Positions 1 through 63,309 of a DNA stretch of 63,309 nucleotides are shown here, one piece after another (the stretch's first letter is position 1; the number at the start of each line of letters is the position of its first letter). A program made the translations under genes and the position numbers. The DNA comes from a virus. Below the pieces are notes generated by a model. The model worked only from the letters and a program-made list of their open reading frames with translations. It was not told the DNA's origin and searched no databases. The DNA lies in the IMG/VR virus record IMGVR_UViG_3300036846_000911, positions 1 through 63,309 of that record; one strand, given 5' to 3'.

Positions 1-118
1 TCCTGGCCGCACTGGTGCTCATAAAAGGTACACAACGACCACCAGTCAATCATCGGCAGTAGGTATTTGCCCTGGTCAGACCGCGTTACATCACATCGCG
101 GCCGACGTTGTGCCTGCC

Positions 119-406
119 ATGAACAGCTATGAACTGCCGACGCTGATGAAGCTCCCCGAGGTGGCGTTGCTGCTGCGGATTTCCGCACGAACAATGCGCC
201 GCTACATCGCCGAAGGCACCATTCCCCCGCATCTGTACTCCCGCACCGGCGGTAAGCCGAAAGGCTCATTCCGCTTCACCCAGGACCAGGTCCGCATCAT
301 CTCCGAGCACCTGTGGTCCACGCCGGAGCCCGCACCGGCACTGCCGGACCCGGCGCCCGCCCGGACGGGCATGGTGCCCTACCGGCCGCGTCGGCGGGTC
401 GGCTGA
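119..406 (+). CDS. small helix-turn-helix DNA-binding protein
   Basis: This 95-residue protein has an N-terminal half (about residues 8-60) that reads like a MerR/excisionase-type winged helix-turn-helix: LPEVALLLRISARTMRRYI followed by a wing-like GSFRFTQDQV. The C-terminal third is proline- and alanine-rich and probably disordered. An in-frame GTG lies three codons upstream at 110; I prefer the ATG because neither start has a clear Shine-Dalgarno. It heads a four-gene run ending in the large terminase, and its stop overlaps the next start as TGATG. It may be a regulator of this transcript or a DNA-recognition partner in packaging; the fold is more certain than the role. Confidence 0.7.
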   Translation: MNSYELPTLMKLPEVALLLRISARTMRRYIAEGTIPPHLYSRTGGKPKGSFRFTQDQVRIISEHLWSTPEPAPALPDPAPARTGMVPYRPRRRVG

Positions 407-639
407 TGTCCGCGCCACGCAACAGTCCCGGCCGCCGGTTCAACTCCGAGGATTTCTTCGCCCCCACCGGCGAAGCCGACGAGGACTTCGAGGAACTGAC
501 GCAGGCGCAGGAAGCGGCCGAGCTGACCTTCCGGATCGAGCTGACGATCGCCGCCTCGCCGGCAACACTGCCGGCGATCTCCACGGAGGTGGCGGCGACG
601 ATCGCCTCCATCCTCTATCTCCACGGGAAAGACAGATGA
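406..639 (+). CDS. hypothetical acidic protein, 77 aa
   Basis: I do not recognise a family. The protein is acidic in the middle (EADEDFEELTQAQEAAE) and has a more hydrophobic, helix-prone C-terminus. Its ATG overlaps the stop of the HTH gene, and its own stop overlaps the ATG of the membrane protein, so it is very likely translated as part of the terminase transcript. Confidence 0.6.
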   Translation: MSAPRNSPGRRFNSEDFFAPTGEADEDFEELTQAQEAAELTFRIELTIAASPATLPAISTEVAATIASILYLHGKDR

Positions 640-848
640 TGAGCGACTTTCGCAACATGATGGTCGGCAAGGAACGCGCCGACATCGACGACGCCCACAC
701 CGACCGCATGTACAACCTGGCCTTCGAGCGGTACAAGGCGTTCAACGCGTTCCTGAGCGTGCTTCTGGGCCTGTCCGTGATTCTCGGATTCGCCGCGCTG
801 TTCGCCGTCACCGCGCTGGTTGTTTGGCTCTGGCGCGTGGTGTTGTAG
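636..848 (+). CDS. single-span membrane protein, 70 aa
   Basis: The N-terminal half is charged (residues 1-33, many Asp, Glu, Arg and Met). Residues of about 38-69 form one long hydrophobic segment (FLSVLLGLSVILGFAALFAV and onward) ending in WLWRVVL. Two adjacent ATGs (636, 639) are possible starts. It overlaps the upstream stop by four bases. Holin or other inner-membrane functions are conceivable, but it sits next to the terminase rather than the lysins. Confidence 0.65.
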   Translation: MMSDFRNMMVGKERADIDDAHTDRMYNLAFERYKAFNAFLSVLLGLSVILGFAALFAVTALVVWLWRVVL

Positions 849-883
849 CCGCCCCGCGTGCGCCTATCTCCCCGTTCCGTATT

Positions 884-897
884 GGAGGGGGGATAGT
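884..897 (+). promoter_or_regulatory. G-run motif upstream of large terminase (copy 1 of 6)
   Basis: A run of six G (887-892) followed by ATAGT lies 25 bases before the terminase start. Similar G-run plus AGAAAGT-like words occur in five other intergenic gaps (see findings). The strand given is that of the G-run. Confidence 0.35.
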
Positions 898-916
898 TGC
901 ATTTCGGGAGGCCACA

Positions 917-2404
917 GTGGACGACGACGCGCGCCGGGTTCTGAAGGTTCCCGGCCTGCTCTCCGACGAGGCGATCGAAGGCGAGATCAAGGCGCACGCG
1001 GCGCTGCTCGACGCGGAACGCTACAACTGGGGGCGCTACGCCCGACCCTCGCAGGTGGAGCCCGAGGACTACCGCATCTGGGTGATCCTCGCCGGACGCG
1101 GATTCGGTAAGACCCGCACCGGGGCGGAGACCCTGCGCAAGTGGGCCACCCAGGCGCCCGGCCACTACGCGATCATCGCCAAGTCCAACCGTGAAGTGCT
1201 CAACGTCTGCTTCGAGGCACCCCGCGCCGGCCTGCTCGCCGTCCTGCCGGACAACGAGATCCGCAACTTCCGTCGCGGCACCGGTCTGATTTCGATGACC
1301 ATGTCCAACGGCTCCGTCATTCGGGGATTTTCCTCGGAGGCGCCCGACGCGCTGCGCGGCTACGCCTTCGACGGGGTCTGGTGCGACGAGTTCGGCGCCT
1401 GGCAGTCGTCCACCGCGCAGGCGTGTTTCGACATGCTGTGGTTCACGATGCGCGAGGCCGCCGTTCCCCGGATGGTCATCACCACCACGCCCCGCAACGT
1501 GATCCACGTTCGGAATCTGATGAACCGGGCACACTCCGACGGGGGCGTCATCATCACCCGTGGCTCCACGTCGGAGAACGCCGCGAACCTCTCCGAGGCC
1601 GCCCTGGCGGAGCTGCACAGCCGCTACGGCGGCACCCGCCTGGGTCGCCAGGAGCTGGACGGCGAACTGCTGCTCGACATCGACGGTGCCCTCTTCAACT
1701 ACTCGTGGATCGAACACGCTCGGGTGGAGGTGCCGCCGCAGCTGCTGCGCACCGTCGTCGCCGTCGACCCGGCCGGTACAGCGTCGAAAACCTCCGACGA
1801 GACCGGCATCATCGTCGTCGGTGCCGGCGTGGACGGGCACGACTACGTCCTGGCCGACCTGTCCGCGAAACTCGCCGGTGCGGCGGCGGCGCACGCCGTG
1901 TGGCGAACCTTCATCGCCTACCAGGCCGACGAGGTCGTCATCGAGGGCACGAACCTGTGGATGCTCGACGTGCTCCAGGACGCCTACACCGAGGCGGCCG
2001 ACGGGGAGATGCTGCCGGTGGGAATCGCCCCGGTTGTCACCGTCGGGACGTACAACCGGGCGAAGGCGGTCCGGGCCGAGCCGGTCGCGGCCCGCTACGA
2101 GCAGGGGCGGGTACACCACGTCGGGGAGTTCCCGATCCTGGAGGAACAGCTGTGCGCCTGGGCGCCCGGCGCGCGGGATTCCCCAGACCGTCTCGACGCT
2201 CTGGTCCACGGCGTCACCCGGCTACGTCAGCGCCTGGGCTACGGTGCCACGATCACGTACCCGCCGAGGGGGCGCCGCGCGATGCCGCGTCCGCCGGTCA
2301 CAGTGTCAGCGCCGCGCGGCGGCCTGCTGCTTCCGTATTCGCCACTACGGGATTCCGCATTCTCGCAACCCCGTGGCCCGCGAACCGGGATTGCGGCGCC
2401 CTGA
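917..2404 (+). CDS. terL: terminase large subunit
   Basis: This is the ATP-driven DNA-packaging motor with nuclease, 495 aa, normal for the family. Near residues 59-66 AGRGFGKT is the Walker A loop; GVWCDEF carries the Walker B Asp-Glu; ITTTPR is the coupling motif. The C-terminal RNase H-like nuclease shows AVDPAGT with a following DETGI, VVIEGTN, and DRLDALVHG, which supply acidic metal ligands. The GTG at 917 is chosen because GGGAGG (906-911) sits at normal spacing and the upstream in-frame stretch looks non-coding. The last 35 residues or so are a low-complexity Pro/Arg/Ser tail. The small subunit is about 45 kb away on the opposite strand. A strong hairpin follows the stop. Confidence 0.93.
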   Translation: MDDDARRVLKVPGLLSDEAIEGEIKAHAALLDAERYNWGRYARPSQVEPEDYRIWVILAGRGFGKTRTGAETLRKWATQAPGHYAIIAKSNREVLNVCFEAPRAGLLAVLPDNEIRNFRRGTGLISMTMSNGSVIRGFSSEAPDALRGYAFDGVWCDEFGAWQSSTAQACFDMLWFTMREAAVPRMVITTTPRNVIHVRNLMNRAHSDGGVIITRGSTSENAANLSEAALAELHSRYGGTRLGRQELDGELLLDIDGALFNYSWIEHARVEVPPQLLRTVVAVDPAGTASKTSDETGIIVVGAGVDGHDYVLADLSAKLAGAAAAHAVWRTFIAYQADEVVIEGTNLWMLDVLQDAYTEAADGEMLPVGIAPVVTVGTYNRAKAVRAEPVAARYEQGRVHHVGEFPILEEQLCAWAPGARDSPDRLDALVHGVTRLRQRLGYGATITYPPRGRRAMPRPPVTVSAPRGGLLLPYSPLRDSAFSQPRGPRTGIAAP

Positions 2405-2409
2405 CGTGA

Positions 2410-2453
2410 ACCGCCCCGCCCGGCTGGATATCAGTCCAGTGGGCGGGGCGGGT
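2410..2453. terminator. bidirectional hairpin terminator
   Basis: CCGCCCCGCCC pairs with GGGCGGGGCGG, and an inner CTGGA/TCCAG stem caps it. It lies between the end of the plus-strand terminase gene and the end of the minus-strand tail/lysis block, so it can stop both transcripts. There is no U-tract, as is common in high-GC hosts. The rest of the gap to 2595 holds nothing I can identify. Confidence 0.7.
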
Positions 2454-2595
2454 GGTCCAGCAGCCTGACCAGGGTGGCGCGGACGCTACCCGAGCTGGCG
2501 ACTTTCTCGGTGATCTCGCAAGGTAGCTCAGACTCTACCTTTGTCGCGAACAATCACCGGCGGACATACCGTGGACTGGAGTTCCACGGCGCGGT

Positions 2596-2706
2596 CTACC
2601 CGGAAAGGCTGCTGAACCACAACCAAAAGTAGAGCGTCAGCGAGCCGAGGAACAGCAACGCGCCGATCGCCAACATCAGCTCGTAACGACCGAAACGCCG
2701 ATTCAC
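2596..2706 (-). CDS. very small membrane protein, 36 aa
   Basis: A GTG-started ORF encodes a basic N-terminus (VNRRFGRYE) and one transmembrane segment (LMLAIGALLFLGSLTLYFWL). It begins 10 bases after the stop of the GH25 lysin, at the end of the minus-strand late operon. A lone transmembrane peptide after an endolysin is a possible holin or antiholin, but length and sequence alone do not prove it. A longer in-frame extension into the lysin gene is Arg/Pro/Ser-rich and looks spurious. Confidence 0.5.
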   Translation of the reverse strand: MNRRFGRYELMLAIGALLFLGSLTLYFWLWFSSLSG

Positions 2707-2716
2707 TCGGGGGATG

Positions 2717-3811
2717 CTACGCCGACGCCTCGGTGGCGCCTTCCCGCGCGGCCTGCTTCGATGCGGCCACCACCTCGTCGTAGGTGAGACCGACGCTCTC
2801 CCCGACGGCTTCGACGACAGCGTCGGCGACGGTCTGGGCGATGTCGTCGACCTGGTCGTCGGAGAGGGTGATCGCACCCGGTACCGGGCCGAAGTTTTCC
2901 GCCGTCCAGCCGAGCCGAATCCAGCCGTCGGCGGACCACTCCGCCGGGTTCGCGTTGTCCGGTGCCCGTTGGATGCTGTAGGCGCCCTGGCCGGCGAGGT
3001 ATTTGATGTCGTTCAACGATTCGTCGGCGACCGGGTTGGATTGGAAGCCGATGCACAGGTACGTCTGTCCCGTGATCGGGTCGAGCGCGAGCATGCCCAT
3101 GTCTTCCTCTTTCACTGCGGGCGTTGAAGGCTTCGCACCGATGAGTGCGGCGAAGTCCGCCTCGGTGCCTTTGAATGCGTTGGCGTCGACGCCGTAGACG
3201 CCGCCGAAGCTGGCGTTGTCGCTGTACTGCCAGAAGGTGGGGGTCTGGCCGCTGTAGGACGCCCAGCCGGGGCCGGAATCGCCACCGGAGTGGTTGTAGG
3301 AGACGTCGTACGGTTCCGATGGGCAGCCGTTGCCCTGCCAGGTGGGGTAGTTGGCGTTCCACAACCGCACCGGCGAGTTGTTCACCTCGTTGCCGTACTG
3401 GCCCTTGGAGGCGTACAGGAACACGGTCTGGCTGCCGGTGTTGTCGAGCAGCCACTGCGCGAACTGGACGCCGAGGCTGCCGGGAACGGCGTCGTAGGAC
3501 CATTTTTCGAGGTCGACCTGGAAGATGAACGCCGGGTCGGCACGCCAGTCGTAGTGACGGGAAATCGCGTTGAGGAAGTAGTTCCCTTGGGAGTCGATCG
3601 AGGGTGAGGACCGCACGACGTGGTAGGAGCCGACCCACAGCTCGGCGTTTTTCGCCCAGTTGATGGCGGAACCGAAGTCGTCGTCGGTCATCGAGGTGCC
3701 CTCGGACGCCTTGTGGGTGAACCAGACGCAGCCGGCCGCCTTCGCTGAGCGCAGCCCGTCCTGGCTCAACGACTGGTAGTGGGATGCGTCGATGCCAAAG
3801 CAGTTGGCCAT
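2717..3811 (-). CDS. GH25-type lysin (muramidase) with C-terminal extra domain
   Basis: Residues 1-225 or so form a glycoside hydrolase family 25 (Chalaropsis-type lysozyme) domain: CFGIDASHYQ at the N-terminus (D8), FQVDLEKWSYD with D100 and E102 in the expected strand, and FWQYSDNA near the end. The family cleaves the N-acetylmuramic acid to N-acetylglucosamine bond of peptidoglycan. The C-terminal 135 residues are not recognised; they end in an alanine-rich helical region and could bind the cell wall. It is a close paralogue of the next gene upstream in the same operon, separated by one base. The ATG at 3811 is chosen because it aligns with the start of the paralogue. Confidence 0.88.
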   Translation of the reverse strand: MANCFGIDASHYQSLSQDGLRSAKAAGCVWFTHKASEGTSMTDDDFGSAINWAKNAELWVGSYHVVRSSPSIDSQGNYFLNAISRHYDWRADPAFIFQVDLEKWSYDAVPGSLGVQFAQWLLDNTGSQTVFLYASKGQYGNEVNNSPVRLWNANYPTWQGNGCPSEPYDVSYNHSGGDSGPGWASYSGQTPTFWQYSDNASFGGVYGVDANAFKGTEADFAALIGAKPSTPAVKEEDMGMLALDPITGQTYLCIGFQSNPVADESLNDIKYLAGQGAYSIQRAPDNANPAEWSADGWIRLGWTAENFGPVPGAITLSDDQVDDIAQTVADAVVEAVGESVGLTYDEVVAASKQAAREGATEASA

Positions 3812-3812
3812 C

Positions 3813-5048
3813 TCAGTCACTGATCCGGAAGTAGGTGGTGAACGCGGCCCCGTTGGTCGCGTTGCTACCGGTGAAGTTGTTGATCGAAACGCCGTAGCTG
3901 GCGTCCTGGAGGCGCGGAATCGATTCAACGAAGTTGAGGTCCACCCACGAGGCGCCGTAGGTGTTGGTGATCGAGTCGTAGGAGAAGTTGCCGTTTTCGG
4001 TGAACGTCGCCTGGAGGTAGCCGCCGCTGGTTGTGCTGGCGGCGTTGAGGTTGAACCGGATGCGGGTCACCTGGATGTAGGTCGAGCTGCGGTGGCAGAT
4101 CAGGTGGGTGTTGGGGTTGGCGACGGTGAACGCCGCCTGGCTGTAGCCGCCGTCCGTGGTCCACGGGAGCAGCACGCTGGTGGTGCCGTTGCTGATGGCC
4201 GCCGGCCGCGAGGCGAACTTGTTCCAGATGAGGCCGTGCCAGTTGACGGAGAATGGGCTGGCGACGGTGCCCACTCCGGTGACGTCGATTTCAGCCGGGC
4301 CGGGAGTGATAGCGACGGGCGGGAATGGCGGGTCGACGTCCGGCGGCAACGGCGCGACAGGGGTGTTGATGAGCGCCATGAACTGGTCCACGGTGCCCCG
4401 GAAGGCGCTGGCATCCAGGCCGTTCAACGAGCCGAAGGTGGCGTTGTCGCTGTACTGCCAGAACACCGGCATCTGATTGGAGTAGGTGATCCAGCCGGGA
4501 CCCGCGTCGGCACCGGAGTGCGCGTACGACGCGGTGTAGGACTCCGACGGGCATGAACCGGCGGACGAGTTGTACGTCGGATAGTTGGCGTTCCACAGTT
4601 TCACCGGGGCGCCGATGAGGGTGTTTCCGTATTCGCCTTTAGATGCGTACAGGAACACGGCTTTGCGGCCGGTGTTGTCGAGCAGCCACTGGGCGAGCTG
4701 GATGCCCATGGTGGCGGGAACTGCGTCGTAGGACCATTTTTCGAGGTCGACTTGGAAGATGAAGTTCGGGTCGGCCTGCCAGTTGTAGCCGGCGTTGGTG
4801 ATGGCGTTGAGGAAGTACGCGCCCTGAGTGGCAACCGACGGGCTGGAGCGGACCACGTGGTAGGCGCCGACAACGAAGCCGGCGTTGCGTGCCCACGCGA
4901 TGGCGGTCGCGAAGTTCGGGTCGAGGAAGTTGTTGCCCTCGGATGCCTTGTGGGTGAACCAGGTCGCACCGGCGGCCTTCGCCGAGTTGAGGCCGGCCTG
5001 GCTCAACGTGTTGTAGTGGGAGGCGTCGATCCCGAAGCAGTTGGCCAT
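3813..5048 (-). CDS. GH25-type lysin fused to tail-appendage domain
   Basis: The protein has 411 aa. Residues 1-230 are a second GH25 muramidase (CFGIDASHYN, QVDLEKWSYD, FWQYSDNA), strikingly similar to its downstream neighbour. After a proline-rich linker (about 230-250, PLPPDVDPPFPP), residues 255-411 form a beta-rich domain ending in AAFTTYFRISD. That domain also closes the adjacent appendage protein, including ASTTSGGYLQATFT and NTYGASWVDLNF. A cell-wall hydrolase carrying a virion-appendage domain suggests a particle-bound enzyme acting during entry, with the shorter paralogue as the endolysin. That division of labour is inference. It overlaps its upstream neighbour by one base. Confidence 0.87.
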   Translation of the reverse strand: MANCFGIDASHYNTLSQAGLNSAKAAGATWFTHKASEGNNFLDPNFATAIAWARNAGFVVGAYHVVRSSPSVATQGAYFLNAITNAGYNWQADPNFIFQVDLEKWSYDAVPATMGIQLAQWLLDNTGRKAVFLYASKGEYGNTLIGAPVKLWNANYPTYNSSAGSCPSESYTASYAHSGADAGPGWITYSNQMPVFWQYSDNATFGSLNGLDASAFRGTVDQFMALINTPVAPLPPDVDPPFPPVAITPGPAEIDVTGVGTVASPFSVNWHGLIWNKFASRPAAISNGTTSVLLPWTTDGGYSQAAFTVANPNTHLICHRSSTYIQVTRIRFNLNAASTTSGGYLQATFTENGNFSYDSITNTYGASWVDLNFVESIPRLQDASYGVSINNFTGSNATNGAAFTTYFRISD

Positions 5049-6007
5049 CAGTCACTGATCCGGAAGAACGTCATCGACGCGGCGCCGTTTACGCCGCCGG
5101 AGCCGGTGTTGTTGTACACGGACAGGTGGTAGGTCTGGGCATTGACCATCTGGACCGACTCGGTGACGTTGATGTCGACCCAGGAACCGCCGTACGTGTT
5201 GAGGATCGTGTCGAACGCCATCGCCGAGGTGGTGATGTCGGTGAGGGTGGCCTGGAAGTAGCCGCCGCTGGTGGTGCTCGCGGTGTTGCTGAGGAAGAAC
5301 CGCAGCCGCATCAGGAAGATGTAGGCGCCGGACCGTTGGCACAGCAGCGTCGGGCTGGGGCTGGCGCCGGAGATGATGATGACGTTGCCCTGCCCGCCGG
5401 CCACCGGCGACCAGGGCACCAGGAAGTTATTGACGGCGTTGGCGATGGTCATGTTGGTGGCCGAGAACTTGTTCCAGGGAAGTCCTGCCCACCTAACCGT
5501 TAAAGGGCTGGCGGCGGTGCCCAACCCCGAAACGTTCACCTCCGGGGCGACCGAGGCAATGGAGATGCCGTTCCAGTTGACGTGCAACGGATTCCCGGCG
5601 GTGCCATCCCCGGAGAGTTGTACCCCGGTGTCCGGGACGTTGTTGAGTTGCGCCCCGAGCCAGGTGGCGAGGATCGGGTCGCCGGAGATGCCGGTGCCGG
5701 CCAGGGACACCGAGTCGGTGTTGCCGACGTGACTGGCCCCGGCGGTGACGCCGGGTACCAGCAGCCCGCCGTCGGTTCCAGTGGTGAGAACCTGCCCGGA
5801 GTCGGTGGAGACTTTCACCGACAGTCGTCCGGCATTGACCTCCATCGGCTCATCGGCGCGGCCGTCGATGCAGGCCATGGTGGCGTCGCAGTCGGGTACC
5901 GCCTTGAGCAGCCAGGGCGAGTCGACCGAACCGTTGCCGGTGAGGTTGAGTGAAGCGTCGACCGACAGTACGCAGGCGCAGGCGCCGTCGCATCCGCAGC
6001 GTGCCAT
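5048..6007 (-). CDS. tail appendage / receptor-binding-like protein
   Basis: The protein has 319 aa. It opens with a Cys-rich stretch (MARCGCDGACACVL), then a Gly/Ser/Asp-rich middle with repeats such as LTGNGSVDSPW, LAGTGISGDP, LSGDGTAGNP and VSGLGTAASP, typical of beta-strand fibre segments. Residues of about 175-319 form a C-terminal domain shared with the adjacent fused lysin (ASTTSGGYFQAT, NTYGGSWVDI, FFRISD). A trimeric jelly-roll head domain is plausible but unproven. Position at the distal end of the tail operon supports a host-contact role. Confidence 0.7.
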   Translation of the reverse strand: MARCGCDGACACVLSVDASLNLTGNGSVDSPWLLKAVPDCDATMACIDGRADEPMEVNAGRLSVKVSTDSGQVLTTGTDGGLLVPGVTAGASHVGNTDSVSLAGTGISGDPILATWLGAQLNNVPDTGVQLSGDGTAGNPLHVNWNGISIASVAPEVNVSGLGTAASPLTVRWAGLPWNKFSATNMTIANAVNNFLVPWSPVAGGQGNVIIISGASPSPTLLCQRSGAYIFLMRLRFFLSNTASTTSGGYFQATLTDITTSAMAFDTILNTYGGSWVDINVTESVQMVNAQTYHLSVYNNTGSGGVNGAASMTFFRISD

Positions 6008-6022
6008 GGGCGTTTCCCCTTT

Positions 6023-6631
6023 CTAGATGACCGCGAAACCGTGTGCGGTGACGCGGTAGTGGCAGCGCTGCAAGGCACCGCCGGCTCCGGCGTTGCCGAT
6101 CATCTGGGCGCCGAAGTTGACGGTCACCGACGTCTGCGGTTCCATCCGCGCATCGGTGACGGCGAGGTGCACGGCGGTGGTGAAGTCGAAGGTCGGGGGT
6201 GCCCCGGCGGTGGCGCCGGGCCAGTAGTTGCCGGCCCCGACGGTCACGTACTGGGTGACGGGGCTGCCGACACTCGCACCGACTTCGAACCACATGGTGC
6301 CGTTGGCGTTGATGGACGCCACGCCGATCCAGGCGCAGGAGACGTGCACCTGCATCGCCCAGCATTCGGGGTTGGTGATGGTGACTGCCTGGCTGGGGAA
6401 CAGCACGTGCGCGCCGTTGGCGACGGTGGCGGTGGAGTAGTTGATGAACTCGTTTTCGTACGTCAGTGACACCTGGTCCGGCGTCCAGACACCACCGTTG
6501 GGGTCGGTGTAGAGGCCGTTACCGACGGACAGGGCGCACGGTGACGTCTTCGCCTTCGACCGTTCCCCGGCGAGGATCAGGTTGCCGTTGTCGTCGGTGG
6601 AGAACGCCGGCCCGGTGCAGATGGCGACCAT
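6023..6631 (-). CDS. putative tail-associated protein, 202 aa
   Basis: It is beta-rich and Gly/Ala/Thr-rich with four scattered cysteines and no recognisable catalytic motif. It lies between two appendage genes in the minus-strand tail operon and is preceded by a clear GAAAGGAG-like Shine-Dalgarno. It is most likely a virion or baseplate appendage component. Confidence 0.6.
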   Translation of the reverse strand: MVAICTGPAFSTDDNGNLILAGERSKAKTSPCALSVGNGLYTDPNGGVWTPDQVSLTYENEFINYSTATVANGAHVLFPSQAVTITNPECWAMQVHVSCAWIGVASINANGTMWFEVGASVGSPVTQYVTVGAGNYWPGATAGAPPTFDFTTAVHLAVTDARMEPQTSVTVNFGAQMIGNAGAGGALQRCHYRVTAHGFAVI

Positions 6632-6645
6632 GGATTGAACTCCTT

Positions 6646-6873
6646 TCAGGTGGTGCTGAAGTCGGCCAGGACGATGGCGCTCTGGTCTGAGTTGCGGACC
6701 GCGATGATGCGGTTCCCGCCGTCGGTGGTGATGGTGTAGCCGCCAACGACGATGCGTTGACCAAGGCCGGTTGTTTTGCGTTCCAGTTCGGCGATTCGCC
6801 GCTCGTAGTTCGCCAGAAGTGTTGCCAGGGCCTGGGAATCCGGCACGGAGGCGAGAAAACTGGGTGATGGCAT
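6646..6873 (-). CDS. small coiled-coil tail protein, 75 aa
   Basis: Residues 10-35 are helical with a heptad-like pattern (ALATLLANYERRIAELERK). The rest is a short beta-rich segment (RIVVGGYTITTDGG). Small trimerising proteins of this shape often sit at the tail tip. The start is supported by a GGGGAG Shine-Dalgarno. Identity within the tail is inferred from position only. Confidence 0.6.
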   Translation of the reverse strand: MPSPSFLASVPDSQALATLLANYERRIAELERKTTGLGQRIVVGGYTITTDGGNRIIAVRNSDQSAIVLADFSTT

Positions 6874-6879
6874 GATGTT

Positions 6880-7953
6880 TCAGCTCCCCTGCACGGCGGT
6901 GCGCGAAGACCCGCGAAACGGGTCGAGGGTGACGGCGACGGTTTCGAGCTGCCCGTTCCAGGAGACGTCGAGACTGGTGAGCCGCATCGGCTGCGCGATT
7001 TCGCGGCAGAACGAGGTCAGTGACACGTCGATGCGGGCACCGCAGATCAGGGACTCCATCGTCACCGGCGCCGAATCGGTGAGGCTGGCGCCGGAGGGGA
7101 CCTGGATGACGAGTGGCTGCGGGTAGGAGACGTCCAGTTCGGAGCGGGCGTTGTAGATCGCCTCGGCGTCGGAGTTGATGGATTCGGCGGTGACCATCCG
7201 CTCAACCAGGCCGTAGAAGGTGTCCACACCGCCGACGCACTGGTTGTTGGCCCCCTCGGAACCGTTGGCGCAGAACCGGGTGGCGAGTTGGGTGCCGTCC
7301 TGGATGAGTTGCAGGTTCGTCAGGAAGGATCGGTCGGACAGGGCCAGGCGGGGCATCAGTACGGACAGGTCGCCGCCGAGCAGGATGCGCCGCCCGACGG
7401 TGGTGTAGTCCAGATCCTGCTTGGCGAGGGTGTCCAGGGCGTTGAACCAGGTGGTGGTGTAGGCGTTGGTTGCCGAGCCGTTCATGATGCGGCCGGTTGG
7501 CAGGGCGACGATGTGGTCCAGGACGTTCGGGTCGTCCTGCGCGAACGCCTGCGAGATGTAGAACATCGCCATGTCGGTCTGGTCGACGCCGCTGTTGTTG
7601 AAGTCGAAGGCGATGTGGTTGATCCGTACCGACATCCAGGCGACAACGTCGGCGGCCTGGATGGTGACGACGTTGTTGTCCTCGGTGATGATTTGCACCG
7701 GCCCCTGCCAGACCAGGTCGTTGTCGCGGTACAGGGCCAGTTCGTGACTCCACGGCTGGGTGGTGCCGATTTCGGCGCAGCAGTCGGCGCTGGAGGACAT
7801 CTTCACCACCGACACTGACGCGGTGGAAACCCCGTCGAGTTTGCGGGTCCAGGACAGGGCGGTGACCCCACGTAGGGTGAAGGTGGGCCGGCCGCCACCA
7901 CGGAAGAAGATGACGGCGTTGTACTCGCCGGGGCAGCCCAACGTCGCGCTCAT
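6880..7953 (-). CDS. minor tail protein (Gp37-like baseplate/tail-tip)
   Basis: The protein has 357 aa. The N-terminal region (TLRGVTALSWTRKLDGVSTA, LYRDNDLVWQGPVQII) matches the pattern of siphovirus Gp37-like / ReqiPepy6-type tail-tip proteins, and a middle helical region (WFNALDTLAKQDLDYTTVG) is also typical. The ATG at 7953 overlaps the stop of the RusA-like gene by four bases; an in-frame upstream extension is Arg/His-rich and rejected. It contains several cysteines (DCCAE, CPG), in line with other virion proteins here. Confidence 0.72.
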   Translation of the reverse strand: MSATLGCPGEYNAVIFFRGGGRPTFTLRGVTALSWTRKLDGVSTASVSVVKMSSSADCCAEIGTTQPWSHELALYRDNDLVWQGPVQIITEDNNVVTIQAADVVAWMSVRINHIAFDFNNSGVDQTDMAMFYISQAFAQDDPNVLDHIVALPTGRIMNGSATNAYTTTWFNALDTLAKQDLDYTTVGRRILLGGDLSVLMPRLALSDRSFLTNLQLIQDGTQLATRFCANGSEGANNQCVGGVDTFYGLVERMVTAESINSDAEAIYNARSELDVSYPQPLVIQVPSGASLTDSAPVTMESLICGARIDVSLTSFCREIAQPMRLTSLDVSWNGQLETVAVTLDPFRGSSRTAVQGS

Positions 7954-8354
7954 CCGGTCACCTCGGTGATGGTGATCGTGACCTCGCCCGGCGGGCCGTA
8001 TCCGTGGCTGCGTTGCGTGACCCGCTCGCCGCCGCACAGTTCAACTCCGACGAGGTACTGCGACGAGTCGTTGGGGAGCAGGCCGTAGTCGCCGACGATG
8101 CCGTCGATGAGGGCTTTCGCGGTACCGAAGTAGTTGTGGTCGTCGCGGCGGCGCGCGTCGGGGAAATGCAGGGTGATCCGGATGCGTGCCCGTTGCAGTT
8201 TCGGGAGCCGGTTGGCGCGGGCATGCAGCGCCCCGGCGTCACGCCAGCTGCGGGTGCGTTGCGCCGTTCCGGCCAGCCGATGTTGGCGGGAGTTGGCGTT
8301 GATGAAAGCGTCCGGGGCGGGGATACGCATTTCGAAGATGCGAGGCTCACTCAT
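7950..8354 (-). CDS. RusA-like Holliday-junction resolvase
   Basis: The protein has 134 aa. The family signature is visible: an N-terminal PAPDAFINANSRQHR, then strand RIRITLHFPDARRRDDHNY with the Asp pair that binds Mg2+, followed by KALIDGIVGDYGLLPNDSS and its conserved Asp. RusA enzymes are dimeric nucleases that cut Holliday junctions. It is unusual that the gene lies inside the tail operon, overlapping tail genes by four bases on both sides, rather than in the replication block. Confidence 0.85.
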   Translation of the reverse strand: MSEPRIFEMRIPAPDAFINANSRQHRLAGTAQRTRSWRDAGALHARANRLPKLQRARIRITLHFPDARRRDDHNYFGTAKALIDGIVGDYGLLPNDSSQYLVGVELCGGERVTQRSHGYGPPGEVTITITEVTG

Positions 8355-9757
8355 GCGGCGTCCTCCCGTGCCACGACGGAGACGTCGATGTCCACGTCGG
8401 TCGGGAAGTCGCAGGGCACGGTGATGGTGATGCAGAAGCCGGTGCAGTCGAAGACCGGCCAGGAGTAGGCGCGTCCGTCGGGGCCGAAAATTCCGGCGGT
8501 GTCGTCGATGACTGCGGTGCCGCGTCCGCCGTCGCAGTCCAGCGCCGCCGTGTAGTCCCGGCCGTCGATGGTCAGCGTCGCCCCGGCCGGGACGTACGGG
8601 ATCGCCATCGTGGCGCAGGCGTTACACGGGTCGAGACTGGCCGGGTCGCAGGTTGCCCCGGTTGGGTTGGCGTAGAAGCGCAGGAGTATCGCCCGTGCCG
8701 GCTCCAGTCCGGTGCGGATCTGCACCAGCGGCACCGAATCCATCCACTGCGGGGTGGTGTGCGGGGGGACGGTGACGGCGCCGGTGACGGTGTTCGGGCC
8801 GTCGTAGCAGATTCCGCACGGGTCATACGGGCGTGGCGGTTGCGGTGGGCTCGGCGGCTCGGGGCAGTTGGTGAGACGCTGCGGGTCCAGGGCGCAGGAG
8901 TGGGCTCCCGGCTTCGCGCAGCCCTGCCGGTCGACGGCGTTGTCCTGCCCGTTGGGGCAGTCGGGGCCGGGATGGTCGGGAGTTTCCCAGATCACGCAGT
9001 CGCAGTTTTCGTCTTCCCACACCACGCACGCGTCCGGGTCGGGGTCCGGGGCGCCGGACCACACAACGCAGGATTTGGCGTCGCAGCCGGCACCGAAGAC
9101 CGGGCCGTTGACCACCTGGACGGGCGCCCGGTACAGCCACGGCCGGCCCAGGATCAGGGTGAAGGTGACCTCGGCGATGACCGGGGCGGCGCTGCCGCCG
9201 CAGGCCCGTTTGAGCGCGGACACCCGGTTGGTGATCGGGCCTTCCAGGACGCCGACCTGCGACATGGTCCGCAGCGTGTAGTTCTCGTTCGCCACGGTCG
9301 GGCAGCACGTGTAGGCGCAGGCGTCGACACCGCCGCACGGCTTGCAGGTGGAGCCCCGCAGGGCCGTTGAGAGCCACGCCAGGCCGTAGGAGAGCGAACA
9401 CTGGTCCACCGCCATGGCGACGCCGGTGTAGACGACTTCACGGTGGGCGTAGCGGGTCCGGGTGATGACGGCGCCGTCGCCGAGGCGTTCCACCGGGGTC
9501 CGGATGATCGGCGAAGAGTCGAAGCCTTTCACCTGCAACCCGAAAAATCCGGCGAAGCCCGCCGACTCCGGTGCCGCAGGGTCCCACCACGGGGCGTCAT
9601 CGGTCTGCGGTGTCGTGTACGCCGGGTCGTCGATGGCGGCGCCGATCGAACACGGCGCGCAGTCGATGGTGGTGATGCCCAGCGCACGGGCGTACACGGC
9701 GGCGCGCTCGTTGTTGACCAGCTCCACGCCGGCCATCGCCAGATACCCCTCGTACAT
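8351..9757 (-). CDS. minor tail protein, cysteine-rich (distal-tail-like)
   Basis: The protein has 468 aa and lies immediately downstream of the tape measure in transcription order, where a distal tail (Dit-like) protein is expected. It is unusually rich in cysteine, with clusters such as DACAYTCC, ENCDCVIW and DPCNACAT. A proline-rich linker near residues 300-320 separates two beta-rich halves. The start is preceded on the coding strand by GAGGGGGG. Confidence 0.7.
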   Translation of the reverse strand: MYEGYLAMAGVELVNNERAAVYARALGITTIDCAPCSIGAAIDDPAYTTPQTDDAPWWDPAAPESAGFAGFFGLQVKGFDSSPIIRTPVERLGDGAVITRTRYAHREVVYTGVAMAVDQCSLSYGLAWLSTALRGSTCKPCGGVDACAYTCCPTVANENYTLRTMSQVGVLEGPITNRVSALKRACGGSAAPVIAEVTFTLILGRPWLYRAPVQVVNGPVFGAGCDAKSCVVWSGAPDPDPDACVVWEDENCDCVIWETPDHPGPDCPNGQDNAVDRQGCAKPGAHSCALDPQRLTNCPEPPSPPQPPRPYDPCGICYDGPNTVTGAVTVPPHTTPQWMDSVPLVQIRTGLEPARAILLRFYANPTGATCDPASLDPCNACATMAIPYVPAGATLTIDGRDYTAALDCDGGRGTAVIDDTAGIFGPDGRAYSWPVFDCTGFCITITVPCDFPTDVDIDVSVVAREDAA

Positions 9758-9768
9758 GTCAGCCCCCC

Positions 9769-12700
9769 TCAGTAGCCGGCCTGCGCGAGACGCGCGATCT
9801 GGGCGGTCACCTTGTAGGCGACGTTGACCGGGTCGGCGTTGGGTGCCGAGACGGTGATCGGCGCGTGGATCACCGTGGAGTTGGTGGCGCCACCGTTCTG
9901 GACGTTGGCGGCGAGCATCGCGGTCAGCCCGGAGTCGCGGGCGAGCTGCATGACACGGGCCGGCCGGCTCATCGGCAGGACCAGTTCCGGGCCGGCTTCG
10001 CCGAACAGGCCGACGGTGGGTTGGGTGATCAGCGCGCCTGCGGCGTAGCCCTTTGGCGGCAGGTTCGGGTTGAACTGCTGCACGTTGAAGATCGAGCCGT
10101 AGATGGCGAGGATGTATTTGATGCCGGCGGCGATGTTGGCTACCGGGTCGTAGATGTTGTCGACCAGCGACCGCAGCCGGTACGCCTCAAAAGTGGGGCC
10201 GATCAACTGCATCAGGCCGATCGATGGGTGGCCGAGCTGGGCGTTGATGTCGGTGGTGTTGACGTTGAGCGGGTCGTAGCCGGATTCGCGGCCGATGCCG
10301 ACGAGGAGCCGGGGAATCCACGTGTCGGGGACGCCGGTGTAGGTGACGGCCTGGCGGACCCAGTCGTAGATGTTGCCCGGTGCCACTGGCATCGGGGTGA
10401 GGGTGAAGTCCGGCTCCGGTGCGGTGAGCGGCTTCCCGTCTTTGCCGAACAGGCCGGCGACCGGGCCGAGCACCGACTTCAACTTGTCGATGGCGAAACC
10501 CATGACGTGGGACGGGATTCCCTTGACGACATTGGCGAACTGGGAGTTGCCGAGTTTGCCCAGTGCGGAGTTGTTGATGACGTCTTCGAGCCAGCCGGAC
10601 GGGTCGGTGAGGAATTTGAGGATGTCCGCGCCGAAGCCCAACGCCTTGGCCCACGCGTCTTTCGCGGCGCTGCCGATGCCGCCGAGGAACCCGCCGACCA
10701 CGCCGCCGATGCTGAACCGTTGGATTGTGGCGCCGGAGTTGATCGCCTGAATCGTTGCGGCGCCACCGATGCGTGCCGTCGCCTGCTTGGTGAGGACGCC
10801 TTCGCCGGGGGTCAGCATCGCCAGTTGGCTGTCCTGGTTGCCGACGCCGGGGACGATGCCGCCGTACTTGAAACCCAGGGTGATGTCCGCCGGGAAGACG
10901 TCGCCGCCGGGGAATTTGCGGACCACGGTAGCGAAGCCGTGGTAGATCTTCTCCAGGACGCTGAACAGGGCGTTACCGGCATCAATAAAGGCGCTGGTGA
11001 TCGCGTTTCCGAGCCCTTTCAGGGCGCCGGGGATTCCGGTGATGAGACTGGCGAAGAACGTGATCACATCGTTGATCAGATTCTTCACGGTCTCTTTCGA
11101 ATCTTTCCACAGGCCCGTAAAGAATGCGCCGAGCAGTCCGGGGATGCTCTTGATCGCGGCCCACATTCGCGGCCACAAATCGATGAGGAACTGGACTGTT
11201 TCGTTGAGCCAGCGACGCACGGTGTCGACCGAGTCGTGCCACAGGTTGAACCAGAAATCGTGCATCTGCTGCGGGATACGCAGCAGTTCGGCGAAGATCC
11301 TGACGCCGAGGTCCCTGAACCAGACGATTAGGTCGACGATGCCCTGAATCGTCAGGTTGATCATTTCGGTGAACAGGTCACCGACCCATTTCGCGGCTGC
11401 CGGAATGAAGTCGGCGAGGATCTGGCCGAGTTTGCGGGGCAGCAGGTAGAACACGCCGACGATGAGGCCGATTTCGGCGCCCAGGGCGAACAGCATCGCG
11501 TTTCCGAGATCTTCCAGGCCCTTGACCGCCAGGCCGGGGAGGGCCTGGAGGGCGCTGAGCAGCGCGCTGCCGACGGCGGCGAACATGCTGCCCAGGAATC
11601 CTGGGATGGCTTCAACGAATCCGACGATCGCCGACCAGAGTCCGGTGAAGAATCCGGTCACCGCATCGAAGGCGGTGGTCAAGGCGCCGGGGATGGCGAG
11701 GACGAATTTGACGATCGCATCCCAGACGGATTTGAGGACGCCGGGTACGGCCTTGAAGAAGTCCATGACCGCGCCCCAGTGCTTCACCAGTTCGATGACG
11801 CCGACAACCAGGCCGGCGATAATGGCGATCAGGGCGGCGATGCCCAGGGCGACGACACCGATGGGGTTGGCGTCCATCGCGATGTCCAGGCCGATCATGT
11901 CGGCGGTCAGTTCGCCGAGCCCGACCACCATCGCCGGGATGGTCTCAGTGACAAAGGTTGCGAAAGCCACGCCCATGGCCTGAACCGACTTGACGGTGCC
12001 CTGCATGGCGAGGCCGACGCTGTCGAGCGCCTTGCCGATGCCCTTGAATCCGGCGCCAGTGAACTGATCAGCCATCGCCTGCAATGCGGGACCAATTCCC
12101 GCCGATTGCTTGAGGATGTCGCTGAATCCGCCGACGATGCCGGCGAATTTGACGCCGTCGGCGACAACGGAGAAGCCGATCAGGGCAAGCTTCGCACCCA
12201 GGAATGCCGCAGCGACGTCGATGACGATCTGCTTGTGCGCGTCGAGGTATTGCAGTAGTGGGGTGATCGCGTTGACGAAGTCGTTGACGAGCGGGGTGAG
12301 GGCAACCAGCGCGGCGGTGAGCCCCTGCGCCAGGGCGGCAATCAGCGGTGCCAGCAGCGGCAGCAGCGGCACGATGGCAAGGACGAGGTTGGCGAATGCG
12401 GTGGCGAGCAGCGGCAGCTGCGGGGCGATGGTGGTGATGACACTGGAGAGTGCGGTGAATAGCGGAACGATCGCCGGGCCGAGGTTGGCCAGCGCCTGAC
12501 CCAGTGCGGTGACCAGTGCCGCGAGGCCGGGCGCGAGTGCGACAACGGCCTTGGCGATCAGCGGCACGATGCCGGCCAGGGCGGTGCCCAACGCGTTGAA
12601 GATGGGCATCAGTGCGGCGCTGACGCCGGCCAGGGCGTCGAAGAAGTCGCGTAGCGCCTTGCCTCCGGCGGCGCTGGCGAAGAATTTGCCGATACCGCCG

Positions 12701-14247
12701 GTGATCAGTTCGACGGTGGACAGGAAACTCAGCGCGGTCTGGCCGGAGTTTTTGAACGCCGACTCCAGCAAGCTGGCGACGTTCTCAACGATCTTGCCGA
12801 GTTCGCGGAGTACCTGGAGTGCCGTCTGAATCCAGGCGGTGGCCTTGCCGGAGGCAGAGATTTTCTGTACCCACAGGCCGAATTTGCGGACCAGGTTGTC
12901 GAAGCCGAGCGCCAGGCCGTCAACGATCGGCTTCGCTTTCGTGTTGAGGTCGGCGAATCCGACAAGCACCTGGGTAAAGGCGTTGCCGAATCCGGACAGG
13001 GCCAGGTGGGCGGTGTTGAACCACTGCTGGAGCAGGGTCACACCCTTGCTGGAGGCGAGGAACAGTCCGAACTTGTCGGTCATCGAACCGATGTCGGTGC
13101 CGAGGGTTTTGAAGCCGGTGCGCAGCGGGCCGGTGATGGCCTTGGTGAGGGCGGCGACATTGCCGAGAACCTGGGAGGCGAAGGCGTCCTGGGCGGCCTG
13201 CTGCACGGAACGGAACTGCGGCATGAGGTTGCGCAGTTCGGTGGCGAGCTTCTTGGCGTTGGTCCCCATGTTGGCGGTCGCTTTCGCGAACGCCTTGTCG
13301 TCGATGGCGGTTGCGGCCTTGGCGAAGCCGGCGAACGCGAACTTGGCGGCGATGAAGGTGAGTGCGAGCGGGCCGAGTGCCGCCGGCAACGCCAGGAAAA
13401 TCCCGGTGAGACTGACCGCCGCCGCGCCGAGGGAGAGCAGCTGCGGAGTGAGTAGTGCGGCCCCGCCCGCGACTGCGGCGAAGCTGAGGCCGGCCAACGA
13501 TCCAGCACCGGCAAGCGCGCCGAGACCTTTCGTCAGGGGAAGCAGAACGGTGCCGAGTCCTTTGCCAAGGGAGAGCAGTCGCTTGCCGAATGAGGATTCC
13601 AGGGCCTTGCCGGCGTCTTCACCGACCTTGCCCATCGCTTCTTCGACGGTCTTCGATGACTTGAGGATGCTCGCGGCGGTGGCGATGGTGATGCGCTTGC
13701 CGGCGTTGTCAGCGGCCCGGACCAGCTTTTCCGATGCGATCAGGAAGCTGGGGTCCTGTTGGTTGGAGCCGGTGCGCAGTTCGCGGTAGAAGCGTTCGAC
13801 GACGGTTTTGGATTCCCGCGCGATGTCGGCTTCCAGCTTGCCGAAGTCGACGGAGATGCCGGTGCGCTTGCTTTCGTCGGCGGCGGCCTTACTCAGCGTC
13901 CGGGCGACGTCTTCGCCCAGGGTGATGGCCTTCTTGAGGGTGGCAGTGTCGTCGAAGACGTCGGGGATGACCTTCTTCGACTTCTTGACGCCCTTACCGA
14001 CACTGTCCCCGGCGCTTTTGCCGAGGTCTTCGCCGGCCTTCTCAATCTCGGGGGCGGACTTTTTGAGACCGTCGGAAATGCCGCTGCCAAGGTCGTGACC
14101 GATTTCGGGGCCGGTCTTCGTCGCCGTCTTCTTGCCGGCGGCGGTCAGGACGTCGTCGAGCGGCTGTTCGACCTCGTGGCGCAGGCTGGCGGGGAAACCG
14201 CTGCCATCGGCGACGATTTCGATGTAGGCCCGACCGAGTGTGGTCAC
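9769..14247 (-). CDS. tape measure protein with lytic transglycosylase domain
   Basis: At 1492 aa this is the longest gene; it sets tail length and usually reaches into the host envelope at entry. It has the Ala/Gly/Leu-rich helical make-up of tape measures, with hydrophobic stretches in the middle and many Trp/Phe-rich repeats such as AVTGFFTGLWSAIVGF. Near residues 1370-1440 a soluble lytic transglycosylase (SLT) domain is visible: VGIGRESGYDP with the catalytic Glu, PSIGLMQLIGPTF, and NIAAGIKYI. The start is GTG at 14247 and no strong Shine-Dalgarno is seen. It follows the frameshifted chaperone genes, as in most siphophages. Confidence 0.93.
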   Translation of the reverse strand: MTTLGRAYIEIVADGSGFPASLRHEVEQPLDDVLTAAGKKTATKTGPEIGHDLGSGISDGLKKSAPEIEKAGEDLGKSAGDSVGKGVKKSKKVIPDVFDDTATLKKAITLGEDVARTLSKAAADESKRTGISVDFGKLEADIARESKTVVERFYRELRTGSNQQDPSFLIASEKLVRAADNAGKRITIATAASILKSSKTVEEAMGKVGEDAGKALESSFGKRLLSLGKGLGTVLLPLTKGLGALAGAGSLAGLSFAAVAGGAALLTPQLLSLGAAAVSLTGIFLALPAALGPLALTFIAAKFAFAGFAKAATAIDDKAFAKATANMGTNAKKLATELRNLMPQFRSVQQAAQDAFASQVLGNVAALTKAITGPLRTGFKTLGTDIGSMTDKFGLFLASSKGVTLLQQWFNTAHLALSGFGNAFTQVLVGFADLNTKAKPIVDGLALGFDNLVRKFGLWVQKISASGKATAWIQTALQVLRELGKIVENVASLLESAFKNSGQTALSFLSTVELITGGIGKFFASAAGGKALRDFFDALAGVSAALMPIFNALGTALAGIVPLIAKAVVALAPGLAALVTALGQALANLGPAIVPLFTALSSVITTIAPQLPLLATAFANLVLAIVPLLPLLAPLIAALAQGLTAALVALTPLVNDFVNAITPLLQYLDAHKQIVIDVAAAFLGAKLALIGFSVVADGVKFAGIVGGFSDILKQSAGIGPALQAMADQFTGAGFKGIGKALDSVGLAMQGTVKSVQAMGVAFATFVTETIPAMVVGLGELTADMIGLDIAMDANPIGVVALGIAALIAIIAGLVVGVIELVKHWGAVMDFFKAVPGVLKSVWDAIVKFVLAIPGALTTAFDAVTGFFTGLWSAIVGFVEAIPGFLGSMFAAVGSALLSALQALPGLAVKGLEDLGNAMLFALGAEIGLIVGVFYLLPRKLGQILADFIPAAAKWVGDLFTEMINLTIQGIVDLIVWFRDLGVRIFAELLRIPQQMHDFWFNLWHDSVDTVRRWLNETVQFLIDLWPRMWAAIKSIPGLLGAFFTGLWKDSKETVKNLINDVITFFASLITGIPGALKGLGNAITSAFIDAGNALFSVLEKIYHGFATVVRKFPGGDVFPADITLGFKYGGIVPGVGNQDSQLAMLTPGEGVLTKQATARIGGAATIQAINSGATIQRFSIGGVVGGFLGGIGSAAKDAWAKALGFGADILKFLTDPSGWLEDVINNSALGKLGNSQFANVVKGIPSHVMGFAIDKLKSVLGPVAGLFGKDGKPLTAPEPDFTLTPMPVAPGNIYDWVRQAVTYTGVPDTWIPRLLVGIGRESGYDPLNVNTTDINAQLGHPSIGLMQLIGPTFEAYRLRSLVDNIYDPVANIAAGIKYILAIYGSIFNVQQFNPNLPPKGYAAGALITQPTVGLFGEAGPELVLPMSRPARVMQLARDSGLTAMLAANVQNGGATNSTVIHAPITVSAPNADPVNVAYKVTAQIARLAQAGY

Positions 14248-14270
14248 AGCGTCGATCGTACGGATTGTCA

Positions 14271-14283
14271 GGGGGGAGAAAGT
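14271..14283 (+). promoter_or_regulatory. G-run motif (copy 2 of 6)
   Basis: Six G followed by AGAAAGT lie in the 50-base gap between the chaperone and tape-measure genes. The G-run is on the plus strand, opposite to the local genes. See findings for the set. Confidence 0.3.
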
Positions 14284-14297
14284 ACAAAAAGGAGGGT

Positions 14298-14932
14298 CTA
14301 CTTCGCGGCGCCGAGCCGCGATCCGGAGTTACCCATCGCGGCGGTGAACGACTCGAATGATTCGAACGTTTCCTCGTCACTCCACCCTGGAGCGTGCTCG
14401 GTCGCGCCGATCGCGTCGGGTTCGTACAGCTTGGCGTCGAAGCCCTGCACCGACTCCGTGGTCGCACCGTCGGTCATCCAGGAGTAGATGACCGACAGCA
14501 GTTCCGGCAGCGGCAGGCTCAGCGGTGATTTGCCGACCCGCCGGAGGTAATCGCCTTCGAAGGCCGGCCAACGGTCGACCGCCGAGGCGAGGAGCCGTTG
14601 GCAGACGTAGGGGGGCGGCCACTCCACGTTTCCATCGCCCAGGTCATGATTTCCATGATGGCGTCCAGGTCGAGGTCGTCGTTGGGGTCCAGCAGGCGGG
14701 CGCGCAGGATCTCGTCCCCCGGTGACACCAGAGCGCTTTCCAGGAAGTCGAGGATCGCCGCGACCCGGTCGCTGGAGCTGCGGCTGGCAGCGGAAGACGC
14801 GAACAGGAAGGCCAGCTGTGACTCTTTCGGTGCGCGCAGGGTGTACTCAACACCGTCCAATGTGAACGGTAGGTCTTCCAGAACCGGCCGGTCGCCGCTG
14901 CGCACACGGGCCGAGGAGCTGAACTCTTTCAC
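14298..14932 (-). CDS. tail assembly chaperone, -1 frameshift product (G-T type)
   Basis: The upstream ORF (14932 to 14519, 137 aa) and a second ORF ending at 14298 overlap in the -1 frame. On the coding strand the slippery heptamer CCCCCCT (plus-strand 14609-14615) is read as C CCC CCT in the zero frame; slipping back one base gives CCC CCC TAC and continues to 14298. The fusion would have 211 aa. Chaperone pairs of this design sit directly before the tape measure in siphophages and coat it during tail assembly. The second ORF has no good start of its own, which favours frameshifting over independent translation. Confidence 0.8.
14519..14932 (-). CDS. tail assembly chaperone, unshifted product
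   Basis: The zero-frame product has 137 aa with a GTG start and a GGGAGA Shine-Dalgarno. Residues 20-105 or so (LPFTLDGVEYTLRAPKESQ, AILDFLESALVSPGD) match the common actinophage chaperone pattern. The last 35 residues lie past the slip site and are Arg/Ser-rich low complexity, as expected for the unshifted readout. It should be made in excess over the fusion. Confidence 0.82.
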   Translation of the reverse strand: MKEFSSSARVRSGDRPVLEDLPFTLDGVEYTLRAPKESQLAFLFASSAASRSSSDRVAAILDFLESALVSPGDEILRARLLDPNDDLDLDAIMEIMTWAMETWSGRPPTSANGSSPRRSTVGRPSKAITSGGSANHR

Positions 14933-14977
14933 GCCGAATCTCCCTCTGTCGCTCGCGCAGATCCTAAGCCGAAATCA

Positions 14978-14991
14978 GGGGGGGGGGATTG
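14978..14991 (+). promoter_or_regulatory. G-run motif (copy 3 of 6)
   Basis: Ten consecutive G (14978-14987) followed by ATTG lie in the gap between the connector and chaperone genes. This is the longest homopolymer run I noticed in the window. Confidence 0.3.
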
Positions 14992-14993
14992 TT

Positions 14994-15401
14994 CTACCCG
15001 GCGGTTTTGGTGACGACGAATCCGACGCGTCGCCCGATCCGTTCCAGCGGGTCGAGCAGGTACGGCTGCCCCGCCGTCGCCGGGTGCTGCACGCTGGCCG
15101 CGAATCCGAACGCCCCGAGATACAGGACGTGGCCGGGTCGGGCGTGTTCCTCGTGGGCGCGGGTGCCTTCGTGGACGAACAGCGCGTACGCCTCGTCGCT
15201 GCCGACCTCGGCGCTGACGCGCATCCCCGAGACGGTGGGTGCGGTGGCGTGGATGGAGGCGGCCAGCGCCCCGGTGTCTTTGGGCGCCAACAGTTTCGCG
15301 GCGACAGCGACCTCGTCCGCCGTTTCGGTGACGAGTTTCGTGGCATGTTCGGCGATGAACGCCTGAATGACGCCCTCGTAGAGGACCAGCCGCACAGCCA
15401 T
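14994..15401 (-). CDS. HK97 gp10-like head-tail connector
   Basis: The protein has 135 aa. The pattern APKDTGALAASIHATAP, then YALFVHEGTRAH and GQPYLLDPLE, is typical of the HK97-gp10 / minor capsid completion family that bridges head and tail. Length and position between capsid and tail-assembly chaperones fit. Confidence 0.82.
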   Translation of the reverse strand: MAVRLVLYEGVIQAFIAEHATKLVTETADEVAVAAKLLAPKDTGALAASIHATAPTVSGMRVSAEVGSDEAYALFVHEGTRAHEEHARPGHVLYLGAFGFAASVQHPATAGQPYLLDPLERIGRRVGFVVTKTAG

Positions 15402-15420
15402 CAGGCGCCCACCGCCGAGG

Positions 15421-16341
15421 TCACGGCCCGCAGGGGCAGGCGCACGGGTCGATGTTCACGCGTACGCCGTAGACGCCACCGCAGTCGATGGTCATGGCGT
15501 AGGGCTGCTCGGCGACCGCGAGGGTGGTGTTGTGGGCGGTGTCCTGGGTGTAGGGCACCGTCAGGCCGCCCCGGTACACGTCGACCTGCGGCGTGATGTA
15601 CATCCAGAACGTACAGTCGGTGGCCTGCTCGGAGGGGCCGTCGCCGGTGTATCCGCCGCCGAGCGCGAACCGGGTACCCAACCGGGTTTGCAGCGGGTAG
15701 CCGGCTGCCATGTCGAACTGCTGCTGCTGCGCCAGGTAGGCCGCCGCCCAGGCGGGGGCGTGGATGATGCCCTGACCGTCGTAGCAGGACGCCATCTGCC
15801 CTTCCAGGGCGGCGACGGCGGAGACGATTCCGCATTCGCAGGCGGCCGGCGTGATGTCGTCGGCGATGGTGGGCAGGATCGTGGAGAAGACGTTCTCCAC
15901 CGCGCGCCACGCCCCGGCGGCGAGGATGGTGCGGGCACGATCCTCCATCAGCGTCGGGTCTTCCAGCGGGTTAATGCAGGCCGGTGCCCACAGCGTGAAC
16001 GGCGCCCCGTAGGAGACCTGCTGGGAGCAGGTGCAGGAGATGGTGGCGGCGAAGATGGCGTCGGTCAACGCCACCGTCGCGTCCATGCCCGGCGTGGAGC
16101 CGGAGGTGGTGCTGCACGACGCGACGGTGATCGTCGGCGCCGCGTTCGCACTGCACGGCGCCGGCCACGCGCCGACCACCCGGTTGCAGGTGTCGGAGAG
16201 GTACATGACTCCAGCGGCCCCGAGACGGTTCAGGTCGTGAACCGCCTCGGGGCCGATCGCGTCGAGCAGCCCACCCCGTAGGGGCCGCCGCGTCGGTGCG
16301 GCGACCTCAACGTATGGGGCGGTGAGCGTCGGTAGGGCCAT
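15421..16341 (-). CDS. putative virion structural protein, 306 aa
   Basis: It lies directly after the major capsid gene in transcription order with a strong GAGGTGAGGA Shine-Dalgarno. It has many cysteines (SCTCSQQ, ACECG, CACPCG) and a helical region around residues 130-200. I do not recognise the family. Location suggests a head decoration, head completion or adaptor protein. Confidence 0.65.
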   Translation of the reverse strand: MALPTLTAPYVEVAAPTRRPLRGGLLDAIGPEAVHDLNRLGAAGVMYLSDTCNRVVGAWPAPCSANAAPTITVASCSTTSGSTPGMDATVALTDAIFAATISCTCSQQVSYGAPFTLWAPACINPLEDPTLMEDRARTILAAGAWRAVENVFSTILPTIADDITPAACECGIVSAVAALEGQMASCYDGQGIIHAPAWAAAYLAQQQQFDMAAGYPLQTRLGTRFALGGGYTGDGPSEQATDCTFWMYITPQVDVYRGGLTVPYTQDTAHNTTLAVAEQPYAMTIDCGGVYGVRVNIDPCACPCGP

Positions 16342-16389
16342 TGCGTGTCCTCACCTCGTGGGTGATCAGGGCGGCGAGGCGGGATGGGG

Positions 16390-18339
16390 TTACGGCGCGA
16401 TCCCGGTCACCCAGGCGGTGCCGTCCCAGTGAGTGTTGCTGGAGTTGCCGGTGGTGACGTACTGCCCGGTCGTCCAGGCGGTTGCCGGGGAGGCGGTGAC
16501 GCTGGACATGCCGGCCAGGTTGGCGGGCGGAGTCGAACCAGACGGCGTGAATGTGCCCGGCGTGCCGGCGTTCGCCCCGGTCGCTGCGACCGCCGGCGTG
16601 GTGCAGGTGTAGGCGACTGGTGCCGCGACAGCGCCGGACGGGCACAGACCCATCGTGTAGATGTAGGACGGGTAGCAGCGCTTGATGAACAGCGAGCATT
16701 CCTCGCTGAACAGGCGCATGTACTCGTTCTGCTCCAGCAGGGTCGAGTCGTAGACCGCGTCGAGGCGGATGATGTTGCGGGTGCCGTAGGCGAAGGTGCC
16801 CGGCGCGTAGATGACGAACTGGAGCTGTTCGGGCCACGACAGCGCTGGGGTGACCCCGCCGAGGCCGCCGGCCAGGCCACCGAAGGCGTCCTGCCAGTTG
16901 TTGATCCACTGGACGCGGATGTTGGACGCCGCGAGCTGGGCGGTGATCCCAGCCTTGGTCGGCGCGACCGGGGTCGAGGCGCAGCCACGGCGCATCGCGT
17001 CGGCGTTGGCGACGTCCGGCAGCCAGGATGGCAGCAGGACTTCCAGCTCCAGGCTCGCCGAGGCGAGCTGGCGGCGCCGGTAGTCCACGGCGGCCAGGGT
17101 GATCATGGAGATGACCCCGGACATGGTGTTGTCGTCGGCGATGTCGGAGGCGCTGCCAACGGCGACCGGGGTGGAGCCGGCGATGACACCGGCGAGCTTC
17201 TGCTGGGCGAGCTTGAGTTGGTGCAGCGCGAGCACGTCCTGCAACAGCCGGTCGTAATACTCCGGCCAGGACGAGTCGTTGATGATGTCGCCCTTGATGC
17301 AGATGCCGTCGCAGACCATCTTCGCCGTCTGCCACGTGGTGCAGGGCATCGTGTAGCACGTCTTTGGCGTGCCGGCGATGGAGTCGTCCTCGGTGTAGTG
17401 GAAGCCGATGTTGGCGTAGTCCGGGATCAGGTCGGGCACCACCGGGAACGTGACGGCGGTGCGGGTGAAACCGAACGAGGGCAGGTCGATGGTTCCGTCG
17501 ACGGAGATCAGCGACGGGCACAGGTCCCACATCTGCACCGGCGGCGGGCACCAGGCCCCGGCGGCGATCAGCGACTTGCCCTTGAGCTTGCCGGGGTCGC
17601 AGACGGTGTCGATGACCTCGGTGTCGTTGCGGCCGTCGGCGACCAGGCCCAGCGCCGGGTAGGCGAGCTGAGCGACGCCCTGGCGCAGGAACATCTTCGA
17701 CCGGGACGTCATCGGGATCTTCGCCTGGTCGGGGAAGCCGGACAGGCGTACCCGCAGCGCCTCGCCGACCTCGCGGAGGTCCTTGAAGCGGTGCCCGTTG
17801 GCGTAGCCGGGCATGTCGGCGGCGGCGGTGATGACGACGCGGCCGGCGTTGGAGAGGTCCGGCTTGGTGCCGCGCGAGGCGGCGGCGCGGGTCAGCGAGA
17901 CGTTGGGGCGTACCGCGACGGTGCCGGCGTTGGTGGTGGTGGCGGCGGCGACGGGCTCCAGCACGGCGGTGCGGGGCGCGTCGACCGGCTCGGTCTCCAC
18001 CACCGGGTTGTCCTGCTCGTCGTCGGGCTCATCCTGCTCGCCATCCTGCTCACCGTCTTCGTTGGCAGGATCGGCGGCGGCTTCCTCGCCGGGGACGTGC
18101 ACGGCGTCGACCATCGCCTGCAACTCGGCGGCGGAGGCTTCCTCAGCGGCGGTCAACGCCACCTGGGCGTCGCGGGTGGTGGTGATGAATGTCGCGAGGG
18201 CGCGCAGGTTCGCCATGCCGTCCGCGTCGAGCTTTGGATCGTCGCGCTGCTCATCGAATGCGGCGATGGCGGCGGATTCCAGCTCGACGAGCTTGTCGCG
18301 GCTGAGGCCGTCAATGGTCTGCGGGATCTTGAACTTCAC
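16390..18339 (-). CDS. major capsid protein with N-terminal scaffold-like region
   Basis: The protein has 649 aa with a GTG start and GGAG upstream. The first 125 residues or so are helical and charged, ending in an acidic Asp/Glu/Gln stretch (EDGEQDGEQDEPDDEQ), which resembles a fused scaffold or delta domain removed by the maturation protease. The remainder fits a HK97-fold capsid of actinophages (for example LPSFGFTRTAVTFP and ALSWPEQLQFVIYAPGTFAY). The tail end is Ala/Thr/Gly-rich. The assignment rests on size, architecture and its place before gp10-like and chaperone genes. The portal and protease are on the opposite strand. Confidence 0.82.
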   Translation of the reverse strand: MKFKIPQTIDGLSRDKLVELESAAIAAFDEQRDDPKLDADGMANLRALATFITTTRDAQVALTAAEEASAAELQAMVDAVHVPGEEAAADPANEDGEQDGEQDEPDDEQDNPVVETEPVDAPRTAVLEPVAAATTTNAGTVAVRPNVSLTRAAASRGTKPDLSNAGRVVITAAADMPGYANGHRFKDLREVGEALRVRLSGFPDQAKIPMTSRSKMFLRQGVAQLAYPALGLVADGRNDTEVIDTVCDPGKLKGKSLIAAGAWCPPPVQMWDLCPSLISVDGTIDLPSFGFTRTAVTFPVVPDLIPDYANIGFHYTEDDSIAGTPKTCYTMPCTTWQTAKMVCDGICIKGDIINDSSWPEYYDRLLQDVLALHQLKLAQQKLAGVIAGSTPVAVGSASDIADDNTMSGVISMITLAAVDYRRRQLASASLELEVLLPSWLPDVANADAMRRGCASTPVAPTKAGITAQLAASNIRVQWINNWQDAFGGLAGGLGGVTPALSWPEQLQFVIYAPGTFAYGTRNIIRLDAVYDSTLLEQNEYMRLFSEECSLFIKRCYPSYIYTMGLCPSGAVAAPVAYTCTTPAVAATGANAGTPGTFTPSGSTPPANLAGMSSVTASPATAWTTGQYVTTGNSSNTHWDGTAWVTGIAP

Positions 18340-18401
18340 GGGGGGCTCCGGTGGAAACGAAGTGGTGCTCGTTTCGACCGGCCCGCAGCCAGCGTCGAGT
18401 T

Positions 18402-18437
18402 CGATTGAGAGCTTAACTCAATCGGGGGGGAGAAAGT
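18402..18437 (+). promoter_or_regulatory. divergent control region with inverted repeat and G-run motif (copy 4 of 6)
   Basis: GATTGAG and CTCAATC form a perfect 7-base inverted repeat (18402-18422), immediately followed by seven G (18424-18430) and AGAAAGT. It lies between the divergent capsid and major tail protein genes, so it is a natural place for late promoters or an activator site. Confidence 0.45.
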
Positions 18438-18530
18438 CCTATCGGATGCTGTTACTGCGGTAATCTGGCCGTGCTACTGCTGCTGGCTGCGGGCCGGGCT
18501 TGACGGACTTCCCTTTGGCGGAGGATTCCA

Positions 18531-19490
18531 ATGCCCACCGAGTGCACCGCACTACTTCGCGGCAAGGTCGCCCGGATCACCAAGGTCGACGGCTGTGGCA
18601 ACCCGATCCACTGCGATGCGCCGCAGAACACGGTGCCGCAGTATGTGGTTTCCGACGGCATCATCTCCATTCAGATCCAGCCGGAAATCGACGCTGGCAC
18701 CGACATCACGCAGACGAACTGGAACGGCGATACGTGTGTCGACGTGCCGGCCTGCCCGAAGATTCGGTGGATCAACCTGACCGTGTCGATGTGCAAGATG
18801 GACCCGGACCTGTTCTCCATGTGGACGGGCGTGTCGGTGGTGAAGGATGCGGCCGGCAACGCGACCGGCTTCCGGGTGCGTAAGTCGGTCTCCTGCGACG
18901 AGGGTGTCGCCCTGGAGATCTGGACCGGGTCGGCGGGCAGTGGCACCTGCCTGGCGGGTGGGCAGAAGCCCCGCTACGGCTACATCGTCATCCCGTGGGT
19001 GGTCAATGGCATCCTCGGCGACTACACCATCGAAAACGGCGCGGTCACCTTCCAGGTCACCGCGAAGGGCATCGACGGCGGCGGCTGGGGTGTCGGCCCC
19101 TACGACGTGTACGACGACGGTGCGGGCGGCGGTTTGAAGTTGGCGACCCCGTTCGGCGTCGGCGACCTAGAGCACATCGACACGACGACGATGCCGCCGC
19201 CGGTCGCCGGTTGCGGCGCGAACTGCACGATCACCCCGGTCCCGCCGACCGTGACGGTGGCTGCGGCCCCGAGTGACGTCTCCGGCCAGACGGTGCTGTT
19301 GACCTACGACAACGCCAACTCCGGCCCGGTCTACATCGACTGGGGTGACGCCTCGCAGGTGGTGGCGACGCCGACCGGCGCGGGCACGGTGCAGCACCCG
19401 TACGTCGGTGCCGGGCCGTTCACCATCACCGTCACCGACACCAACAACGTGGACGCGACAACGACGAAGGTCTTCACCCCTGGCCCGTAG
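18531..19490 (+). CDS. major tail protein with PKD/Ig-like C-terminal domain
   Basis: The protein has 319 aa and a GGAGG Shine-Dalgarno. Residues 1-220 are a beta-rich tail-tube-like domain with unusual cysteines (ECTALL, DGCGNPIHC, CDEG). Residues 235-319 form a PKD/Ig-like domain (TVTVAAAPSDVSG, TYDNANSGPVYIDWGD, AGPFTITVTDT), a common surface decoration of tail tubes. It is followed by a perfect hairpin that may reduce read-through into the adaptor genes, as expected for an abundant protein. Confidence 0.8.
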   Translation: MPTECTALLRGKVARITKVDGCGNPIHCDAPQNTVPQYVVSDGIISIQIQPEIDAGTDITQTNWNGDTCVDVPACPKIRWINLTVSMCKMDPDLFSMWTGVSVVKDAAGNATGFRVRKSVSCDEGVALEIWTGSAGSGTCLAGGQKPRYGYIVIPWVVNGILGDYTIENGAVTFQVTAKGIDGGGWGVGPYDVYDDGAGGGLKLATPFGVGDLEHIDTTTMPPPVAGCGANCTITPVPPTVTVAAAPSDVSGQTVLLTYDNANSGPVYIDWGDASQVVATPTGAGTVQHPYVGAGPFTITVTDTNNVDATTTKVFTPGP

Positions 19491-19503
19491 TCGGCTTCCG
19501 GAC

Positions 19504-19538
19504 GTGCCGGCGGACACCCCCCGTGTGTCCGCCGGCAC
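19504..19538 (+). terminator. hairpin after major tail protein
   Basis: GTGCCGGCGGACAC and its exact complement are separated by seven bases. There is no U-run. It is probably an attenuator, since the next gene starts 24 bases later on the same strand. Confidence 0.6.
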
Positions 19539-19562
19539 CCAACCACGGCAGGGAGGTAGAGG

Positions 19563-20417
19563 GTGGCCGATCCAACCGCACCGCTGCCGGCCGGCCGGGT
19601 CGGCGGGCCGTGCGACTGGCCATTCGACGTGTCGTGCTGCCCCGGCCTGGACATGAGCACAATCGCGGACCCGTTGATGGACATGGCGAAAACGTGGGTC
19701 GCCGAGATCCTGTGGTCGGCGACCGGGCGCCGGTTCGGGTTGTGCGACATGCTGGTGCGCCCCTGCAACCGGGGTTGCCTCAACCGGCTGCCGCTGCCGA
19801 TGCCGACCGTCATGGGCGACCGGTCGATGTGGCCGACGCCGTACCTGTACGGCGGGCAGTGGTTCAACTCGTGCGGCTGCATCCAATACTCCGACTGCTC
19901 ATGTGGCCCGCTCTGCGAACTGGCGCTGCCCGGCCCGATCGACTCGATCACCGAAGTGCTCATCGACGGGGAGGTCATCGACCCGGCCACCTACCGGGTC
20001 GACAACCACCGGCTGCTGGTCCGCCTCGGCGGTGAGGAGTGCTGGCCGCGCTGCCAGCACATGGACGCGAACATCGACGAACCGGGCAGTTTCGCGATCT
20101 CCTACCGGCGCGGCACGCCGGTGCCGGAGGGCGGGGCATACGTCGCCGGGATCTACCTGGGTGAGGTGTTGAAGCAGTGCATCGGCGACAAGTCGTGCCG
20201 GCTGCCGCGCAACGTCACCCAGGTCAACCGGGCCGGGATCACCACCAACTTCTCCGCCGGGGGCGGGAAATTCGCCGGCCTGACCCAACTGCCTGAAGTG
20301 GACATGTGGATCAACCTGGTGAACCCCAACGGTTTAGCCTCGGCCAGCGATGTGTGGTCGCCGGACAACCGAGCCAGGGTCCGCACCGCGACGGCGCCGC
20401 GTGACGTGATGCCGTGA
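19563..20417 (+). CDS. head-tail adaptor-like structural protein
   Basis: The protein has 284 aa with a GTG start preceded by AGGGAGGTAGAG. It is Cys-rich (DVSCCPGLD, RPCNRGCLN, CGCIQYSDCSCGPLC). The motif SITEVLIDGEVIDPATYRVD followed by a short hydrophobic strand is typical of phage head-tail connector proteins of the gp6/neck type. It overlaps the next gene by four bases. Confidence 0.68.
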   Translation: MADPTAPLPAGRVGGPCDWPFDVSCCPGLDMSTIADPLMDMAKTWVAEILWSATGRRFGLCDMLVRPCNRGCLNRLPLPMPTVMGDRSMWPTPYLYGGQWFNSCGCIQYSDCSCGPLCELALPGPIDSITEVLIDGEVIDPATYRVDNHRLLVRLGGEECWPRCQHMDANIDEPGSFAISYRRGTPVPEGGAYVAGIYLGEVLKQCIGDKSCRLPRNVTQVNRAGITTNFSAGGGKFAGLTQLPEVDMWINLVNPNGLASASDVWSPDNRARVRTATAPRDVMP

Positions 20418-20965
20418 CCGCGCCGCTGCTGCCCGTGTGGTGGCCGATCTTCGACACGGTCCGCACCTGCCTGTGTCAGAACCTGGCCGCCACCCTCGGC
20501 GGCCCGGTGGGGCGCTGCTGTGTCCAGCCCGGCGGGGCGATCATCCTGGACGAGTGCTGTGACGGCACCGCCTGGGTACGCGTGGATCGGGTGTGGTTGA
20601 AGGCGGCGGCCGGCACCACGCAGGTTCGCCGTGATCCGATCGGGTGGGGTGGCGCACCCTGCGGCGACCAGATGGTCATGATGACGCTGGGCCTGGGCGT
20701 GATGCGCTGTGCCGCGACGATCGACGAGCGCGGTACCCCGCCCGGCTGCGAAGTCCTGGAAGACGAGTCGATGCGGATGCTCTCCGACATCGACGCCCTC
20801 TACAAAACGGCGGTCTGCTGCCTGGAGGAGAGTTCCGAATCGTTTGCCATCTATGCGACCGAGCCGCTGCTGCTCATCCCGCAGGGGCCGGCCGGCGGCT
20901 GCGTCGGCGCCGAACTGAGCGTGCAGTACACGGTCGAGTTGTGCCCCTGTCTGGATCGAGGGTGA
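20414..20965 (+). CDS. putative head-tail / tail completion protein, 183 aa
   Basis: GTG start overlapping the previous stop. It is Cys-rich with no catalytic motif, and its length fits a tail terminator or neck protein. Position in the connector cluster is the only evidence for function. Confidence 0.6.
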   Translation: MTAPLLPVWWPIFDTVRTCLCQNLAATLGGPVGRCCVQPGGAIILDECCDGTAWVRVDRVWLKAAAGTTQVRRDPIGWGGAPCGDQMVMMTLGLGVMRCAATIDERGTPPGCEVLEDESMRMLSDIDALYKTAVCCLEESSESFAIYATEPLLLIPQGPAGGCVGAELSVQYTVELCPCLDRG

Positions 20966-20968
20966 ACC

Positions 20969-21223
20969 ATGGCGAAGCGCAGTTTCGGACGCAACACCAA
21001 GGGACGCGGCAACGCGGAGACCCTGCGCCGCTACTGGTCGGAAGGTAAAGGCGCGGCGAAGATTCGCTGGGGCCAGGGCGGCGACTTCAACCGCTGCACC
21101 CGACTGCTGACCAAATACATGCCCGGCCAGGAGAAGGGCTACTGTAACCTGCTGCACAAACGCGCAACAGGCATGTACCCGGCGACCCACGCGAAGCTCA
21201 TCCGGGGCGGACGCAAAAAGTAG
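20969..21223 (+). CDS. conserved small basic actinophage protein
   Basis: The protein has 84 aa and is strongly basic (MAKRSFGRNTKGRGN, IRWGQGGDFNRC, IRGGRKK). I recognise this type as a recurrent small protein near actinophage structural genes, but its function is unknown. The high positive charge suggests DNA or RNA contact or a packaged protein. Confidence 0.65.
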   Translation: MAKRSFGRNTKGRGNAETLRRYWSEGKGAAKIRWGQGGDFNRCTRLLTKYMPGQEKGYCNLLHKRATGMYPATHAKLIRGGRKK

Positions 21224-21249
21224 ACGCTGCGTACACATCTTGCTATTGT
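21221..21249 (+). promoter_or_regulatory. toxin-antitoxin promoter and operator
   Basis: A -35-like TAGACG (21221-21226), 17-base spacer and -10-like TATTGT (21244-21249) would start transcription at or beside the antitoxin ATG, giving a leaderless message. GTACACA and TGTGTAT half-sites around 21231-21253 form an imperfect palindrome, as expected for autoregulation by antitoxin. Confidence 0.45.
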
Positions 21250-21255
21250 GTATAC

Positions 21256-21519
21256 ATGACTCAAATTTCTGCCCGCGCACTGCGGGAAAACCTCGCCGAA
21301 ACCCTGGAATCTGCGGCTCGCGGCGACGATGTGATCGTCACCCGCAACGGCCGCGAACTGGCGGCAGTTATCTCAATGGACGCCTACCGCGCCCTGGTGG
21401 CCATGGAGGACGAGGCGCTGGGGCGCCTCGCCTCGCAGCGCCTGGCCGAGCTGGACCCTTCGATTCCCCTGGCCACCCTGGATGAGGTTCTGGCCGAAAC
21501 GGCGGCCCGCACGTCGTGA
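21256..21519 (+). CDS. Phd/YefM-type antitoxin
   Basis: The protein has 87 aa. The N-terminus ISARALRENLAETLESAARG and VIVTRNGRELAAVISMDAY is the diagnostic Phd/YefM fold, which binds DNA and represses its own operon. The C-terminal part should wrap the toxin. Its stop overlaps the toxin GTG by four bases. It is embedded between virion connector and portal genes. Confidence 0.88.
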   Translation: MTQISARALRENLAETLESAARGDDVIVTRNGRELAAVISMDAYRALVAMEDEALGRLASQRLAELDPSIPLATLDEVLAETAARTS

Positions 21520-21776
21520 AGTACCGCACCATCTTTGAACCGACCGCCCGCGCCGAACTGCGCAGGCTGGATCGGCGGATTGCAATGCAGATTCTGCACA
21601 AGCTGGCAGAACTGGAGGCCGATCCACTGGGTTGTGCCACCACCGAGCTGGTGACCGCACCCGGTATTCGCCGGCTGCGCGTCGGCGATTACCGGGTGGC
21701 ATACAAGATTGTCAAAAATCAGGTAGTGATCCTGGTCGTCGCGGTTGCGCACCGCAGTGAAATCTACGAAAGATAG
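21516..21776 (+). CDS. RelE/ParE-type toxin
   Basis: The protein has 86 aa. The sequence YRTIFEPTARAELRRLDRRI, then PGIRRLRVGDYRVAYKI and VVAVAHRSEIYE is typical of the RelE/ParE superfamily; the late Arg and His/Tyr residues are consistent with RelE-like mRNA cleavage. GTG start coupled to the antitoxin. It may act as a stability or anti-phage module in the prophage state. Confidence 0.87.
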   Translation: MKYRTIFEPTARAELRRLDRRIAMQILHKLAELEADPLGCATTELVTAPGIRRLRVGDYRVAYKIVKNQVVILVVAVAHRSEIYER

Positions 21777-21794
21777 AACCGCTCTCACCGGCTG

Positions 21795-21838
21795 CTGACG
21801 GCCGGCACTGATCCTCGCCAAGCAGTGTCGGCCGTCAG
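21795..21838 (+). terminator. hairpin terminator after toxin gene
   Basis: Two 16-base arms (CTGACGGCCGGCACTG and its partner) pair with a single G-U wobble around a 12-base loop, 19 bases after the toxin stop. It insulates the toxin-antitoxin unit from the portal operon. Confidence 0.7.
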
Positions 21839-21872
21839 TGTGTATTGGCCGCAAAAAGTCACCCCCGACCGA

Positions 21873-21884
21873 GGGGGGGAAAGT
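21873..21884 (+). promoter_or_regulatory. G-run motif (copy 5 of 6)
   Basis: Seven G followed by AAAGT lie 25 bases before the membrane-protein GTG. A TATGCT word (21897-21902) lies six bases before that GTG, matching the leaderless spacing seen elsewhere in this window. The G-run would then fall near the -35 region. Confidence 0.35.
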
Positions 21885-21908
21885 TCAACGGATACGTATG
21901 CTCTGCAT

Positions 21909-22232
21909 GTGTCCTGGTTGGAACTGCTGTTGGTCGTCCTCGCCGTCGCACGGTTGACGGTGCTGGTACGCGCTGACCGAATCAGCCGACCAATTCGGTA
22001 TGCGGTGGCCAAGAAACTGCCGGAAAACGGCTATCTGCTGTACCTCCTGGACTGTCCGTGGTGTATCGGCATGTGGATCTCCGCCGCCGCAGCCATTTCG
22101 GCCTACTTCTGCTGGCATGACGCCTGGTTCCGCATCCTCACGTTCGCATTGGCACTGTCCTATGTGGTGGGTGCGCTGGCGGCGATGCCGTGGGAGCCGG
22201 ACAGCGATCTACCCAAGCGGGAGGCAGCATAA
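21909..22232 (+). CDS. DUF1360-like membrane protein
   Basis: The protein has 107 aa. Residues 1-20 (VSWLELLLVVLAVARLTVLV) and two later stretches are hydrophobic, and the motif LLDCPWCIGMWISAAAA, with two cysteines beside a membrane segment, is characteristic of the DUF1360 family found next to portal genes in actinophages. Function unknown. It lies directly upstream of the portal in the same transcript. Confidence 0.75.
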   Translation: MSWLELLLVVLAVARLTVLVRADRISRPIRYAVAKKLPENGYLLYLLDCPWCIGMWISAAAAISAYFCWHDAWFRILTFALALSYVVGALAAMPWEPDSDLPKREAA

Positions 22233-24197
22233 ATGCCCGCATTCTGGCGCAAAAACGCGACGATTCCACCGGCTGGTGACGCTTTCATCGCCTCGGCAAC
22301 CCCGACGCCACTGATCGACGAGGCAATCGTCGCCTCGGCCGCACGGGTCACGCCGGGAAACCTGCGCTACAACCGTTCATCCTCGGATACGTCGTGGCAA
22401 CGCGAGGCGTGGGACTTCTACGACACAGTCGCCGAGTTCCGCTACGTCTGCGACTGGAAATCGCAGGCCGCCTCGCGGGTGAAACTGTTCATCACCACCG
22501 TGGACGAATCCGGCGAGCCCGACACCGACGCCGCCGGCCCGATACCTTTCGCCACAACGTTTCTGGGTGGCCCGGCGATCCAATCGCAGGTGATCGCCGC
22601 GATGGTGCTGCACCTGGAGATCGTGGGGCTGTGTTTCCTCATCGGCCAGGTGCTCCCCGACGGCGGCGAATCGTGGGACGTCTTCTCCCTGGATGATCTG
22701 CTCGACAACGGCGACGGAACGATCTCGATAGACACCGGCACCGGCCCGATCACCGTCCTTGACCCCAACGCGTCGGTGATTATCAAAATCTGGCGCCCGC
22801 ATCCGCGTAAGAAAGCCGAAGCCAACGCCCCGGCCCGCGCCGCCCGCGCCCCGCTGCGGGAAATCGTGCGCGCCGACCAGTCCATCGCGGCGCAGATCGA
22901 CTCCCGGCTCACCGGCGCCGGGATTCTGTTGCTGCCCAAAGAGTTGACGTTCACCATCTCCGGCGCCAACCAGGACGACGGGCCAGGCGACGACGGCGGC
23001 ACCGACCAGTTCATGACGAAACTGACCGAGTCGATGATGACGTCGATCGCCGACCCCGACTCGGTGGAAGCCGTGGTGCCGATCATCATCCGGGGACCCG
23101 GCGACCAGCTCGACAAGGTCCGTCTGCTGACCATGTCGACGCCGGTCTCCGAGGCGACGATGACGATCCGGGACGGCGCCGTCGGCCGACTGGCACGCGG
23201 CCTGGATGTGGCGGCGGAAGTGTTGCTGGGAATGGGCAACACCAACCACCTCTCCGGCTGGCAGATTGAGGAATCCAACGCGAAAGTCCACCTCGCCAAC
23301 CCACTGGAACTGATCTGCGCCGCGCTGACCGAGCAGTACCTGTGGCCGGCGATGATGGGCCAGGTACCGGACTACCGGCGTTACGTCGTCTGGTACGACC
23401 TCTCCGACCTGGTGCAGCGCCCCGACCGGGCCGCCGACGCCCAGCAAGTTTTCGACCGTGGCGAACTATCCGGCACCGCGCTGCGCCGCGAAAACGGCTT
23501 CACCGAAAACGACCAGCCCACCGACGACGAACGCCGCCGCCACGACCTTCTCGAAGTCGCCGGCAAGGTGCCGATCGCCGCCCCGGCCGTCCTCTCCGAG
23601 CTGCTGCGGGACCTGGGCGTCAACCCCGCCAACGCGCTGCCGGTCGCCCCGGCCGCCGGACCCGGCTCGCAGGGGCGTGGCCTGTCGACCACGGCACCGG
23701 CCGAATCCCGGCCGCTGCCCTCATCGAACCCGGCGCCGCCGACCACCCCGAACGCGCCGACGAATCCGGCCGGCCCGGTGCAGGCGTCCTCCATGGTGAG
23801 CAAAGTCGCCGAACAGCAACACATCGCCAAGGTGCTCGGCGCCGACGCGCACACCACCGGCGTTGTCGCGGCGGCGGAGGCGTTGACACTGCGGGCGCTG
23901 GAAACCGCCGGGAAACGTCTCGTCGGGCGCAGCCGGCACAAGATGGATCAGCTGCGGCTGGAGGCGTGGGACTACCACACCGCACCGGGGATGGCCTGCA
24001 CCCCGACGTCGGCGGAGCGCCTGCTGGAAGGTTGCTTCGCGGCCTGCCCGGTGGTTGCCGCCGCCGCCGGGGTCAACGAGGCGCAGCTGTCCACATGCCT
24101 GCACGACTATGTCAGCGCGCTGCTGTGCGCCGGGGAGTCACACACCTCCACCGCGCTGATCAACCACCTACGCAGCAGCACCCTGTTTCAAATCTGA
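22233..24197 (+). CDS. portal protein
   Basis: The protein has 654 aa; it would form the dodecameric DNA-entry ring. Typical actinophage portal features are visible: WDFYDTVAEFRYVCDWKS near residue 53, EVLLGMGNTNHLSGWQIEES near 330, YLWPAMM, WYDLSDLVQRPDRAADAQ, and ELSGTALRRENGFTENDQP. The C-terminal 190 residues contain a Pro/Ala/Ser-rich linker and a helical domain that may hold additional head functions. It starts one base after the upstream stop. The neighbouring maturation protease fits the head-gene order. Confidence 0.88.
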   Translation: MPAFWRKNATIPPAGDAFIASATPTPLIDEAIVASAARVTPGNLRYNRSSSDTSWQREAWDFYDTVAEFRYVCDWKSQAASRVKLFITTVDESGEPDTDAAGPIPFATTFLGGPAIQSQVIAAMVLHLEIVGLCFLIGQVLPDGGESWDVFSLDDLLDNGDGTISIDTGTGPITVLDPNASVIIKIWRPHPRKKAEANAPARAARAPLREIVRADQSIAAQIDSRLTGAGILLLPKELTFTISGANQDDGPGDDGGTDQFMTKLTESMMTSIADPDSVEAVVPIIIRGPGDQLDKVRLLTMSTPVSEATMTIRDGAVGRLARGLDVAAEVLLGMGNTNHLSGWQIEESNAKVHLANPLELICAALTEQYLWPAMMGQVPDYRRYVVWYDLSDLVQRPDRAADAQQVFDRGELSGTALRRENGFTENDQPTDDERRRHDLLEVAGKVPIAAPAVLSELLRDLGVNPANALPVAPAAGPGSQGRGLSTTAPAESRPLPSSNPAPPTTPNAPTNPAGPVQASSMVSKVAEQQHIAKVLGADAHTTGVVAAAEALTLRALETAGKRLVGRSRHKMDQLRLEAWDYHTAPGMACTPTSAERLLEGCFAACPVVAAAAGVNEAQLSTCLHDYVSALLCAGESHTSTALINHLRSSTLFQI

Positions 24198-24208
24198 AGG
24201 AGTTTACG

Positions 24209-26227
24209 ATGCTGAATACCCGGATTGTGGTGGCGCGGGCCGGCGGCCGTAACTCCGGCCTGCCGATGGCGCTGTTGAATGACCCGCAGGTCATCACCGC
24301 CGCCGCCTACCCGCTGCCGATTTTCGGCGACAACGATGAGCCGCTGGGTCGGGTGTTGAGCCTCGTGGAGCAGGACGGCGTCCTGTACGCAGATGCCGAG
24401 CTGTTCCACGAAGAAGTTCCGGCGTTCACCCACATCAACTACGTCGAGATCGACGTTAAGCACCAGGACGGCCGGCGCATCATCACCTCCGCCGTCCTTG
24501 ACTCACTCACCGCCGCGTCCCCCACGCCACCACCCCCGCCCGCGTCCCCTCCGGCGGGCGGGGGTGGTTCGCCCGACACACCGCCGGTCGACGACACCGG
24601 CGAACCGACCGACGACCCGAACATCACCGTCGACACGGAACTGCCGATCGCCCCGCTGGACACCGCCTGGGACCCGCACACCGCCACCGCCCGGATGCTC
24701 GCCAACGCCAACACCGGCGGCACCGTGGATGCGGAACTACTCGGCAACGGATTCCTCTACCAGGACCCCGGCAGCGACGGCACCTCGGTTGCCGACTACC
24801 AGTTCCCCGTCGCCGACGTCCTTTCCGGCACGCTGACGATCGTCCCCAACGCGCTGCTCGACGCGGCGTCCGTCATCGACGCCGGGGGGCCGGCCACCGA
24901 CCACATCTCCGACGCGGACATGCAGGCCCTGTCCGACGTCCTCGACGAGCTGTACACCCTCGTTGCCGGCGACAGCGGCAGCACCGACACGCCGATGGAT
25001 TCCGGCTGCGCAACCTGCGGCGACAACGCGATGGTCGCCGCCGCCACCGCCGACCTGCCGATCGCCCCCGAATCCACCACCTGGGATGGCAGCGCGGCGG
25101 AGAGTCGCGTGTTGAAGTGGGCGACCGGCGCCGATGGCACCGTCAACGGCACGAAACTGGGCACCGCGTACCTGTACCAGACGCCCGGTTCCGACCCGAC
25201 GTTGCAGGCCAGCTACAAGCTGCCGGTCGCCGACGTCATCAACGGAACCCTGATGGTTGTCCCCGCCGCTGTCCGGGCCGCCGCCGCATCACTGGGCGGC
25301 GCCCGAACAGCGCTGAAAGGTCTCACCCCGGCGGCGAAGAAGACGGCCCGCGCGGTGGTCGACAAGCTGATGGCGAAGGTCCGCGCCGCCGGCAAGTCGT
25401 CGAGCACCCCGGCGAAGCCAACCCCACCAACCCCACCGACCAAGCCGGTGACAGCGAGCGCCGCCACCGGCTGGCGCCGGCACCTGCGCCCACCGGAGGC
25501 ATTCTTCGCGCCGCTGAACCTTTCCGGCCCCACCCCGATCACCGTCACGCCCGACGGGGAAGTGTTCGGCCACTGCGGCGACTGGTCCACCTGCCACCGA
25601 TCCTTTGTCGCCTCCGGCATCTGCATCCCACCGCCACGCTCCACCTGCGACTACTGCCACTACAACCTCGGCACCGTCTACACCGCCGAAGGCAACCCGA
25701 TCAACGTCGGCGCCTACTCGGTCGGCGGTGGGCACGCCAGTCTGGATCTGGGGATGGCCGCCGCCACCGCCCACTACGACAACATCGCCGCCGTCCCCGC
25801 GATCGGGGTGATGCGCGAAGACGAACACGGGCCGTACTTCCACGGCGCGTTGACTCCACAAGCGACCGACGAGCAGATCTACAGCATGCTGGCCTTCCCG
25901 CCCTCCGGCGACTGGCGGGAGGAACGCCCCGGCACCGGCCTGGAGATGATTGCCGTCACCTCCGTTGCCACGCCTGGTTTCGCGGTGAAAGCGAACCTCA
26001 CCGCCGCCGGTGAAGTATCCGCTCTCATCATTCCTCGGCAGGGCGGCTACGCGGTCACGACCAGTGAAAACGCGGATATTCTCACCGAAGTGGCGGCGCT
26101 ACGTGACCAGGCGGTCGCCGTGCTCGCCGCCTCCATCGGCCGCACCCGCGCCGACGAACTTCTCGCCCTGTCCAACCTGATTCACGTCACCGAATACGCG
26201 ACGCTCAACGAGCAGAGCCGCCGATAG
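24209..26227 (+). CDS. capsid maturation protease-like protein with duplicated domain
   Basis: The protein has 672 aa with an AAGGAG Shine-Dalgarno. After an N-terminal domain (1-110) and a Pro/Gly linker, two tandem copies of one domain occur at about 144-225 and 282-360. Each runs LPIAP...TWD/AWD..., then YQ.PGSD and (F/L)PVADV(L/I)(S/N)GTL..VP, a pattern I associate with actinophage prohead proteases. The C-terminal third (FGHCGDWSTCHRSF, AHYDNIAAVPAIGVMRE, FPPSGDWRE) is another recurrent actinophage maturation-protease domain. No catalytic triad can be assigned by eye. It follows the portal gene, as expected. Confidence 0.72.
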   Translation: MLNTRIVVARAGGRNSGLPMALLNDPQVITAAAYPLPIFGDNDEPLGRVLSLVEQDGVLYADAELFHEEVPAFTHINYVEIDVKHQDGRRIITSAVLDSLTAASPTPPPPPASPPAGGGGSPDTPPVDDTGEPTDDPNITVDTELPIAPLDTAWDPHTATARMLANANTGGTVDAELLGNGFLYQDPGSDGTSVADYQFPVADVLSGTLTIVPNALLDAASVIDAGGPATDHISDADMQALSDVLDELYTLVAGDSGSTDTPMDSGCATCGDNAMVAAATADLPIAPESTTWDGSAAESRVLKWATGADGTVNGTKLGTAYLYQTPGSDPTLQASYKLPVADVINGTLMVVPAAVRAAAASLGGARTALKGLTPAAKKTARAVVDKLMAKVRAAGKSSSTPAKPTPPTPPTKPVTASAATGWRRHLRPPEAFFAPLNLSGPTPITVTPDGEVFGHCGDWSTCHRSFVASGICIPPPRSTCDYCHYNLGTVYTAEGNPINVGAYSVGGGHASLDLGMAAATAHYDNIAAVPAIGVMREDEHGPYFHGALTPQATDEQIYSMLAFPPSGDWREERPGTGLEMIAVTSVATPGFAVKANLTAAGEVSALIIPRQGGYAVTTSENADILTEVAALRDQAVAVLAASIGRTRADELLALSNLIHVTEYATLNEQSRR

Positions 26228-26236
26228 GGAGACCGA

Positions 26237-26500
26237 TTGCTGACCCCCGAGCACCGGGCCGCCAACGAGGCGCTGACCACCGCGATCCAGCAGGTGCTCA
26301 ACGCCTACGGCTGGTCCAAAGACCTGGTGCTCGGCGACTTCGTGGTGATCGGCGCGCAAACCGGCTACAGCGACGACGGGGAAGTCATCAACAACTACTT
26401 CCAGCTGCTGCGCGACGGGGAGATGCCGCACCACCACATCCTCGGGCTGCTGCGCGGCAGTCTCGACCACTACGCCAGCCACGACCACGACGAGGAGTAG
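26237..26500 (+). CDS. hypothetical protein, 87 aa
   Basis: TTG start with AGGGAG upstream. It contains a helical N-terminus (NEALTTAIQQVLNAYG) and a His-rich end (PHHHILGLL, HYASHDHDEE). It is not a recognised family. It begins a run of tightly packed small genes. Confidence 0.6.
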   Translation: MLTPEHRAANEALTTAIQQVLNAYGWSKDLVLGDFVVIGAQTGYSDDGEVINNYFQLLRDGEMPHHHILGLLRGSLDHYASHDHDEE

Positions 26501-26504
26501 CGCC

Positions 26505-26678
26505 ATGGGCTGCAACTGCAACCAGCAGGCGGTCACCAAATACCGGCTGACCCGACCGGATCAGACGTACACCGACTTCGACACACTCGATGAGGCGCGG
26601 CACATCAACGACACCGAGGTTGGCGGTAAAGGCATCATCCGCACCGTCCGCACCGTCGTCGCCAAGACGAAGGCGTAG
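26505..26678 (+). CDS. small Cys-containing actinophage protein (DUF7196-like)
   Basis: The protein has 57 aa and begins MGCNCNQQAVTKYRLTRPDQ. The MGC(N/G)C opening with a following Lys/Arg-rich beta segment is a common small actinophage protein type. Function unknown; the two N-terminal cysteines may bind metal. Confidence 0.6.
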   Translation: MGCNCNQQAVTKYRLTRPDQTYTDFDTLDEARHINDTEVGGKGIIRTVRTVVAKTKA

Positions 26679-26693
26679 CCGGAGGCGTCGCAG

Positions 26694-27383
26694 GTGAACA
26701 AGCTCGTCCTGCTGGACCTGTACTGCGGCGCCGGGGGCGCCGGGGTCGGCTACCAGCGCGCCGGGTTCCGCGTCATCGGCGTCGACCACGTCGCTCAACC
26801 CCTGTACCCGTGCGATTTCATTCAAGGCGACGCCGTTGGGCTGCTGCCGTGGCTGATCCGCCGCTACCGGCCGCACCTCGTGCACGCCTCACCGCCCTGC
26901 CAGGCGCACACCCGCGTCACCAACCTCAACACCAACTTCCGCCGCCACGTTGTCGAAGAGACACTGCTGCCGAAACTGCGGGAAACGCTGCACGAACAGG
27001 GCGTGGACTACGTGATCGAAAACATCAACACCCGGTCCGCCGGCCTGCGCAACCCGATCATGTTGTGCGGCAGCCAATTCGGCCTGGACGTGTACCGGCA
27101 CAGGGGATTCGAGTCGAGCCTGCCGCTGCGCCGTAAGCCGCACCGGCCGCACGTACGGGTCGTCTCCCCCAACGGGGTGATGCCGACAAGTGAACGTCCG
27201 GTGCTCACCATCACCGGACGCAACGGCCGGCAGTCGAAGCAGTGGCAGGCCGCCGCCCGCGCCGCGATGGGCACACCCTGGATCACCGACCTCAACGGCC
27301 TGTGCGAGGCGATCCCGCCGGCCTACACCGAACACATCGGCCGCCAGATCCTGCTCCAGTTCGCCGCCCGGAGGGCCGCATGA
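26694..27383 (+). CDS. DNA (cytosine-5)-methyltransferase-like protein
   Basis: The protein has 229 aa, shorter than typical standalone enzymes but common in actinophages. DLYCGAGGAGVGYQRAG is motif I (S-adenosylmethionine binding), ASPPCQAHT is motif IV with the catalytic Pro-Cys pair, and DYVIENI corresponds to motif VI (ENV-like). The C-terminus (AIPPAYTEHIGRQ) matches the final AdoMet-side motif. The target-recognition region is short. It could protect phage DNA from host restriction. A GTG start is supported by CGGAGGCG upstream. Confidence 0.85.
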   Translation: MNKLVLLDLYCGAGGAGVGYQRAGFRVIGVDHVAQPLYPCDFIQGDAVGLLPWLIRRYRPHLVHASPPCQAHTRVTNLNTNFRRHVVEETLLPKLRETLHEQGVDYVIENINTRSAGLRNPIMLCGSQFGLDVYRHRGFESSLPLRRKPHRPHVRVVSPNGVMPTSERPVLTITGRNGRQSKQWQAAARAAMGTPWITDLNGLCEAIPPAYTEHIGRQILLQFAARRAA

Positions 27384-27652
27384 TTCAACTACCGCAACCG
27401 ATCAACGTCACCTTCTTCGAAGTGTCCGTCGAGAAAGTCGAAACCGAGGACGGCACCATCGAAGATGTCCTATCAATAATGATGGGCACGGAAGACCACC
27501 TGGCGGTGTACCGGGTGGGCCTGGATGGCGCCGCCGGCCTGGTCGCCGCGATCGGCGCCATGGCGACAGCCTGCGACGCGCAGTTCATCGCCCGCCTGGA
27601 TGACCAGGCGGATCGCCTCGTCTCCATGCCGCTGATGGCGGAACCCACATGA
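27380..27652 (+). CDS. hypothetical protein, 90 aa
   Basis: Start overlaps the methyltransferase stop as ATGA. It has an acidic beta-rich N-terminus and a hydrophobic alanine-rich helix (GLVAAIGAMATACDAQFIA). Not recognised. Confidence 0.6.
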   Translation: MIQLPQPINVTFFEVSVEKVETEDGTIEDVLSIMMGTEDHLAVYRVGLDGAAGLVAAIGAMATACDAQFIARLDDQADRLVSMPLMAEPT

Positions 27653-27870
27653 ACCCCGTCACCTTCGCCGACCCGTACAAGGTCTGCACCACCTGTGCGG
27701 GTTGGGTCACCGGCTACGACGACTACGGGGTCATCCCGTGTGGACATGACGACTACGTCGATGTCTGCCCGTCCTGGTCGCCGGTCGGCGGATGCGCCTG
27801 CATGGGCGTACTCGGATACGTTCAGCACGGCACGCCACCCGACCCGCACCGTCCGGGGGTGGTGCTGTGA
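27649..27870 (+). CDS. small cysteine-rich zinc-ribbon-like protein
   Basis: The protein has 73 aa with several cysteines: CTTCAGW, IPCGHDD, VCPSW and GGCACMG. The spacing suggests one or two metal sites. It overlaps neighbours by four bases at both ends. Confidence 0.6.
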   Translation: MNPVTFADPYKVCTTCAGWVTGYDDYGVIPCGHDDYVDVCPSWSPVGGCACMGVLGYVQHGTPPDPHRPGVVL

Positions 27871-28163
27871 ACGCCGCCCAACCGCCCCTGTTCGGCGTCC
27901 AGGATGTACCGGCGATGGAACGGCCGCGGCCGATAGGTCGCAATGAATACCTTGCTGGTGTGCCCCGGTATCAGCGGCTGCGCTGCGCCCGCCGGGTGCT
28001 GTGCGACGACTGCGTCCTGCTGCTGTCGCAGAACAACTGGGCCGGCCCGGCGCCGCTGCCCGCCGGGTGGGAACGCAAAACGACCGCCGGGCGGCTGCGG
28101 CTGTGTCACCCGCACATGACCGCCTGGATGAAGGCCGACCGGGCGGGGCGGGAGACGCGATGA
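27867..28163 (+). CDS. hypothetical protein, 98 aa, possible zinc site
   Basis: GTG start at a GTGA overlap. The middle RCARRVLCDDCVLLL has a CxxC-type pair. The C-terminal part ends with RLCHPHMTAW. Small Cys/His proteins with this layout are frequent in actinophage early regions; function unknown. Confidence 0.58.
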   Translation: MNAAQPPLFGVQDVPAMERPRPIGRNEYLAGVPRYQRLRCARRVLCDDCVLLLSQNNWAGPAPLPAGWERKTTAGRLRLCHPHMTAWMKADRAGRETR

Positions 28164-28417
28164 AACGCGGCGCGACACTGTGGAACATGCGCACCTGCGG
28201 CGACGCCGAACTCGGCGGGCGGCTACGCGGCGCCCGCAAACGCGCCAAGCTCACCCAGGCCGCGCTCGCCGCCGAACTGGGTGTGTGCACCTCGGCGGTG
28301 TGCATGTGGGAAACCGGGCAGCGCGGCATCGGCATCGACGACCTGCTCGCCTTCGCGCTGGCCACCCACGCCACCTTCGCAGATTTGATCGGCGAGGCGA
28401 ATCTGCCCGTGTACTAA
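28160..28417 (+). CDS. Xre-family helix-turn-helix regulator
   Basis: The protein has 85 aa. Residues 17-75 form a classic Cro/CI-type HTH: GGRLRGARKRAKLTQAALAA, then GVCTSAVCMWETGQRGIGID and LLAFALATHATFADL. It probably binds DNA as a dimer. Start coupled to the upstream gene by ATGA. It has no C-terminal cleavage domain, so it looks more like a Cro or accessory regulator than a RecA-sensitive repressor. Confidence 0.82.
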   Translation: MKRGATLWNMRTCGDAELGGRLRGARKRAKLTQAALAAELGVCTSAVCMWETGQRGIGIDDLLAFALATHATFADLIGEANLPVY

Positions 28418-28443
28418 CACCGAGCGTGAAAGTTGGGACAGGC

Positions 28444-28764
28444 ATGACCGCGAGCGAACCCGAATACGAACAATGCGACCGCTGCGGGGAACAGTTCCCG
28501 CTGCGCAGCGTCGTGCATGCCGCACTGGCGTTTCACGACAGTTTCGAGGCATACACGGCCTGCACGTTGGATCACCTCGCCGAACTGATCTCGGTGCGCG
28601 CGGTCGACGAGGAACGCCGGCACGGCCACGAGCACGCCCTGGTCGACGACGGCGACCTGGAACCACTGTCGTGGGACGACATTCCGGCGTTGACCGCCCA
28701 GCGCATTCAAGAAGCACTGGAACACCCAGGGACATTCGTGCCACGGCAACGGCCGCAGAGGTGA
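28444..28764 (+). CDS. small zinc-ribbon protein, 106 aa
   Basis: The N-terminus contains EQCDRCGEQFPLRSVVHAAL, a CxxC motif, then TACTLDHL. The remainder is acidic and helical. Family not identified. It ends in a GTGA overlap with the next gene. Confidence 0.58.
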   Translation: MTASEPEYEQCDRCGEQFPLRSVVHAALAFHDSFEAYTACTLDHLAELISVRAVDEERRHGHEHALVDDGDLEPLSWDDIPALTAQRIQEALEHPGTFVPRQRPQR

Positions 28765-29084
28765 GCATGCGCGACATGTTCTTTGGGATCGGCATCGACA
28801 CCGGCTCCAAAATGGTGTCCTGCGACCACTGCTCCATGGTTGTGCCGTGGTCGACGACGCTGATCCTCATCAGCGAAGTCTCGCTGAGGTTCGACCTCGA
28901 CAACCGGCCGCACGCCGCCGAACGCAGCCCGTCGGCGTGCGGACTCATCCAAATCGTCGCCTGCTCACTGGGGTGCCTCGCGCCGCTGGTCGCCGTCGCC
29001 AGTGGGCGCAGCCTCACGCCCAACGGCGGCGACGACGACTACTACGAACGGAAACGGGGACGCCGCCTTGACCACGCTTCGTGA
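28761..29084 (+). CDS. hypothetical protein, 107 aa
   Basis: The GTG at 28761 overlaps the previous stop; an ATG at 28767 is an alternative. It has a CDHC pair near residue 20, a hydrophobic segment around 60-80 (LIQIVACSLGCLAPLVAVAS) and a basic, Asp-rich C-terminus. It is possibly membrane-associated. Not recognised. Confidence 0.5.
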   Translation: MSMRDMFFGIGIDTGSKMVSCDHCSMVVPWSTTLILISEVSLRFDLDNRPHAAERSPSACGLIQIVACSLGCLAPLVAVASGRSLTPNGGDDDYYERKRGRRLDHAS

Positions 29085-29766
29085 ATGGCCCGACGGAAGC
29101 CGCATCGAAATACCCGGCCGCCGGCACACCCTGTACTACCGCGACGACGGCGACACCGGCCTGTGCGCCGACGTCGCGGCCGACGCCACCCGCCATTGGT
29201 TCACCGGCCGGGACTGCGCCGGGCTCACCTGGGCCGACCTGCTCGACATCCACGGCGAAGACGACCTGGCCGCCGCCCGCCCCCTGTACCAGCCGACCGA
29301 ACAACGCCCACCCGCCTACCGGCCGGTAACGGTGCTGCTCGGCGGCACCGTCGAAGCGCCCACCGCGTGGGTGTTCACCGACACGGACGACGCACACGCC
29401 GCACGCGCCGACGGCGCCGGCACCGTGCTGCTGCCCACCGTCGTGTTCGGCGTCGGGGTGCTGCCGACCCGGCACACCATCTTCACCGGCTGGGCACGGG
29501 TCGGCCGGGACTTCCACGACGACTGCGCACCGCAGATCGTCCAAACTGAAACCCATCACATCCGACCCGACACGTCCCCGTGGCTGCAATGCAGCGGCGA
29601 CGACCAGGACACCATCGCGGTACTCGGCCACGACGTCCTGGACCTGTACGCCGCCGGCCCCAGCGCCGCCGACGTCATCAACAACCTGGATCTACGGATG
29701 GCGCTACTGATCGACGCACGGATGTCACCACCCACGCCGATCGGCGCCCACGCGGCGCAAATGTGA
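29068..29766 (+). CDS. hypothetical protein, 232 aa
   Basis: I prefer the TTG at 29068 (LTTLREWPDG) because GGAAACGGGG precedes it and the upstream in-frame sequence is low complexity. The product is acidic with several Trp/Tyr residues and no recognised motif. It overlaps the previous gene by 17 bases and the next by four. Confidence 0.5.
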   Translation: MTTLREWPDGSRIEIPGRRHTLYYRDDGDTGLCADVAADATRHWFTGRDCAGLTWADLLDIHGEDDLAAARPLYQPTEQRPPAYRPVTVLLGGTVEAPTAWVFTDTDDAHAARADGAGTVLLPTVVFGVGVLPTRHTIFTGWARVGRDFHDDCAPQIVQTETHHIRPDTSPWLQCSGDDQDTIAVLGHDVLDLYAAGPSAADVINNLDLRMALLIDARMSPPTPIGAHAAQM

Positions 29767-30083
29767 GTGAAGACCCCGACCCGCTCGACGGCCCGCTGAG
29801 CAACCTGGGAATGGCGGCGGCGACCGGCAAATACCTCGCGATCCAGCTGCTCTCCATCGACACCTACGCCCCCGACGAGCGCTCCATCGTGCCCAGCTCC
29901 CGCCCCCGTGAAGTGCAGAGCATCCCGGTCATCTTCGCCTCCGAGGGCGGCTGCGAAGGACGCCACCAGGGGTGCCTGTCACTGCGCTACCGGGCGGCCG
30001 GGGTGTACGGCCGGCTACACCTCACCCCGGCCGATGCGCGGCGCCTGGAGGCCATCCTGCACGCCCTCTGCGCCGGTGAGTGA
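29763..30083 (+). CDS. hypothetical protein, 106 aa
   Basis: GTG start at a GTGA overlap. It is rich in charged and small residues, with three Cys near EGGCEGRHQGC. It is the last gene before the 1.4 kb repeat-rich gap. Not recognised. Confidence 0.55.
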   Translation: MSEDPDPLDGPLSNLGMAAATGKYLAIQLLSIDTYAPDERSIVPSSRPREVQSIPVIFASEGGCEGRHQGCLSLRYRAAGVYGRLHLTPADARRLEAILHALCAGE

Positions 30084-30110
30084 CGCCGCAAGCCAGCCTC
30101 ACCCGACCCA

Positions 30111-30147
30111 GCCCTGACCGATGCGCGTTTGCGCTGCGACTCAGGGC
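30111..30147 (+). terminator. possible terminator hairpin
   Basis: GCCCTGA (30111-30117) pairs with TCAGGGC (30141-30147), with GCGC words able to pair in the loop. It starts 28 bases after the last gene of the 26.2-30.1 kb run. A second perfect hairpin, AGTTGAGT / ACTCAACT, follows at 30172-30194. Confidence 0.5.
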
Positions 30148-30244
30148 GCCCCGGCGTTCGAACACACGTCTAGTTGAGTGTAGGGGACTCAACTCTGGGG
30201 ATTCGGCGAGAGCCCTTCTCTCAAAAATCGACCTTCGCATCGCC

Positions 30245-30691
30245 ATGACAAGTCTTTAACCATCGGCCGACAGGGGCTGACCTGCGGCTATGACAGGAAT
30301 GACAGGAATGACAACTTTCCCGGAAACCGATGATACGTGAAAGGTTCTTCATCGAGACCGTCGAGACGAAACGGCGCCACACGGGCAAGGATTCGAGAGG
30401 GGGCCATGACAACTTTGAGCGATTTGCAACCAGCTCCTAGAGTCTCTTCTATGTCATCTATTATCTCCTATTACTCTCACTACCCTACTTTCACGCAATA
30501 GTTGTCATAGTTGTCATGGACTGTAGGAAGTGCCAGGTCAGAGGCCGAATTTCACAGTGACGAAACGCGCCTGAGAGTTGTCATGCATGACAGGAATTTT
30601 CGTCATGGGACGGTAGATGGCAGAGTGTCAAAATGTCCGCAGATAGGCGATGGTTTCTGACACCAGGGTCCCATGACAAGAATCCATGACA
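30245..30691. repeat. iteron-like ATGACA repeats around an AT-rich patch
   Basis: ATGACA or its complement occurs 12 times: plus orientation at 30245, 30290, 30299, 30308, 30406, 30587, 30673 and 30686; minus at 30452, 30503, 30512 and 30579. Three are in exact 9-base tandem (30290, 30299, 30308) and two more are 9 bases apart (30503, 30512). ATGACAACTTT occurs three times. Between them 30421-30480 has only 24 G or C out of 60, far below the rest of the window. This is the layout of an initiator-binding region or a multi-site operator; no gene overlaps it convincingly. Confidence 0.55.
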
Positions 30692-30871
30692 ACTTTCTCC
30701 ATGGATTTGAGGGCTACCATGTCCGCTTCATGCCCCGATGTCCGTTTTAGAATGATGACGGCTCCGCCGTCCCATTCGAAAACGGACACCAGGTCCTGAA
30801 TCGGACATGGTACGCGGGGGGGCCGCGATGTGAGCTTGCTCACGTCGCGACGGCCTTGACAGTGAGAGCGC

Positions 30872-30908
30872 TCGATGTCCGTTGTCGCTTCGCGACAACG
30901 GACATCGA
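30872..30908. repeat. 17-base perfect inverted repeat, 3-base loop
   Basis: TCGATGTCCGTTGTCGC and its exact complement are separated by TTC. The stem is long and G+C-rich. It lies six bases before a second, larger palindrome. It could be a cruciform, protein-binding site or stable RNA hairpin. Confidence 0.7.
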
Positions 30909-30913
30909 TGCCT

Positions 30914-30951
30914 CGCTCCACTATGGAGCGCATGCGCTCCATAGTGGAGCG
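30914..30951. repeat. 38-base perfect palindrome
   Basis: The left half is CGCTCCACTATGGAGCGCA and the right half is its exact complement, with no spacer. Each half itself contains a nested CGCTCCA/TGGAGCG pair, so four copies of the same heptamer in alternating orientation are present. This suggests a binding site for a tetrameric or multi-dimer protein, or a resolution or origin element. Confidence 0.75.
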
Positions 30952-31486
30952 TCAGCTAGGGGCGGTACTGACATGCGGTCAGTATCGGACAACGGCAGCG
31001 AGGGCTGAACCCGTTGCATGTCAACGCTTTCCGCCATCACTCGCGCCCGGTATGCACCGATATGAGTGCGTGCCACGTCCACATTGGACATGCTTGCGTT
31101 GACCGCAAGCCGGACTGTCCACCTGCGACACGTGCACGGGCCTGCCTGGCGAGCGCCCCATTCGATGTCCCGTGCTGCCCCGTTGTCATGCCCGTCGATG
31201 TCCCCCAGGCTGCCATGCTGTGACGTGCTTCGATGCCGCGTGCGCCGTGTCCAGGTACATGCGTCTATGCCCTTGGCCGGCCGCGGCCTGTCGCATGTGG
31301 ACACCCGTCCAGGTACACCCGTCGATGTCCTGGCCGCGTCTCGCGTGGTGTAGGACCGTCCACCCGCGACCCTCGCACGCTACCGCCCCACCGCTAGCGT
31401 GAGTAGGAATCCTGGCCAGCTGTCAAGCTGCGGAAATGTGGGATAGCCGACACCCGACTTGCTACCGGAATCGCGCAATTAACGAC
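30952..31486. other. non-coding stretch with repeated short words
   Basis: I see no convincing gene here. Short words recur: CCCGTCGATGTCC-like at about 31190 and 31319, and GTCCAGGTAC at about 31249 and 31304, the latter reappearing in complement at 34743-34752 and 34773-34782. Around 30988-31022 the words GGACAACGG and CCCGTTGC resemble the structured intergenic element found downstream. It may be a leader or control region for the 31.5-34.7 kb island. Confidence 0.35.
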
Positions 31487-31498
31487 TAGGCTCACGGT
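31487..31498 (+). promoter_or_regulatory. -10 element of a leaderless promoter
   Basis: TAGGCT (31487-31492) lies six bases before the ATG at 31499, the spacing expected when transcription starts at the first codon. The same spacing and a shared CGGTATG junction occur at 35180-35192. No good -35 is visible at 17-18 bases upstream. Confidence 0.4.
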
Positions 31499-31873
31499 AT
31501 GACTTCCACACAGACACCCGCTAGCGGGTACGCGCCGCGCCCGGCCACCATGCGCACCATCATCGGCGAACAGCTGGCCTGGCAGGCTGAGGCTGAAACC
31601 CTCGCCGTTGCGCTCTCAGCCGCTATCCGCAGCGACGCGTCCCCGTCCGCGTACACGGACATCCTTGACAACCTTGCCTACGCGATCTTTCAGGGCTGGT
31701 CGGCCGAATGCGGTTTCGAGTCCGACGCTGACGCGTGGGACGTCGTCGAAGAGTTCTGGCAGGCAGGCCGCACGATCGCTAGCGCCATCGACTCACGCGC
31801 GGTGTACCGGGCGGAACTCGCTCACACCCTCGCGATCTACGGCACGATCAACTGGACCTCCGTCCAATCCTGA
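31499..31873 (+). CDS. hypothetical protein, 124 aa
   Basis: First gene of the low-G+C island. It is mainly helical and Ala-rich (EQLAWQAEAETLAVALSAAI), with aromatic residues in the second half (AIFQGWSAECGFESDADAW). No family recognised. Translation probably starts at a leaderless ATG. Structured element 1 begins four bases after its stop. Confidence 0.6.
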   Translation: MTSTQTPASGYAPRPATMRTIIGEQLAWQAEAETLAVALSAAIRSDASPSAYTDILDNLAYAIFQGWSAECGFESDADAWDVVEEFWQAGRTIASAIDSRAVYRAELAHTLAIYGTINWTSVQS

Positions 31874-31877
31874 CTAT

Positions 31878-31934
31878 CCGGCCACTCGTGGTGGACAACG
31901 GGCGCGTAGCCCGTTGCCTGCCATGTCCGACCGG
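31878..31934 (+). promoter_or_regulatory. structured intergenic element, copy 1
   Basis: The 57-base element starts and ends with CCGG. An apical hairpin CAACGGGC / GCCCGTTG closes a five-base loop; below it CGTGG pairs with CCATG. The right-hand side CCGTTGCCTGCCATGTCC is identical in all four copies, while the left side and loop vary with pairing kept. It sits between two same-strand genes. Confidence 0.75.
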
Positions 31935-31959
31935 ACAACCAACCGAACGGAGTCTTGAC

Positions 31960-32550
31960 ATGGCACAGGAATCGGCCGAATCGCTGACCAGCGCGTTTAT
32001 CGGCAAGGCTGACGACACGGAGTGGCGCGCGGTTACGCGTGGCGACATCCGCTACCGCACAGCCAACGGCGCGCCAATCGTCGACGGTATGCGCGCATTC
32101 AACAACAACCTTGACGTCACCATTGTCCGCGTGACGCGCGGCGCCGTTCCCGGTAGCGAGTTTCACGCGAGTTGGGATGGCTGGTTTGAGTGCGAATCGG
32201 TTACGGGCGAGCGCATGCCGATCATGGATGGCGAGCGCTTGACGACGCGTCACCCGTTTACGGGTGAGCGTGCCGACGATGCCGCGCGCGTGGCTATCGC
32301 TGATTTGGACCGTTGGGATTACGCGCGGAGCATGACAGAAGCGCTCGATTGCGTGAAAGAGGAACGCGCGCGTTTGCTGTCCGAACGTCGGTCGAATTTG
32401 GGCTATGCCGTAGCTGACTTGGATTCGCTGTGCGCGCTTTACGGTCTAACTGCCCTGCAAACGCGTGACCTTATGGCGTACGCGCTCGGCTGGCCAGTTG
32501 ACGAATTGCCGATTGTTGAGCCTAGGGCAATCCCGTATCCGTTGGCCTAA
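31960..32550 (+). CDS. hypothetical protein, 196 aa
   Basis: It begins MAQESAESLTSAFIGKADDT and has a beta-rich first half and a helical second half (DLDSLCALYGLTALQTRDLM). Not recognised. A 60-base sample of this gene (32161-32220) has 36 G or C, clearly lower than the flanking phage genes. It lies between structured elements 1 and 2. Confidence 0.6.
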   Translation: MAQESAESLTSAFIGKADDTEWRAVTRGDIRYRTANGAPIVDGMRAFNNNLDVTIVRVTRGAVPGSEFHASWDGWFECESVTGERMPIMDGERLTTRHPFTGERADDAARVAIADLDRWDYARSMTEALDCVKEERARLLSERRSNLGYAVADLDSLCALYGLTALQTRDLMAYALGWPVDELPIVEPRAIPYPLA

Positions 32551-32555
32551 CCACC

Positions 32556-32614
32556 CCGGCCACTCGTGGTGGACAACGGCGCGATTCGCTCCGTTGCCTG
32601 CCATGTCCGACCGG
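32556..32614 (+). promoter_or_regulatory. structured intergenic element, copy 2
   Basis: 59 bases. Outer CCGG/CCGG, middle CGTGG/CCATG, apical CAACGG/CCGTTG extended by GCG/CGC around an ATT loop. It starts five bases after the upstream stop and ends 31 bases before the next ATG. Confidence 0.75.
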
Positions 32615-32645
32615 ACAACCAATCGCACAGCAAAGGAATGCCGCC

Positions 32646-33623
32646 ATGTCACAGCACACCATCGACTACCTGAACGAAAACACGCTCATTGGTTTCACGG
32701 GCATGCGTGGCAACGCGTGGACGTGGAAGGCCGGTACGGACAATCACTTTGCGGGTGAGGTACCAATGGAGCGCGTACTCCAACTGTTCGCGTGGGAGCC
32801 GACCGTCAATCTGATGGTGTGCCCTTGCGGTTGTGGGGAAACGTGGAAAGCGGTTTCGCGTTCCGACAACCGGCACCGCATGGGTATCTTCAAAGAGGGC
32901 TACGAACCGCACTCTTTCAAGACGTGGCTCGTGGAAGCGGTCGGGACCATTCTTGACGACACGCTCCGTATCGGTTCGGCCGGTCAGCTGCGATTCGGTG
33001 CCGTCGGTTGGGTATCGGCCGAGACTCCCGACACGCTCACTACTCCGGAGGGTGTCGATTTCCGGCCACACTTGCTGGCGACGACGTCTTTTGACGGGAG
33101 CGTTGCCACGACCTATAAGCCGGTCGTGACACGCGTGGTGTGTGACAACACGTTGGAGATGGCAAAGCGCGAAAACAGCGCGACGTACAAAATCAAGCAC
33201 ACGCGCAATAGCGGTTTCCGCGTGGCCAGTGCGCGCGATGCGCTCGGAATCGTCCACGCCGTTGCGGAAGACTTTGAGGCGGAAGTACGCGAGTTGTGCG
33301 CGACTACCGTCACAGAGAAGCAATGGGCTGCATTCCTTGACGCGTACGCGCCGATGCCGGATGACAAGGGTCGTGGCCGCACGATTGCCGAAAACAAGCG
33401 TGACGGTTTGGCGCGCATGTACCGCCACGACTTGCGCGCAGCTCCATGGTCGGGAACGGCTTTCGGTGTGTTGCAGGCGGTTGACACGTGGACGCAACAC
33501 GAACAGACCGTGCGCAACGTCGGACGGGCAGAGCGCAACATGCTCTCCATCGTGACGGGCAAGCACGCGAAAGCCTCTGATGAGGTAGCGACCACGCTGC
33601 GCAAGGTACTTGCCTCTGTCTGA
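32646..33623 (+). CDS. DUF932 / phage-plasmid-like protein
   Basis: The protein has 325 aa. The centre (LATTSFDGSVATTYKPVVT, RVVCDNTLEMA) is diagnostic of DUF932, a family on plasmids and phages of unknown biochemical role that often lies near DNA metabolism or plasmid-maintenance genes. An N-terminal CPCGCGETWK may bind metal. The C-terminal half is helical. The ATG has AAAGGAATG upstream. It is the only gene of the island with a recognised domain. Confidence 0.82.
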   Translation: MSQHTIDYLNENTLIGFTGMRGNAWTWKAGTDNHFAGEVPMERVLQLFAWEPTVNLMVCPCGCGETWKAVSRSDNRHRMGIFKEGYEPHSFKTWLVEAVGTILDDTLRIGSAGQLRFGAVGWVSAETPDTLTTPEGVDFRPHLLATTSFDGSVATTYKPVVTRVVCDNTLEMAKRENSATYKIKHTRNSGFRVASARDALGIVHAVAEDFEAEVRELCATTVTEKQWAAFLDAYAPMPDDKGRGRTIAENKRDGLARMYRHDLRAAPWSGTAFGVLQAVDTWTQHEQTVRNVGRAERNMLSIVTGKHAKASDEVATTLRKVLASV

Positions 33624-33628
33624 CGATT

Positions 33629-33682
33629 CCGGCCACTCATGGTGGGCAACGGGGCAACCCGTTGCCTGCCATGTCCGACCGG
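33629..33682 (+). promoter_or_regulatory. structured intergenic element, copy 3
   Basis: 54 bases, the most compact copy. The apical stem GGCAACGGG/CCCGTTGCC closes a GCAA tetraloop of the stable GNRA class. The middle stem is CATGG/CCATG, where copies 1 and 2 have CGTGG, so a G-U pair is replaced by A-U with pairing kept. Confidence 0.78.
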
Positions 33683-33713
33683 ACTACCGATCACCCGTAC
33701 AGAGGAAACGCAC

Positions 33714-34184
33714 ATGACTACCGACACCGAACCGACCGTGACCGTTCACCCTATGGCAATGGGAGTGTTGCGCGCGATTGCCAGCGACTTGGAGGCAATC
33801 GGCGACACGATCGGACGCGAATCTACGGTGTACCGCGCAATGTCCGACTCGTGGCTACGCGCTTCCGGTAACGTCTGGCGACTCTTGGAGGGTGGCGGTT
33901 CACTCTCCCGTGACGATTCCCGTTCCCTGTATATCGTGACCGGCTACGGCATGCATGTGGGAGTCATCTTTTTCGCCGATCGCGACACCTACAAGGACGC
34001 AATGGTGGCAGGGACCGATCCGATGATGCCGCACGTGAACGCGTGCAGTCGACACAACGGCGCTGCCTACCCGTCGACTACGGAGCATTGCGCCGGTCAT
34101 CCTGGCGAAGGTGCACCGGTACGGGAGTCGTTCTGTATCCGTCGCACCATTCCGATGCCCGGTACATGGAGCCTGCACTCCTGA
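33714..34184 (+). CDS. hypothetical protein, 156 aa
   Basis: It starts after AGAGGAAACGCAC. The N-terminus is helical (MGVLRAIASDLEAIGDTIG), the middle is a beta-rich segment (SLYIVTGYGMHVGVIFF), and the C-terminal third is rich in Cys, His and Pro. Not recognised. Lower G+C than flanking regions. Confidence 0.6.
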   Translation: MTTDTEPTVTVHPMAMGVLRAIASDLEAIGDTIGRESTVYRAMSDSWLRASGNVWRLLEGGGSLSRDDSRSLYIVTGYGMHVGVIFFADRDTYKDAMVAGTDPMMPHVNACSRHNGAAYPSTTEHCAGHPGEGAPVRESFCIRRTIPMPGTWSLHS

Positions 34185-34249
34185 CCGGTCGGACATGGTG
34201 AGCAACGGCGCGATTGCGATTCGCTCCGTTGCCTGCCATGTCCGACCGG
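34185..34249 (+). promoter_or_regulatory. structured intergenic element, copy 4
   Basis: 65 bases, beginning at the base after the upstream stop. Here the outer arms CCGGTCGGACATGG and CCATGTCCGACCGG are fully complementary (14 base pairs), whereas copies 1-3 have an internal loop. The apical stem GCAACGG/CCGTTGC is extended by GCGA/TCGC. Confidence 0.78.
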
Positions 34250-34280
34250 ACTACCGATCAACTCAGCGAAGGAAACGCAC

Positions 34281-34526
34281 ATGAGTACCCACCAATCGCG
34301 CCGTACGGGCCGCACGCGTGCCCGGATGGCTGCCCTAGCCTTGTCTGCCTCTTTGCTCTCTACGGGCGCGTACGGCGCCGTGACTGCCCTTGCCGACCCT
34401 CGCCCGTGGATAGCGTGCGGTCCCGGAGCGTGTACGGCTGGTGTCGACGTCCACGGGTACGCGGTCAGCATGGCTGTGCTGCGGAGCGCTCCGGTCGTTT
34501 CCGTCGTGATCGGTGCCGACCGATGA
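34281..34526 (+). CDS. small secreted or membrane protein, 81 aa
   Basis: A basic N-terminus (MSTHQSRRTGRTRARM) is followed by a hydrophobic segment (AALALSASLLSTGAYGAVTA) and a possible signal-peptidase site ALA-DP. The remaining 40 residues contain two Cys (IACGPGACTAG). It looks like an exported small protein. Its stop overlaps the next start. Confidence 0.6.
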   Translation: MSTHQSRRTGRTRARMAALALSASLLSTGAYGAVTALADPRPWIACGPGACTAGVDVHGYAVSMAVLRSAPVVSVVIGADR

Positions 34527-34717
34527 TGCGCGCGCGACGTCGTGAGGCTGTCAGCCTGGCTCTCGCCGCTGTGCTCGGTATCGGTCTGTACGCCGCAGGA
34601 TTCACCCTCCGACCGGAGTGCCAGGCCAGCCGCTGCGAGTTGCTGGTGAGCGCTCCGGGTGAGGCATGGCTGGCGGTTGGCATGCATGGCTGGCACCCGT
34701 ACGCGGTTCACAGCTGA
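34523..34717 (+). CDS. small secreted or membrane protein, 64 aa
   Basis: A basic N-terminus (MMRARRREA) is followed by a hydrophobic helix (VSLALAAVLGIGLYAAGFTL) and a short tail with two Cys. It is translationally coupled to the preceding exported protein, so the pair may act together. Function unknown. Confidence 0.58.
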   Translation: MMRARRREAVSLALAAVLGIGLYAAGFTLRPECQASRCELLVSAPGEAWLAVGMHGWHPYAVHS

Positions 34718-34726
34718 CCTTGGTTC

Positions 34727-34798
34727 GCACGCGTGAACGCGTGTACCTGGACGACCGTCGCATGTGGACGGTGTACCTGGACACGCGTTCACGCGTGC
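34727..34798. repeat. 18-base perfect inverted repeat flanking paired GTACCTGGAC words
   Basis: GCACGCGTGAACGCGTGT (34727-34744) and its exact complement (34781-34798) bracket two direct copies of GTACCTGGAC. The same word occurs in complement twice near 31.25-31.31 kb. The right arm ends at the base before a TTGCGC -35 element, so this is a candidate operator or terminator-promoter boundary. Confidence 0.6.
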
Positions 34799-34828
34799 TT
34801 GCGCGTATGCGGTAGCGCGTGGTTTACT
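34799..34828 (+). promoter_or_regulatory. putative promoter, TTGCGC-N18-TTTACT
   Basis: TTGCGC (34799-34804), 18-base spacer, TTTACT (34823-34828), followed by TGAC. The same -35, spacer length and TACTTGAC block recur at 38177-38206. Confidence 0.55.
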
Positions 34829-34869
34829 TGACGGGTACCGCCCGCCGGGAGCAAAGGAGAAGACAACCC

Positions 34870-35076
34870 ATGACGCTTGCCCGCATATGGGATGCGAATT
34901 TTAGTCACCGCTACATCGACGTTGTCGACGTAACCGACGGAATGCTTGAGCTTGAGCTTCCGGACGGCGAGTCGCTGATGTTGAGCGAGGGCAGTGCGCG
35001 CGTTTTGCGGCGCGAGATCAACCGCTACCTCGCCGGCCAGGCCCAACTGGCTAAGCAAGCGTCGCAAGACTCTTGA
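34870..35076 (+). CDS. hypothetical protein, 68 aa
   Basis: The ATG at 34870 is chosen because AAAGGAG precedes it. The pattern is a short beta-rich first half (YIDVVDVTDGMLELELPDGE) and a helical second half (SARVLRREINRYL). Not recognised; it may be a small regulator. Confidence 0.6.
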   Translation: MTLARIWDANFSHRYIDVVDVTDGMLELELPDGESLMLSEGSARVLRREINRYLAGQAQLAKQASQDS

Positions 35077-35118
35077 CCGGCCGGTCACCCGCGAGGCAAC
35101 GTGCCTAGCGTCTCGTCA

Positions 35119-35158
35119 AAGCTGGCACGGTGTGGCCTAGCTCACACCGTGCCAGCTT
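35119..35158 (+). terminator. perfect hairpin abutting a promoter
   Basis: AAGCTGGCACGGTGTG and its exact complement around an eight-base loop. It ends inside the -35 of the next promoter. It may terminate the upstream transcript or act as an operator for the downstream one. Confidence 0.65.
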
Positions 35159-35185
35159 GCGGGAACCCGGTAGCAGGGCTAGACT
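35157..35185 (+). promoter_or_regulatory. promoter with leaderless start
   Basis: TTGCGG (35157-35162), exactly 17 bases, TAGACT (35180-35185), and ATG six bases later at 35192. No Shine-Dalgarno is present, so the transcript should be leaderless, common in actinobacteria. Confidence 0.65.
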
Positions 35186-35191
35186 TTCGGT

Positions 35192-35662
35192 ATGAGCACA
35201 GAGAGCAACACGGAGGGCGCGGGGGCCGCGCGCGCGGGCCGCCCGGCCGCAGCCGCGCCCACCACGGCCGAAACCGGCGACGCGGCGCCCGACCCGGCCG
35301 TGGTGGCCGCAGCCCTGGACGGGTACGTCGAGTGTGCGCTGTGGTCCGAGCTGGACGACGACGGCGAGCCGCTGGACGCCCACCACGCACGGGAGGCGAT
35401 CCACGTCGACAGTCTCGCCGACATGTACGCCGATGTGCTGGCGTTCATCCGTGGTTGCCTGCAAGAGCGCCCGGACGTGTTCGAGGGTATGGCACCCGGC
35501 CAGATAGGCCACGATTTCTGGCTGACTCGCAACCATCACGGCGCGGGTTTCTGGGATCGCGGGTTGGGCGAACGGGGCGAGTGGTTGACGGCCATGGCCC
35601 ATCCGTACGGAGACGCATCGCTGTACGTCGGCGATGATGGCAACGTGTACTACAACGGCTAG
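35192..35662 (+). CDS. hypothetical phage protein, 156 aa
   Basis: The first 40 residues are Ala/Thr/Gly/Pro-rich. The C-terminal 55 residues (IGHDFWLTRNHHGAGFWDRG, then YGDASLYVGDDG) form a motif I have seen recurrently in actinophage hypothetical proteins; its function is not known. Leaderless start. Confidence 0.68.
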   Translation: MSTESNTEGAGAARAGRPAAAAPTTAETGDAAPDPAVVAAALDGYVECALWSELDDDGEPLDAHHAREAIHVDSLADMYADVLAFIRGCLQERPDVFEGMAPGQIGHDFWLTRNHHGAGFWDRGLGERGEWLTAMAHPYGDASLYVGDDGNVYYNG

Positions 35663-35671
35663 GAGACGACC

Positions 35672-35992
35672 ATGATGGACACAGAAACGTACGTGCTGAA
35701 CGCGAATGTGGAGATGCACAGGATCGAGATGTGCCCCGATTGCGTGCTCATCACAGCCAACGGCGAGCCCGGCGGCGACCCGGCGGATTTCGACCTGGAC
35801 CGTTGGTCGGCCGGGGTTGAGAATTTGTGGCCGCACGCGGACGGCTGGTCGTTCGGCAATGGCTGGTCGGACCCGGACGCGGAGCCGTGGTTTTCCTGGA
35901 GCCCGTGCGAGGGTTGCGGGTCAACACTCGGCGGGGATCGCGAGTACGGGTACGTGGGAAGGCCCGCATCAAGATCAACTTCTCCGGAGTGA
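35672..35992 (+). CDS. hypothetical protein with Cys pairs, 106 aa
   Basis: Start after AGGAGACGACC; two adjacent ATGs are possible. MCPDCVL and SPCEGCGS give two CxxC pairs that could form a zinc ribbon, with an acidic Trp-rich middle. The last codons run into the CAAGATCA repeat cluster. Confidence 0.6.
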   Translation: MMDTETYVLNANVEMHRIEMCPDCVLITANGEPGGDPADFDLDRWSAGVENLWPHADGWSFGNGWSDPDAEPWFSWSPCEGCGSTLGGDREYGYVGRPASRSTSPE

Positions 35993-36080
35993 TCCTGGGA
36001 AGGCCATCGACCAAGATCAACTTCACTATCAAGATCATCTTCTCTAGGTGGGTCCACGGGGATCACCTATCAAGATCATT
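35970..36080 (+). repeat. CAAGATCA motif cluster (four copies)
   Basis: CAAGATCAAC at 35970 and 36012, CAAGATCATC at 36030 and CAAGATCATT at 36071, all on the plus strand. Further copies lie at 36456, 36518, 36814, 37282, 39230, 41469, 41475 and 41523, mostly between or at the ends of genes. The first copies extend to CAAGATCAACTTC. They are asymmetric and all in the direction of transcription. Confidence 0.6.
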
Positions 36081-36103
36081 CGCGAGTTGGAGAAGGGCAC
36101 ATC

Positions 36104-36310
36104 ATGATCAGCACGACCGCTTGCGGCTACTGCGGGCTACCCGCCGAGGAAGCCGAGACACCGTTGGGCATCGCGTGGGTTCACGGCGAAGGCACCCCGG
36201 ATGTCCCGGCCGTCACGTCGCCGGGCGACTTTGTCACCGGGAACCACCGACCAGGCACCAGGATCAACCCGGTCGACCTGGTGGACGACGACGACGAGAC
36301 GCCTTCATGA
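36104..36310 (+). CDS. small zinc-binding-like protein, 68 aa
   Basis: It opens MISTTACGYCGLPAEEAETP; the CxxC is followed by a Trp-Val-His that could complete a metal site. Acidic C-terminus. Preceded by GGAGAAGGG. Not recognised. Confidence 0.55.
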   Translation: MISTTACGYCGLPAEEAETPLGIAWVHGEGTPDVPAVTSPGDFVTGNHRPGTRINPVDLVDDDDETPS

Positions 36311-36322
36311 TCGTTTACCGAC

Positions 36323-36345
36323 CGCTCAACGTTCCGCGTTGAGCG
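36323..36345 (+). terminator. hairpin before tRNA-like gene
   Basis: CGCTCAACG and CGTTGAGCG pair around TTCCG. It ends three bases before the tRNA-like sequence, so it may terminate the upstream mRNA or guide 5' processing. Confidence 0.5.
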
Positions 36346-36348
36346 CGC

Positions 36349-36440
36349 GGGCCGCGCAAGCTCAGTGATGGAGAGAGCACCGATCCCGCGCCTATCGGGC
36401 CAGTGTTCGGCGACCGCAGGTTCGAATCCTGCCCGGCCCA
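36349..36440 (+). tRNA. atypical tRNA-like gene, long variable arm, 9-nt anticodon loop
   Basis: The acceptor GGGCCG (36349-36354) pairs with CGGCCC (36434-36439), discriminator A. D-stem GCTC/GAGC, anticodon stem CCGAT/ATCGG, long variable region with GCC/GGC, and a canonical T-arm GCAGG-TTCGAAT-CCTGC are all present. Two things are abnormal: the anticodon loop CCCGCGCCT has nine bases and no T at the usual position before the anticodon, and four or five bases separate acceptor and D-stem. No CCA is encoded. It could be a decayed Leu/Ser-type tRNA, a frameshifting tRNA or a tRNA mimic. I do not assign an amino acid. Confidence 0.55.
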
Positions 36441-36494
36441 CGCATCAAACGGCACCAAGATCAACTACCCAGCCGGAAGCAGGGAGCGTCGGGC

Positions 36495-36752
36495 ATGTCG
36501 CAGGTGACATACCTAGTCAAGATCAACGTGGATAGCGCCGCGTGGGCCACCGAATACGGCCATGCGGACATCTTCGACGCGGCGCTCGACGCCGCACAGC
36601 ACGTGACGTCCGCCGAATACGCGCAGGCCATGATCGACGCCGTCAAGGCGTTGGGCGCGAGCGGCCTGTACCAGGTCGACGCGGCGGTGATCGACACCAC
36701 CACCGATGACGTCCCGTTCACCCCGCTGGAAAACCCGCCCGTGAATCGGTGA
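36495..36752 (+). CDS. hypothetical protein, 85 aa
   Basis: It begins MSQVTYLVKINVDSAAWATE and is a small alpha/beta protein with an Ala-rich helix (QAMIDAVKALGASG). The leader CAAGATCAAC plus GCAGGGAGC before the start is nearly repeated before the next gene, suggesting common regulation. Confidence 0.6.
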   Translation: MSQVTYLVKINVDSAAWATEYGHADIFDAALDAAQHVTSAEYAQAMIDAVKALGASGLYQVDAAVIDTTTDDVPFTPLENPPVNR

Positions 36753-36796
36753 CCACCCCGTCAGGATCAAGTGCAGAAGCAGGGAGCAAGGCGACC

Positions 36797-37267
36797 ATGG
36801 ATACAACCCAACTCAAGATCATCCGCAGCGTTGAGCGGATCGGCCGGAACACGGCCAACGGAAACCCGGTCTACCGGGTGTCCTTCACCGACGGCACGGA
36901 AGGCACGACGGTCGCGGACGGCTCGATCGGTTTCATGATCGACAATTCCGACCTGCGTGATGTTCCGGTCTGGATCTCCACGCGGGACAACAAGATCGCC
37001 GCCGCCCAGCGCGCCACCTGCGGCTACGCCGCCGCCCACCGGGGCAGGCCCGCCGCCGCCATCATCGACTGCGGCCCGATCGTCGGTCTGGTGGCGGCAT
37101 GTGCGGCATGCGCGGACCTGTACGCAAGTCTTATCCGGTGCCGCTACTGCCTGGCGAACATCGGGCCGGAACGCGGCGTCTACGTCGACCGTCACCACTC
37201 GTCCACGTGCGAGCAATCGCCGACGAAACACCACCGGCCCACGGTCGACGCGGAAGCGAGCGCGTGA
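36797..37267 (+). CDS. hypothetical protein, 156 aa, Cys-rich C-terminus
   Basis: The ATG at 36797 is chosen over a GTG at 36749 because AGCAGGGAGC precedes it, as before other genes here. The N-terminal half is beta-rich (VYRVSFTDGTEGTTVADGS). The C-terminal half has CAACADLY and CRYCLANIG, a probable zinc ribbon. Not recognised. Confidence 0.58.
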   Translation: MDTTQLKIIRSVERIGRNTANGNPVYRVSFTDGTEGTTVADGSIGFMIDNSDLRDVPVWISTRDNKIAAAQRATCGYAAAHRGRPAAAIIDCGPIVGLVAACAACADLYASLIRCRYCLANIGPERGVYVDRHHSSTCEQSPTKHHRPTVDAEASA

Positions 37268-37325
37268 CGCGGTATACGCACCAAGATCAAGATCGTCAGC
37301 ACAACCACGCAAAGGAATACGCACC

Positions 37326-37829
37326 ATGATCGATAGCCAGCCCGACCCCGGTTTCCCAACCAGCGCGTCAACCACTCCCGACGTCCCCGAGGTCGCCCGC
37401 AACAGGTGGGCTTTCCGGGAGAATTTCGCCCGTGGGAAGCAGCGGTACCAGACGCTGCACCCGCCGCAGTACGAGGCGCGTAAGGCCGCGTTGGAGGCCA
37501 AGTGGGCGGAGCGGGACGCGCGCACAGCGCAGATGCGGGAAGACTTCCGGGTCAAGCGCGGCGGGGCCGCCACGACGCCGGAGCAGGTTGCCGCCGACGC
37601 GGCCCGTGCCGGCATGTCGGTGGTCGACTACGCGGCGGCACAGGCCGTCCTGACGGGCGGGCAGGCCGGTGCGGCGGCGGTGCAGCAGTTCAAAACCGTC
37701 ACGTCCGGTGGGGTGAAGCACGGGCTGCACGCGACGTTGACCGTGTTCACCTGCGGGCTGTGGGCTCCGGTCTGGTTGCTGGCAACGATATTCGCCAACA
37801 AGAAGATCAAAACGACGGTCCCGAGGTAG
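37326..37829 (+). CDS. membrane-associated hypothetical protein, 167 aa
   Basis: The first 120 residues are charged and helical. The last 45 contain KHGLHATLTVFTCGLWAPVW followed by LLATIF and a basic tail, a recurrent actinophage/actinobacterial membrane motif. Function unknown. Two CAAGATC words lie in its leader. Confidence 0.62.
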   Translation: MIDSQPDPGFPTSASTTPDVPEVARNRWAFRENFARGKQRYQTLHPPQYEARKAALEAKWAERDARTAQMREDFRVKRGGAATTPEQVAADAARAGMSVVDYAAAQAVLTGGQAGAAAVQQFKTVTSGGVKHGLHATLTVFTCGLWAPVWLLATIFANKKIKTTVPR

Positions 37830-37838
37830 GTGCGGACG

Positions 37839-38171
37839 ATGGGCGTGAAACCTCTCAACTTCCCGCCGGGCCACACGTGGGCGACGGTGCGGGTGGAGCA
37901 CGTCATCTCGATCACCGATGTGGTCCTGGCGCTCGCTACGGTGGCGATCCGTCGTGGCGAGATGCCCGACAAGCTCACCAGGGCGCAGGTGTCGTTGATC
38001 GTGCGGGACAAGTTGTACGACGACGGCGCGGACTGGGCGCAGGAAGACCTGTGGGATGAGCTGCCGGAGGAGCAGGCCGGGCAGGTACGCGCGTGGGCGT
38101 TTGCACACGTGTCGCGGTTGTGGCCGGAAGCGGCCAAAGGTGTCATGGGATGGATGACCGGCGCCGTCTAG
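37839..38171 (+). CDS. hypothetical protein, 110 aa
   Basis: GTG at 37830 is an alternative start. It has a helical segment (ITDVVLALATVAIRRGEMPD) and a Trp-rich C-terminal half. Not recognised. Confidence 0.55.
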   Translation: MGVKPLNFPPGHTWATVRVEHVISITDVVLALATVAIRRGEMPDKLTRAQVSLIVRDKLYDDGADWAQEDLWDELPEEQAGQVRAWAFAHVSRLWPEAAKGVMGWMTGAV

Positions 38172-38176
38172 CTAGC

Positions 38177-38206
38177 TTGCGCCAACCGCTAGCAAGATGC
38201 GATACT
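38177..38206 (+). promoter_or_regulatory. putative promoter, TTGCGC-N18-GATACT
   Basis: TTGCGC (38177-38182), 18 bases, GATACT (38201-38206) followed by TGAC. It shares -35, spacer length and TACTTGAC with 34799-34828. The next ATG (38262) has GCAGGGAGC upstream, so this transcript has a normal leader. Confidence 0.58.
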
Positions 38207-38261
38207 TGACCGACCAGCGCGGCACCCCCGCCGCACGGCAAATGCAGGGAGCACAACGGAA

Positions 38262-38729
38262 ATGACGACATCCACGACCGTCCTGGCAATGGACGAGTAC
38301 AACGCGTTGACCTTGAGCGCCATGGCCGATTGTTTCAGCCCGGAGGGTCCCGGGTCGGCGGGCGATGCGTTTCTCCTGCGGGTGCGCAACGCGGTGTCCG
38401 GTGCGATCAGGGAAGGGCGCATCTGCCTGGATGGCACCGAGCGCAACGACGACGGCGAGAAGCGCATCGACGTGGTGTCCACGATCTGCGACGGAACACC
38501 GAGCGTGTACACCCCGACGCGGTGGGCCGAGTTCGTCGACCTGCGCGCATACCAGGAGGACGCGCGCGACGGCGAGTGGCCGGCGGATTTGACCGACGCC
38601 GCCGCCGTCGCGTTGATCGTCATCGCTGAGCGGCTGGCCGATGCGCTGATCGATGAGGCGCGCGAGCAGTACGCGGCGGAGCACGAGGGCGACGACGAGG
38701 ACCAGGACGACGAGGAGACCGGCGAATGA
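38262..38729 (+). CDS. hypothetical acidic protein, 155 aa
   Basis: Mostly helical, ending in a strongly acidic tail (EHEGDDEDQDDEETGE). Not recognised. Four-base overlap with the Uma2-like gene. Confidence 0.6.
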   Translation: MTTSTTVLAMDEYNALTLSAMADCFSPEGPGSAGDAFLLRVRNAVSGAIREGRICLDGTERNDDGEKRIDVVSTICDGTPSVYTPTRWAEFVDLRAYQEDARDGEWPADLTDAAAVALIVIAERLADALIDEAREQYAAEHEGDDEDQDDEETGE

Positions 38730-39280
38730 CTCTTACCATCACGGGTCCGGAGATGCTGTCTCGATTGGAGGCGATGTTTCCCGATCAACGATTCGAGATC
38801 ACCGAGGAAGGCGACTACCACCCGATCATGAGCCCGTCGTATGAGCACGCCAGCCTGGCGCTGGAACTTCAGTTCTGGTTGGTGCGGTTCGTTGAGCAGA
38901 TGAGGGTGCGCCCAACCGGCCATTTCCAAACTCATCTGCACGGCAATCGTGAGCCGGATATCGCGGTGCTCGATGGGCGGGAGGTGCCGAAGGCGTGGGC
39001 GCCACCGGCGCAGTTCGTGTCGCTGGTCATCGAGATCAACTCTCCGTCGAATCTGAAAGACGACTGGGAGCTGAAGATGGCCGCATATGCGCATTCAGGT
39101 ATCCGGCACTACTGGATTGTCGGGCTCGATGAGCGAGTGACGATGCTGACGCTCGCGCACGACCCGACCGGGCAGCCGATCTACGTCCAGGCGCACGGTG
39201 AGACGCCGACGGTGGCCGAACTCATCAAGCAAGATCAACTTCCGGTGGGTGTGCTGCTGGACTACCAGGGCGGGAAGTGA
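38726..39280 (+). CDS. Uma2-family (DUF820) PD-(D/E)XK nuclease-fold protein
   Basis: The protein has 184 aa. Typical features: FEITEEGDYHPIMSPSYEHA at the N-terminus, then NREPDIAVLD, VSLVIEINSPSN and LKMAAYAHSGIRHYWIV, giving the acidic residues and Lys of the restriction-endonuclease fold. Uma2 proteins are abundant in cyanobacteria and actinobacteria but no defined substrate is known to me. It may act in genome defence or phage competition. It contains a CAAGATCAAC word near its end. Confidence 0.85.
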   Translation: MTLTITGPEMLSRLEAMFPDQRFEITEEGDYHPIMSPSYEHASLALELQFWLVRFVEQMRVRPTGHFQTHLHGNREPDIAVLDGREVPKAWAPPAQFVSLVIEINSPSNLKDDWELKMAAYAHSGIRHYWIVGLDERVTMLTLAHDPTGQPIYVQAHGETPTVAELIKQDQLPVGVLLDYQGGK

Positions 39281-39678
39281 ATAGGCGAATGGCTGCGAAA
39301 CGGTTCGGTTGGCGCCCCGAAGCCAATGAGCTGATGGTGGAACGCGGGCCGCGTGTTGATCCGCGAACGTGGGCGATTGCCGTCGCCGACGCGGAAGCCA
39401 ACGAGTTCGCGATCAGCGGTTGGGTACGCAAGGCGCTGCACGAGTACATGAGCCAGCCGGAGAAGGTGACCCCGCCGCACGCGACGATCGGCCGGGTAGC
39501 GCCGGTGGCGGCCCGGTCGCTGCGCACGACGGCATCGGTGTGGACGGAGGTTGCGGCGCGGGCACACCGGGAACGTACGACCGTGTCAGGGGTTGTCGCG
39601 GCGGCGATCATGTTCGCCCACGGGCGCCAGGGGGACGACGCCGCCGACACCTCCGAGGTGGCCGAGGTCGCCCCGTGA
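39277..39678 (+). CDS. double ribbon-helix-helix-like protein A
   Basis: The protein has 133 aa, GTG start at a GTGA overlap. Two helical segments resemble ribbon-helix-helix units: around residues 27-55 (PRTWAIAVADAEANEFAISG) and 85-112 (SVWTEVAARAHRERTTVSGV). It is clearly paralogous to the 40211-40582 product. A tandem of two such units could fold as an intramolecular DNA-binding dimer. DNA binding is inference. Confidence 0.6.
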   Translation: MNRRMAAKRFGWRPEANELMVERGPRVDPRTWAIAVADAEANEFAISGWVRKALHEYMSQPEKVTPPHATIGRVAPVAARSLRTTASVWTEVAARAHRERTTVSGVVAAAIMFAHGRQGDDAADTSEVAEVAP

Positions 39679-40016
39679 TCGGCCCGTTGGGGTTGCCGGT
39701 CGGACTGCCGGCGAAACTGCCCGACATCATGCTCATTCCCTGCCGGCCGGTGGACATCAGCGGCCTGCCGCGCATTGAGGGCATCGACCTGCGGGACGTG
39801 GTGACGATCGAACACACCCGCATCCTGTGCGACGAATGCGCCCGGCCGTGCTGGATCGGCCCGCGTCAGCAACGGGTCTGGGAACAGCATCAGGACCGGG
39901 CGGTGCGGGCCTGCTACTTCTGCACGTTCAAGATTGCCGACGCGAACCTTGACCCCGGCGAAACGATGGCGCTCTATGACCTCGGTGGGGGTAAGGCGCC
40001 GCGACGCGGGGTCTGA
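39675..40016 (+). CDS. hypothetical protein, 113 aa, zinc-ribbon-like
   Basis: GTG start at a GTGA overlap. CDECARPCW and CYFCTFKI give two cysteine pairs separated by about 25 residues, typical of a small zinc ribbon. Function unknown. A strong terminator follows. Confidence 0.6.
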   Translation: MIGPLGLPVGLPAKLPDIMLIPCRPVDISGLPRIEGIDLRDVVTIEHTRILCDECARPCWIGPRQQRVWEQHQDRAVRACYFCTFKIADANLDPGETMALYDLGGGKAPRRGV

Positions 40017-40024
40017 TACGCAAA

Positions 40025-40078
40025 CACACAGCAGCGCGGCGTCGACTTGTGAAGGCAGAGACGCCGCGCTGCTGTGTG
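40025..40078 (+). terminator. 19-base-pair hairpin terminator
   Basis: CACACAGCAGCGCGGCGTC and its exact complement around a 16-base loop, nine bases after a stop codon. It closes the transcript that begins near 38.2 kb. Confidence 0.75.
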
Positions 40079-40210
40079 CAGAGGAGGTGGTCCTGAGCAT
40101 TGGAACCCGCGAAGGCAACCCGCCGAACATTCTACGCCCGGTAGTCACGTCATCCACTAACCGCTATCCTCGGCTTGCGTTGCCCGCAAACCGGAAAGGT
40201 CCAGGTCACC

Positions 40211-40582
40211 ATGGTCAAGAAGCTGCGAGGCTGGCAGCCCCTCGTGGAACCGATGGCGGAACGCAGCCCGCGCATCAGCCCCGAGGTGTGGGCAATCGCG
40301 CAAGCCTGCGCTGATGCGCAAACGTCCACAATCGCCTCGTGGGTGCGGCAAAGCCTGTTCGCCTACCTCGCCCAGTCGACCCGCATCCCATCCCCGCCGG
40401 TGCGCTGCGGTGAACGCCGGATGCCGACCCGTTCGGTACGGGCGTCACGCACGCTGTGGGACAAGGTCGCGGCGCGGGCGCTGCGGGACCGGACCACGAT
40501 CTCCGGCGTGGTCGGCGCCGCCATCTTGTACGGAAACGCGGTACACGCGCAGCAGCTCGCCGATGCGGCGGGTGTGTCGTGA
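40211..40582 (+). CDS. double ribbon-helix-helix-like protein B
   Basis: The protein has 123 aa. Residues 23-60 (RISPEVWAIAQACADAQTST) and 80-110 (TLWDKVAARALRDRTTISGV) mirror the two units of the 39277-39678 protein. It starts after GGAAAGG. It lies just after the strong terminator with a possible -10 (TATCCT, 40165-40170), so it likely begins a new transcript. Confidence 0.62.
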   Translation: MVKKLRGWQPLVEPMAERSPRISPEVWAIAQACADAQTSTIASWVRQSLFAYLAQSTRIPSPPVRCGERRMPTRSVRASRTLWDKVAARALRDRTTISGVVGAAILYGNAVHAQQLADAAGVS

Positions 40583-41172
40583 TCCCCGACCCGGCGGCTG
40601 TCCTGGTGGCGCTGCGGGAGGTGGAACGGGAGCACCACCGGGGCGGCTGGGACGGGGCACCGGCGGTGCACGCGCTGCGGGCGCGGCGCGGCGCGGTGGC
40701 GGCGAGTGTGGCGCTGCCGCTACGCAACGAGGTGCCGCCGGGTGCGGCGCTGGCGGCGGTGGCGGTGTCGATGGTCGACGCCGGCCGGCCGGCGGTGCCG
40801 TTGACCGGGGCCACGTTCGCCGGCTGGGCGATAGTGTCGGAAGCCTGGATGGTGGAGGGTCAGGAGCGGCCGAATGTGCGTTCGCTCAAAGACGCGCCGG
40901 GCCGCTTCGAGATCCGCTTCGCGATGGCGGCCGACACGACCGGGCAGTTGTACTACGTGCAACGCAAACGCGGCGAGGCTCCGACCGCCCAGATCATCGA
41001 CGGCGGCGCCAGCGGTGTTGACGGGATGGCCGTCGATGGTCGGCTCGCGGCGGCGTTGCAGCTGATGATCGCCGCGACGGCGCCGTATCTGGATGGTGCG
41101 CACGCGGCGCAGTGGCTGGTTGATTTTCGGGATGCGCTGATTTCACGACTGATCGGGGAGTTGGACAACTGA
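40579..41172 (+). CDS. hypothetical protein, 197 aa
   Basis: GTG start at a GTGA overlap. Ala-rich N-terminus (AAVLVALREVEREHHRGGWD) and a central beta-rich domain (FEIRFAMAADTTGQLYYVQ). Not recognised. Confidence 0.58.
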   Translation: MIPDPAAVLVALREVEREHHRGGWDGAPAVHALRARRGAVAASVALPLRNEVPPGAALAAVAVSMVDAGRPAVPLTGATFAGWAIVSEAWMVEGQERPNVRSLKDAPGRFEIRFAMAADTTGQLYYVQRKRGEAPTAQIIDGGASGVDGMAVDGRLAAALQLMIAATAPYLDGAHAAQWLVDFRDALISRLIGELDN

Positions 41173-41501
41173 TGTCCGGACCGTTTGTGGAAGACCCGCG
41201 TTTCGACACCCGGCGTCGGGAGATGGTGAAACTGTTCGGGATGGTGCCCCGCCTGAGCCTGGACCAGATTGACGACGCGGTGCATTCGGCGAATGTGCAC
41301 ACGGCGACTTTCGTTGCGGCGAAACACCTCTACGAGCTGATGAATGATCCGGGGTCGTGGGATCAGGCGGTGCATGCCGAGCAGGAACGATGGCTGGCCT
41401 GGATCGAGGAATGCCTCGGGGTGTTTCGGGCGGCGATGGCGGCGCAGATGCTCCGCCAAGATCGGGACCAAGATCAAGATCAGCTCGGGGCGCCAGAATG
41501 A
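41172..41501 (+). CDS. hypothetical helical protein, 109 aa
   Basis: Its ATG shares one base with the previous stop. Amphipathic helices dominate (LDQIDDAVHSANVHTATFVA). The C-terminal RQDRDQDQDQLG is encoded by the CAAGATCA-type repeats at 41457-41484, so the repeat shapes the protein end. Not recognised. Confidence 0.58.
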   Translation: MSGPFVEDPRFDTRRREMVKLFGMVPRLSLDQIDDAVHSANVHTATFVAAKHLYELMNDPGSWDQAVHAEQERWLAWIEECLGVFRAAMAAQMLRQDRDQDQDQLGAPE

Positions 41502-41532
41502 ACGGATGGCGCGAAAGCTGATCAAGATCATC
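41457..41532 (+). repeat. CAAGATCA motif cluster, downstream group
   Basis: CAAGATCGGG (41457), CAAGATCAAG (41469), CAAGATCAGC (41475) and CAAGATCATC (41523), all in plus orientation and spanning the junction of two genes. Confidence 0.5.
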
Positions 41533-41649
41533 TACTCGCGGAAGACCGGCCGGCCGTGGATCACCTGTCCCCGCTGCGGCGCGCGCGGCGTCTGCGCTGA
41601 CGAGATCATCTGCGAAGAAACCCTCTACAAGCGACTCTGGGACATCTGA
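41506..41649 (+). CDS. small zinc-ribbon protein, 47 aa
   Basis: It begins MARKLIKIIYSRKTGR, then CPRCGARGVC, a compact zinc-binding ribbon. Basic N-terminus suggests nucleic-acid contact. Confidence 0.55.
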   Translation: MARKLIKIIYSRKTGRPWITCPRCGARGVCADEIICEETLYKRLWDI

Positions 41650-41692
41650 GCCGGGTTGCCCACCCGCGTGGACGACTGGTAACTGTGCCAGC

Positions 41693-42082
41693 GTGACAAC
41701 GTGGATGGACAGCATCAACCTGCTGACCTACGCGCTGTTCATCGCCGGATTTTCGCTGTTCATCACCGGCGCCACCCTGCTGTACTCGATCCGCCGGCAC
41801 CGCCGCCAGCTGCGCCGTCACCGCGTGGAGTGCTGGGCGTTGAACATGCGGATTTCGTCCATGGAAGCGGAGTACGCGCAGATGCGCCAACGGCCACCGA
41901 TCATCGTCGTCCCCCGCGTGTTCCCGTCGCGGGTGGTCGTGTCACGGTCGGCGAGCCTGCGGCGCACCTGCGCGCCGTGCCCGGTCTGCGCGGCACCATA
42001 TGGCTTCCACGACAACGACATCCACCACAAGGTGGAGATCGACCCGTCGCATCTGCTGGAGAAAGGGTGGCATCTGGCGTGA
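41693..42082 (+). CDS. single-span membrane protein with zinc-like pair, 129 aa
   Basis: GTG start. Residues 8-31 (INLLTYALFIAGFSLFITGA) are a transmembrane helix, followed by a basic helix, and CAPCPVCAAPYGF near residue 95 could bind metal. Not recognised. Four-base overlap with the phosphoesterase. Confidence 0.6.
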   Translation: MTTWMDSINLLTYALFIAGFSLFITGATLLYSIRRHRRQLRRHRVECWALNMRISSMEAEYAQMRQRPPIIVVPRVFPSRVVVSRSASLRRTCAPCPVCAAPYGFHDNDIHHKVEIDPSHLLEKGWHLA

Positions 42083-42984
42083 GGGTGATGGTCTGCGGGG
42101 ACACCCACGGCGACATCGCGCACCTACGGCTGCTGGTCCGCGAATCCCGGCAGCTGCACGCTGATGCGATCTTCGTTGTCGGCGATTTCGGCTTCTGGGA
42201 ACACCAGCAGGACGGGGTCGAGTTCCTGGACACCCTGGACGTGATGCTGATGCTCGCCGGGACGAAGCTGTACTTCCTGGACGGCAACCACGACAAGACT
42301 TCGCTGATCCTGGCGCAGTACGGCCACCAGGTCGACGACGACGGTTTCCACCCGGTGCGGGAGCGGATCTTCTACTCGGCGCGGGGGCACCGTTGGACGT
42401 GGCGGGGCTGGCGGTTCATCAGCCTCGGCGGTGCCTACTCGGTCGACAAGGACCAGCGCCTCGGGCTGGAGGCGCACCGGGCGGAGAAGATCCGCCAAGC
42501 CAACCGCTACCGCTCCCCGGACCGGCGGCGCAGCCCCGACACCGCCGGGCTGTACTGGTTCCCGGAGGAAGAGATGACCGACGAGGCGTTGGCGAAGATT
42601 CTCGTCGACCCGACGCCGGTGGACATCATGCTCACCCACGACATGCCGCGTGGGGCGAATCCGGGGACGCACTTCAAAACACTGGCTGAATGCGCCCCGA
42701 ATCAGGACCGTATCCAGTTGGCCGCCACTACGCTGCAACCCCGACTGCTCGTTCACGGGCATCTGCACATGCGCTACACCGACCGGGTCCGCATCGGCGA
42801 CAATGACCGCACGATGCGGGTGGAAGGCTTGTCGTGTAACCCTTCCGGCGCCCGGACCACCCGCTACCGGGCAGATGACTCCTACCTGGTGTTGAAACTG
42901 CCGCATGTCGAATCCGGGCATGTGCCGGCGATCATCGCCAACGGGGAGACAAACCCGATCCTGCGCGCGATGGGAAAGGTGTGA
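42079..42984 (+). CDS. calcineurin-like metallophosphoesterase
   Basis: The protein has 301 aa. Metal-binding motifs occur in order: MVCGDTHGD (DxH), FVVGDFGFWE (GD), LDGNHD (GNHD), MLTHDMPRG (H), and LLVHGHLHMRY (GHxH). It hydrolyses phosphomonoesters or diesters; a nuclease, phosphatase or 2',3'-cyclic nucleotide role cannot be distinguished from sequence. The residues 85-165 insert, rich in Arg and aromatics, may set specificity. It is in the middle of an array of small early genes. Confidence 0.9.
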   Translation: MRVMVCGDTHGDIAHLRLLVRESRQLHADAIFVVGDFGFWEHQQDGVEFLDTLDVMLMLAGTKLYFLDGNHDKTSLILAQYGHQVDDDGFHPVRERIFYSARGHRWTWRGWRFISLGGAYSVDKDQRLGLEAHRAEKIRQANRYRSPDRRRSPDTAGLYWFPEEEMTDEALAKILVDPTPVDIMLTHDMPRGANPGTHFKTLAECAPNQDRIQLAATTLQPRLLVHGHLHMRYTDRVRIGDNDRTMRVEGLSCNPSGARTTRYRADDSYLVLKLPHVESGHVPAIIANGETNPILRAMGKV

Positions 42985-43334
42985 GGGCCGGGCGTGAATC
43001 GTGGGATTACAGCGACGGACCGGGGGCGATCATGAACACCGGTGACCTGATCGACGACGCGTCCGGCAGCCTGGCCGTGTTCGCGCTGTCGCTGCTGTGG
43101 CGCGACACCGAACAGGGCTGCTGCGCGTTGTGCTGCACCGGCTGCCACGCCCTGGCGACGCTGCTCGGGGCCGGCCAGTTGAACCCGCTGCTGCGCCGAC
43201 ACATGCTGCGGCACAACGACTTCGACTGGGCCTGGTGGGGTGACGATGACGGCGTCGATGAGTTGTGGTTGCGTCATGCGATGCGCGACACCGATAACCA
43301 CCCCAGCCATTCAACGACGGTGGTGACGTCATGA
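42981..43334 (+). CDS. hypothetical Cys-rich protein, 117 aa
   Basis: GTG start at a GTGA overlap. GCCALCCTGCHALATLLGAG is a dense cysteine cluster beside a hydrophobic helix. The rest is acidic and Trp-rich. Not recognised; it may bind metal. Confidence 0.55.
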   Translation: MRAGRESWDYSDGPGAIMNTGDLIDDASGSLAVFALSLLWRDTEQGCCALCCTGCHALATLLGAGQLNPLLRRHMLRHNDFDWAWWGDDDGVDELWLRHAMRDTDNHPSHSTTVVTS

Positions 43335-43708
43335 TCGAGGAGAACGGGTTGTTCACCTGCTTGACGTGCGCCATGACGTCGCACAATCCGAACGACATCC
43401 GGGAACGCTACTGCGGGGCGTGTCACCACTGGTGCGATGACCGCGACGTCCAGGACGCGGTCGCCGGTGTGTACGAGCCGATGTTTCTGGATGTACCGCC
43501 GCGTGGTGCCGGTGCCGCGAGTCGGGGTCTGCGGCTGTCGCGCATCATTTTTGCCGGCACCGGCTGGCTGATGCTGTTGGTGTGCTTCATTCAGCTGTTT
43601 TTCGGCCGGGTCGATGCGGCGCCGCTGGCGCTGCTCGGCGGCATCCTGGCGACCAGCGTGATCTGCATGGCCGCGTTCGAGGTTGCCTCACGGGTGAAGA
43701 AGTCATGA
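43331..43708 (+). CDS. zinc-finger plus two-span membrane protein, 125 aa
   Basis: Residues 9-40 contain CLTCAM and RYCGACHHWCDD, a likely zinc site. Residues 73-117 contain two transmembrane helices (IIFAGTGWLMLLVCFIQLFF and LALLGGILATSVICMAAFEV). This layout recurs in actinophages without known function. Confidence 0.62.
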   Translation: MIEENGLFTCLTCAMTSHNPNDIRERYCGACHHWCDDRDVQDAVAGVYEPMFLDVPPRGAGAASRGLRLSRIIFAGTGWLMLLVCFIQLFFGRVDAAPLALLGGILATSVICMAAFEVASRVKKS

Positions 43709-43860
43709 CCGAACCCGAGACGCCACGCACCATGCGCGAGGTGTACGACGACCTGCCGGTGGATGAGTGGGAGACGATCCCCGAACTGCCGCCGGGTTGG
43801 CGGATCAAGAGGTTGCCGTCACCGGAGCAGACCATGAACATCGAGCCCGACAATGACTGA
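43705..43860 (+). CDS. small hypothetical protein, 51 aa
   Basis: Acidic, Pro-rich (EPETPRTMREVYDDLPVDEW). Start coupled by ATGA, end overlapping the next ATG by eight bases. Not recognised. Confidence 0.5.
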   Translation: MTEPETPRTMREVYDDLPVDEWETIPELPPGWRIKRLPSPEQTMNIEPDND

Positions 43861-44221
43861 GCCCGGCAGTGCTCGCGTGGATGTCCTCACCGCGCAGGTG
43901 CGAGTGTTGATGGTCGGCAACCAGCAGATCACCACGTCGGTCGCCAAGCAGCTCGACCGCGCACCGCTGGTTGAGGTGTTCGGGCGGATCGATGCCAATG
44001 GCTGGTCGGCATGGTTCGGTCTGCTTATCGGCCGGGATGCCGGTGGGGCACTTGCGCTGGAGGCGCCCAACACGTGGCTTGAGCGCATGCACCCCGACCT
44101 GCACGCGGCCTGGTTCGACAGGGATCGCTACGCCACCGCGAAGGTGCTTGTAGCATCCGACGCGCTCCGCGAGTTCATCACCGCCAAGTTCCCCCTAATT
44201 ATCCTTGCGGGCCTGCGGTGA
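43853..44221 (+). CDS. hypothetical protein, 122 aa
   Basis: Mixed alpha/beta protein; TAQVRVLMVGNQQITTSVAK near the N-terminus and a central VFGRIDANGWSAWFG. No recognised domain. Confidence 0.58.
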   Translation: MTEPGSARVDVLTAQVRVLMVGNQQITTSVAKQLDRAPLVEVFGRIDANGWSAWFGLLIGRDAGGALALEAPNTWLERMHPDLHAAWFDRDRYATAKVLVASDALREFITAKFPLIILAGLR

Positions 44222-44454
44222 CCGGCGACGCCCCGGAGGTCATCTCCGACTTGACGATGACGACCAGGTTCACCGCCGTCGAGCCGCCGCAGGCGCTGTT
44301 CTACGAAGACGACACCGCGTTCATGTTCTGGCGGGATGCCTGGTGGATTCGGCTCGCCGGCTTCTGGTTCCAGCCGCACAGCCGACAGCTGGACAAGATG
44401 CTCGCCGCGCGCTGGACGCACCTGCATCAACATCTGCCGGGGGAGAAGTCGTGA
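44218..44454 (+). CDS. hypothetical protein, 78 aa
   Basis: GTG start at a GTGA overlap. Rich in aromatic residues (ALFYEDDTAFMFWRDAWWIR). Not recognised. Confidence 0.55.
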   Translation: MTGDAPEVISDLTMTTRFTAVEPPQALFYEDDTAFMFWRDAWWIRLAGFWFQPHSRQLDKMLAARWTHLHQHLPGEKS

Positions 44455-44729
44455 GCTACGCCCGGCTGCGGCGCCGCTGGATGGGTCATCAGCGGTACCT
44501 GTGGCGCATCTCGGAGCTTGACCCGTTCTGCACGATCCCGCCGTCGTACAGCCGGTACATGAATCGGATCTGCCGCAAACTCGGCCTGCAACCTGTTGAT
44601 CTCGGCCAATATGTTGCCGCCAACAACATAGAAGACCTGCCGATTTTTGGCGCTACCGTGGAGGGTGCGGGCCATGCTGCGGCTACAGCCGACGACCCGC
44701 CGGAGCGTCGGTCGTTCCCACATTGGTGA
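44451..44729 (+). CDS. hypothetical protein, 92 aa
   Basis: GTG start at a GTGA overlap. Arg/Tyr-rich N-terminus (SYARLRRRWMGHQRYLWRIS) and a helical middle. Not recognised. Confidence 0.55.
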   Translation: MSYARLRRRWMGHQRYLWRISELDPFCTIPPSYSRYMNRICRKLGLQPVDLGQYVAANNIEDLPIFGATVEGAGHAAATADDPPERRSFPHW

Positions 44730-44772
44730 TGCGCCCGGCCGGCGCTCCGCCCCATTGGTGAGGTGAACCCCC

Positions 44773-44997
44773 GTGGATTCCCGGACAGACCCCGATCTCC
44801 AGCGGATGACCGTCAACCTGACCCGACGGGCCAGCAAGGCACTGAATCACGCCCTGGAGGTGGAGGGCGGAAACCGCACCGAGGTCGTCAACCGGGCGCT
44901 GATTCTGTATGCGTTGTTCTCCGAGGCGCTGGACACCGGCGCGCAGGTCTGTATCCGCCGGCCGGATGGCACGATCGAGGCGCTGCACATCATCTGA
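44773..44997 (+). CDS. ribbon-helix-helix regulator-like protein, 74 aa
   Basis: GTG start after GAGGTGAACC. MTVNLTRRASKALNHALEVE followed by NRTEVVNRALILYALF is a strong Arc/MetJ-type ribbon-helix-helix pattern: strand, helix, turn, helix. It is likely a dimeric DNA-binding regulator. It is the last gene before the fibre operon. The 208-base gap after it contains repeated GTACAT words (45149-45173), possibly its operator. Confidence 0.75.
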   Translation: MDSRTDPDLQRMTVNLTRRASKALNHALEVEGGNRTEVVNRALILYALFSEALDTGAQVCIRRPDGTIEALHII

Positions 44998-45205
44998 ATC
45001 GGCCGATGTTTGCGATACGGTGTGGGGGCTCCAGTCGATTTGAGACGGTCGGCGAGCACGGCGAACGCGGCCCGCGCCTATCGGGTTACGCTGTTCGCGT
45101 CCGGGGCGTCAGACGGGCGGCGAAATCCGAATGGCGCCCCGGAACCCGTGTACATGGTGATGTACATGTACATCGGTGCCGACCGCCCACCGTGGGAGAG
45201 TTCCG

Positions 45206-45553
45206 ATGGCGCCACAGTCGTACCCGTTGACCCTGTACCGGGGTGACACGTTCTCGTGGCGATTCGTGTTCTGGAATGACCTGGACCGCACAATCCCGTA
45301 TGACCTGACCGGGGTCACACCAGCCGCGCAGATCCGGGCTACGTGTCTGCTGATGACGTTGGACTGCACAGTGTTGCTGCCGAACACTGTCGCCGTCGAG
45401 CTGCCCGCCGATGCGTGGCCGCTGAGTTGGCCGGCGCTGACCGCAGCCGGTTGGGATCTTCAACTGACCCAACCGGACGGCACGGTGCACACCATGGTCG
45501 CCGGCCCGGTGTACGTCACGACCGACGTGACCCGGCTGGTGGGTGCGCCGTGA
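45206..45553 (+). CDS. tail/baseplate-associated protein (BppU-like)
   Basis: The protein has 115 aa, ATG after GGGAGAG. The pattern [20 protein letters not shown], then [16 protein letters not shown] and [16 protein letters not shown], is like the N-terminal beta-sandwich of phage baseplate upper proteins that attach fibres. It is directly coupled to the collagen-like fibre gene, which supports a fibre-anchoring role. Confidence 0.72.
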
Positions 45554-46797
45554 CCGCGCCCGCCGTGATCGACGTCATCGTCGAGGCGTCGCCGATCTAC
45601 ATCGACGTCATCGACCAGTCCGGACCGCCCGGCCCGGTGGGTCCCGCCGGCCCGACGGGGCCGCCCGGTCCCGCTGGCCCGACCGGCGACCCCGGCCCGA
45701 TCGGGCCGCAGGGACCGCAGGGCGATCCCGGTGCGACCGGTCCGGCGGGTGATCCTGGTCCGACTGGTGCGACCGGCGACCCCGGTCCGCAGGGGCCGAT
45801 CGGCCCGACCGGCAACACCGGCCCAGCCGGGCCGACCGGACCGGCGGGTGATCCTGGCCCCACGGGTCCAACTGGTACGACTGGTGCCACCGGCGATCCT
45901 GGTCCGCAGGGGCCGATCGGACCGACCGGCAGTACCGGCGCGCAGGGGCCAATCGGCAACACCGGCGCGCAGGGGCCGATCGGCGACCCTGGCCCGCAGG
46001 GGCCGGCCGGTAACACCGGCGCGACCGGCCCGGCCGGCGCGACTGGCGCGACTGGCGACCCCGGTCCGCAGGGGCCGACCGGACCGACCGGCGACACCGG
46101 CCCGCAGGGGCCGATCGGGCTGACTGGTGCCACCGGCGCGACCGGCGACCCCGGCCCGATCGGACCGCAGGGCGACCCCGGTGCGACCGGCCCGGCCGGT
46201 GCGACGGGTCCGGCTGGCCCGACCGGCGACCCCGGCCCGCAGGGACCGGCGGGCGCGTGGGACGGGTCGTGGCGGCCCGTCGACCATGCCTTGATCTCCT
46301 GGATGTACGACCCGGCGGTGACGTCGAATTTCTCGTCGGCGTTGCAGGGTGCCGGGCAGATTCAGTTGATGCGGCTGCACATCCCGGCGGCAACAAACGT
46401 CACCGGGATCACCGTCTACCTCGCCAACGGTGGCGCCGGGCTTGTGGCGGGTCAGTGTTGGGCGGCGCTGTTCGACGCGGCCACCGGGAATCTGATCGGG
46501 GTCACCGCCGACCAGGCGACGAACTGGGCGTCGGCCGGCGCGAAACGGATGGATCTGACTGGTGGCCCGTTTGCCCGGCCGGTCGGGGACGTGTACGCCG
46601 GGTTGGTGTTCAACGGCACCACCAGTCCGAACGTCACCCGGCAGGCGGCCGGCGCACCGGCGCTGATCAACATCAATTTGGGGACGGGGTCGACGTACCG
46701 GTACGGGTTGACCACCGCCACGTACACGACGGCGCCGCCGTCAACGCTGGGTGTGCGGGGTATCGGCTTCCACTCGTTCTGGGCGGCGCTGCACTGA
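45550..46797 (+). CDS. collagen-like tail fibre protein
   Basis: The protein has 415 aa, GTG start at a GTGA overlap. After 24 residues, about 70 Gly-X-Y triplets run uninterrupted to about residue 235, rich in GPT, GPQ, GDP, GPI and GAT, predicting a triple-helical shaft. Residues 240-415 form a beta-rich head ([20 protein letters not shown] and onward) that probably binds the cell surface. The DNA of the shaft is a near-repeat, prone to length change by recombination. It is encoded about 40 kb from the main tail operon. A strong terminator follows. Confidence 0.88.
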
Positions 46798-46804
46798 ACG
46801 TGCG

Positions 46805-46841
46805 ACGCGGCGGCCCCCACCCTCATTGGGGGCCGCCGCGT
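46805..46841. terminator. bidirectional terminator after fibre gene
   Basis: ACGCGGCGGCCCCCA and its exact complement around CCCTCAT, followed by TTTC. It lies between convergent genes, so it should work in both directions. Confidence 0.8.
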
Positions 46842-46897
46842 TTCATAACCAGTCCAACAATCTCCCTGCTGCCAGTCTACTGCCAGTTGCTGCCGGT

Positions 46898-47239
46898 TTA
46901 GCGGGAAAGCCTGGTGACGGTGACGGCGGTGCCGTAGGCGCAGAGTTCCATCCATGTGTCCGACAGGCTGCGGTGGTCGAACCGGACTCCGACGACGGCG
47001 TTGGCGCCCAGGCGCTCGGCTTCCCGGCCCATCCGCCGTACGGCGAGCATCCGGGCCTGGACGAGGATGGTGGGGAACTCCCGTTCTTGGCCTACGACAA
47101 GGGTTTTGACGCCGTCGAGGAAGCGGTTCAGGGCGCGGGCTTCGACACCGACGACCATGCCGAACATGTCGACGATGAGGTGCGTCGGCGGTTGTTCCAG
47201 GGTGCAGATGAGGATCGGGTGCGCCGTTCTGCTGGTCAT
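46898..47239 (-). CDS. YbjQ/UPF0145-like protein
   Basis: The protein has 113 aa. The signature (VQARMLAVRRMGREAERLGA, then NAVVGVRFDHR) is typical of the YbjQ/DUF74 heavy-metal-binding-like family, which forms ring-shaped pentamers. The family's physiological role is unknown. It lies downstream of the small terminase on the same strand, separated by an opposite-strand ORF. Confidence 0.82.
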   Translation of the reverse strand: MTSRTAHPILICTLEQPPTHLIVDMFGMVVGVEARALNRFLDGVKTLVVGQEREFPTILVQARMLAVRRMGREAERLGANAVVGVRFDHRSLSDTWMELCAYGTAVTVTRLSR

Positions 47240-47304
47240 GCTCGGCCGCCTGTGTTTGCGCCGAAACGGTTTGTCGGCCGCTGACGCCGTCTTACGCTGC
47301 GGTG

Positions 47305-47526
47305 ATGAGTGTTCGGGTGCTGGTGCGGGTCCACTGTGACGTGTGCGGCGGCGACGAGCTGATGCCGCAGGCGGGGGCGTCGCCGGAGCGGGCTCGGCTG
47401 ATCCTGCACGCCGAGGGGTGGCGGGTTTCGTCGACGGGGATCGCCGACATCTGCGGGTCGTGTGTCAGGCTGCGGCAACTGCGTCGCCGTCCTGTGTCGC
47501 CGAGGACAGCGCCCGTCGGGCCTTGA
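47305..47526 (+). CDS. small zinc-ribbon protein, convergent with small terminase
   Basis: The protein has 73 aa. CDVCGGDE and DICGSCVRLRQ give two Cys pairs about 35 residues apart. The last 60 bases overlap the end of the small terminase gene on the other strand, so the reading frame is less certain than its neighbours. Confidence 0.5.
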   Translation: MSVRVLVRVHCDVCGGDELMPQAGASPERARLILHAEGWRVSSTGIADICGSCVRLRQLRRRPVSPRTAPVGP

Positions 47527-48118
47527 TCCGTCGGTCGAGTTCCCCGCGTAGTGCTTCCATCCGGGCGACGCGGGCTGCCTCGTCGAGGTGGGTGAGGTCG
47601 ACACCGTCCACGGTGGACGCGCCACCGGCACGCCGGCGCATCGAGGTCTCTTCCGCCCACGAGGAGCGTTCCAGTTTCGAGGCGACCTCCGCGAGGCGTG
47701 ACAGCTCCAGTGGGGTGAGGGCGTCGATCGGGATGGTCAGTAGCCGTGCCTCCACGATGGACATGATGGAGCGGCCGAGTCGGGCGTGACGTTCGATCAT
47801 CTCGGTGCGTTGGTCGGCGGCTTTCGCGGAGAACAGCCGGTGCTGCTCCACATCCCAGGCGCCGGCCCGGTTGATCCACTGCCACTGGGTTGCGATGCGG
47901 TGGAAGTGATCCCGTGACTTGTGGGCGCGGTCGGCGGCTTTGGCGATGGTGCGGTCCTGGCCGAGGTCGCGGTAGGTGAGGAAGTGGACGTAGGAGTTTT
48001 CACTTTCGCCGGGCATGCGGTCCCACGGCGTGTGGGGTAGAACAATCTCCCCTTCCAGCGTCTCGGCTGGATCGTTCGCGTGTGGATTGCGGGTGACGAT
48101 CTCGTCAAGGTTGGCCAC
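47465..48118 (-). CDS. terS: terminase small subunit
   Basis: The protein has 217 aa, GTG start with GGAGTGGGG upstream. The pattern WDRMPGESENSYVHFLTYRD, then IAKAADRAHKSRDHFHRIAT and WQWINRAGAWDVEQHR, is the HTH-containing N-terminus of phage small terminase subunits, which recognise the packaging site. A helical, Arg-rich C-terminus likely oligomerises. The gene is about 45 kb from terL and on the other strand, which is unusual. Confidence 0.78.
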   Translation of the reverse strand: MANLDEIVTRNPHANDPAETLEGEIVLPHTPWDRMPGESENSYVHFLTYRDLGQDRTIAKAADRAHKSRDHFHRIATQWQWINRAGAWDVEQHRLFSAKAADQRTEMIERHARLGRSIMSIVEARLLTIPIDALTPLELSRLAEVASKLERSSWAEETSMRRRAGGASTVDGVDLTHLDEAARVARMEALRGELDRRIKARRALSSATQDGDAVAAA

Positions 48119-48205
48119 GGCCCCACTCCAAACGTGAAATTCATGGCACGCCGATGTATGCCCAGGTTAATGCCTACGCAGCACTAACGGTGGCAAGGGT
48201 GCGCG

Positions 48206-48234
48206 GAGATACGGCTTCGTTCGCGATGTGTCAA
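48206..48234 (-). promoter_or_regulatory. promoter for small terminase transcript
   Basis: On the minus strand: TTGACA (complement of 48229-48234), exactly 17 bases, TATCTC (complement of 48206-48211). Transcription would start near 48199, about 80 bases before the GTG. This is the best consensus promoter I see in the window. Confidence 0.7.
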
Positions 48235-48297
48235 AGGCGGTTGTACCGCTCGGTAACGTCCGGGGTTTGTGTAAGAGTGGCCGGCATCCGTTCCGCA

Positions 48298-48310
48298 AAT
48301 TTCTCCCCCC
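48298..48310 (-). promoter_or_regulatory. G-run motif (copy 6 of 6)
   Basis: On the minus strand, six G (complement of 48305-48310) followed by AGAAATT. It lies about 65 bases upstream of the TTGACA promoter, between divergent genes. Confidence 0.35.
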
Positions 48311-48333
48311 TCACGATGCCGGAGGTGTCTGCC

Positions 48334-48834
48334 GTGAAGACCGCCCTACTGTCCCGTGAAGAAATCGCCAGCCGCTACCGGTTGGGCACCAGCCGCACCG
48401 CCCTGGCCAACGCGGCGGAGATCAGCCGCACCCGCGTCGACCGGATTCTCACCGAATACGGCCACGACCTGACCCCGGCGTACGTGACGGCCGAAACGCG
48501 GCGCAACATCTTGGCGTCCTACGGCGACGGTCTGTCCGCGCCGGAGTGCGCCCGACTGTGGCATGTGGCCCTGGCCACCGTCACCAACCTCGTCTACGAG
48601 GCCGGCATCCTGCGCCCGCCGGGGCGTCGTTCCGGCCGCGTGCAGCTGCACCCCGGCGTCGACATCCTCCAGCTGCACGCGCAGGGCGGCGCCCGCGCGG
48701 TCAGCGAGGTCGCCTCGGTTTCCCTGTCCACCGCCTACCGGATGCTGCGGGACGCCCGCCGCACAGCCAGGGGCATGCCGTCCGCGTCGAACTGCGACCT
48801 GCACAACAGCGCCAGCTGCCTGGACTGCCCATGA
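48334..48834 (+). CDS. multi-HTH DNA-binding protein
   Basis: The protein has 166 aa. The GTG at 48334 has GGAGGT seven or so bases upstream; the ATG at 48316 lacks one. Three successive helix-turn-helix-like segments can be read: SRTALANAAEISRTRVDRIL, GLSAPECARLWHVALATVTN and GGARAVSEVASVSLSTAYRM. A small Cys group ends the protein (CDLHNSASCLDCP). It is divergent from the small terminase and heads the replication operon, a good position for a repressor or a replication or packaging regulator. Confidence 0.68.
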   Translation: MKTALLSREEIASRYRLGTSRTALANAAEISRTRVDRILTEYGHDLTPAYVTAETRRNILASYGDGLSAPECARLWHVALATVTNLVYEAGILRPPGRRSGRVQLHPGVDILQLHAQGGARAVSEVASVSLSTAYRMLRDARRTARGMPSASNCDLHNSASCLDCP

Positions 48835-49259
48835 TCGCCTACGTCGGGTACACCGGGCGGCGCGGCAATTTCGGCCGGACCCACGCCTCCATCGCCACGG
48901 CCGCCGTCGCCCTGGCCCACACCCGTGGGGATCTGCTCGCCGCCTGCAATCTGCTGCTCGGCGCGCGCCCGTCGTATCCGCCGCCGCCGATGAAACTGTT
49001 CGACCTGGATGCGCATCGGATGCCGATCCTGCCGCTGGACGCCGGGTTGACGATCGCCGCCGACTTCGAGCGGTACTGCCTGGACTTCTACGCGCCCGTC
49101 GGGGTGCTCCCCGGTCTGGCGTGGGGGCCGATCGGCTCGCTGAACGTCAAGTTCAGCCTCTCCGACGTCGAGGCGTTGGAGGCGGCGCTGTACCTGCTCG
49201 GCGGCCCGGAGCGGCGCTCGATGCACCGGCGGCTGCGCACAGTGCGGCCGGCGACATGA
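48831..49259 (+). CDS. hypothetical protein, 142 aa
   Basis: ATG coupled to the upstream stop. Mixed alpha/beta, with PSYPPPPMKLFDLDAHRMPI in the middle. Not recognised. Four-base overlap with the nuclease gene. Confidence 0.6.
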   Translation: MIAYVGYTGRRGNFGRTHASIATAAVALAHTRGDLLAACNLLLGARPSYPPPPMKLFDLDAHRMPILPLDAGLTIAADFERYCLDFYAPVGVLPGLAWGPIGSLNVKFSLSDVEALEAALYLLGGPERRSMHRRLRTVRPAT

Positions 49260-50449
49260 GCACCGTCGCGGTCGCCTGCCGGATCTGCGGCGGGGACCTG
49301 GACCCCATCTCGTTCGCCTCCAACCGGGGAGTGCACATCGGTGACACCCCTGAGATGGAGTTGGCCGCCGGTGTCACCGGCGCCGAGGCGATCATCGCCC
49401 GGCAGAAAGCCAGCTGCACCGCCGGCATCGAAGCCGCCGCACTGAAGACACTCGGCGCCGTGGAGGTGGTCAACCGCTGGGAGATCTCCGGCACCGTCGT
49501 CGGCGAACGGTACCCGTGCCGGTGCGGCGAGTTCGACGCCTGGAACCACGCCCACGACCGTTGCCCCTGCAAGGGTCGTCCCGACGGGGTGTGGATGCCC
49601 AAAACGTGCTGCGCGCACATCGACGGCCCACCGCCGCCACCGCCGTCGACCATCGCCGAACTGCGCGACGTGCTCATCGACTTCGAGCTGTCCCGGCCAC
49701 GCACCATGCAGGTGGAGTTGGGGCCATCCGAGCTGGGCACCCCGTGTGTAGCGCAGATGGCCCGCAAGATAGCGGCGTTTCCGCAGCAGGATCTGACCGA
49801 GCCCGCCTGGGCGCCGTTCCAGGGTGTCGCCGTGCACCAGCAGATGGAAGACGTCGTCGCCCACTGGAACAACGCCATCGGCCGGCAGCGGTGGATCGCC
49901 GAGGCGGACCTGCACATCAACGAACACATCCACGGCCACGGCGACGCGTTCGACGTCGACCATGACCTGGTTGTCGACTGGAAACACGTCGGCTCGACCG
50001 CGTTGACGAAACTGCGCACCGCCCGCCGCGCCGACAAACCGATCGCCGAGCAGGTCTCCCAGGAGTACCGCGTCCAGGCGCACCTGTACGGGCTCGGGCA
50101 CGAACGTGCCGGGCGCACCGTGCACTGGGTGCGCCTCGTCCTGCTGGCCCGATCGTGGCGGTTCGACGACTCGGATGAGTGGACCGAGGCGTACAGCCCG
50201 GAACTCGCCCACTGGGCGCTTGACCGCTACGCCGCCACCGTCGACCTGCTCACCAACCTCGGCATCGACGCCACCCCCGACCTGATCGCCGCTATACCCC
50301 GCACGCCGGGGCGCGGCTGCACCTGGTGCCCCTTCCACCGGCCCAACCAACGCAACGACATGTACGGCTGCCCAGGCGACGAGGAAGCCCAGGCAGCCGC
50401 TCGCGCCCGAATCTCATCCGGACTGATCGCACCAGGAGTGACCGCATGA
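49256..50449 (+). CDS. RecB/Cas4-like PD-(D/E)XK exonuclease
   Basis: The protein has 397 aa. The N-terminal 130 residues are Cys-rich (CRICGGDL, YPCRCGEFD, KTCCAHI). A nuclease core begins near residue 150: LSRPRTMQVELGPSELGTPC, GHGDAFDVDHDLVVDWKHVG (motif II/III Asp and Glu-like/Lys), and QEYRVQAHLYGLG (motif with Gln-Tyr). The C-terminal CTWCPFHRP plus earlier Cys could form an iron-sulfur cluster as in Cas4/AddB. It likely processes DNA ends for recombination. It precedes a candidate ssDNA-binding protein, as in phage recombination modules. Confidence 0.82.
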   Translation: MSTVAVACRICGGDLDPISFASNRGVHIGDTPEMELAAGVTGAEAIIARQKASCTAGIEAAALKTLGAVEVVNRWEISGTVVGERYPCRCGEFDAWNHAHDRCPCKGRPDGVWMPKTCCAHIDGPPPPPPSTIAELRDVLIDFELSRPRTMQVELGPSELGTPCVAQMARKIAAFPQQDLTEPAWAPFQGVAVHQQMEDVVAHWNNAIGRQRWIAEADLHINEHIHGHGDAFDVDHDLVVDWKHVGSTALTKLRTARRADKPIAEQVSQEYRVQAHLYGLGHERAGRTVHWVRLVLLARSWRFDDSDEWTEAYSPELAHWALDRYAATVDLLTNLGIDATPDLIAAIPRTPGRGCTWCPFHRPNQRNDMYGCPGDEEAQAAARARISSGLIAPGVTA

Positions 50450-51111
50450 CCATGCCCACCGCCAACGAACTGTTGATGAGCGCCGGGGAGGGTGGCCGCT
50501 CCGCGACGTTCAACACGATCGGCGAGTTCATCTCCGGGGAGATCGTCGCCGAGCCGACCGTCTCCCAGCAGACCGATCCCGCCGACCGCTCCCTGAAGAC
50601 CTTCCCCAACGGCGACCCGATGTTGCAGGTCGTCTTCCGGTTGCAGACCGCCGAGCGCATCGACGGTGACGATGACGGCATCCGGATGCTGTATGCGAAG
50701 AACAAGATGCTGGTCGCCATCAAAGAGGCGATCATTGCCGCCGAATGCAAGGCCGTCGGCGTGGGCGGGCAGCTCACCGTGCAGTTCATCAGCGGTGGTG
50801 AGCGATTGAAGACCGGCCTGTTCTCGCCGAAAGAGTACCGGGCACGCTACGTTCCGCCGGCAACACCGGCAAACGCGTTGCTCGGGTTGACTTCCCCGCA
50901 GCCCGCAGCGCAGCCAGCGCCGGCACTACCGCCGATGCCGCCGGCACCACAGACGGCGGCGGCGGCGGGGAACGGCACACCCCCGCCGCCGCCCCCCACC
51001 ACCAACAGCGCCGCGCCGCCGCCGGGCATCCCGGCAGATGTGTGGGCGCGTCTCACCCCGATCCAGCAGCAGGCACTAAGCAATTCGCCGGCAGGTGTGG
51101 CGCCGTACTAG
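50446..51111 (+). CDS. candidate ssDNA-binding / recombination accessory protein
   Basis: The protein has 221 aa. The first 145 residues look like an OB-type beta-rich domain (TIGEFISGEIVAEPTVSQQT, PMLQVVFRLQTAERI). The rest is a Pro/Ala-rich linker and a short C-terminal helix (WARLTPIQQQALSNSP). I assign the role mainly from its place between the nuclease and primase-helicase. Confidence 0.55.
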   Translation: MTMPTANELLMSAGEGGRSATFNTIGEFISGEIVAEPTVSQQTDPADRSLKTFPNGDPMLQVVFRLQTAERIDGDDDGIRMLYAKNKMLVAIKEAIIAAECKAVGVGGQLTVQFISGGERLKTGLFSPKEYRARYVPPATPANALLGLTSPQPAAQPAPALPPMPPAPQTAAAAGNGTPPPPPPTTNSAAPPPGIPADVWARLTPIQQQALSNSPAGVAPY

Positions 51112-51115
51112 AAAC

Positions 51116-51227
51116 GTGATGGCGGCTCGTTGCCGCAGCGGGCCGACACGATGGACCCCAGACGGCGAGTGACTGGACTCCGCGCCGGTTGGAGGGTCGA
51201 CATCGCTGCGACACCGGCCGCCATCAC
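51116..51227 (+). promoter_or_regulatory. structured leader of primase-helicase gene
   Basis: GTGATGGCGGC (51116-51126) pairs exactly with GCCGCCATCAC (51217-51227), enclosing a 90-base region. The gene starts 43 bases further on. It could be a 5' leader that controls translation or a replication-related structure. I see nothing else in this gap. Confidence 0.4.
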
Positions 51228-51270
51228 CACCCCCCGCACGAGGAAACACCCGAGCAAGGCAGGTTGCCAA

Positions 51271-53718
51271 ATGAGCGAGGATGTGTTCAGCGCCGCTGTC
51301 GAATGGTTGACTGCGGGTTTCTGTGTCCTTCCAGCCGCCGTTGACGGGTCGAAACGCCCCGGCCTGGCCCAGTGGAAGGTGTGGCAGACGCGGCGCCCTG
51401 AACTCGTCGACATTGCCGTGTGGTTCGGCAACGGCCACGGCGGCATGGGGGTGGTCTGCGGGGAAGTCTCCGGCTACCTGGAGATGTCCGAATTTGAGGG
51501 CCGCGCCTGTGTCGAAGGTGGCGAGCTGGACCAGGCGGAGCGCCTGGTCGCCGACGCCGGTCTGGGCGAACTGTGGGAGCAGATCTGCCACGGCTACCGG
51601 GAGGTCACCCCCACCGGGGGCGTACACCTGTTCTACCGGATCGCGGACGGGCCGGTGCCCGGCAACACGAAGGTCGCCCGCCGCCCCGCCACCGAGGCCG
51701 AGCTGGCGGAGAACCCGACCGACCGGATCAAGGTGCTCATCGAGACGCGGGGTGAAGGCGGCTGGGTTGTCACCGCGCCGTCGAATGGCACCACGCATCC
51801 GACCGGCCGGCCGTGGCGGGTCGACTACGGCAGCCCGGCGGGCATTGCGACGATCACCTTGGCGCAGCGCGACGCGCTGATGAAGGTGCTGTCCACACTG
51901 GACCAGATGCCGGTCGAGGTGATCGGCCCGATCACGCCGGCCGCGCCGCCGGCACAGGTTGGCGGGGAGCTGCGCGCCGGGGACGATTTCGAAGCCCGCA
52001 CCTCGTGGGAGGAGATCCTGGTCCCGCACGGCTGGACCCAGCTGCACACCGACGCCACCGGCACCACGTACTGGCTGCGTCCCGGCAAAACCGACCGGCG
52101 CTCGAAGTCGGCGTCGACCGGCAACGCCGGGGACCGGGACCGGCTGTACGTCTTCTCATCCTCCACGGTGTTCGAGCCGGAGAAGCCGTACACGAAGTTC
52201 GGCGCCTACGCGCTGCTGGAACACGGCGGCGATCACGGTGCTGCGGCGAAGACGTTACGGGGGCAGGGTTTCGGGGATGACACATCGCAGCAGGCACTGA
52301 TCGCCGCCGTCGTGTCACCGGCGTCGCTCGACGCCGCGCTCCGCACCGCCCCGGCGCTGTCTGCGACGGCGGGGATGCCGGAAAATCCCACCGAGAAGCA
52401 GATCGCCCGGTACGTGGCGCAGACGTACGGTTCCGTGCTGCAACTACGCCCCGACTCCGGGGCGGGTGAGGGGTGGCACGCCTGGAATGGGATGACGTGG
52501 GAGCCCCAACACCGCCATGGTCTCCAGCACGTCTATGCGGACCTGGCGCTGGGGGCGATACCGAATCCGAAGGGTTTAGTGAAGTGGGGTTCGCACGCAA
52601 CGGGAATGGCGGTGGAACAGGAGATGCGCAACCTCCCGGCACTACAACACTCCAAAGAGGACTGGGACGTCGATGCGCACCTACTCAACACGCCCGGTGG
52701 GATCGTGGATCTACGTACCGGCGCCATCTCGCCGCACGATCCGGCACGTTACTGCACCCGGATCACCGCCTACGCTCCCGACCCCCTGGCGCGAGCCCCG
52801 CGTTTTGTTCAGTTTCTGACCGAAACTTTTCTGGGCGATGCAGAGTTACTGACCTACGTGCACCGCCTTTTTGGATACAGCTTGTTCGGACACAACGATG
52901 AACATGTCATCCCGCTGTGTCATGGCGTCGGGCGCAACGGAAAATCGTTGCTGCTCAACACCATCCTGCACATCGTCGGAACCTACGGGGTGAAGGCGAA
53001 CAGCGAATGGTTCATGTACCGCCGAAACGGCGCCCACGATTCCGAGGCGGTCACCCTGGAAGGTGCGCGGTTCGTCTTCACCTCCGAGATCAACGACACG
53101 TCCACATTGGACGAAGCGCGGCTCAAGGAGTACACCGGCGGGGAGAAGGTCACTGCCCGGCGGATGTACAGCTCCACCCAGTACGCCTTCATGCCCCGGT
53201 GCACCATCTGGATGCTCGCCAACCAGCGCCCCACCGCGAGGCAGGGCGGGGAGTCGCTGTTCCGGCGGATGCGGGAAATCCCGTTCAAGTACCTCGTGCC
53301 CGAGTCCAGTGTGGACATCGGTCTCGGGAGCCTGTTCCAGACCCCCGAGTACGGGGCGGCGATCACGTCCTGGCTGATCGCCGGTGCGGTCGACTACACC
53401 CGACACGGGCTGACGATCCCCGAGGGCGTGAAGGCGGCGACCGCCGAGTACGCGGCGGAGTCCGGCGGCGCCGTGGGCATGTTCCTGGACGAGCGTTGCC
53501 GCCTCGGCGGCGGCGACATGGCGACGATGGACAAGAGCGTCCTGCACAACGTCTACCTGGGCTGGTGCAACGAGCAGGGCATCGACCCGCTCAGCAAGAT
53601 TATGTTCAGTAAGGCGTTAAAGTCGGCCGGCGTCGGGGACGGCCGGTCGATGACGGCGCGGCGGTACACGAACATCACCCTGCTCAACCTCGGTGACGGT
53701 GATGGCGAAGAGGGCTGA
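51271..53718 (+). CDS. primase-helicase (bifunctional, P4/D5-type)
   Basis: The protein has 815 aa. The N-terminal 190 residues match a bifunctional primase-polymerase (AEP-type): AVEWLTAGFCVLPAAVDGSK, then GYREVTPTGGVHLFYRI and IKVLIETRGEGGWVVTAPS. A D5/P4-type helicase follows: YVHRLFGYSLFGHNDEHVIP, Walker A GVGRNGKSLL near residues 552-561, and Walker B-like RFVFTSEINDT. C-terminal MLANQRPTARQGGESLFRR includes the expected sensor region. It is the likely replication initiator/helicase of this phage. Confidence 0.92.
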   Translation: MSEDVFSAAVEWLTAGFCVLPAAVDGSKRPGLAQWKVWQTRRPELVDIAVWFGNGHGGMGVVCGEVSGYLEMSEFEGRACVEGGELDQAERLVADAGLGELWEQICHGYREVTPTGGVHLFYRIADGPVPGNTKVARRPATEAELAENPTDRIKVLIETRGEGGWVVTAPSNGTTHPTGRPWRVDYGSPAGIATITLAQRDALMKVLSTLDQMPVEVIGPITPAAPPAQVGGELRAGDDFEARTSWEEILVPHGWTQLHTDATGTTYWLRPGKTDRRSKSASTGNAGDRDRLYVFSSSTVFEPEKPYTKFGAYALLEHGGDHGAAAKTLRGQGFGDDTSQQALIAAVVSPASLDAALRTAPALSATAGMPENPTEKQIARYVAQTYGSVLQLRPDSGAGEGWHAWNGMTWEPQHRHGLQHVYADLALGAIPNPKGLVKWGSHATGMAVEQEMRNLPALQHSKEDWDVDAHLLNTPGGIVDLRTGAISPHDPARYCTRITAYAPDPLARAPRFVQFLTETFLGDAELLTYVHRLFGYSLFGHNDEHVIPLCHGVGRNGKSLLLNTILHIVGTYGVKANSEWFMYRRNGAHDSEAVTLEGARFVFTSEINDTSTLDEARLKEYTGGEKVTARRMYSSTQYAFMPRCTIWMLANQRPTARQGGESLFRRMREIPFKYLVPESSVDIGLGSLFQTPEYGAAITSWLIAGAVDYTRHGLTIPEGVKAATAEYAAESGGAVGMFLDERCRLGGGDMATMDKSVLHNVYLGWCNEQGIDPLSKIMFSKALKSAGVGDGRSMTARRYTNITLLNLGDGDGEEG

Positions 53719-53995
53719 GTCGAAGGTTGAGACGCACGTCGGTTCCCGACACCTGATCACCACCGAGGCGAAGGTGGCCAGATGCCGCGTCTGCGGGGAG
53801 CTGGTGCTGCGCGGGTACTCCGACGGCATCCCGACGACGGTGGGGATCGCGCCGGTCCGCGACGAGTCGGCGGCGCGGGCCGCCGGCCTGTGGACGTACA
53901 ACCTGTGGCGTGGACGCTTGAACTACCGGGAATCCTGGACGCGGGAGGGCGGTGGTGACTACGGGCCGATCCTCGCCGACCACCGGCACGGCTGA
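53702..53995 (+). CDS. hypothetical zinc-ribbon-like protein, 97 aa
   Basis: ATG at 53702; GTGs at 53693 and 53699 are alternatives. TTEAKVARCRVCGELVLRGY contains a CxxC and the rest is Arg/Gly/Tyr-rich. Not recognised. It overlaps the primase end by 17 bases. Confidence 0.6.
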   Translation: MAKRAESKVETHVGSRHLITTEAKVARCRVCGELVLRGYSDGIPTTVGIAPVRDESAARAAGLWTYNLWRGRLNYRESWTREGGGDYGPILADHRHG

Positions 53996-54049
53996 TTGCC
54001 GCAGCAGAAGTTGACTGGGCAAGTATTTGAGGTTTGGCGCATGAAATCG

Positions 54050-54119
54050 CCATCTGGGGGTTGTGAGAGTTGTGAGGTCTGTGAATACTCCCGGTAACGC
54101 AGATTTCGCCATCTGTGAA
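54050..54119 (+). promoter_or_regulatory. promoter with flanking CGCCATCTG repeats
   Basis: TTGTGA (54061-54066), exactly 17 bases, AATACT (54084-54089). CGCCATCTG occurs just upstream (54048-54056) and again at 54108-54116, bracketing the promoter like a pair of operators. The 12-codon leader peptide starts downstream. Confidence 0.55.
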
Positions 54120-54130
54120 GGAGATAGGAC

Positions 54131-54169
54131 ATGTGTACTACGGTCGCTAGCTGGCGGTATAGCGAATGA
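54131..54169 (+). CDS. 12-codon leader peptide
   Basis: ATG at 54131 has GAAGGAGAT at ideal distance and encodes MCTTVASWRYSE before TGA. Its stop overlaps the ATG of the next gene as ATGA (54166-54169), while that gene has no Shine-Dalgarno of its own. This is a textbook translational-coupling leader; it may also regulate by ribosome stalling. Confidence 0.6.
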   Translation: MCTTVASWRYSE

Positions 54170-54849
54170 CTAATTGCGTACGGTGTTTTACACCGACCGA
54201 GGCATGTAAGACGTTGACGCTCCACCTAGGGGTCCAGGGCTTTCGGCTCGACCTATGCGTCAAGCACGCCGACCTGTTCGAGATTGAGATCTCAGCCTGG
54301 ACCCGCGTGGCCGTTGAGCTGCCCGTTTCCGCCGCCGAGCCGGTCTCCGCACCCCCTGCGCATGTTGCACCACGAACGTTGCGCAGTGTCCCTAGGCAGG
54401 TCGGTGTTGTCGACGAACCGCTGCCGGTGCCGGCGGTTTCGCAGCGCCAGGCCCTGGCCGCGATCCGCGAGCGGGAGCGTCTACGCGCAGCTCAGGAGGC
54501 GTTGCCGCCGCCGCAGCGGACGGTCCAGCTGACCGGGCGGGTGAACAACACCGCGATTCCGGCCGCCTTTAGTGATGCGCAAACGGCGTCGGAGAATGGG
54601 TGGCGCTTCACCGATCACGCAATTGAGCGTGCCCAGATGCGTAACATCCCGTTGGTCCTAGCGATGCAGGCGGTGTTGCGCCCGACGTGGACGCGCACCG
54701 CGAAGAACGGGGCCGCCTGGTACTACGGCAACGGAATGAGGGTCTGCGTCAACGAACGTGAGCACACCATCATCACCGTCTGCCGCCCCAACGAAGATGA
54801 TCCACACGTGTTTACCCACGCCTATCGCCGAGAGGTCGCAGCTTCATGA
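54166..54849 (+). CDS. protein with DUF4258-like C-terminal domain, 227 aa
   Basis: The N-terminus (CVRCFTPTEAC, LDLCVKHADLFEIE) resembles a small zinc-binding region; the middle is Pro/Val-rich and helical. Residues 150-220 (WRFTDHAIERAQMRNIPLVL, WYYGNGMRVCVNEREHTIIT) look like DUF4258, a domain related to RelE-like toxins. Whether it is a toxin, regulator or other factor is open. It is translated by coupling to the leader peptide and overlaps the ParB-like gene by four bases. Confidence 0.68.
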   Translation: MTNCVRCFTPTEACKTLTLHLGVQGFRLDLCVKHADLFEIEISAWTRVAVELPVSAAEPVSAPPAHVAPRTLRSVPRQVGVVDEPLPVPAVSQRQALAAIRERERLRAAQEALPPPQRTVQLTGRVNNTAIPAAFSDAQTASENGWRFTDHAIERAQMRNIPLVLAMQAVLRPTWTRTAKNGAAWYYGNGMRVCVNEREHTIITVCRPNEDDPHVFTHAYRREVAAS

Positions 54850-55859
54850 GCACCGCCACCAAGCCCCTGTCCGGGCGCCGCATGCGCAACGACGAATACA
54901 AGACTATCTATGCCGATCTGGAGAAGTGGCTGATCAGCTGGGGCGTCAGCTACGCCTTCCAGCAGATTTCCGTCGAGCGGATCGACCTGGCCCGGTCGAT
55001 GAAGAACCAGGCCCGCATCGGTGAGCCGATCGACCGTGAAGTGGTCGAGCGGTACACCAACGCGATGGCCGACGGCGACGAGTTCCCCCCGGTCGTGGTG
55101 CACCGCACCCGCGAGGGGTACATCGTCATCGACGGTAACCACCGCGCCCACGCGGCGATCGGCGCCCGCCTGGACCAGCTTCCCGCGTTCGTCATCGAAG
55201 ACGCCACCGCAATGGCGATCACCGGCATGACGTTCGAGGCCAACGTGCGGCACGGGAAGAACGTCACCGAAACCGAACGCATCCACCATGCACTGTGGAT
55301 GGTCGACAACGGCATGTCCCTACAGGAAGCCGGCCGCCGGCTCGCCCTGCCGGCCGCCGCGCTGCGCCGGGCACGCCAGGAGATCGAAGCGAACCGCAGA
55401 GCAGACGCGGCCGGTGTCGACCGCCGGCAGTGGGACGCGATTCCCCCGACGGCGCGGGTGCGGCTGTGCAACGTCTCCACCGATGAGGGTTTCCTGGCGT
55501 TGACGAAACTCACCGTCGAGGCGGCGCTGGGCGTCACCGTCCTGTTCAACGTCGTATCCCAGATGAACGATTCGAAGTCGGCGTCCAAGCAGGTCGCGAT
55601 CGTCGCGCAGCTGCGCGAGGAGTACGCCGACCGGATCGCCGCGAACCGGGTCGGCGGCGCCGACAACATCAAAGGCATACGCTCCCGTGCGCCGAAAGCG
55701 TCGTGGTCCTCGGCGTTGGGCTTCGCGGCGGCGGTACCCCCGATCCGCTCCGTCATCGAATCGACGTCCCCGTCGGAGCGTGAAGAGATGCTGGCGAAGG
55801 TTCAGAAGACGATCGCGATGCTCACCGAGGCCGCGAGCGAGTTGGAGGCCGCGCGATGA
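54846..55859 (+). CDS. ParB/Srx-like protein
   Basis: The protein has 337 aa. The N-terminal domain has the ParB-type pattern QQISVERIDLARSMKNQARI, then FPPVVVHRTREGYIVIDGNH and RAHAAIGA, which in the family binds CTP or acts as nuclease. A helix-turn-helix-like stretch follows (GMSLQEAGRRLALPAAALRR). The C-terminal half is helical. There is no parA gene nearby, so partition is doubtful; transcription regulation or DNA modification is more likely. Confidence 0.82.
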   Translation: MSTATKPLSGRRMRNDEYKTIYADLEKWLISWGVSYAFQQISVERIDLARSMKNQARIGEPIDREVVERYTNAMADGDEFPPVVVHRTREGYIVIDGNHRAHAAIGARLDQLPAFVIEDATAMAITGMTFEANVRHGKNVTETERIHHALWMVDNGMSLQEAGRRLALPAAALRRARQEIEANRRADAAGVDRRQWDAIPPTARVRLCNVSTDEGFLALTKLTVEAALGVTVLFNVVSQMNDSKSASKQVAIVAQLREEYADRIAANRVGGADNIKGIRSRAPKASWSSALGFAAAVPPIRSVIESTSPSEREEMLAKVQKTIAMLTEAASELEAAR

Positions 55860-56491
55860 ATGAAAGCGCCAGCGACTTCACTGTTCGCGGTGCGATCCGG
55901 GAAGCCCTCAAAGATGGGGAATGGCACAACACCGTCGACATCCACGCCCGCGTCACGCGCCGGGTTCCGCCGGGGATCGCCGTGCGGTGGGCGGAGAAAT
56001 CGCACATGCGGCCGAAGGCGAAGTTGAGCACTGAGCAGATGATTCTGTTCGGGCAACGCAAGATGACCTCGGTCGCGATGCTCAGCGCGCGCACCAACCA
56101 GGTGGTGGAGACGGACCCGCCGTACGGGAATCTGCTGACCCCCGGCGGAAGAATCCGGCTGCTACCCACCATCGACCTCACCGGGACGATGACCATCCAC
56201 GAGGTGGCGCTTGCGTTGGGTTACTTCGACTCCACCGTGTACAAGGCGGTCGAGGCCGCCGGCCTGGGGCGGGTGACGACGCCGATCGGGGTGCGGGTCT
56301 ACCGCAAAGACCTCAACGCGATTGCCACCCAGGTCGCCAGCAACATCCACCTCCACGGCACCATGCGGTGGGCGCGTTACGACGCCGACTTCGACGGTCT
56401 GTGGAACCGCAACGAGAAGCACTGGGAACTCATCGACGGCAACCCGGTGCTCCGCAAAGCCGAACCACGCCGTCGCCCGGAGGGCGATTGA
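55856..56491 (+). CDS. HTH-containing hypothetical protein, 211 aa
   Basis: The N-terminal 60 residues (VRGAIREALKDGEWHNTVDI) read as a winged-helix-like fold; residues 115-165 (GTMTIHEVALALGYFDSTVY, KAVEAAGLGRV) form another HTH. It may be a DNA-binding regulator. Coupled to the ParB-like gene by ATGA. Confidence 0.62.
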   Translation: MNESASDFTVRGAIREALKDGEWHNTVDIHARVTRRVPPGIAVRWAEKSHMRPKAKLSTEQMILFGQRKMTSVAMLSARTNQVVETDPPYGNLLTPGGRIRLLPTIDLTGTMTIHEVALALGYFDSTVYKAVEAAGLGRVTTPIGVRVYRKDLNAIATQVASNIHLHGTMRWARYDADFDGLWNRNEKHWELIDGNPVLRKAEPRRRPEGD

Positions 56492-57069
56492 TGGACGCGG
56501 GACAGTCCCACGACCTGTCCCCCACCGCCGTCGATGAGATCAGTGGATGGTGCGTGGAGGCGATGCGTGACGCCCACCGCCACATGGCCGATGCCGAATC
56601 GGCCTTCACCCCGGCGCAACTCGCCTCCGGCACGGTGTCGCTGGTCTTCGACACCACCCCCCTGCTGGCCGAGCTGATCGGAAAGATTACCGACAGCCAC
56701 CAGCTGGCGGGGATGGAGGTGGCGGCGAGTTTCTACGCCTACATGGCCGGCAAATTCGCCGACGCCGCCGCCGGCCTGCCGCTGCTGGACGGCCAGCAGA
56801 ACCGCCGGGTCACCCTGATCTTCGAAGACGAAAACGGCGAAACCGTTGGCGCCGACGAAGTTGACCTGACGCCTCGGCTGGTCGGCCAGTTTTTCGCCGC
56901 AATCGCCGCCCGCGACAGCGGAACCGCCCACGCGCTGTGGCTGGCCTGCATCGAGCAGGGACCGCAGGAGACCCTGGAATTTCTCGGCGAACTGTTCGTC
57001 TTCGCCCTGCGCACGCAGCAGCATCTGCGGCACCTGCGGAAGCCTCGGGGCGAGCCCGGCGCCAACTGA
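56491..57069 (+). CDS. hypothetical acidic protein, 192 aa
   Basis: Its ATG shares a base with the previous TGA. Mainly helical (FTPAQLASGTVSLVFDTTPL, AGMEVAASFYAYMAGKFADA). Not recognised. Confidence 0.6.
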   Translation: MDAGQSHDLSPTAVDEISGWCVEAMRDAHRHMADAESAFTPAQLASGTVSLVFDTTPLLAELIGKITDSHQLAGMEVAASFYAYMAGKFADAAAGLPLLDGQQNRRVTLIFEDENGETVGADEVDLTPRLVGQFFAAIAARDSGTAHALWLACIEQGPQETLEFLGELFVFALRTQQHLRHLRKPRGEPGAN

Positions 57070-57072
57070 ACG

Positions 57073-57122
57073 GGCGGGGCGGGGAGCCCAGCACACCTCC
57101 GGCACCACACCCCCGCCCCGCC
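57073..57122 (+). terminator. hairpin between coupled genes
   Basis: GGCGGGGCGGGG and CCCCGCCCCGCC are exact complements separated by 26 bases. It may attenuate rather than end the transcript, as another same-strand gene follows. Confidence 0.5.
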
Positions 57123-57148
57123 ACCTCCCCATCATGTAGGAGCCCCCG

Positions 57149-57835
57149 ATGACCACATCCCCGCGCCTGCGGTGTCCCTGCCAGCACCCCGCCGGGGTGG
57201 ACCCGGACACCGGCCGCTGCGACTGCGGACACGCTCCGGTCGCGCATCGCCGCAACGGACCCTGCGAAGTGCTGATCAGCCTGGACGACATCTACGCCCA
57301 GGTCCCCGACGTCGGCTGTCGCGGGAAATGCCAGAAGTCCTGCAACAACATCGCCATGTCCGGCGTTGAACGCGCCCAGGTCGCCGCCGCCGGCTACACC
57401 ATCCCGGCCCCGATTCCGATCGCCCTGCGCAGCACCGGCAACCAGATCGGCGGGCCGTGCCCGGCGTTGACGATATTCGGCACCTGCGCCGTCTATTCGG
57501 TGCGTCCCGGCGTGTGCCGTCTCTGGGGTGCCGTTGAATCGTTGCGCTGTTGGTACGGCTGCCAACCGGAAGGCGGTTTCATGTCGGAGGCGCGGGGAAT
57601 GGCGGTGTTGGAACAGCTCAACGCATTCGACGCCGGCCGACCCATCACCCCGAACGACGCCTACGCGATGTTCGCCCTGATCGATACACCGGCGGTACGG
57701 CCGCATTGGATGGCGATGCAGGCCACCATGAGCAATCCGCATTCGGCGACGCTGCGCGCGGATGCCCAGGAACAGTTCACCGAGGCGTTGACCCGTGCGC
57801 GCCGTAGGCAGGCGCGACAGCGGAGTACACCGTGA
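57149..57835 (+). CDS. YkgJ-like cysteine-cluster protein
   Basis: The protein has 228 aa. Cysteine-rich throughout: CPCQHPAG, CDCGHAPV, GCRGKCQKSCNNI and the family-like CPALTIFGTCAVYSVRPGVC, then WYGCQPEG. These should bind zinc or an iron-sulfur cluster. Helical C-terminus, Arg-rich end. Function in phages unknown. Preceded by GTAGGAGCC. Confidence 0.75.
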   Translation: MTTSPRLRCPCQHPAGVDPDTGRCDCGHAPVAHRRNGPCEVLISLDDIYAQVPDVGCRGKCQKSCNNIAMSGVERAQVAAAGYTIPAPIPIALRSTGNQIGGPCPALTIFGTCAVYSVRPGVCRLWGAVESLRCWYGCQPEGGFMSEARGMAVLEQLNAFDAGRPITPNDAYAMFALIDTPAVRPHWMAMQATMSNPHSATLRADAQEQFTEALTRARRRQARQRSTP

Positions 57836-58164
57836 CCGGCGACGACGAGATGCGGCGGCACCCGATCGGCGGCGATCCCGCCGCATACGCCAAAGCGTTG
57901 GGCCGAATCATGGAGGAAACCCCGGAGCTGAACAGGTGGCTGATGGTCGCCGGATTGTGGCCCGGACCCATTGTCGCCGTGGTGATCCTGTCCCTGGTCG
58001 GGATTCTCGGCTCAGGGGCAACGCTGGTGGGGCTCTGCTGCACCTGCGCCGGGCTCATCTTCTGCACCATTGTCGCCGACCGGAAAGCCCGCCGACTGGC
58101 GGATCTGCACTATGAGGCGCTGATGGCGATGCCCATGGAACGGCAGGACGACACCGATGAATAG
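57832..58164 (+). CDS. two-span membrane protein, 110 aa
   Basis: GTG start at a GTGA overlap. Residues 39-80 form two hydrophobic helices (LMVAGLWPGPIVAVVILSLV and ATLVGLCCTCAGLIFCTIVA), flanked by charged ends. Not recognised. Eight-base overlap with the next gene. Confidence 0.62.
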   Translation: MTGDDEMRRHPIGGDPAAYAKALGRIMEETPELNRWLMVAGLWPGPIVAVVILSLVGILGSGATLVGLCCTCAGLIFCTIVADRKARRLADLHYEALMAMPMERQDDTDE

Positions 58165-58618
58165 CGACACCCGCCAGGCGATGGACGCCCTCGCCCACTA
58201 CATCCTGACCGCCGCCGTCGAAGAAGACTGGGACAAGGTCCGGGACCTGTCAAACACCATTGTCGCGGCGATGCGTCGGATGCCCGAATACGACCCCGGC
58301 GACATCATCTTGAGCTGGGTCGACGAAACCGCGAGGGTCATGCGATGGGAGCGGGAACTGTTCGCCGACATCGACGGGATCATCTTCGCCAGCGCTATCG
58401 ACGGCCGGGACCTGGACGCCGATAACGAAGTGGCCGCACCGCAACGCTGGGCGGCCCGGATTGTTTTCGCCCGACTCACCCGCAACTTCGACAACTTCGC
58501 CGCGCTGCTCTCCGTGCTGCACGACCCGGAGAAGGGCAAATGGATCGACTGCCTGTTGTCGCTGCTGGCATCGACGATCCGGGACGGGATTCCCGGAGTG
58601 TTCGTCCTGCTCGACTGA
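58157..58618 (+). CDS. hypothetical protein, 153 aa
   Basis: Helical and acidic (MDALAHYILTAAVEEDWDKV). No recognised motif; not a resolvase catalytic domain despite lying just before the recombinase-like gene. Confidence 0.6.
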   Translation: MNSDTRQAMDALAHYILTAAVEEDWDKVRDLSNTIVAAMRRMPEYDPGDIILSWVDETARVMRWERELFADIDGIIFASAIDGRDLDADNEVAAPQRWAARIVFARLTRNFDNFAALLSVLHDPEKGKWIDCLLSLLASTIRDGIPGVFVLLD

Positions 58619-58665
58619 ACCAGGGTAGGGTGCCAGCATTTATCGGCGGCGGAAGGGGTTGCGCG

Positions 58666-59445
58666 GTGAACGCCGCATACGGGTATGACGGCCACGACAA
58701 CCTCGTCCCCACCGAGGCCGCGATCATCGACGAACTCGCCTGCCGGGTACTTCTCGGCGAACCGCTCGCCGCGATAGCCGGCGACCTCAACCGGCGGGGC
58801 GTCACCACGAAACTGGGCCGCAAATGGAGCGGCCCCACGATCCGGCTACTGCTGACCAACCCGCGTATCGCCGGGACCACCGAGGGCGCCAACCCCCGGA
58901 AGGTCCCGGCGATCATTTCAACGGAGACCCGGACGCGACTCATGGCGCTTTTCGCCGACCCAACGCGCCGCGCCAACACCGGCAGTCAGGGAATCCGACA
59001 CATGCTCACCGGCGGGGTGCTGCGGTGTTCGCTGTGCGGCACGGTGATGGTCTCCAAACTGGGCGCGGGCATGAAGTACAAGTGCGATACGAAAGCGCCC
59101 CGGCACGGCTGTGGACGCATCGTTGTCGCCGCCGCGAACCTGGAACTGGAGATCGCCGCGCAGATGCTCGCCAGGCTCACCCTGCCCGGCAGTCAGGAAG
59201 CCATTCTGAGCGCCCTGGCAGCTCGCCCAGAGGTGCCGTGCGCCGCCACGATGATTCGCTACTTCAAAGACTCTGACAGCCTCTCAGCGGGCCGCCTGGG
59301 GGCCTGGTGGGGTACCACCGATGTCGCCACCCGCCGGGCGCTGGTCGGGCTTCTCATTGAACGTGTCATCGTCTCCCCGGCGGTCAGCCTGGGCCGGCAG
59401 CAGCCGTCGCTGATCCGGGACCGGATCACCATTGCGTGGAGGTGA
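58666..59445 (+). CDS. serine-recombinase-like protein lacking catalytic domain
   Basis: The protein has 259 aa, GTG start after GGAAGGGG. It matches the Recombinase domain plus zinc ribbon of large serine recombinases: LAAIAGDLNRRGVTTKLGRK, WSGPTIRLLLTNPRIAG, then a CSLCGT...CGRI zinc ribbon, and ends DRITIAWR as full-length enzymes do. The N-terminal resolvase domain with its catalytic Ser is absent, and no remnant of it lies upstream. It has its own leader and terminator, so it may be a DNA-binding-only regulator or decoy rather than a broken gene. Confidence 0.85.
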   Translation: MNAAYGYDGHDNLVPTEAAIIDELACRVLLGEPLAAIAGDLNRRGVTTKLGRKWSGPTIRLLLTNPRIAGTTEGANPRKVPAIISTETRTRLMALFADPTRRANTGSQGIRHMLTGGVLRCSLCGTVMVSKLGAGMKYKCDTKAPRHGCGRIVVAAANLELEIAAQMLARLTLPGSQEAILSALAARPEVPCAATMIRYFKDSDSLSAGRLGAWWGTTDVATRRALVGLLIERVIVSPAVSLGRQQPSLIRDRITIAWR

Positions 59446-59446
59446 A

Positions 59447-59484
59447 ACAAACCCCGCACCGGCAGGGAGCGCAGTGCGGGGTTT
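59447..59484. terminator. terminator between convergent genes
   Basis: CAAACCCCGCAC and GTGCGGGGTTTG are exact complements around 14 bases. It lies between the plus-strand recombinase-like gene and the minus-strand excisionase-like gene, with AAA/TTT flanks, and should work in both directions. Confidence 0.78.
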
Positions 59485-59516
59485 GGGTACGGGGCGTCAA
59501 AGTTAGACCCCTCTAA

Positions 59517-59735
59517 CTAACGCGCACCCGCAGCGGACGCCACACGCACCCCCGCGTCGGCGCCCACACCAGATTCTACGATCTGGGCCAGGAATGCCTC
59601 CAGCGCCTCATCGGGCAACCGCCACTGGGAACCGCACTTCACCCCACCGGGGATCTCCCCGGTCCGCAGCTTCCGCGCCACGGTGACCGGCTGATATCCG
59701 ATGAGGGCACCCACCCGAGAAGTCGACAGCAGCAT
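59517..59735 (-). CDS. excisionase-like HTH protein
   Basis: The protein has 72 aa. The ATG at 59735 has GGAGG at ideal spacing; an upstream GTG does not. LLSTSRVGALIGYQPVTVAR, then KLRTGEIPGGVKCGSQWRLP is the winged-helix pattern of phage excisionases and other MerR-like DNA-binding domains. It lies next to the integrase, divergently, as excisionase genes often do. It could direct excision or regulate the integration region. Confidence 0.75.
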   Translation of the reverse strand: MLLSTSRVGALIGYQPVTVARKLRTGEIPGGVKCGSQWRLPDEALEAFLAQIVESGVGADAGVRVASAAGAR

Positions 59736-60233
59736 TCCAACCTCCACATCGTGCACTTTTCACGAACCGGACATCCGGGCCGTTTCTGAACGAAACGTGA
59801 CTGTAACGGAAGTTCACGGGTTGTGACAAGCTAACTACTGCCCGTGAGTGGATGTTGGCACGACACGACGACCGCGATCGATCCGAACGGAGATCCGGGG
59901 ATCGGGGCCGTGCAGGCGAACGGGGTGTTGACATCCTCCGTGTTGACGAAGTGTTGCCTGCCAACTAGTGTCAACATGCAGCGGACATAAGGGCCGCAAA
60001 ACGACACGACAAGAGTACCAAAAGGTACGTACTGAAGTACCTAAAACAACACTAGAACAGCATAAATGCAGGTCAAAGGGTTGGAACTATACGCATTCAA
60101 TCCCAGTATCGCCCACCGCTTTGACCTGCGGAAACGCGAAAATGGACGACAAGCTGCCAACACTGTTGTCAACACCGTCACTGGCAGGTAGTGCAGCTCG
60201 TTGATCCCTGACGCCGGATGCAGGGAGAACAAA
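59736..60233 (+). promoter_or_regulatory. integration control region, attP candidate
   Basis: This gap between divergent excisionase-like and integrase genes has no convincing gene and is relatively A+T-rich. It contains GTGTTGAC/GTCAACAC-type words at about 59920-59980 and again at 60160-60175, a perfect split repeat GCAGGTCAAAG (60068-60078) / CTTTGACCTGC, and AGGTAC/GTACCT. These resemble arm-type integrase or excisionase sites. The crossover core cannot be identified without the host attB. Confidence 0.5.
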
Positions 60234-61613
60234 ATGGCAAGTATCGTGCGCCGATTCAACCCGATCGCCTTCCGCGTCGTGTGGCGCGAGAAGGGTCTGC
60301 CGGGGCAGCAGGGACGGACGTTCCACACCCTGCCGGAGGCGAACCTGTTCCTCAAACTCGTTCAGGGCGAGGGGCGCGGCAACGACCGGATGCCCCCCGA
60401 CGAGGTGCTGCGCCGCTACGGCCTACTGCCCACCGGGTCGGGCGTGAAGGTGGAGCACGAGCAGCGGGGCGACCAGGTGACTGTCGTTGAGGCGGTTCGC
60501 CGCTACGTGGACGAATACCTTGCCGGCAAGCCCGAGCGGACCCGGCCGGCGGAGCGCACCCTCAAGGAGTACCGCTCGCTGTACCGCAACTACATCCTGG
60601 ATTCGGTGCTGGGCCAGTTCGATGTGGCGAATGTCGATGGCGAGCAGATCGAGCAGTGGGCCACCGAACAGTCCGGTCGGCAGCGCCGGGATCGGCGGGT
60701 CGACGAATCGGGTGCGCCGGTCCTGCTCTCCGCCGTCTCCATCAACAAGGCGATGACACTGCTCTCCGCCATGTTCAAGTGGGCAATGATGGGCATCTCC
60801 GGTCCGCGCGGGACGGATGGGCGTCGGATTCCGCTGCGGCGAATGGGTGGCAACCCGACGCTGGAGGTGGAGCGCGTCAAGGTGCACAAGAACGAGGAAG
60901 ACGAGAAGGCGGTGCTGTTCAACATCGCCGAATACGAGGCTTTCCTGCGGGCCATCTACGTGGTCGATCCGACGTGGGCGGACATGGTGGCGGTGACCAT
61001 GTTCACCGGAAGCCGGTTCGGTGAAATCACCGCACTGCGGGTGGAGCAGGTCGATTTCGACCTGGAGGTAATCAACTTCGACCGCCGTATCTCGGCGGGC
61101 AAAGAAGAAGGCGGTACGAAAGGTTCCAAGCGCGCCCCGGAAACTTGGATCAAGCGCCGCGTCCGTGTCCCCCAGGCGGTGATGACGCTGCTGCGGGCTC
61201 GCTGCTTCACGGCGAATGGCCGCCGTAAGCCGGGAACCGATTTCGTGTTCGACGGACCGGAGTTTTCGACGAACAAGCGGTGGTCGCCGGCATCGGACAA
61301 CGACCGTTGGGTACGCCTGGAACCGATACTCGACCTGTTCGAGTTGAACCGGCACTTCCGCCACCACAACATGCGGCACAGCTACGTGACGTTCCTCCAG
61401 GATCACGGCATCCCCGAAGTGATGGTCGGATTCGCGGTCGGCCACCGGGGCAAGTCGATGTCGGTGACGGGTCGGATTTACACCCACGTCACGCCAGAAA
61501 TGTGGACGAAGATTGTCAACATCTGGACTCCAGTCACCCGAGAGTTGTTGCAGATTCGGGAAAAGGGCTACGCCGCGCTTTTTGAGCGCCGCCTGCTGAG
61601 TGTGGCGTCGTAG
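60234..61613 (+). CDS. int: tyrosine recombinase / phage integrase
   Basis: The protein has 459 aa; the ATG at 60234 has AGGGAGAAC upstream. The N-terminal arm-binding region (ASIVRRFNPIAFRVVWRE) and the core-binding domain (VDEYLAGKPERTRPAERTLK and following helices) precede a catalytic domain with FTGSRFGEITALR (Arg I), HNMRHSY (His/Arg II), VGHRGKS (His III) and nucleophile Tyr near residue 416 in GRIYTHV. It integrates phage DNA by strand exchange between attP and attB. It is divergent from the excisionase-like gene, with a strong terminator after it. Confidence 0.94.
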   Translation: MASIVRRFNPIAFRVVWREKGLPGQQGRTFHTLPEANLFLKLVQGEGRGNDRMPPDEVLRRYGLLPTGSGVKVEHEQRGDQVTVVEAVRRYVDEYLAGKPERTRPAERTLKEYRSLYRNYILDSVLGQFDVANVDGEQIEQWATEQSGRQRRDRRVDESGAPVLLSAVSINKAMTLLSAMFKWAMMGISGPRGTDGRRIPLRRMGGNPTLEVERVKVHKNEEDEKAVLFNIAEYEAFLRAIYVVDPTWADMVAVTMFTGSRFGEITALRVEQVDFDLEVINFDRRISAGKEEGGTKGSKRAPETWIKRRVRVPQAVMTLLRARCFTANGRRKPGTDFVFDGPEFSTNKRWSPASDNDRWVRLEPILDLFELNRHFRHHNMRHSYVTFLQDHGIPEVMVGFAVGHRGKSMSVTGRIYTHVTPEMWTKIVNIWTPVTRELLQIREKGYAALFERRLLSVAS

Positions 61614-61640
61614 ACTGGGCGCACCCTTTCCGGCGGGTAG

Positions 61641-61675
61641 AGACCCGAGCGCATTTCGCAGATGCGCTCGGGTCT
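61641..61675 (+). terminator. integrase terminator
   Basis: AGACCCGAGCGCAT and its exact complement around TTCGCAG, followed by TTTCC. It is the most classical intrinsic terminator in the window. Confidence 0.85.
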
Positions 61676-61746
61676 TTCCGTATACGGGTCGCGCCCGTCA
61701 CCGGGGCGTCGTAGCCTCGTTGGGCTTCCACGGAAAGGGGTCAGTA

Positions 61747-62478
61747 GTGACGAAGCTCAATCAGATGATCGCCATCGGCAAGGGTGTCCGGACCGGGGCG
61801 CAGACGAAGTTCACCAAGGCGTACCACGAATTGCAGAAGACCAGCCCGATGTCCGGCATCGCCCGGACGTACCAGCCGAAGGACGATGAGGGCGATGCGC
61901 TTCCGCCGGAGTCGACGCGGGTGCAGTTCACCGCCCGCGACGTGCTCCACGATGTGGGCAAGGATCTGTCGCGGATGTTCGACGTGCAGATGACCCTGGA
62001 CGTCGCCAACACCGAGGCGCGGGCCGACGTCGAGATCGACGGGGAGACGCTGATCCACGACGTGCCGGTGTCGTTCCTGCTGTTCCTGGAAAAGCAGCTC
62101 ATCGACATTCAGACGCTGGTGGCGAAACTGCCGGTTCTGGACCCGGCGACGGCCTGGACGTTCTCGGCGACGGCGGGCAATTACGCCTCGGAGCCGGTGC
62201 AGACAACCCGGACGCAGAAGGTGCCGCGTAACCACCTGGTGGCCGCCGCGACGGAGAAGCACGCCGCGCAGGTGCAGGTGTACCACGAGGACATTATCGT
62301 CGGGACGTGGACGACGACGCGATTCTCTGGGGCGCTGCCGGCGACCGAGGTGCGCGCGATGTCGGAGCGGGTGACGAAGTTGCGCGAGGCGGTGAAGATG
62401 GCGCGGGAGAAGGCCAACTCCATCGACGTCGCGGACTGGACACCGGGTCCGGCGATTCTGACCTACCTGTTCGGGTAG
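61747..62478 (+). CDS. conserved actinobacterial protein of unknown function (DUF7873-like)
   Basis: The protein has 243 aa, GTG start after AAAGGGG. Phrases such as SGIARTYQPKDDEGDALPPE, VSFLLFLEKQLIDIQTLV, KLPVLDPATAWTF, and KVPRNHLVAAATEKHAAQ are familiar to me from a widespread actinobacterial family with no known function. No catalytic motif is evident; long helical C-terminus. It sits between integrase and the tRNA-like region, a place where prophages often carry lysogeny cargo. Confidence 0.75.
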   Translation: MTKLNQMIAIGKGVRTGAQTKFTKAYHELQKTSPMSGIARTYQPKDDEGDALPPESTRVQFTARDVLHDVGKDLSRMFDVQMTLDVANTEARADVEIDGETLIHDVPVSFLLFLEKQLIDIQTLVAKLPVLDPATAWTFSATAGNYASEPVQTTRTQKVPRNHLVAAATEKHAAQVQVYHEDIIVGTWTTTRFSGALPATEVRAMSERVTKLREAVKMAREKANSIDVADWTPGPAILTYLFG

Positions 62479-62490
62479 GTCACACAGACT

Positions 62491-62514
62491 CCCCCGCCTC
62501 ATAGCGGGCGGGGG
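62491..62514 (+). terminator. hairpin after DUF7873-like gene
   Basis: CCCCCGCC pairs with GGCGGGGG around eight bases, 12 bases after the stop codon. Confidence 0.6.
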
Positions 62515-62683
62515 GCGCGGTCAGGGGCCGCGAAGCTCAAGCTGACATGGCATCAAGATGATGGGCACGCCCCTAAGCGGATGTGCATCGCGGGGCGGTT
62601 TCCCGTCAGATTCCTCTTATCGCTCAAGCTGAAAAGTTCGGAAATCCGCCAGATCGACCGGCCGTAGACAACATCGCCGAGAT

Positions 62684-62740
62684 TCGAGTTCAAATCTCGA
62701 CTGAGCCTCCAAACATGGCTCGGTAGCTTAATGGCAGAGC
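62684..62740 (+). tRNA. tRNA-derived pieces in permuted order (3' half, then 5' half)
   Basis: Bases 62684-62711 form a canonical T-arm (TCGAG-TTCAAAT-CTCGA), acceptor 3' strand CTGAGCC, discriminator T and encoded CCA. After a five-base gap, 62717-62740 is a canonical tRNA 5' half: acceptor GGCTCGG, TA, D-stem GCTT/GAGC and a loop with GG. The acceptor strands are complementary over all seven positions (one G-U), but the 3' half precedes the 5' half. A typical Thr-type anticodon loop CTTGTAA is at about 62825-62831. It could be two adjacent decayed tRNA genes or a permuted tRNA; I cannot fold a complete normal tRNA. Confidence 0.45.
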
Positions 62741-62862
62741 GCGACGATTGATGAGATCTGATCCACGGTCTTAAATGTTCGCTGGTGGAAGTTATGACAT
62801 ACCGAGCGCCCGACAAGGTCTGGACTTGTAATCCACTCACCTATCAATGGGTTCACCTACAG
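62741..62862 (+). other. non-coding stretch after tRNA pieces
   Basis: It contains GAGCGC repeated from the D-arm end (62737-62742) at 62804-62809, CCGAGC (62802-62807), which is complementary to GGCTCG, and the CTTGTAA loop in a TGGA/TCCA stem. I see no protein gene here. Confidence 0.35.
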
Positions 62863-62893
62863 ACGCCCGCCGGCTGGACATGCCGGCGGGCGT
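62863..62893 (+). terminator. 12-base-pair hairpin
   Basis: ACGCCCGCCGGC and GCCGGCGGGCGT are exact complements around TGGACAT, after the tRNA-derived stretch and before the last gene. Confidence 0.7.
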
Positions 62894-62913
62894 CGCCACG
62901 TCCGGGGGACGAT

Positions 62914-63180
62914 ATGGCGATGGAGCATGTGCAGGAGTTCGACGGCCTGGTCGGCAACTGGGACGGCAAGCTGTGGTCGGCGCGCGTGGACGGGCTTCCC
63001 GACGGGATGGTGGTCCGGTCGCAGGGGCACACCCTGGATGAGGCTGCCGCCAGGGCTACCGACGCGGTCGCCCTGGCGCTCGACGTGCCCATCGCCATGG
63101 TGCGGGTCACCCTGACGATCGCCGACTGGCAGGAGAGTGGCGGGTGGCGGCGGCGGCCGGGGCGTCACGCACGTCGGTGA
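62914..63180 (+). CDS. hypothetical protein, 88 aa
   Basis: ATG at 62914 or 62920, preceded by GGGGGAC. The first half (FDGLVGNWDGKLWSARVDGL) and a helix (DEAAARATDAVALALDVPIA) resemble small HicB-like folds, but the match is weak. Last gene in the window. Confidence 0.58.
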   Translation: MAMEHVQEFDGLVGNWDGKLWSARVDGLPDGMVVRSQGHTLDEAAARATDAVALALDVPIAMVRVTLTIADWQESGGWRRRPGRHARR

Positions 63181-63208
63181 GTGCGCTTTGCTCCCGAGTG
63201 GGGAGCAT

Positions 63209-63258
63209 GTTAGGAGAATCGGCCCTCACGTTAGGAGAATCGGCCCTCACGTTAGGAG
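63209..63258. repeat. tandem 21-base direct repeat
   Basis: GTTAGGAGAATCGGCCCTCAC occurs twice in exact tandem (63209-63229, 63230-63250) and a third copy begins (GTTAGGAG) at 63251. It lies at the right end of the window after the last gene. It could be binding sites for a regulator or part of an end structure. Confidence 0.7.
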
Positions 63259-63309
63259 CATTCGCGTTCTGCTGATGGTGAACAAACGGGCAAATAAATG
63301 GTAACTGGG

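Follow-up and report, generated by a model that had tools for sequence, protein, structure and literature searches.

Repeats that lie in the gaps between genes and are anchored to start codons are well documented in actinobacteriophages (PMC3203893, PMC11373665, PMC7953290, PMC7302621). Those of cluster K, the SAS and ESAS, have arms without compensatory changes, and the ESAS holds a putative promoter (PMC3203893, PMC11373665). In cluster M, stem-loops are situated upstream of CR3 and CR4, according to the summary in PMC7953290, which cites Pope et al. 2014 for them. Among Microbacterium phages, clusters EC and EI possess repeats, EF has SAS/ESAS-like motifs and EG inverted repeats; such sequences also occur in cluster O mycobacteriophages (PMC7302621). 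The four-copy element described here is by its layout a gene-gap repeat of this known kind and, judged by its sequence, a member of none of these groups.

The window, which is the whole 63,309-base IMG/VR record that was analysed, has a G+C content of 66% and the gene content of a tailed phage of actinobacteria, with matches to major head and tail proteins, a primase/polymerase (38% related to Arthrobacter phages) and a tyrosine recombinase. No close relative of the contig was found among the collections searched, and IMG/VR protein searches with the capsid, gene 2 and gene 4 proteins revealed no kin. The operon of interest consists of six + strand genes between 31.5 and 34.7 kb, of which only gene 3 (DUF932/TIGR03299) is recognisable. 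The features of the operon and of the two gaps beyond it are:

31499..31873, + strand: gene 1, 124 aa, no Pfam, PHROGs or NCBIfam family match
31878..31934, + strand: element copy 1, 57 nt, type A left arm, loop GCGCGTAGC, fold z -3.65
31935..31959, + strand: leader after copy 1, 25 nt to the ATG
31960..32550, + strand: gene 2, 196 aa, weak match to PHROG 8476 (E 1.3e-5), function unknown
32556..32614, + strand: element copy 2, 59 nt, type A left arm, loop CGCGATTCGCT, fold z -3.51
32615..32645, + strand: leader after copy 2, 31 nt, RBS AAAGGAA
32646..33623, + strand: gene 3, DUF932/TIGR03299 phage-plasmid protein, 325 aa, Pfam PF06067 E 6e-43, TIGR03299 E 4e-66
33629..33682, + strand: element copy 3, 54 nt, type A left arm, GCAA tetraloop, fold z -6.07
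33683..33713, + strand: leader after copy 3, 31 nt, RBS AGAGGAAAC, common to copy 4
33714..34184, + strand: gene 4, 156 aa, no relatives found
34185..34249, + strand: element copy 4, 65 nt, type B left arm, near-perfect inverted repeat, fold z -10.39
34250..34280, + strand: leader after copy 4, 31 nt, RBS GAAGGAAAC
34281..34526, + strand: gene 5, 81 aa, stop overlapping the gene 6 start and so with neither gap nor element
34526..34717, + strand: gene 6, 63 aa, from the ORF list
34727..34798, + strand: unrelated strong inverted repeat in the gap after gene 6, 9 nt past the stop, z -5.2 / -8.5
35119..35158, + strand: unrelated strong inverted repeat in the following gap, after gene 7, z -6.8

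The third-position G+C of genes 2-4 is approximately 0.68-0.72 as against 0.85-0.9 in many other genes of the window, and the DUF932 block may therefore have been acquired. Kin of the DUF932 protein were found in IMG/VR (45% and 35%) and on an Embleya plasmid (47%); a search among its relatives for a solved structure found none, and a single-sequence structure model had a pLDDT of 35 and was useless. Upstream of the operon lie 1.3 kb of non-coding DNA (30160-31490) with repeated motifs TGACAACTTT/AGTTGTCAT and dense inverted repeats (30715-30812, with 40-nt arms; 30872-30908 and 30914-30951, both perfect), which resembles an origin or control region. A gene at 45343-46797 contains many 9-nt periodic repeats (GGACCGACCGGC...) and codes for collagen-like Gly-X-Y.

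The first-pass annotation had placed the four elements at the above positions in four successive + strand gaps, each with CCGG at both ends, and in this it was correct. They do start close to the preceding stop codon, 4, 5, 5 and 0 nt past TGA, TAA, TGA and TGA, where one to six bases had been claimed; they lie in the gaps but do not fill them, as had also been claimed, for leaders of 25, 31, 31 and 31 nt come after. The invariant right side proved longer than had been noticed: the right (3') arm, CCGTTGCCTGCCATGTCCGACCGGAC, is 26 nt in length and identical in all four copies, extends past the CCGG and is itself followed by ACMACCRAYC. When the copies are aligned from stop to start, the inner CAACGG/CCGTTG is invariant, the apical loops vary, and the left arm is of two types, A in copies 1-3 and B in copy 4. 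Duplication has included the leader: beyond the hairpin, copies 1 and 2 have ACAACCAA in common and copies 3 and 4 ACTACCGATC, the latter pair also sharing the RBS and first codons (GGAAACGCACATGASTACC).

Compared with dinucleotide shuffles, the single-strand folds of all four elements are significant (z -3.5 to -10.4), and both DNA strands fold about equally well. In the window the covariance model R1 finds only the four element sites and, more weakly, their reverse complements, since the elements are inverted repeats; its scores drop from 84 bits to a next best of 21.5. With four full-length copies and these z values, the element is not a product of chance. Two further ideas were rejected. 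A leader peptide beginning at the ATG of the frozen arm (MSDRTT...) would have frames of inconsistent length (11, 51, 66 and at least 100 codons), all but the shortest of which enter the next gene out of frame, and the case for strand-specific RNA selection from G-U pairs fails since both strands fold equally.

The four-copy finding is real as a repeat and was over-read as covariation. The left side and loop had been said to vary while pairing was kept; in fact, compensatory covariation is absent, none of the 25 helix pairs changing on both sides (17 invariant, one with a one-sided change, seven departing only through unpaired cells), and the covariation score of the four-row alignment is not above that of shuffles. 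The middle stem, CGTGG or CATGG opposite CCATG, displays a one-sided G-U/A-U change, and the apical stems, which had been taken for compensated pairs, are instead wholesale loop replacements; the apical regions of copies 2 and 4 have GCGATT...TCGCT in common and differ by one 6-nt duplication. Changes in the left arm make or break pairs one-sidedly, two-sided ones being impossible because the right arm is frozen. Four outer positions of copy 4 (5, 7, 8 and 9) depart from type A, and each of them pairs with the unchanged right arm. Copies 1-3 all have type A, yet by its leader copy 4 belongs with copy 3; the ancestral left arm is therefore more likely to have been type A, and the near-perfect stem of copy 4 looks like a one-sided, template-directed correction of a quasi-palindrome and not like compensatory evolution. 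Covariation as the mark of a functional RNA is thus contradicted by the copies themselves, and there are no homologues to rescue it; this argument for a functional RNA falls, while the conclusion itself may still be right. A more general caution is that an alignment of recent duplicates can mimic covariation.

The covariance-model search for homologues that had been suggested, carried out with R1 on every locus and on complete DUF932 phage records, returned chance matches only, the best in the phage records being 20.5 bits (Cuke), which is at chance level; at the loci of the DUF932 kin (IMG/VR, Embleya plasmid) nothing exceeded 14.4 bits. No exact 18-mer of the element was present in IMG/VR. 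The pattern CAACGG-N-CCGTTGCCTGCCATG gave three matches in 84,980 species genomes and three in IMG/VR; each of the four inspected (L017, L026, L027 and L028) is inside or overlaps another ORF, and their scores are at background level, the best 17.3 bits (L017). A 400-genome phylum scan with DUF932 was empty and uninformative. None of these searches, which covered viral, phage, plasmid and genome collections, turned up a homologous element, and to judge by them it is confined to this contig. The remark that no named family resembles it is right for Rfam, to which the window has no match above the gathering threshold, but the kind was already known from clusters K, M and O and from Microbacterium clusters EC, EF, EG and EI.

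Close to the stop codon, six of the seven gene ends in the operon have a strong hairpin (z -2.7 to -8.5), and the seventh overlaps the next gene. Elsewhere in the window, where the gene calls are approximate, 6 of 54 gene ends have a z below -3 and the median is -0.2. Since genes 6 and 7 are followed by hairpins of unrelated sequence, what the gaps share is a hairpin rather than one sequence, and the presence of a hairpin at every real operon gap and few elsewhere favours a role for the hairpin at the gap as such. No sigma-70-type promoter match was found between 29.7 and 35.4 kb, none of the four copies precedes a U-tract, and a terminator scan finds nothing at the elements; neither new initiation nor standard termination would therefore explain them, and the attenuator reading of the first-pass annotation is left unsupported on both counts.

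Our preferred explanation, held tentatively and with rather less than even confidence, is that a single polycistronic transcript of early type is punctuated between its cistrons by the four elements, acting as hairpins. The mRNA directly after each stop codon would fold into a stable hairpin of 20-27 bp, which would protect or define the 3' end of the preceding, just-translated cistron, either as an exonuclease barrier or as a site cut by RNase III or another RNase specific for double strands. It would leave a short standard leader and RBS for the next cistron, with the start 25-31 nt downstream. Element and leader would have spread from gap to gap by duplication, and the frozen 3' arm would represent either recent copying or the part recognised by a protein. 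The positions, the spacing, the folding potential, the duplication together with the leader and the single hairpin in each real gap of the operon are observed; transcription across the gaps, folding in vivo, and protection or processing are what we infer. In its favour are the anchoring of the element at both ends (0-5 nt from the stop; 31, 31, 31 and 25 nt from the start), the duplication of leader and RBS together with the hairpin, the same stop-hairpin-RBS layout in almost every gap of the cluster M phage Diminimus, and, in five other mycobacteriophages, a tRNA-minihelix version within the DUF932 block. The natural readers of tRNA minihelices are RNA-processing enzymes. Against it are the lack of covariation and of homologues, a frozen right arm which, including as it does bases unpaired in copies 1-3, exceeds structural need, and the helices of copies 1-3, whose interruption by an internal loop is not ideal for RNase III. 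With both DNA strands folding about equally well, there is no sign of selection on the + strand RNA in particular. A repeated structured intergenic element that probably acts on the expression of each cistron in the DUF932 operon, as originally proposed, is still the best reading, without its covariation basis.

That equal folding also keeps a DNA role alive. The first of three rivals still in contention, though we regard it as unlikely, is that the elements are operators, the inverted repeat in each gap being a DNA site for a phage repressor or activator that contacts mainly the frozen half-site CCATGTCCGACCGG. The 3' arm is kept as sequence even where it is unpaired, and the window contains 27 occurrences of ATGTCCG/CGGACAT, of which 13 fall within 30.6-34.3 kb and several inside the upstream non-coding inverted repeats (30715-30812 and 30872-30908). 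The authors of the cluster K study preferred DNA binding for the ESAS, inverted repeats also lacking compensatory changes (PMC3203893). The left half-site, however, is not conserved as sequence, with four or five of 14 outer positions breaking the palindrome in copies 1-3; rigid anchoring to stop and start is unnecessary for an operator, and there are no promoter-like sites. ATGTCCG/CGGACAT is in its own right a candidate binding motif common to the control region and the four elements.

Next in order, and doubtful, are partial terminators or attenuators which lack a U-tract and grade expression down the operon. Strong GC-rich hairpins immediately past stop codons would suit such a function, and in the cluster K phage Adephagia transcription ends in a gap with a predicted hairpin, before an ESAS/SAS gene (PMC11373665). 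The missing U-tracts and negative terminator scan speak against it, as do gaps without a promoter match, across which efficient termination would silence the downstream genes. Scarcely less probable than this, and ranked just after it, is that the repeats are neutral by-products, left when one intergenic cassette was recently duplicated in the course of mosaic gene shuffling, and are at most short stretches of homology for recombination. The 26-nt identity with the duplicated leader and RBS, the grouping of the leaders as (1,2) and (3,4), the quasi-palindrome correction that best explains the copy 4 stem, and the confinement of the element to one contig all agree with this; but between unrelated genes the element still begins 0-5 nt past the stop and ends 31 nt ahead of the start, loops have diverged where arms have not, and strong hairpins, unrelated ones included, are present in all real operon gaps. 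Integron attC-like sites, where each gene and its downstream hairpin would form a mobile cassette, are very improbable: there is a same-strand array of small genes, each with an imperfect hairpin after it, and a phage tyrosine recombinase gene at 60201-61613, but the outer ends are CCGG...CCGG with no RYYYAAC/GTTRRRY core sites, the recombinase is 26 kb away and scores 20 bits against an integron-integrase cut-off of 265 bits, and leaders and RBS downstream of the hairpin are common between copies, which a cassette junction would not produce.

Other DUF932 blocks carry a different structure. In Cuke, most gaps of the 30.0-38.9 kb block contain, on the coding strand only, unannotated tRNA-like minihelices made up of an acceptor-like stem and a T-arm totalling 11-12 bp, with the T-loop TTCRANY followed by AC, and a joining strand with a conserved GG recalling the D-loop. 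They mostly lie a few nt past stop codons, and a second hairpin and RBS come after them. A mechanical scan of Cuke recovered 15 minihelices and the true tRNA-Lys, which served as an internal control, and nothing on the opposite strand or in shuffles. There are 12 in Fowlmouth, 11 by scan in Indlulamithi (one outside the block), nine in Send513, six in Konstantine and one in Madraxi. Their locations are:

Cuke MG757156, L029 30011-34274, coding strand: minihelices, from the scan
Locus L030 61-4424, coding strand: minihelices
Fowlmouth, L035 4640-12630, coding strand: minihelices
Indlulamithi, L036 4931-12271, coding strand: minihelices, from the scan
Send513, L034 416-6872, coding strand: minihelices
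Konstantine, L033 974-6875, coding strand: minihelices
Madraxi, L009 5079-5121, coding strand: one minihelix

A related tRNA-like minihelix occupies the gap after the DUF932 gene in the Rhodococcus phages REQ1 (L007, 5051-5144), Madraxi (L009, 5069-5157) and Jflix2 (L031, 7069-7157), those of REQ1 and Jflix2 having been recognised by eye; it has the form GCCCTG...CAGGGC with a T-arm, and in REQ1 ACCA comes next. Among 23 ungapped copies of the minihelix, 9 of 11 pairs change on both sides (covariation score 0.95 versus 0.12-0.16 for slid controls); since pairing was a requirement of the scan, it is the shuffle and strand controls that guard this result against selection. The covariance model R2 recovers minihelices in all five mycobacteriophages (Cuke, Fowlmouth, Indlulamithi, Send513 and Konstantine), with E values as low as about 1e-12, and has no match to them in this 63,309-base window. 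ARAGORN and Rfam miss them where tried, and no publication on them was found. Minihelices resemble the element in the layout of stop, structured RNA and RBS within DUF932 blocks, and differ from it in their acceptor stem and T-arm with T-loop and in their strong covariation; they are the better candidate for a new class of structured RNA, possibly representing RNase P/Z punctuation of phage operons. Mitochondrial transcripts are punctuated by tRNAs, and phage operons would be punctuated in much the same manner if the minihelices were cut by RNase P or RNase Z. It is a distinctly speculative and improbable extension that DUF932 actinobacteriophages punctuate the cistrons of one operon by unrelated devices (frozen-arm hairpins, cluster M stem-loops and, in Cuke, Send513 and Konstantine, tRNA minihelices), all serving one phage-directed system of mRNA processing or stability, possibly with a protein of the block recognising the frozen 3' arm.

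Of the described repeats, the cluster K ESAS is similar in combining a repeated inverted repeat with start-proximal sequence in the gaps of non-structural genes, in having one arm better conserved, and in the absence of compensatory arm changes. The ESAS has a SigA-like promoter, 17-bp arms and a short spacer, whereas the element has no promoter match, longer arms and is anchored to the stop; the 13-bp SAS (GGGATAGGAGCCC) found beside cluster K start codons is absent from the element leaders, as read directly. Intrinsic terminators likewise place a GC-rich hairpin past the stop codon, but here the U-tract is missing and ACMACCRAYC comes after the hairpin. The repeats of Microbacterium and cluster O phages are also short or inverted repeats in gaps, 14-30 bp upstream of starts (PMC7302621), and in the EC genus Quhwahvirus the DUF932 gene adjoins them as it does in the element operon; they differ in sequence, are shorter and are mostly not hairpins of such length. 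In the Rhodococcus phage Trogglehumper (L008) a start-associated repeat, CACTCACCGAATCG...AAGGGAGACAA, precedes several genes, including those around the DUF932 gene (gaps at 1252, 1417, 2332, 3908, 5072 and 5538). Nearly every gap of the DUF932 block of Diminimus (OR521083; L014 970-8037) has a stop-proximal hairpin, different in sequence in each gap, and then CACGGAGAAGGGA, which fits the cluster M stem-loops with CR3/CR4 as outlined in the summary cited above. The element and the cluster M arrangement are alike in having a stem-loop past the stop and then a start-proximal sequence or RBS, in successive gaps of a block with a DUF932 gene. They have no sequence similarity, R1 finding nothing in the Diminimus record, and in Diminimus the stems vary widely by gap and the start-proximal repeat is constant, whereas here it is the 3' arm of the stem that is constant. 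The element contributes a further, independent sequence solution to a puzzle that recurs among actinobacteriophage genomes, that of cistron-separating repeats anchored to stop and start codons.
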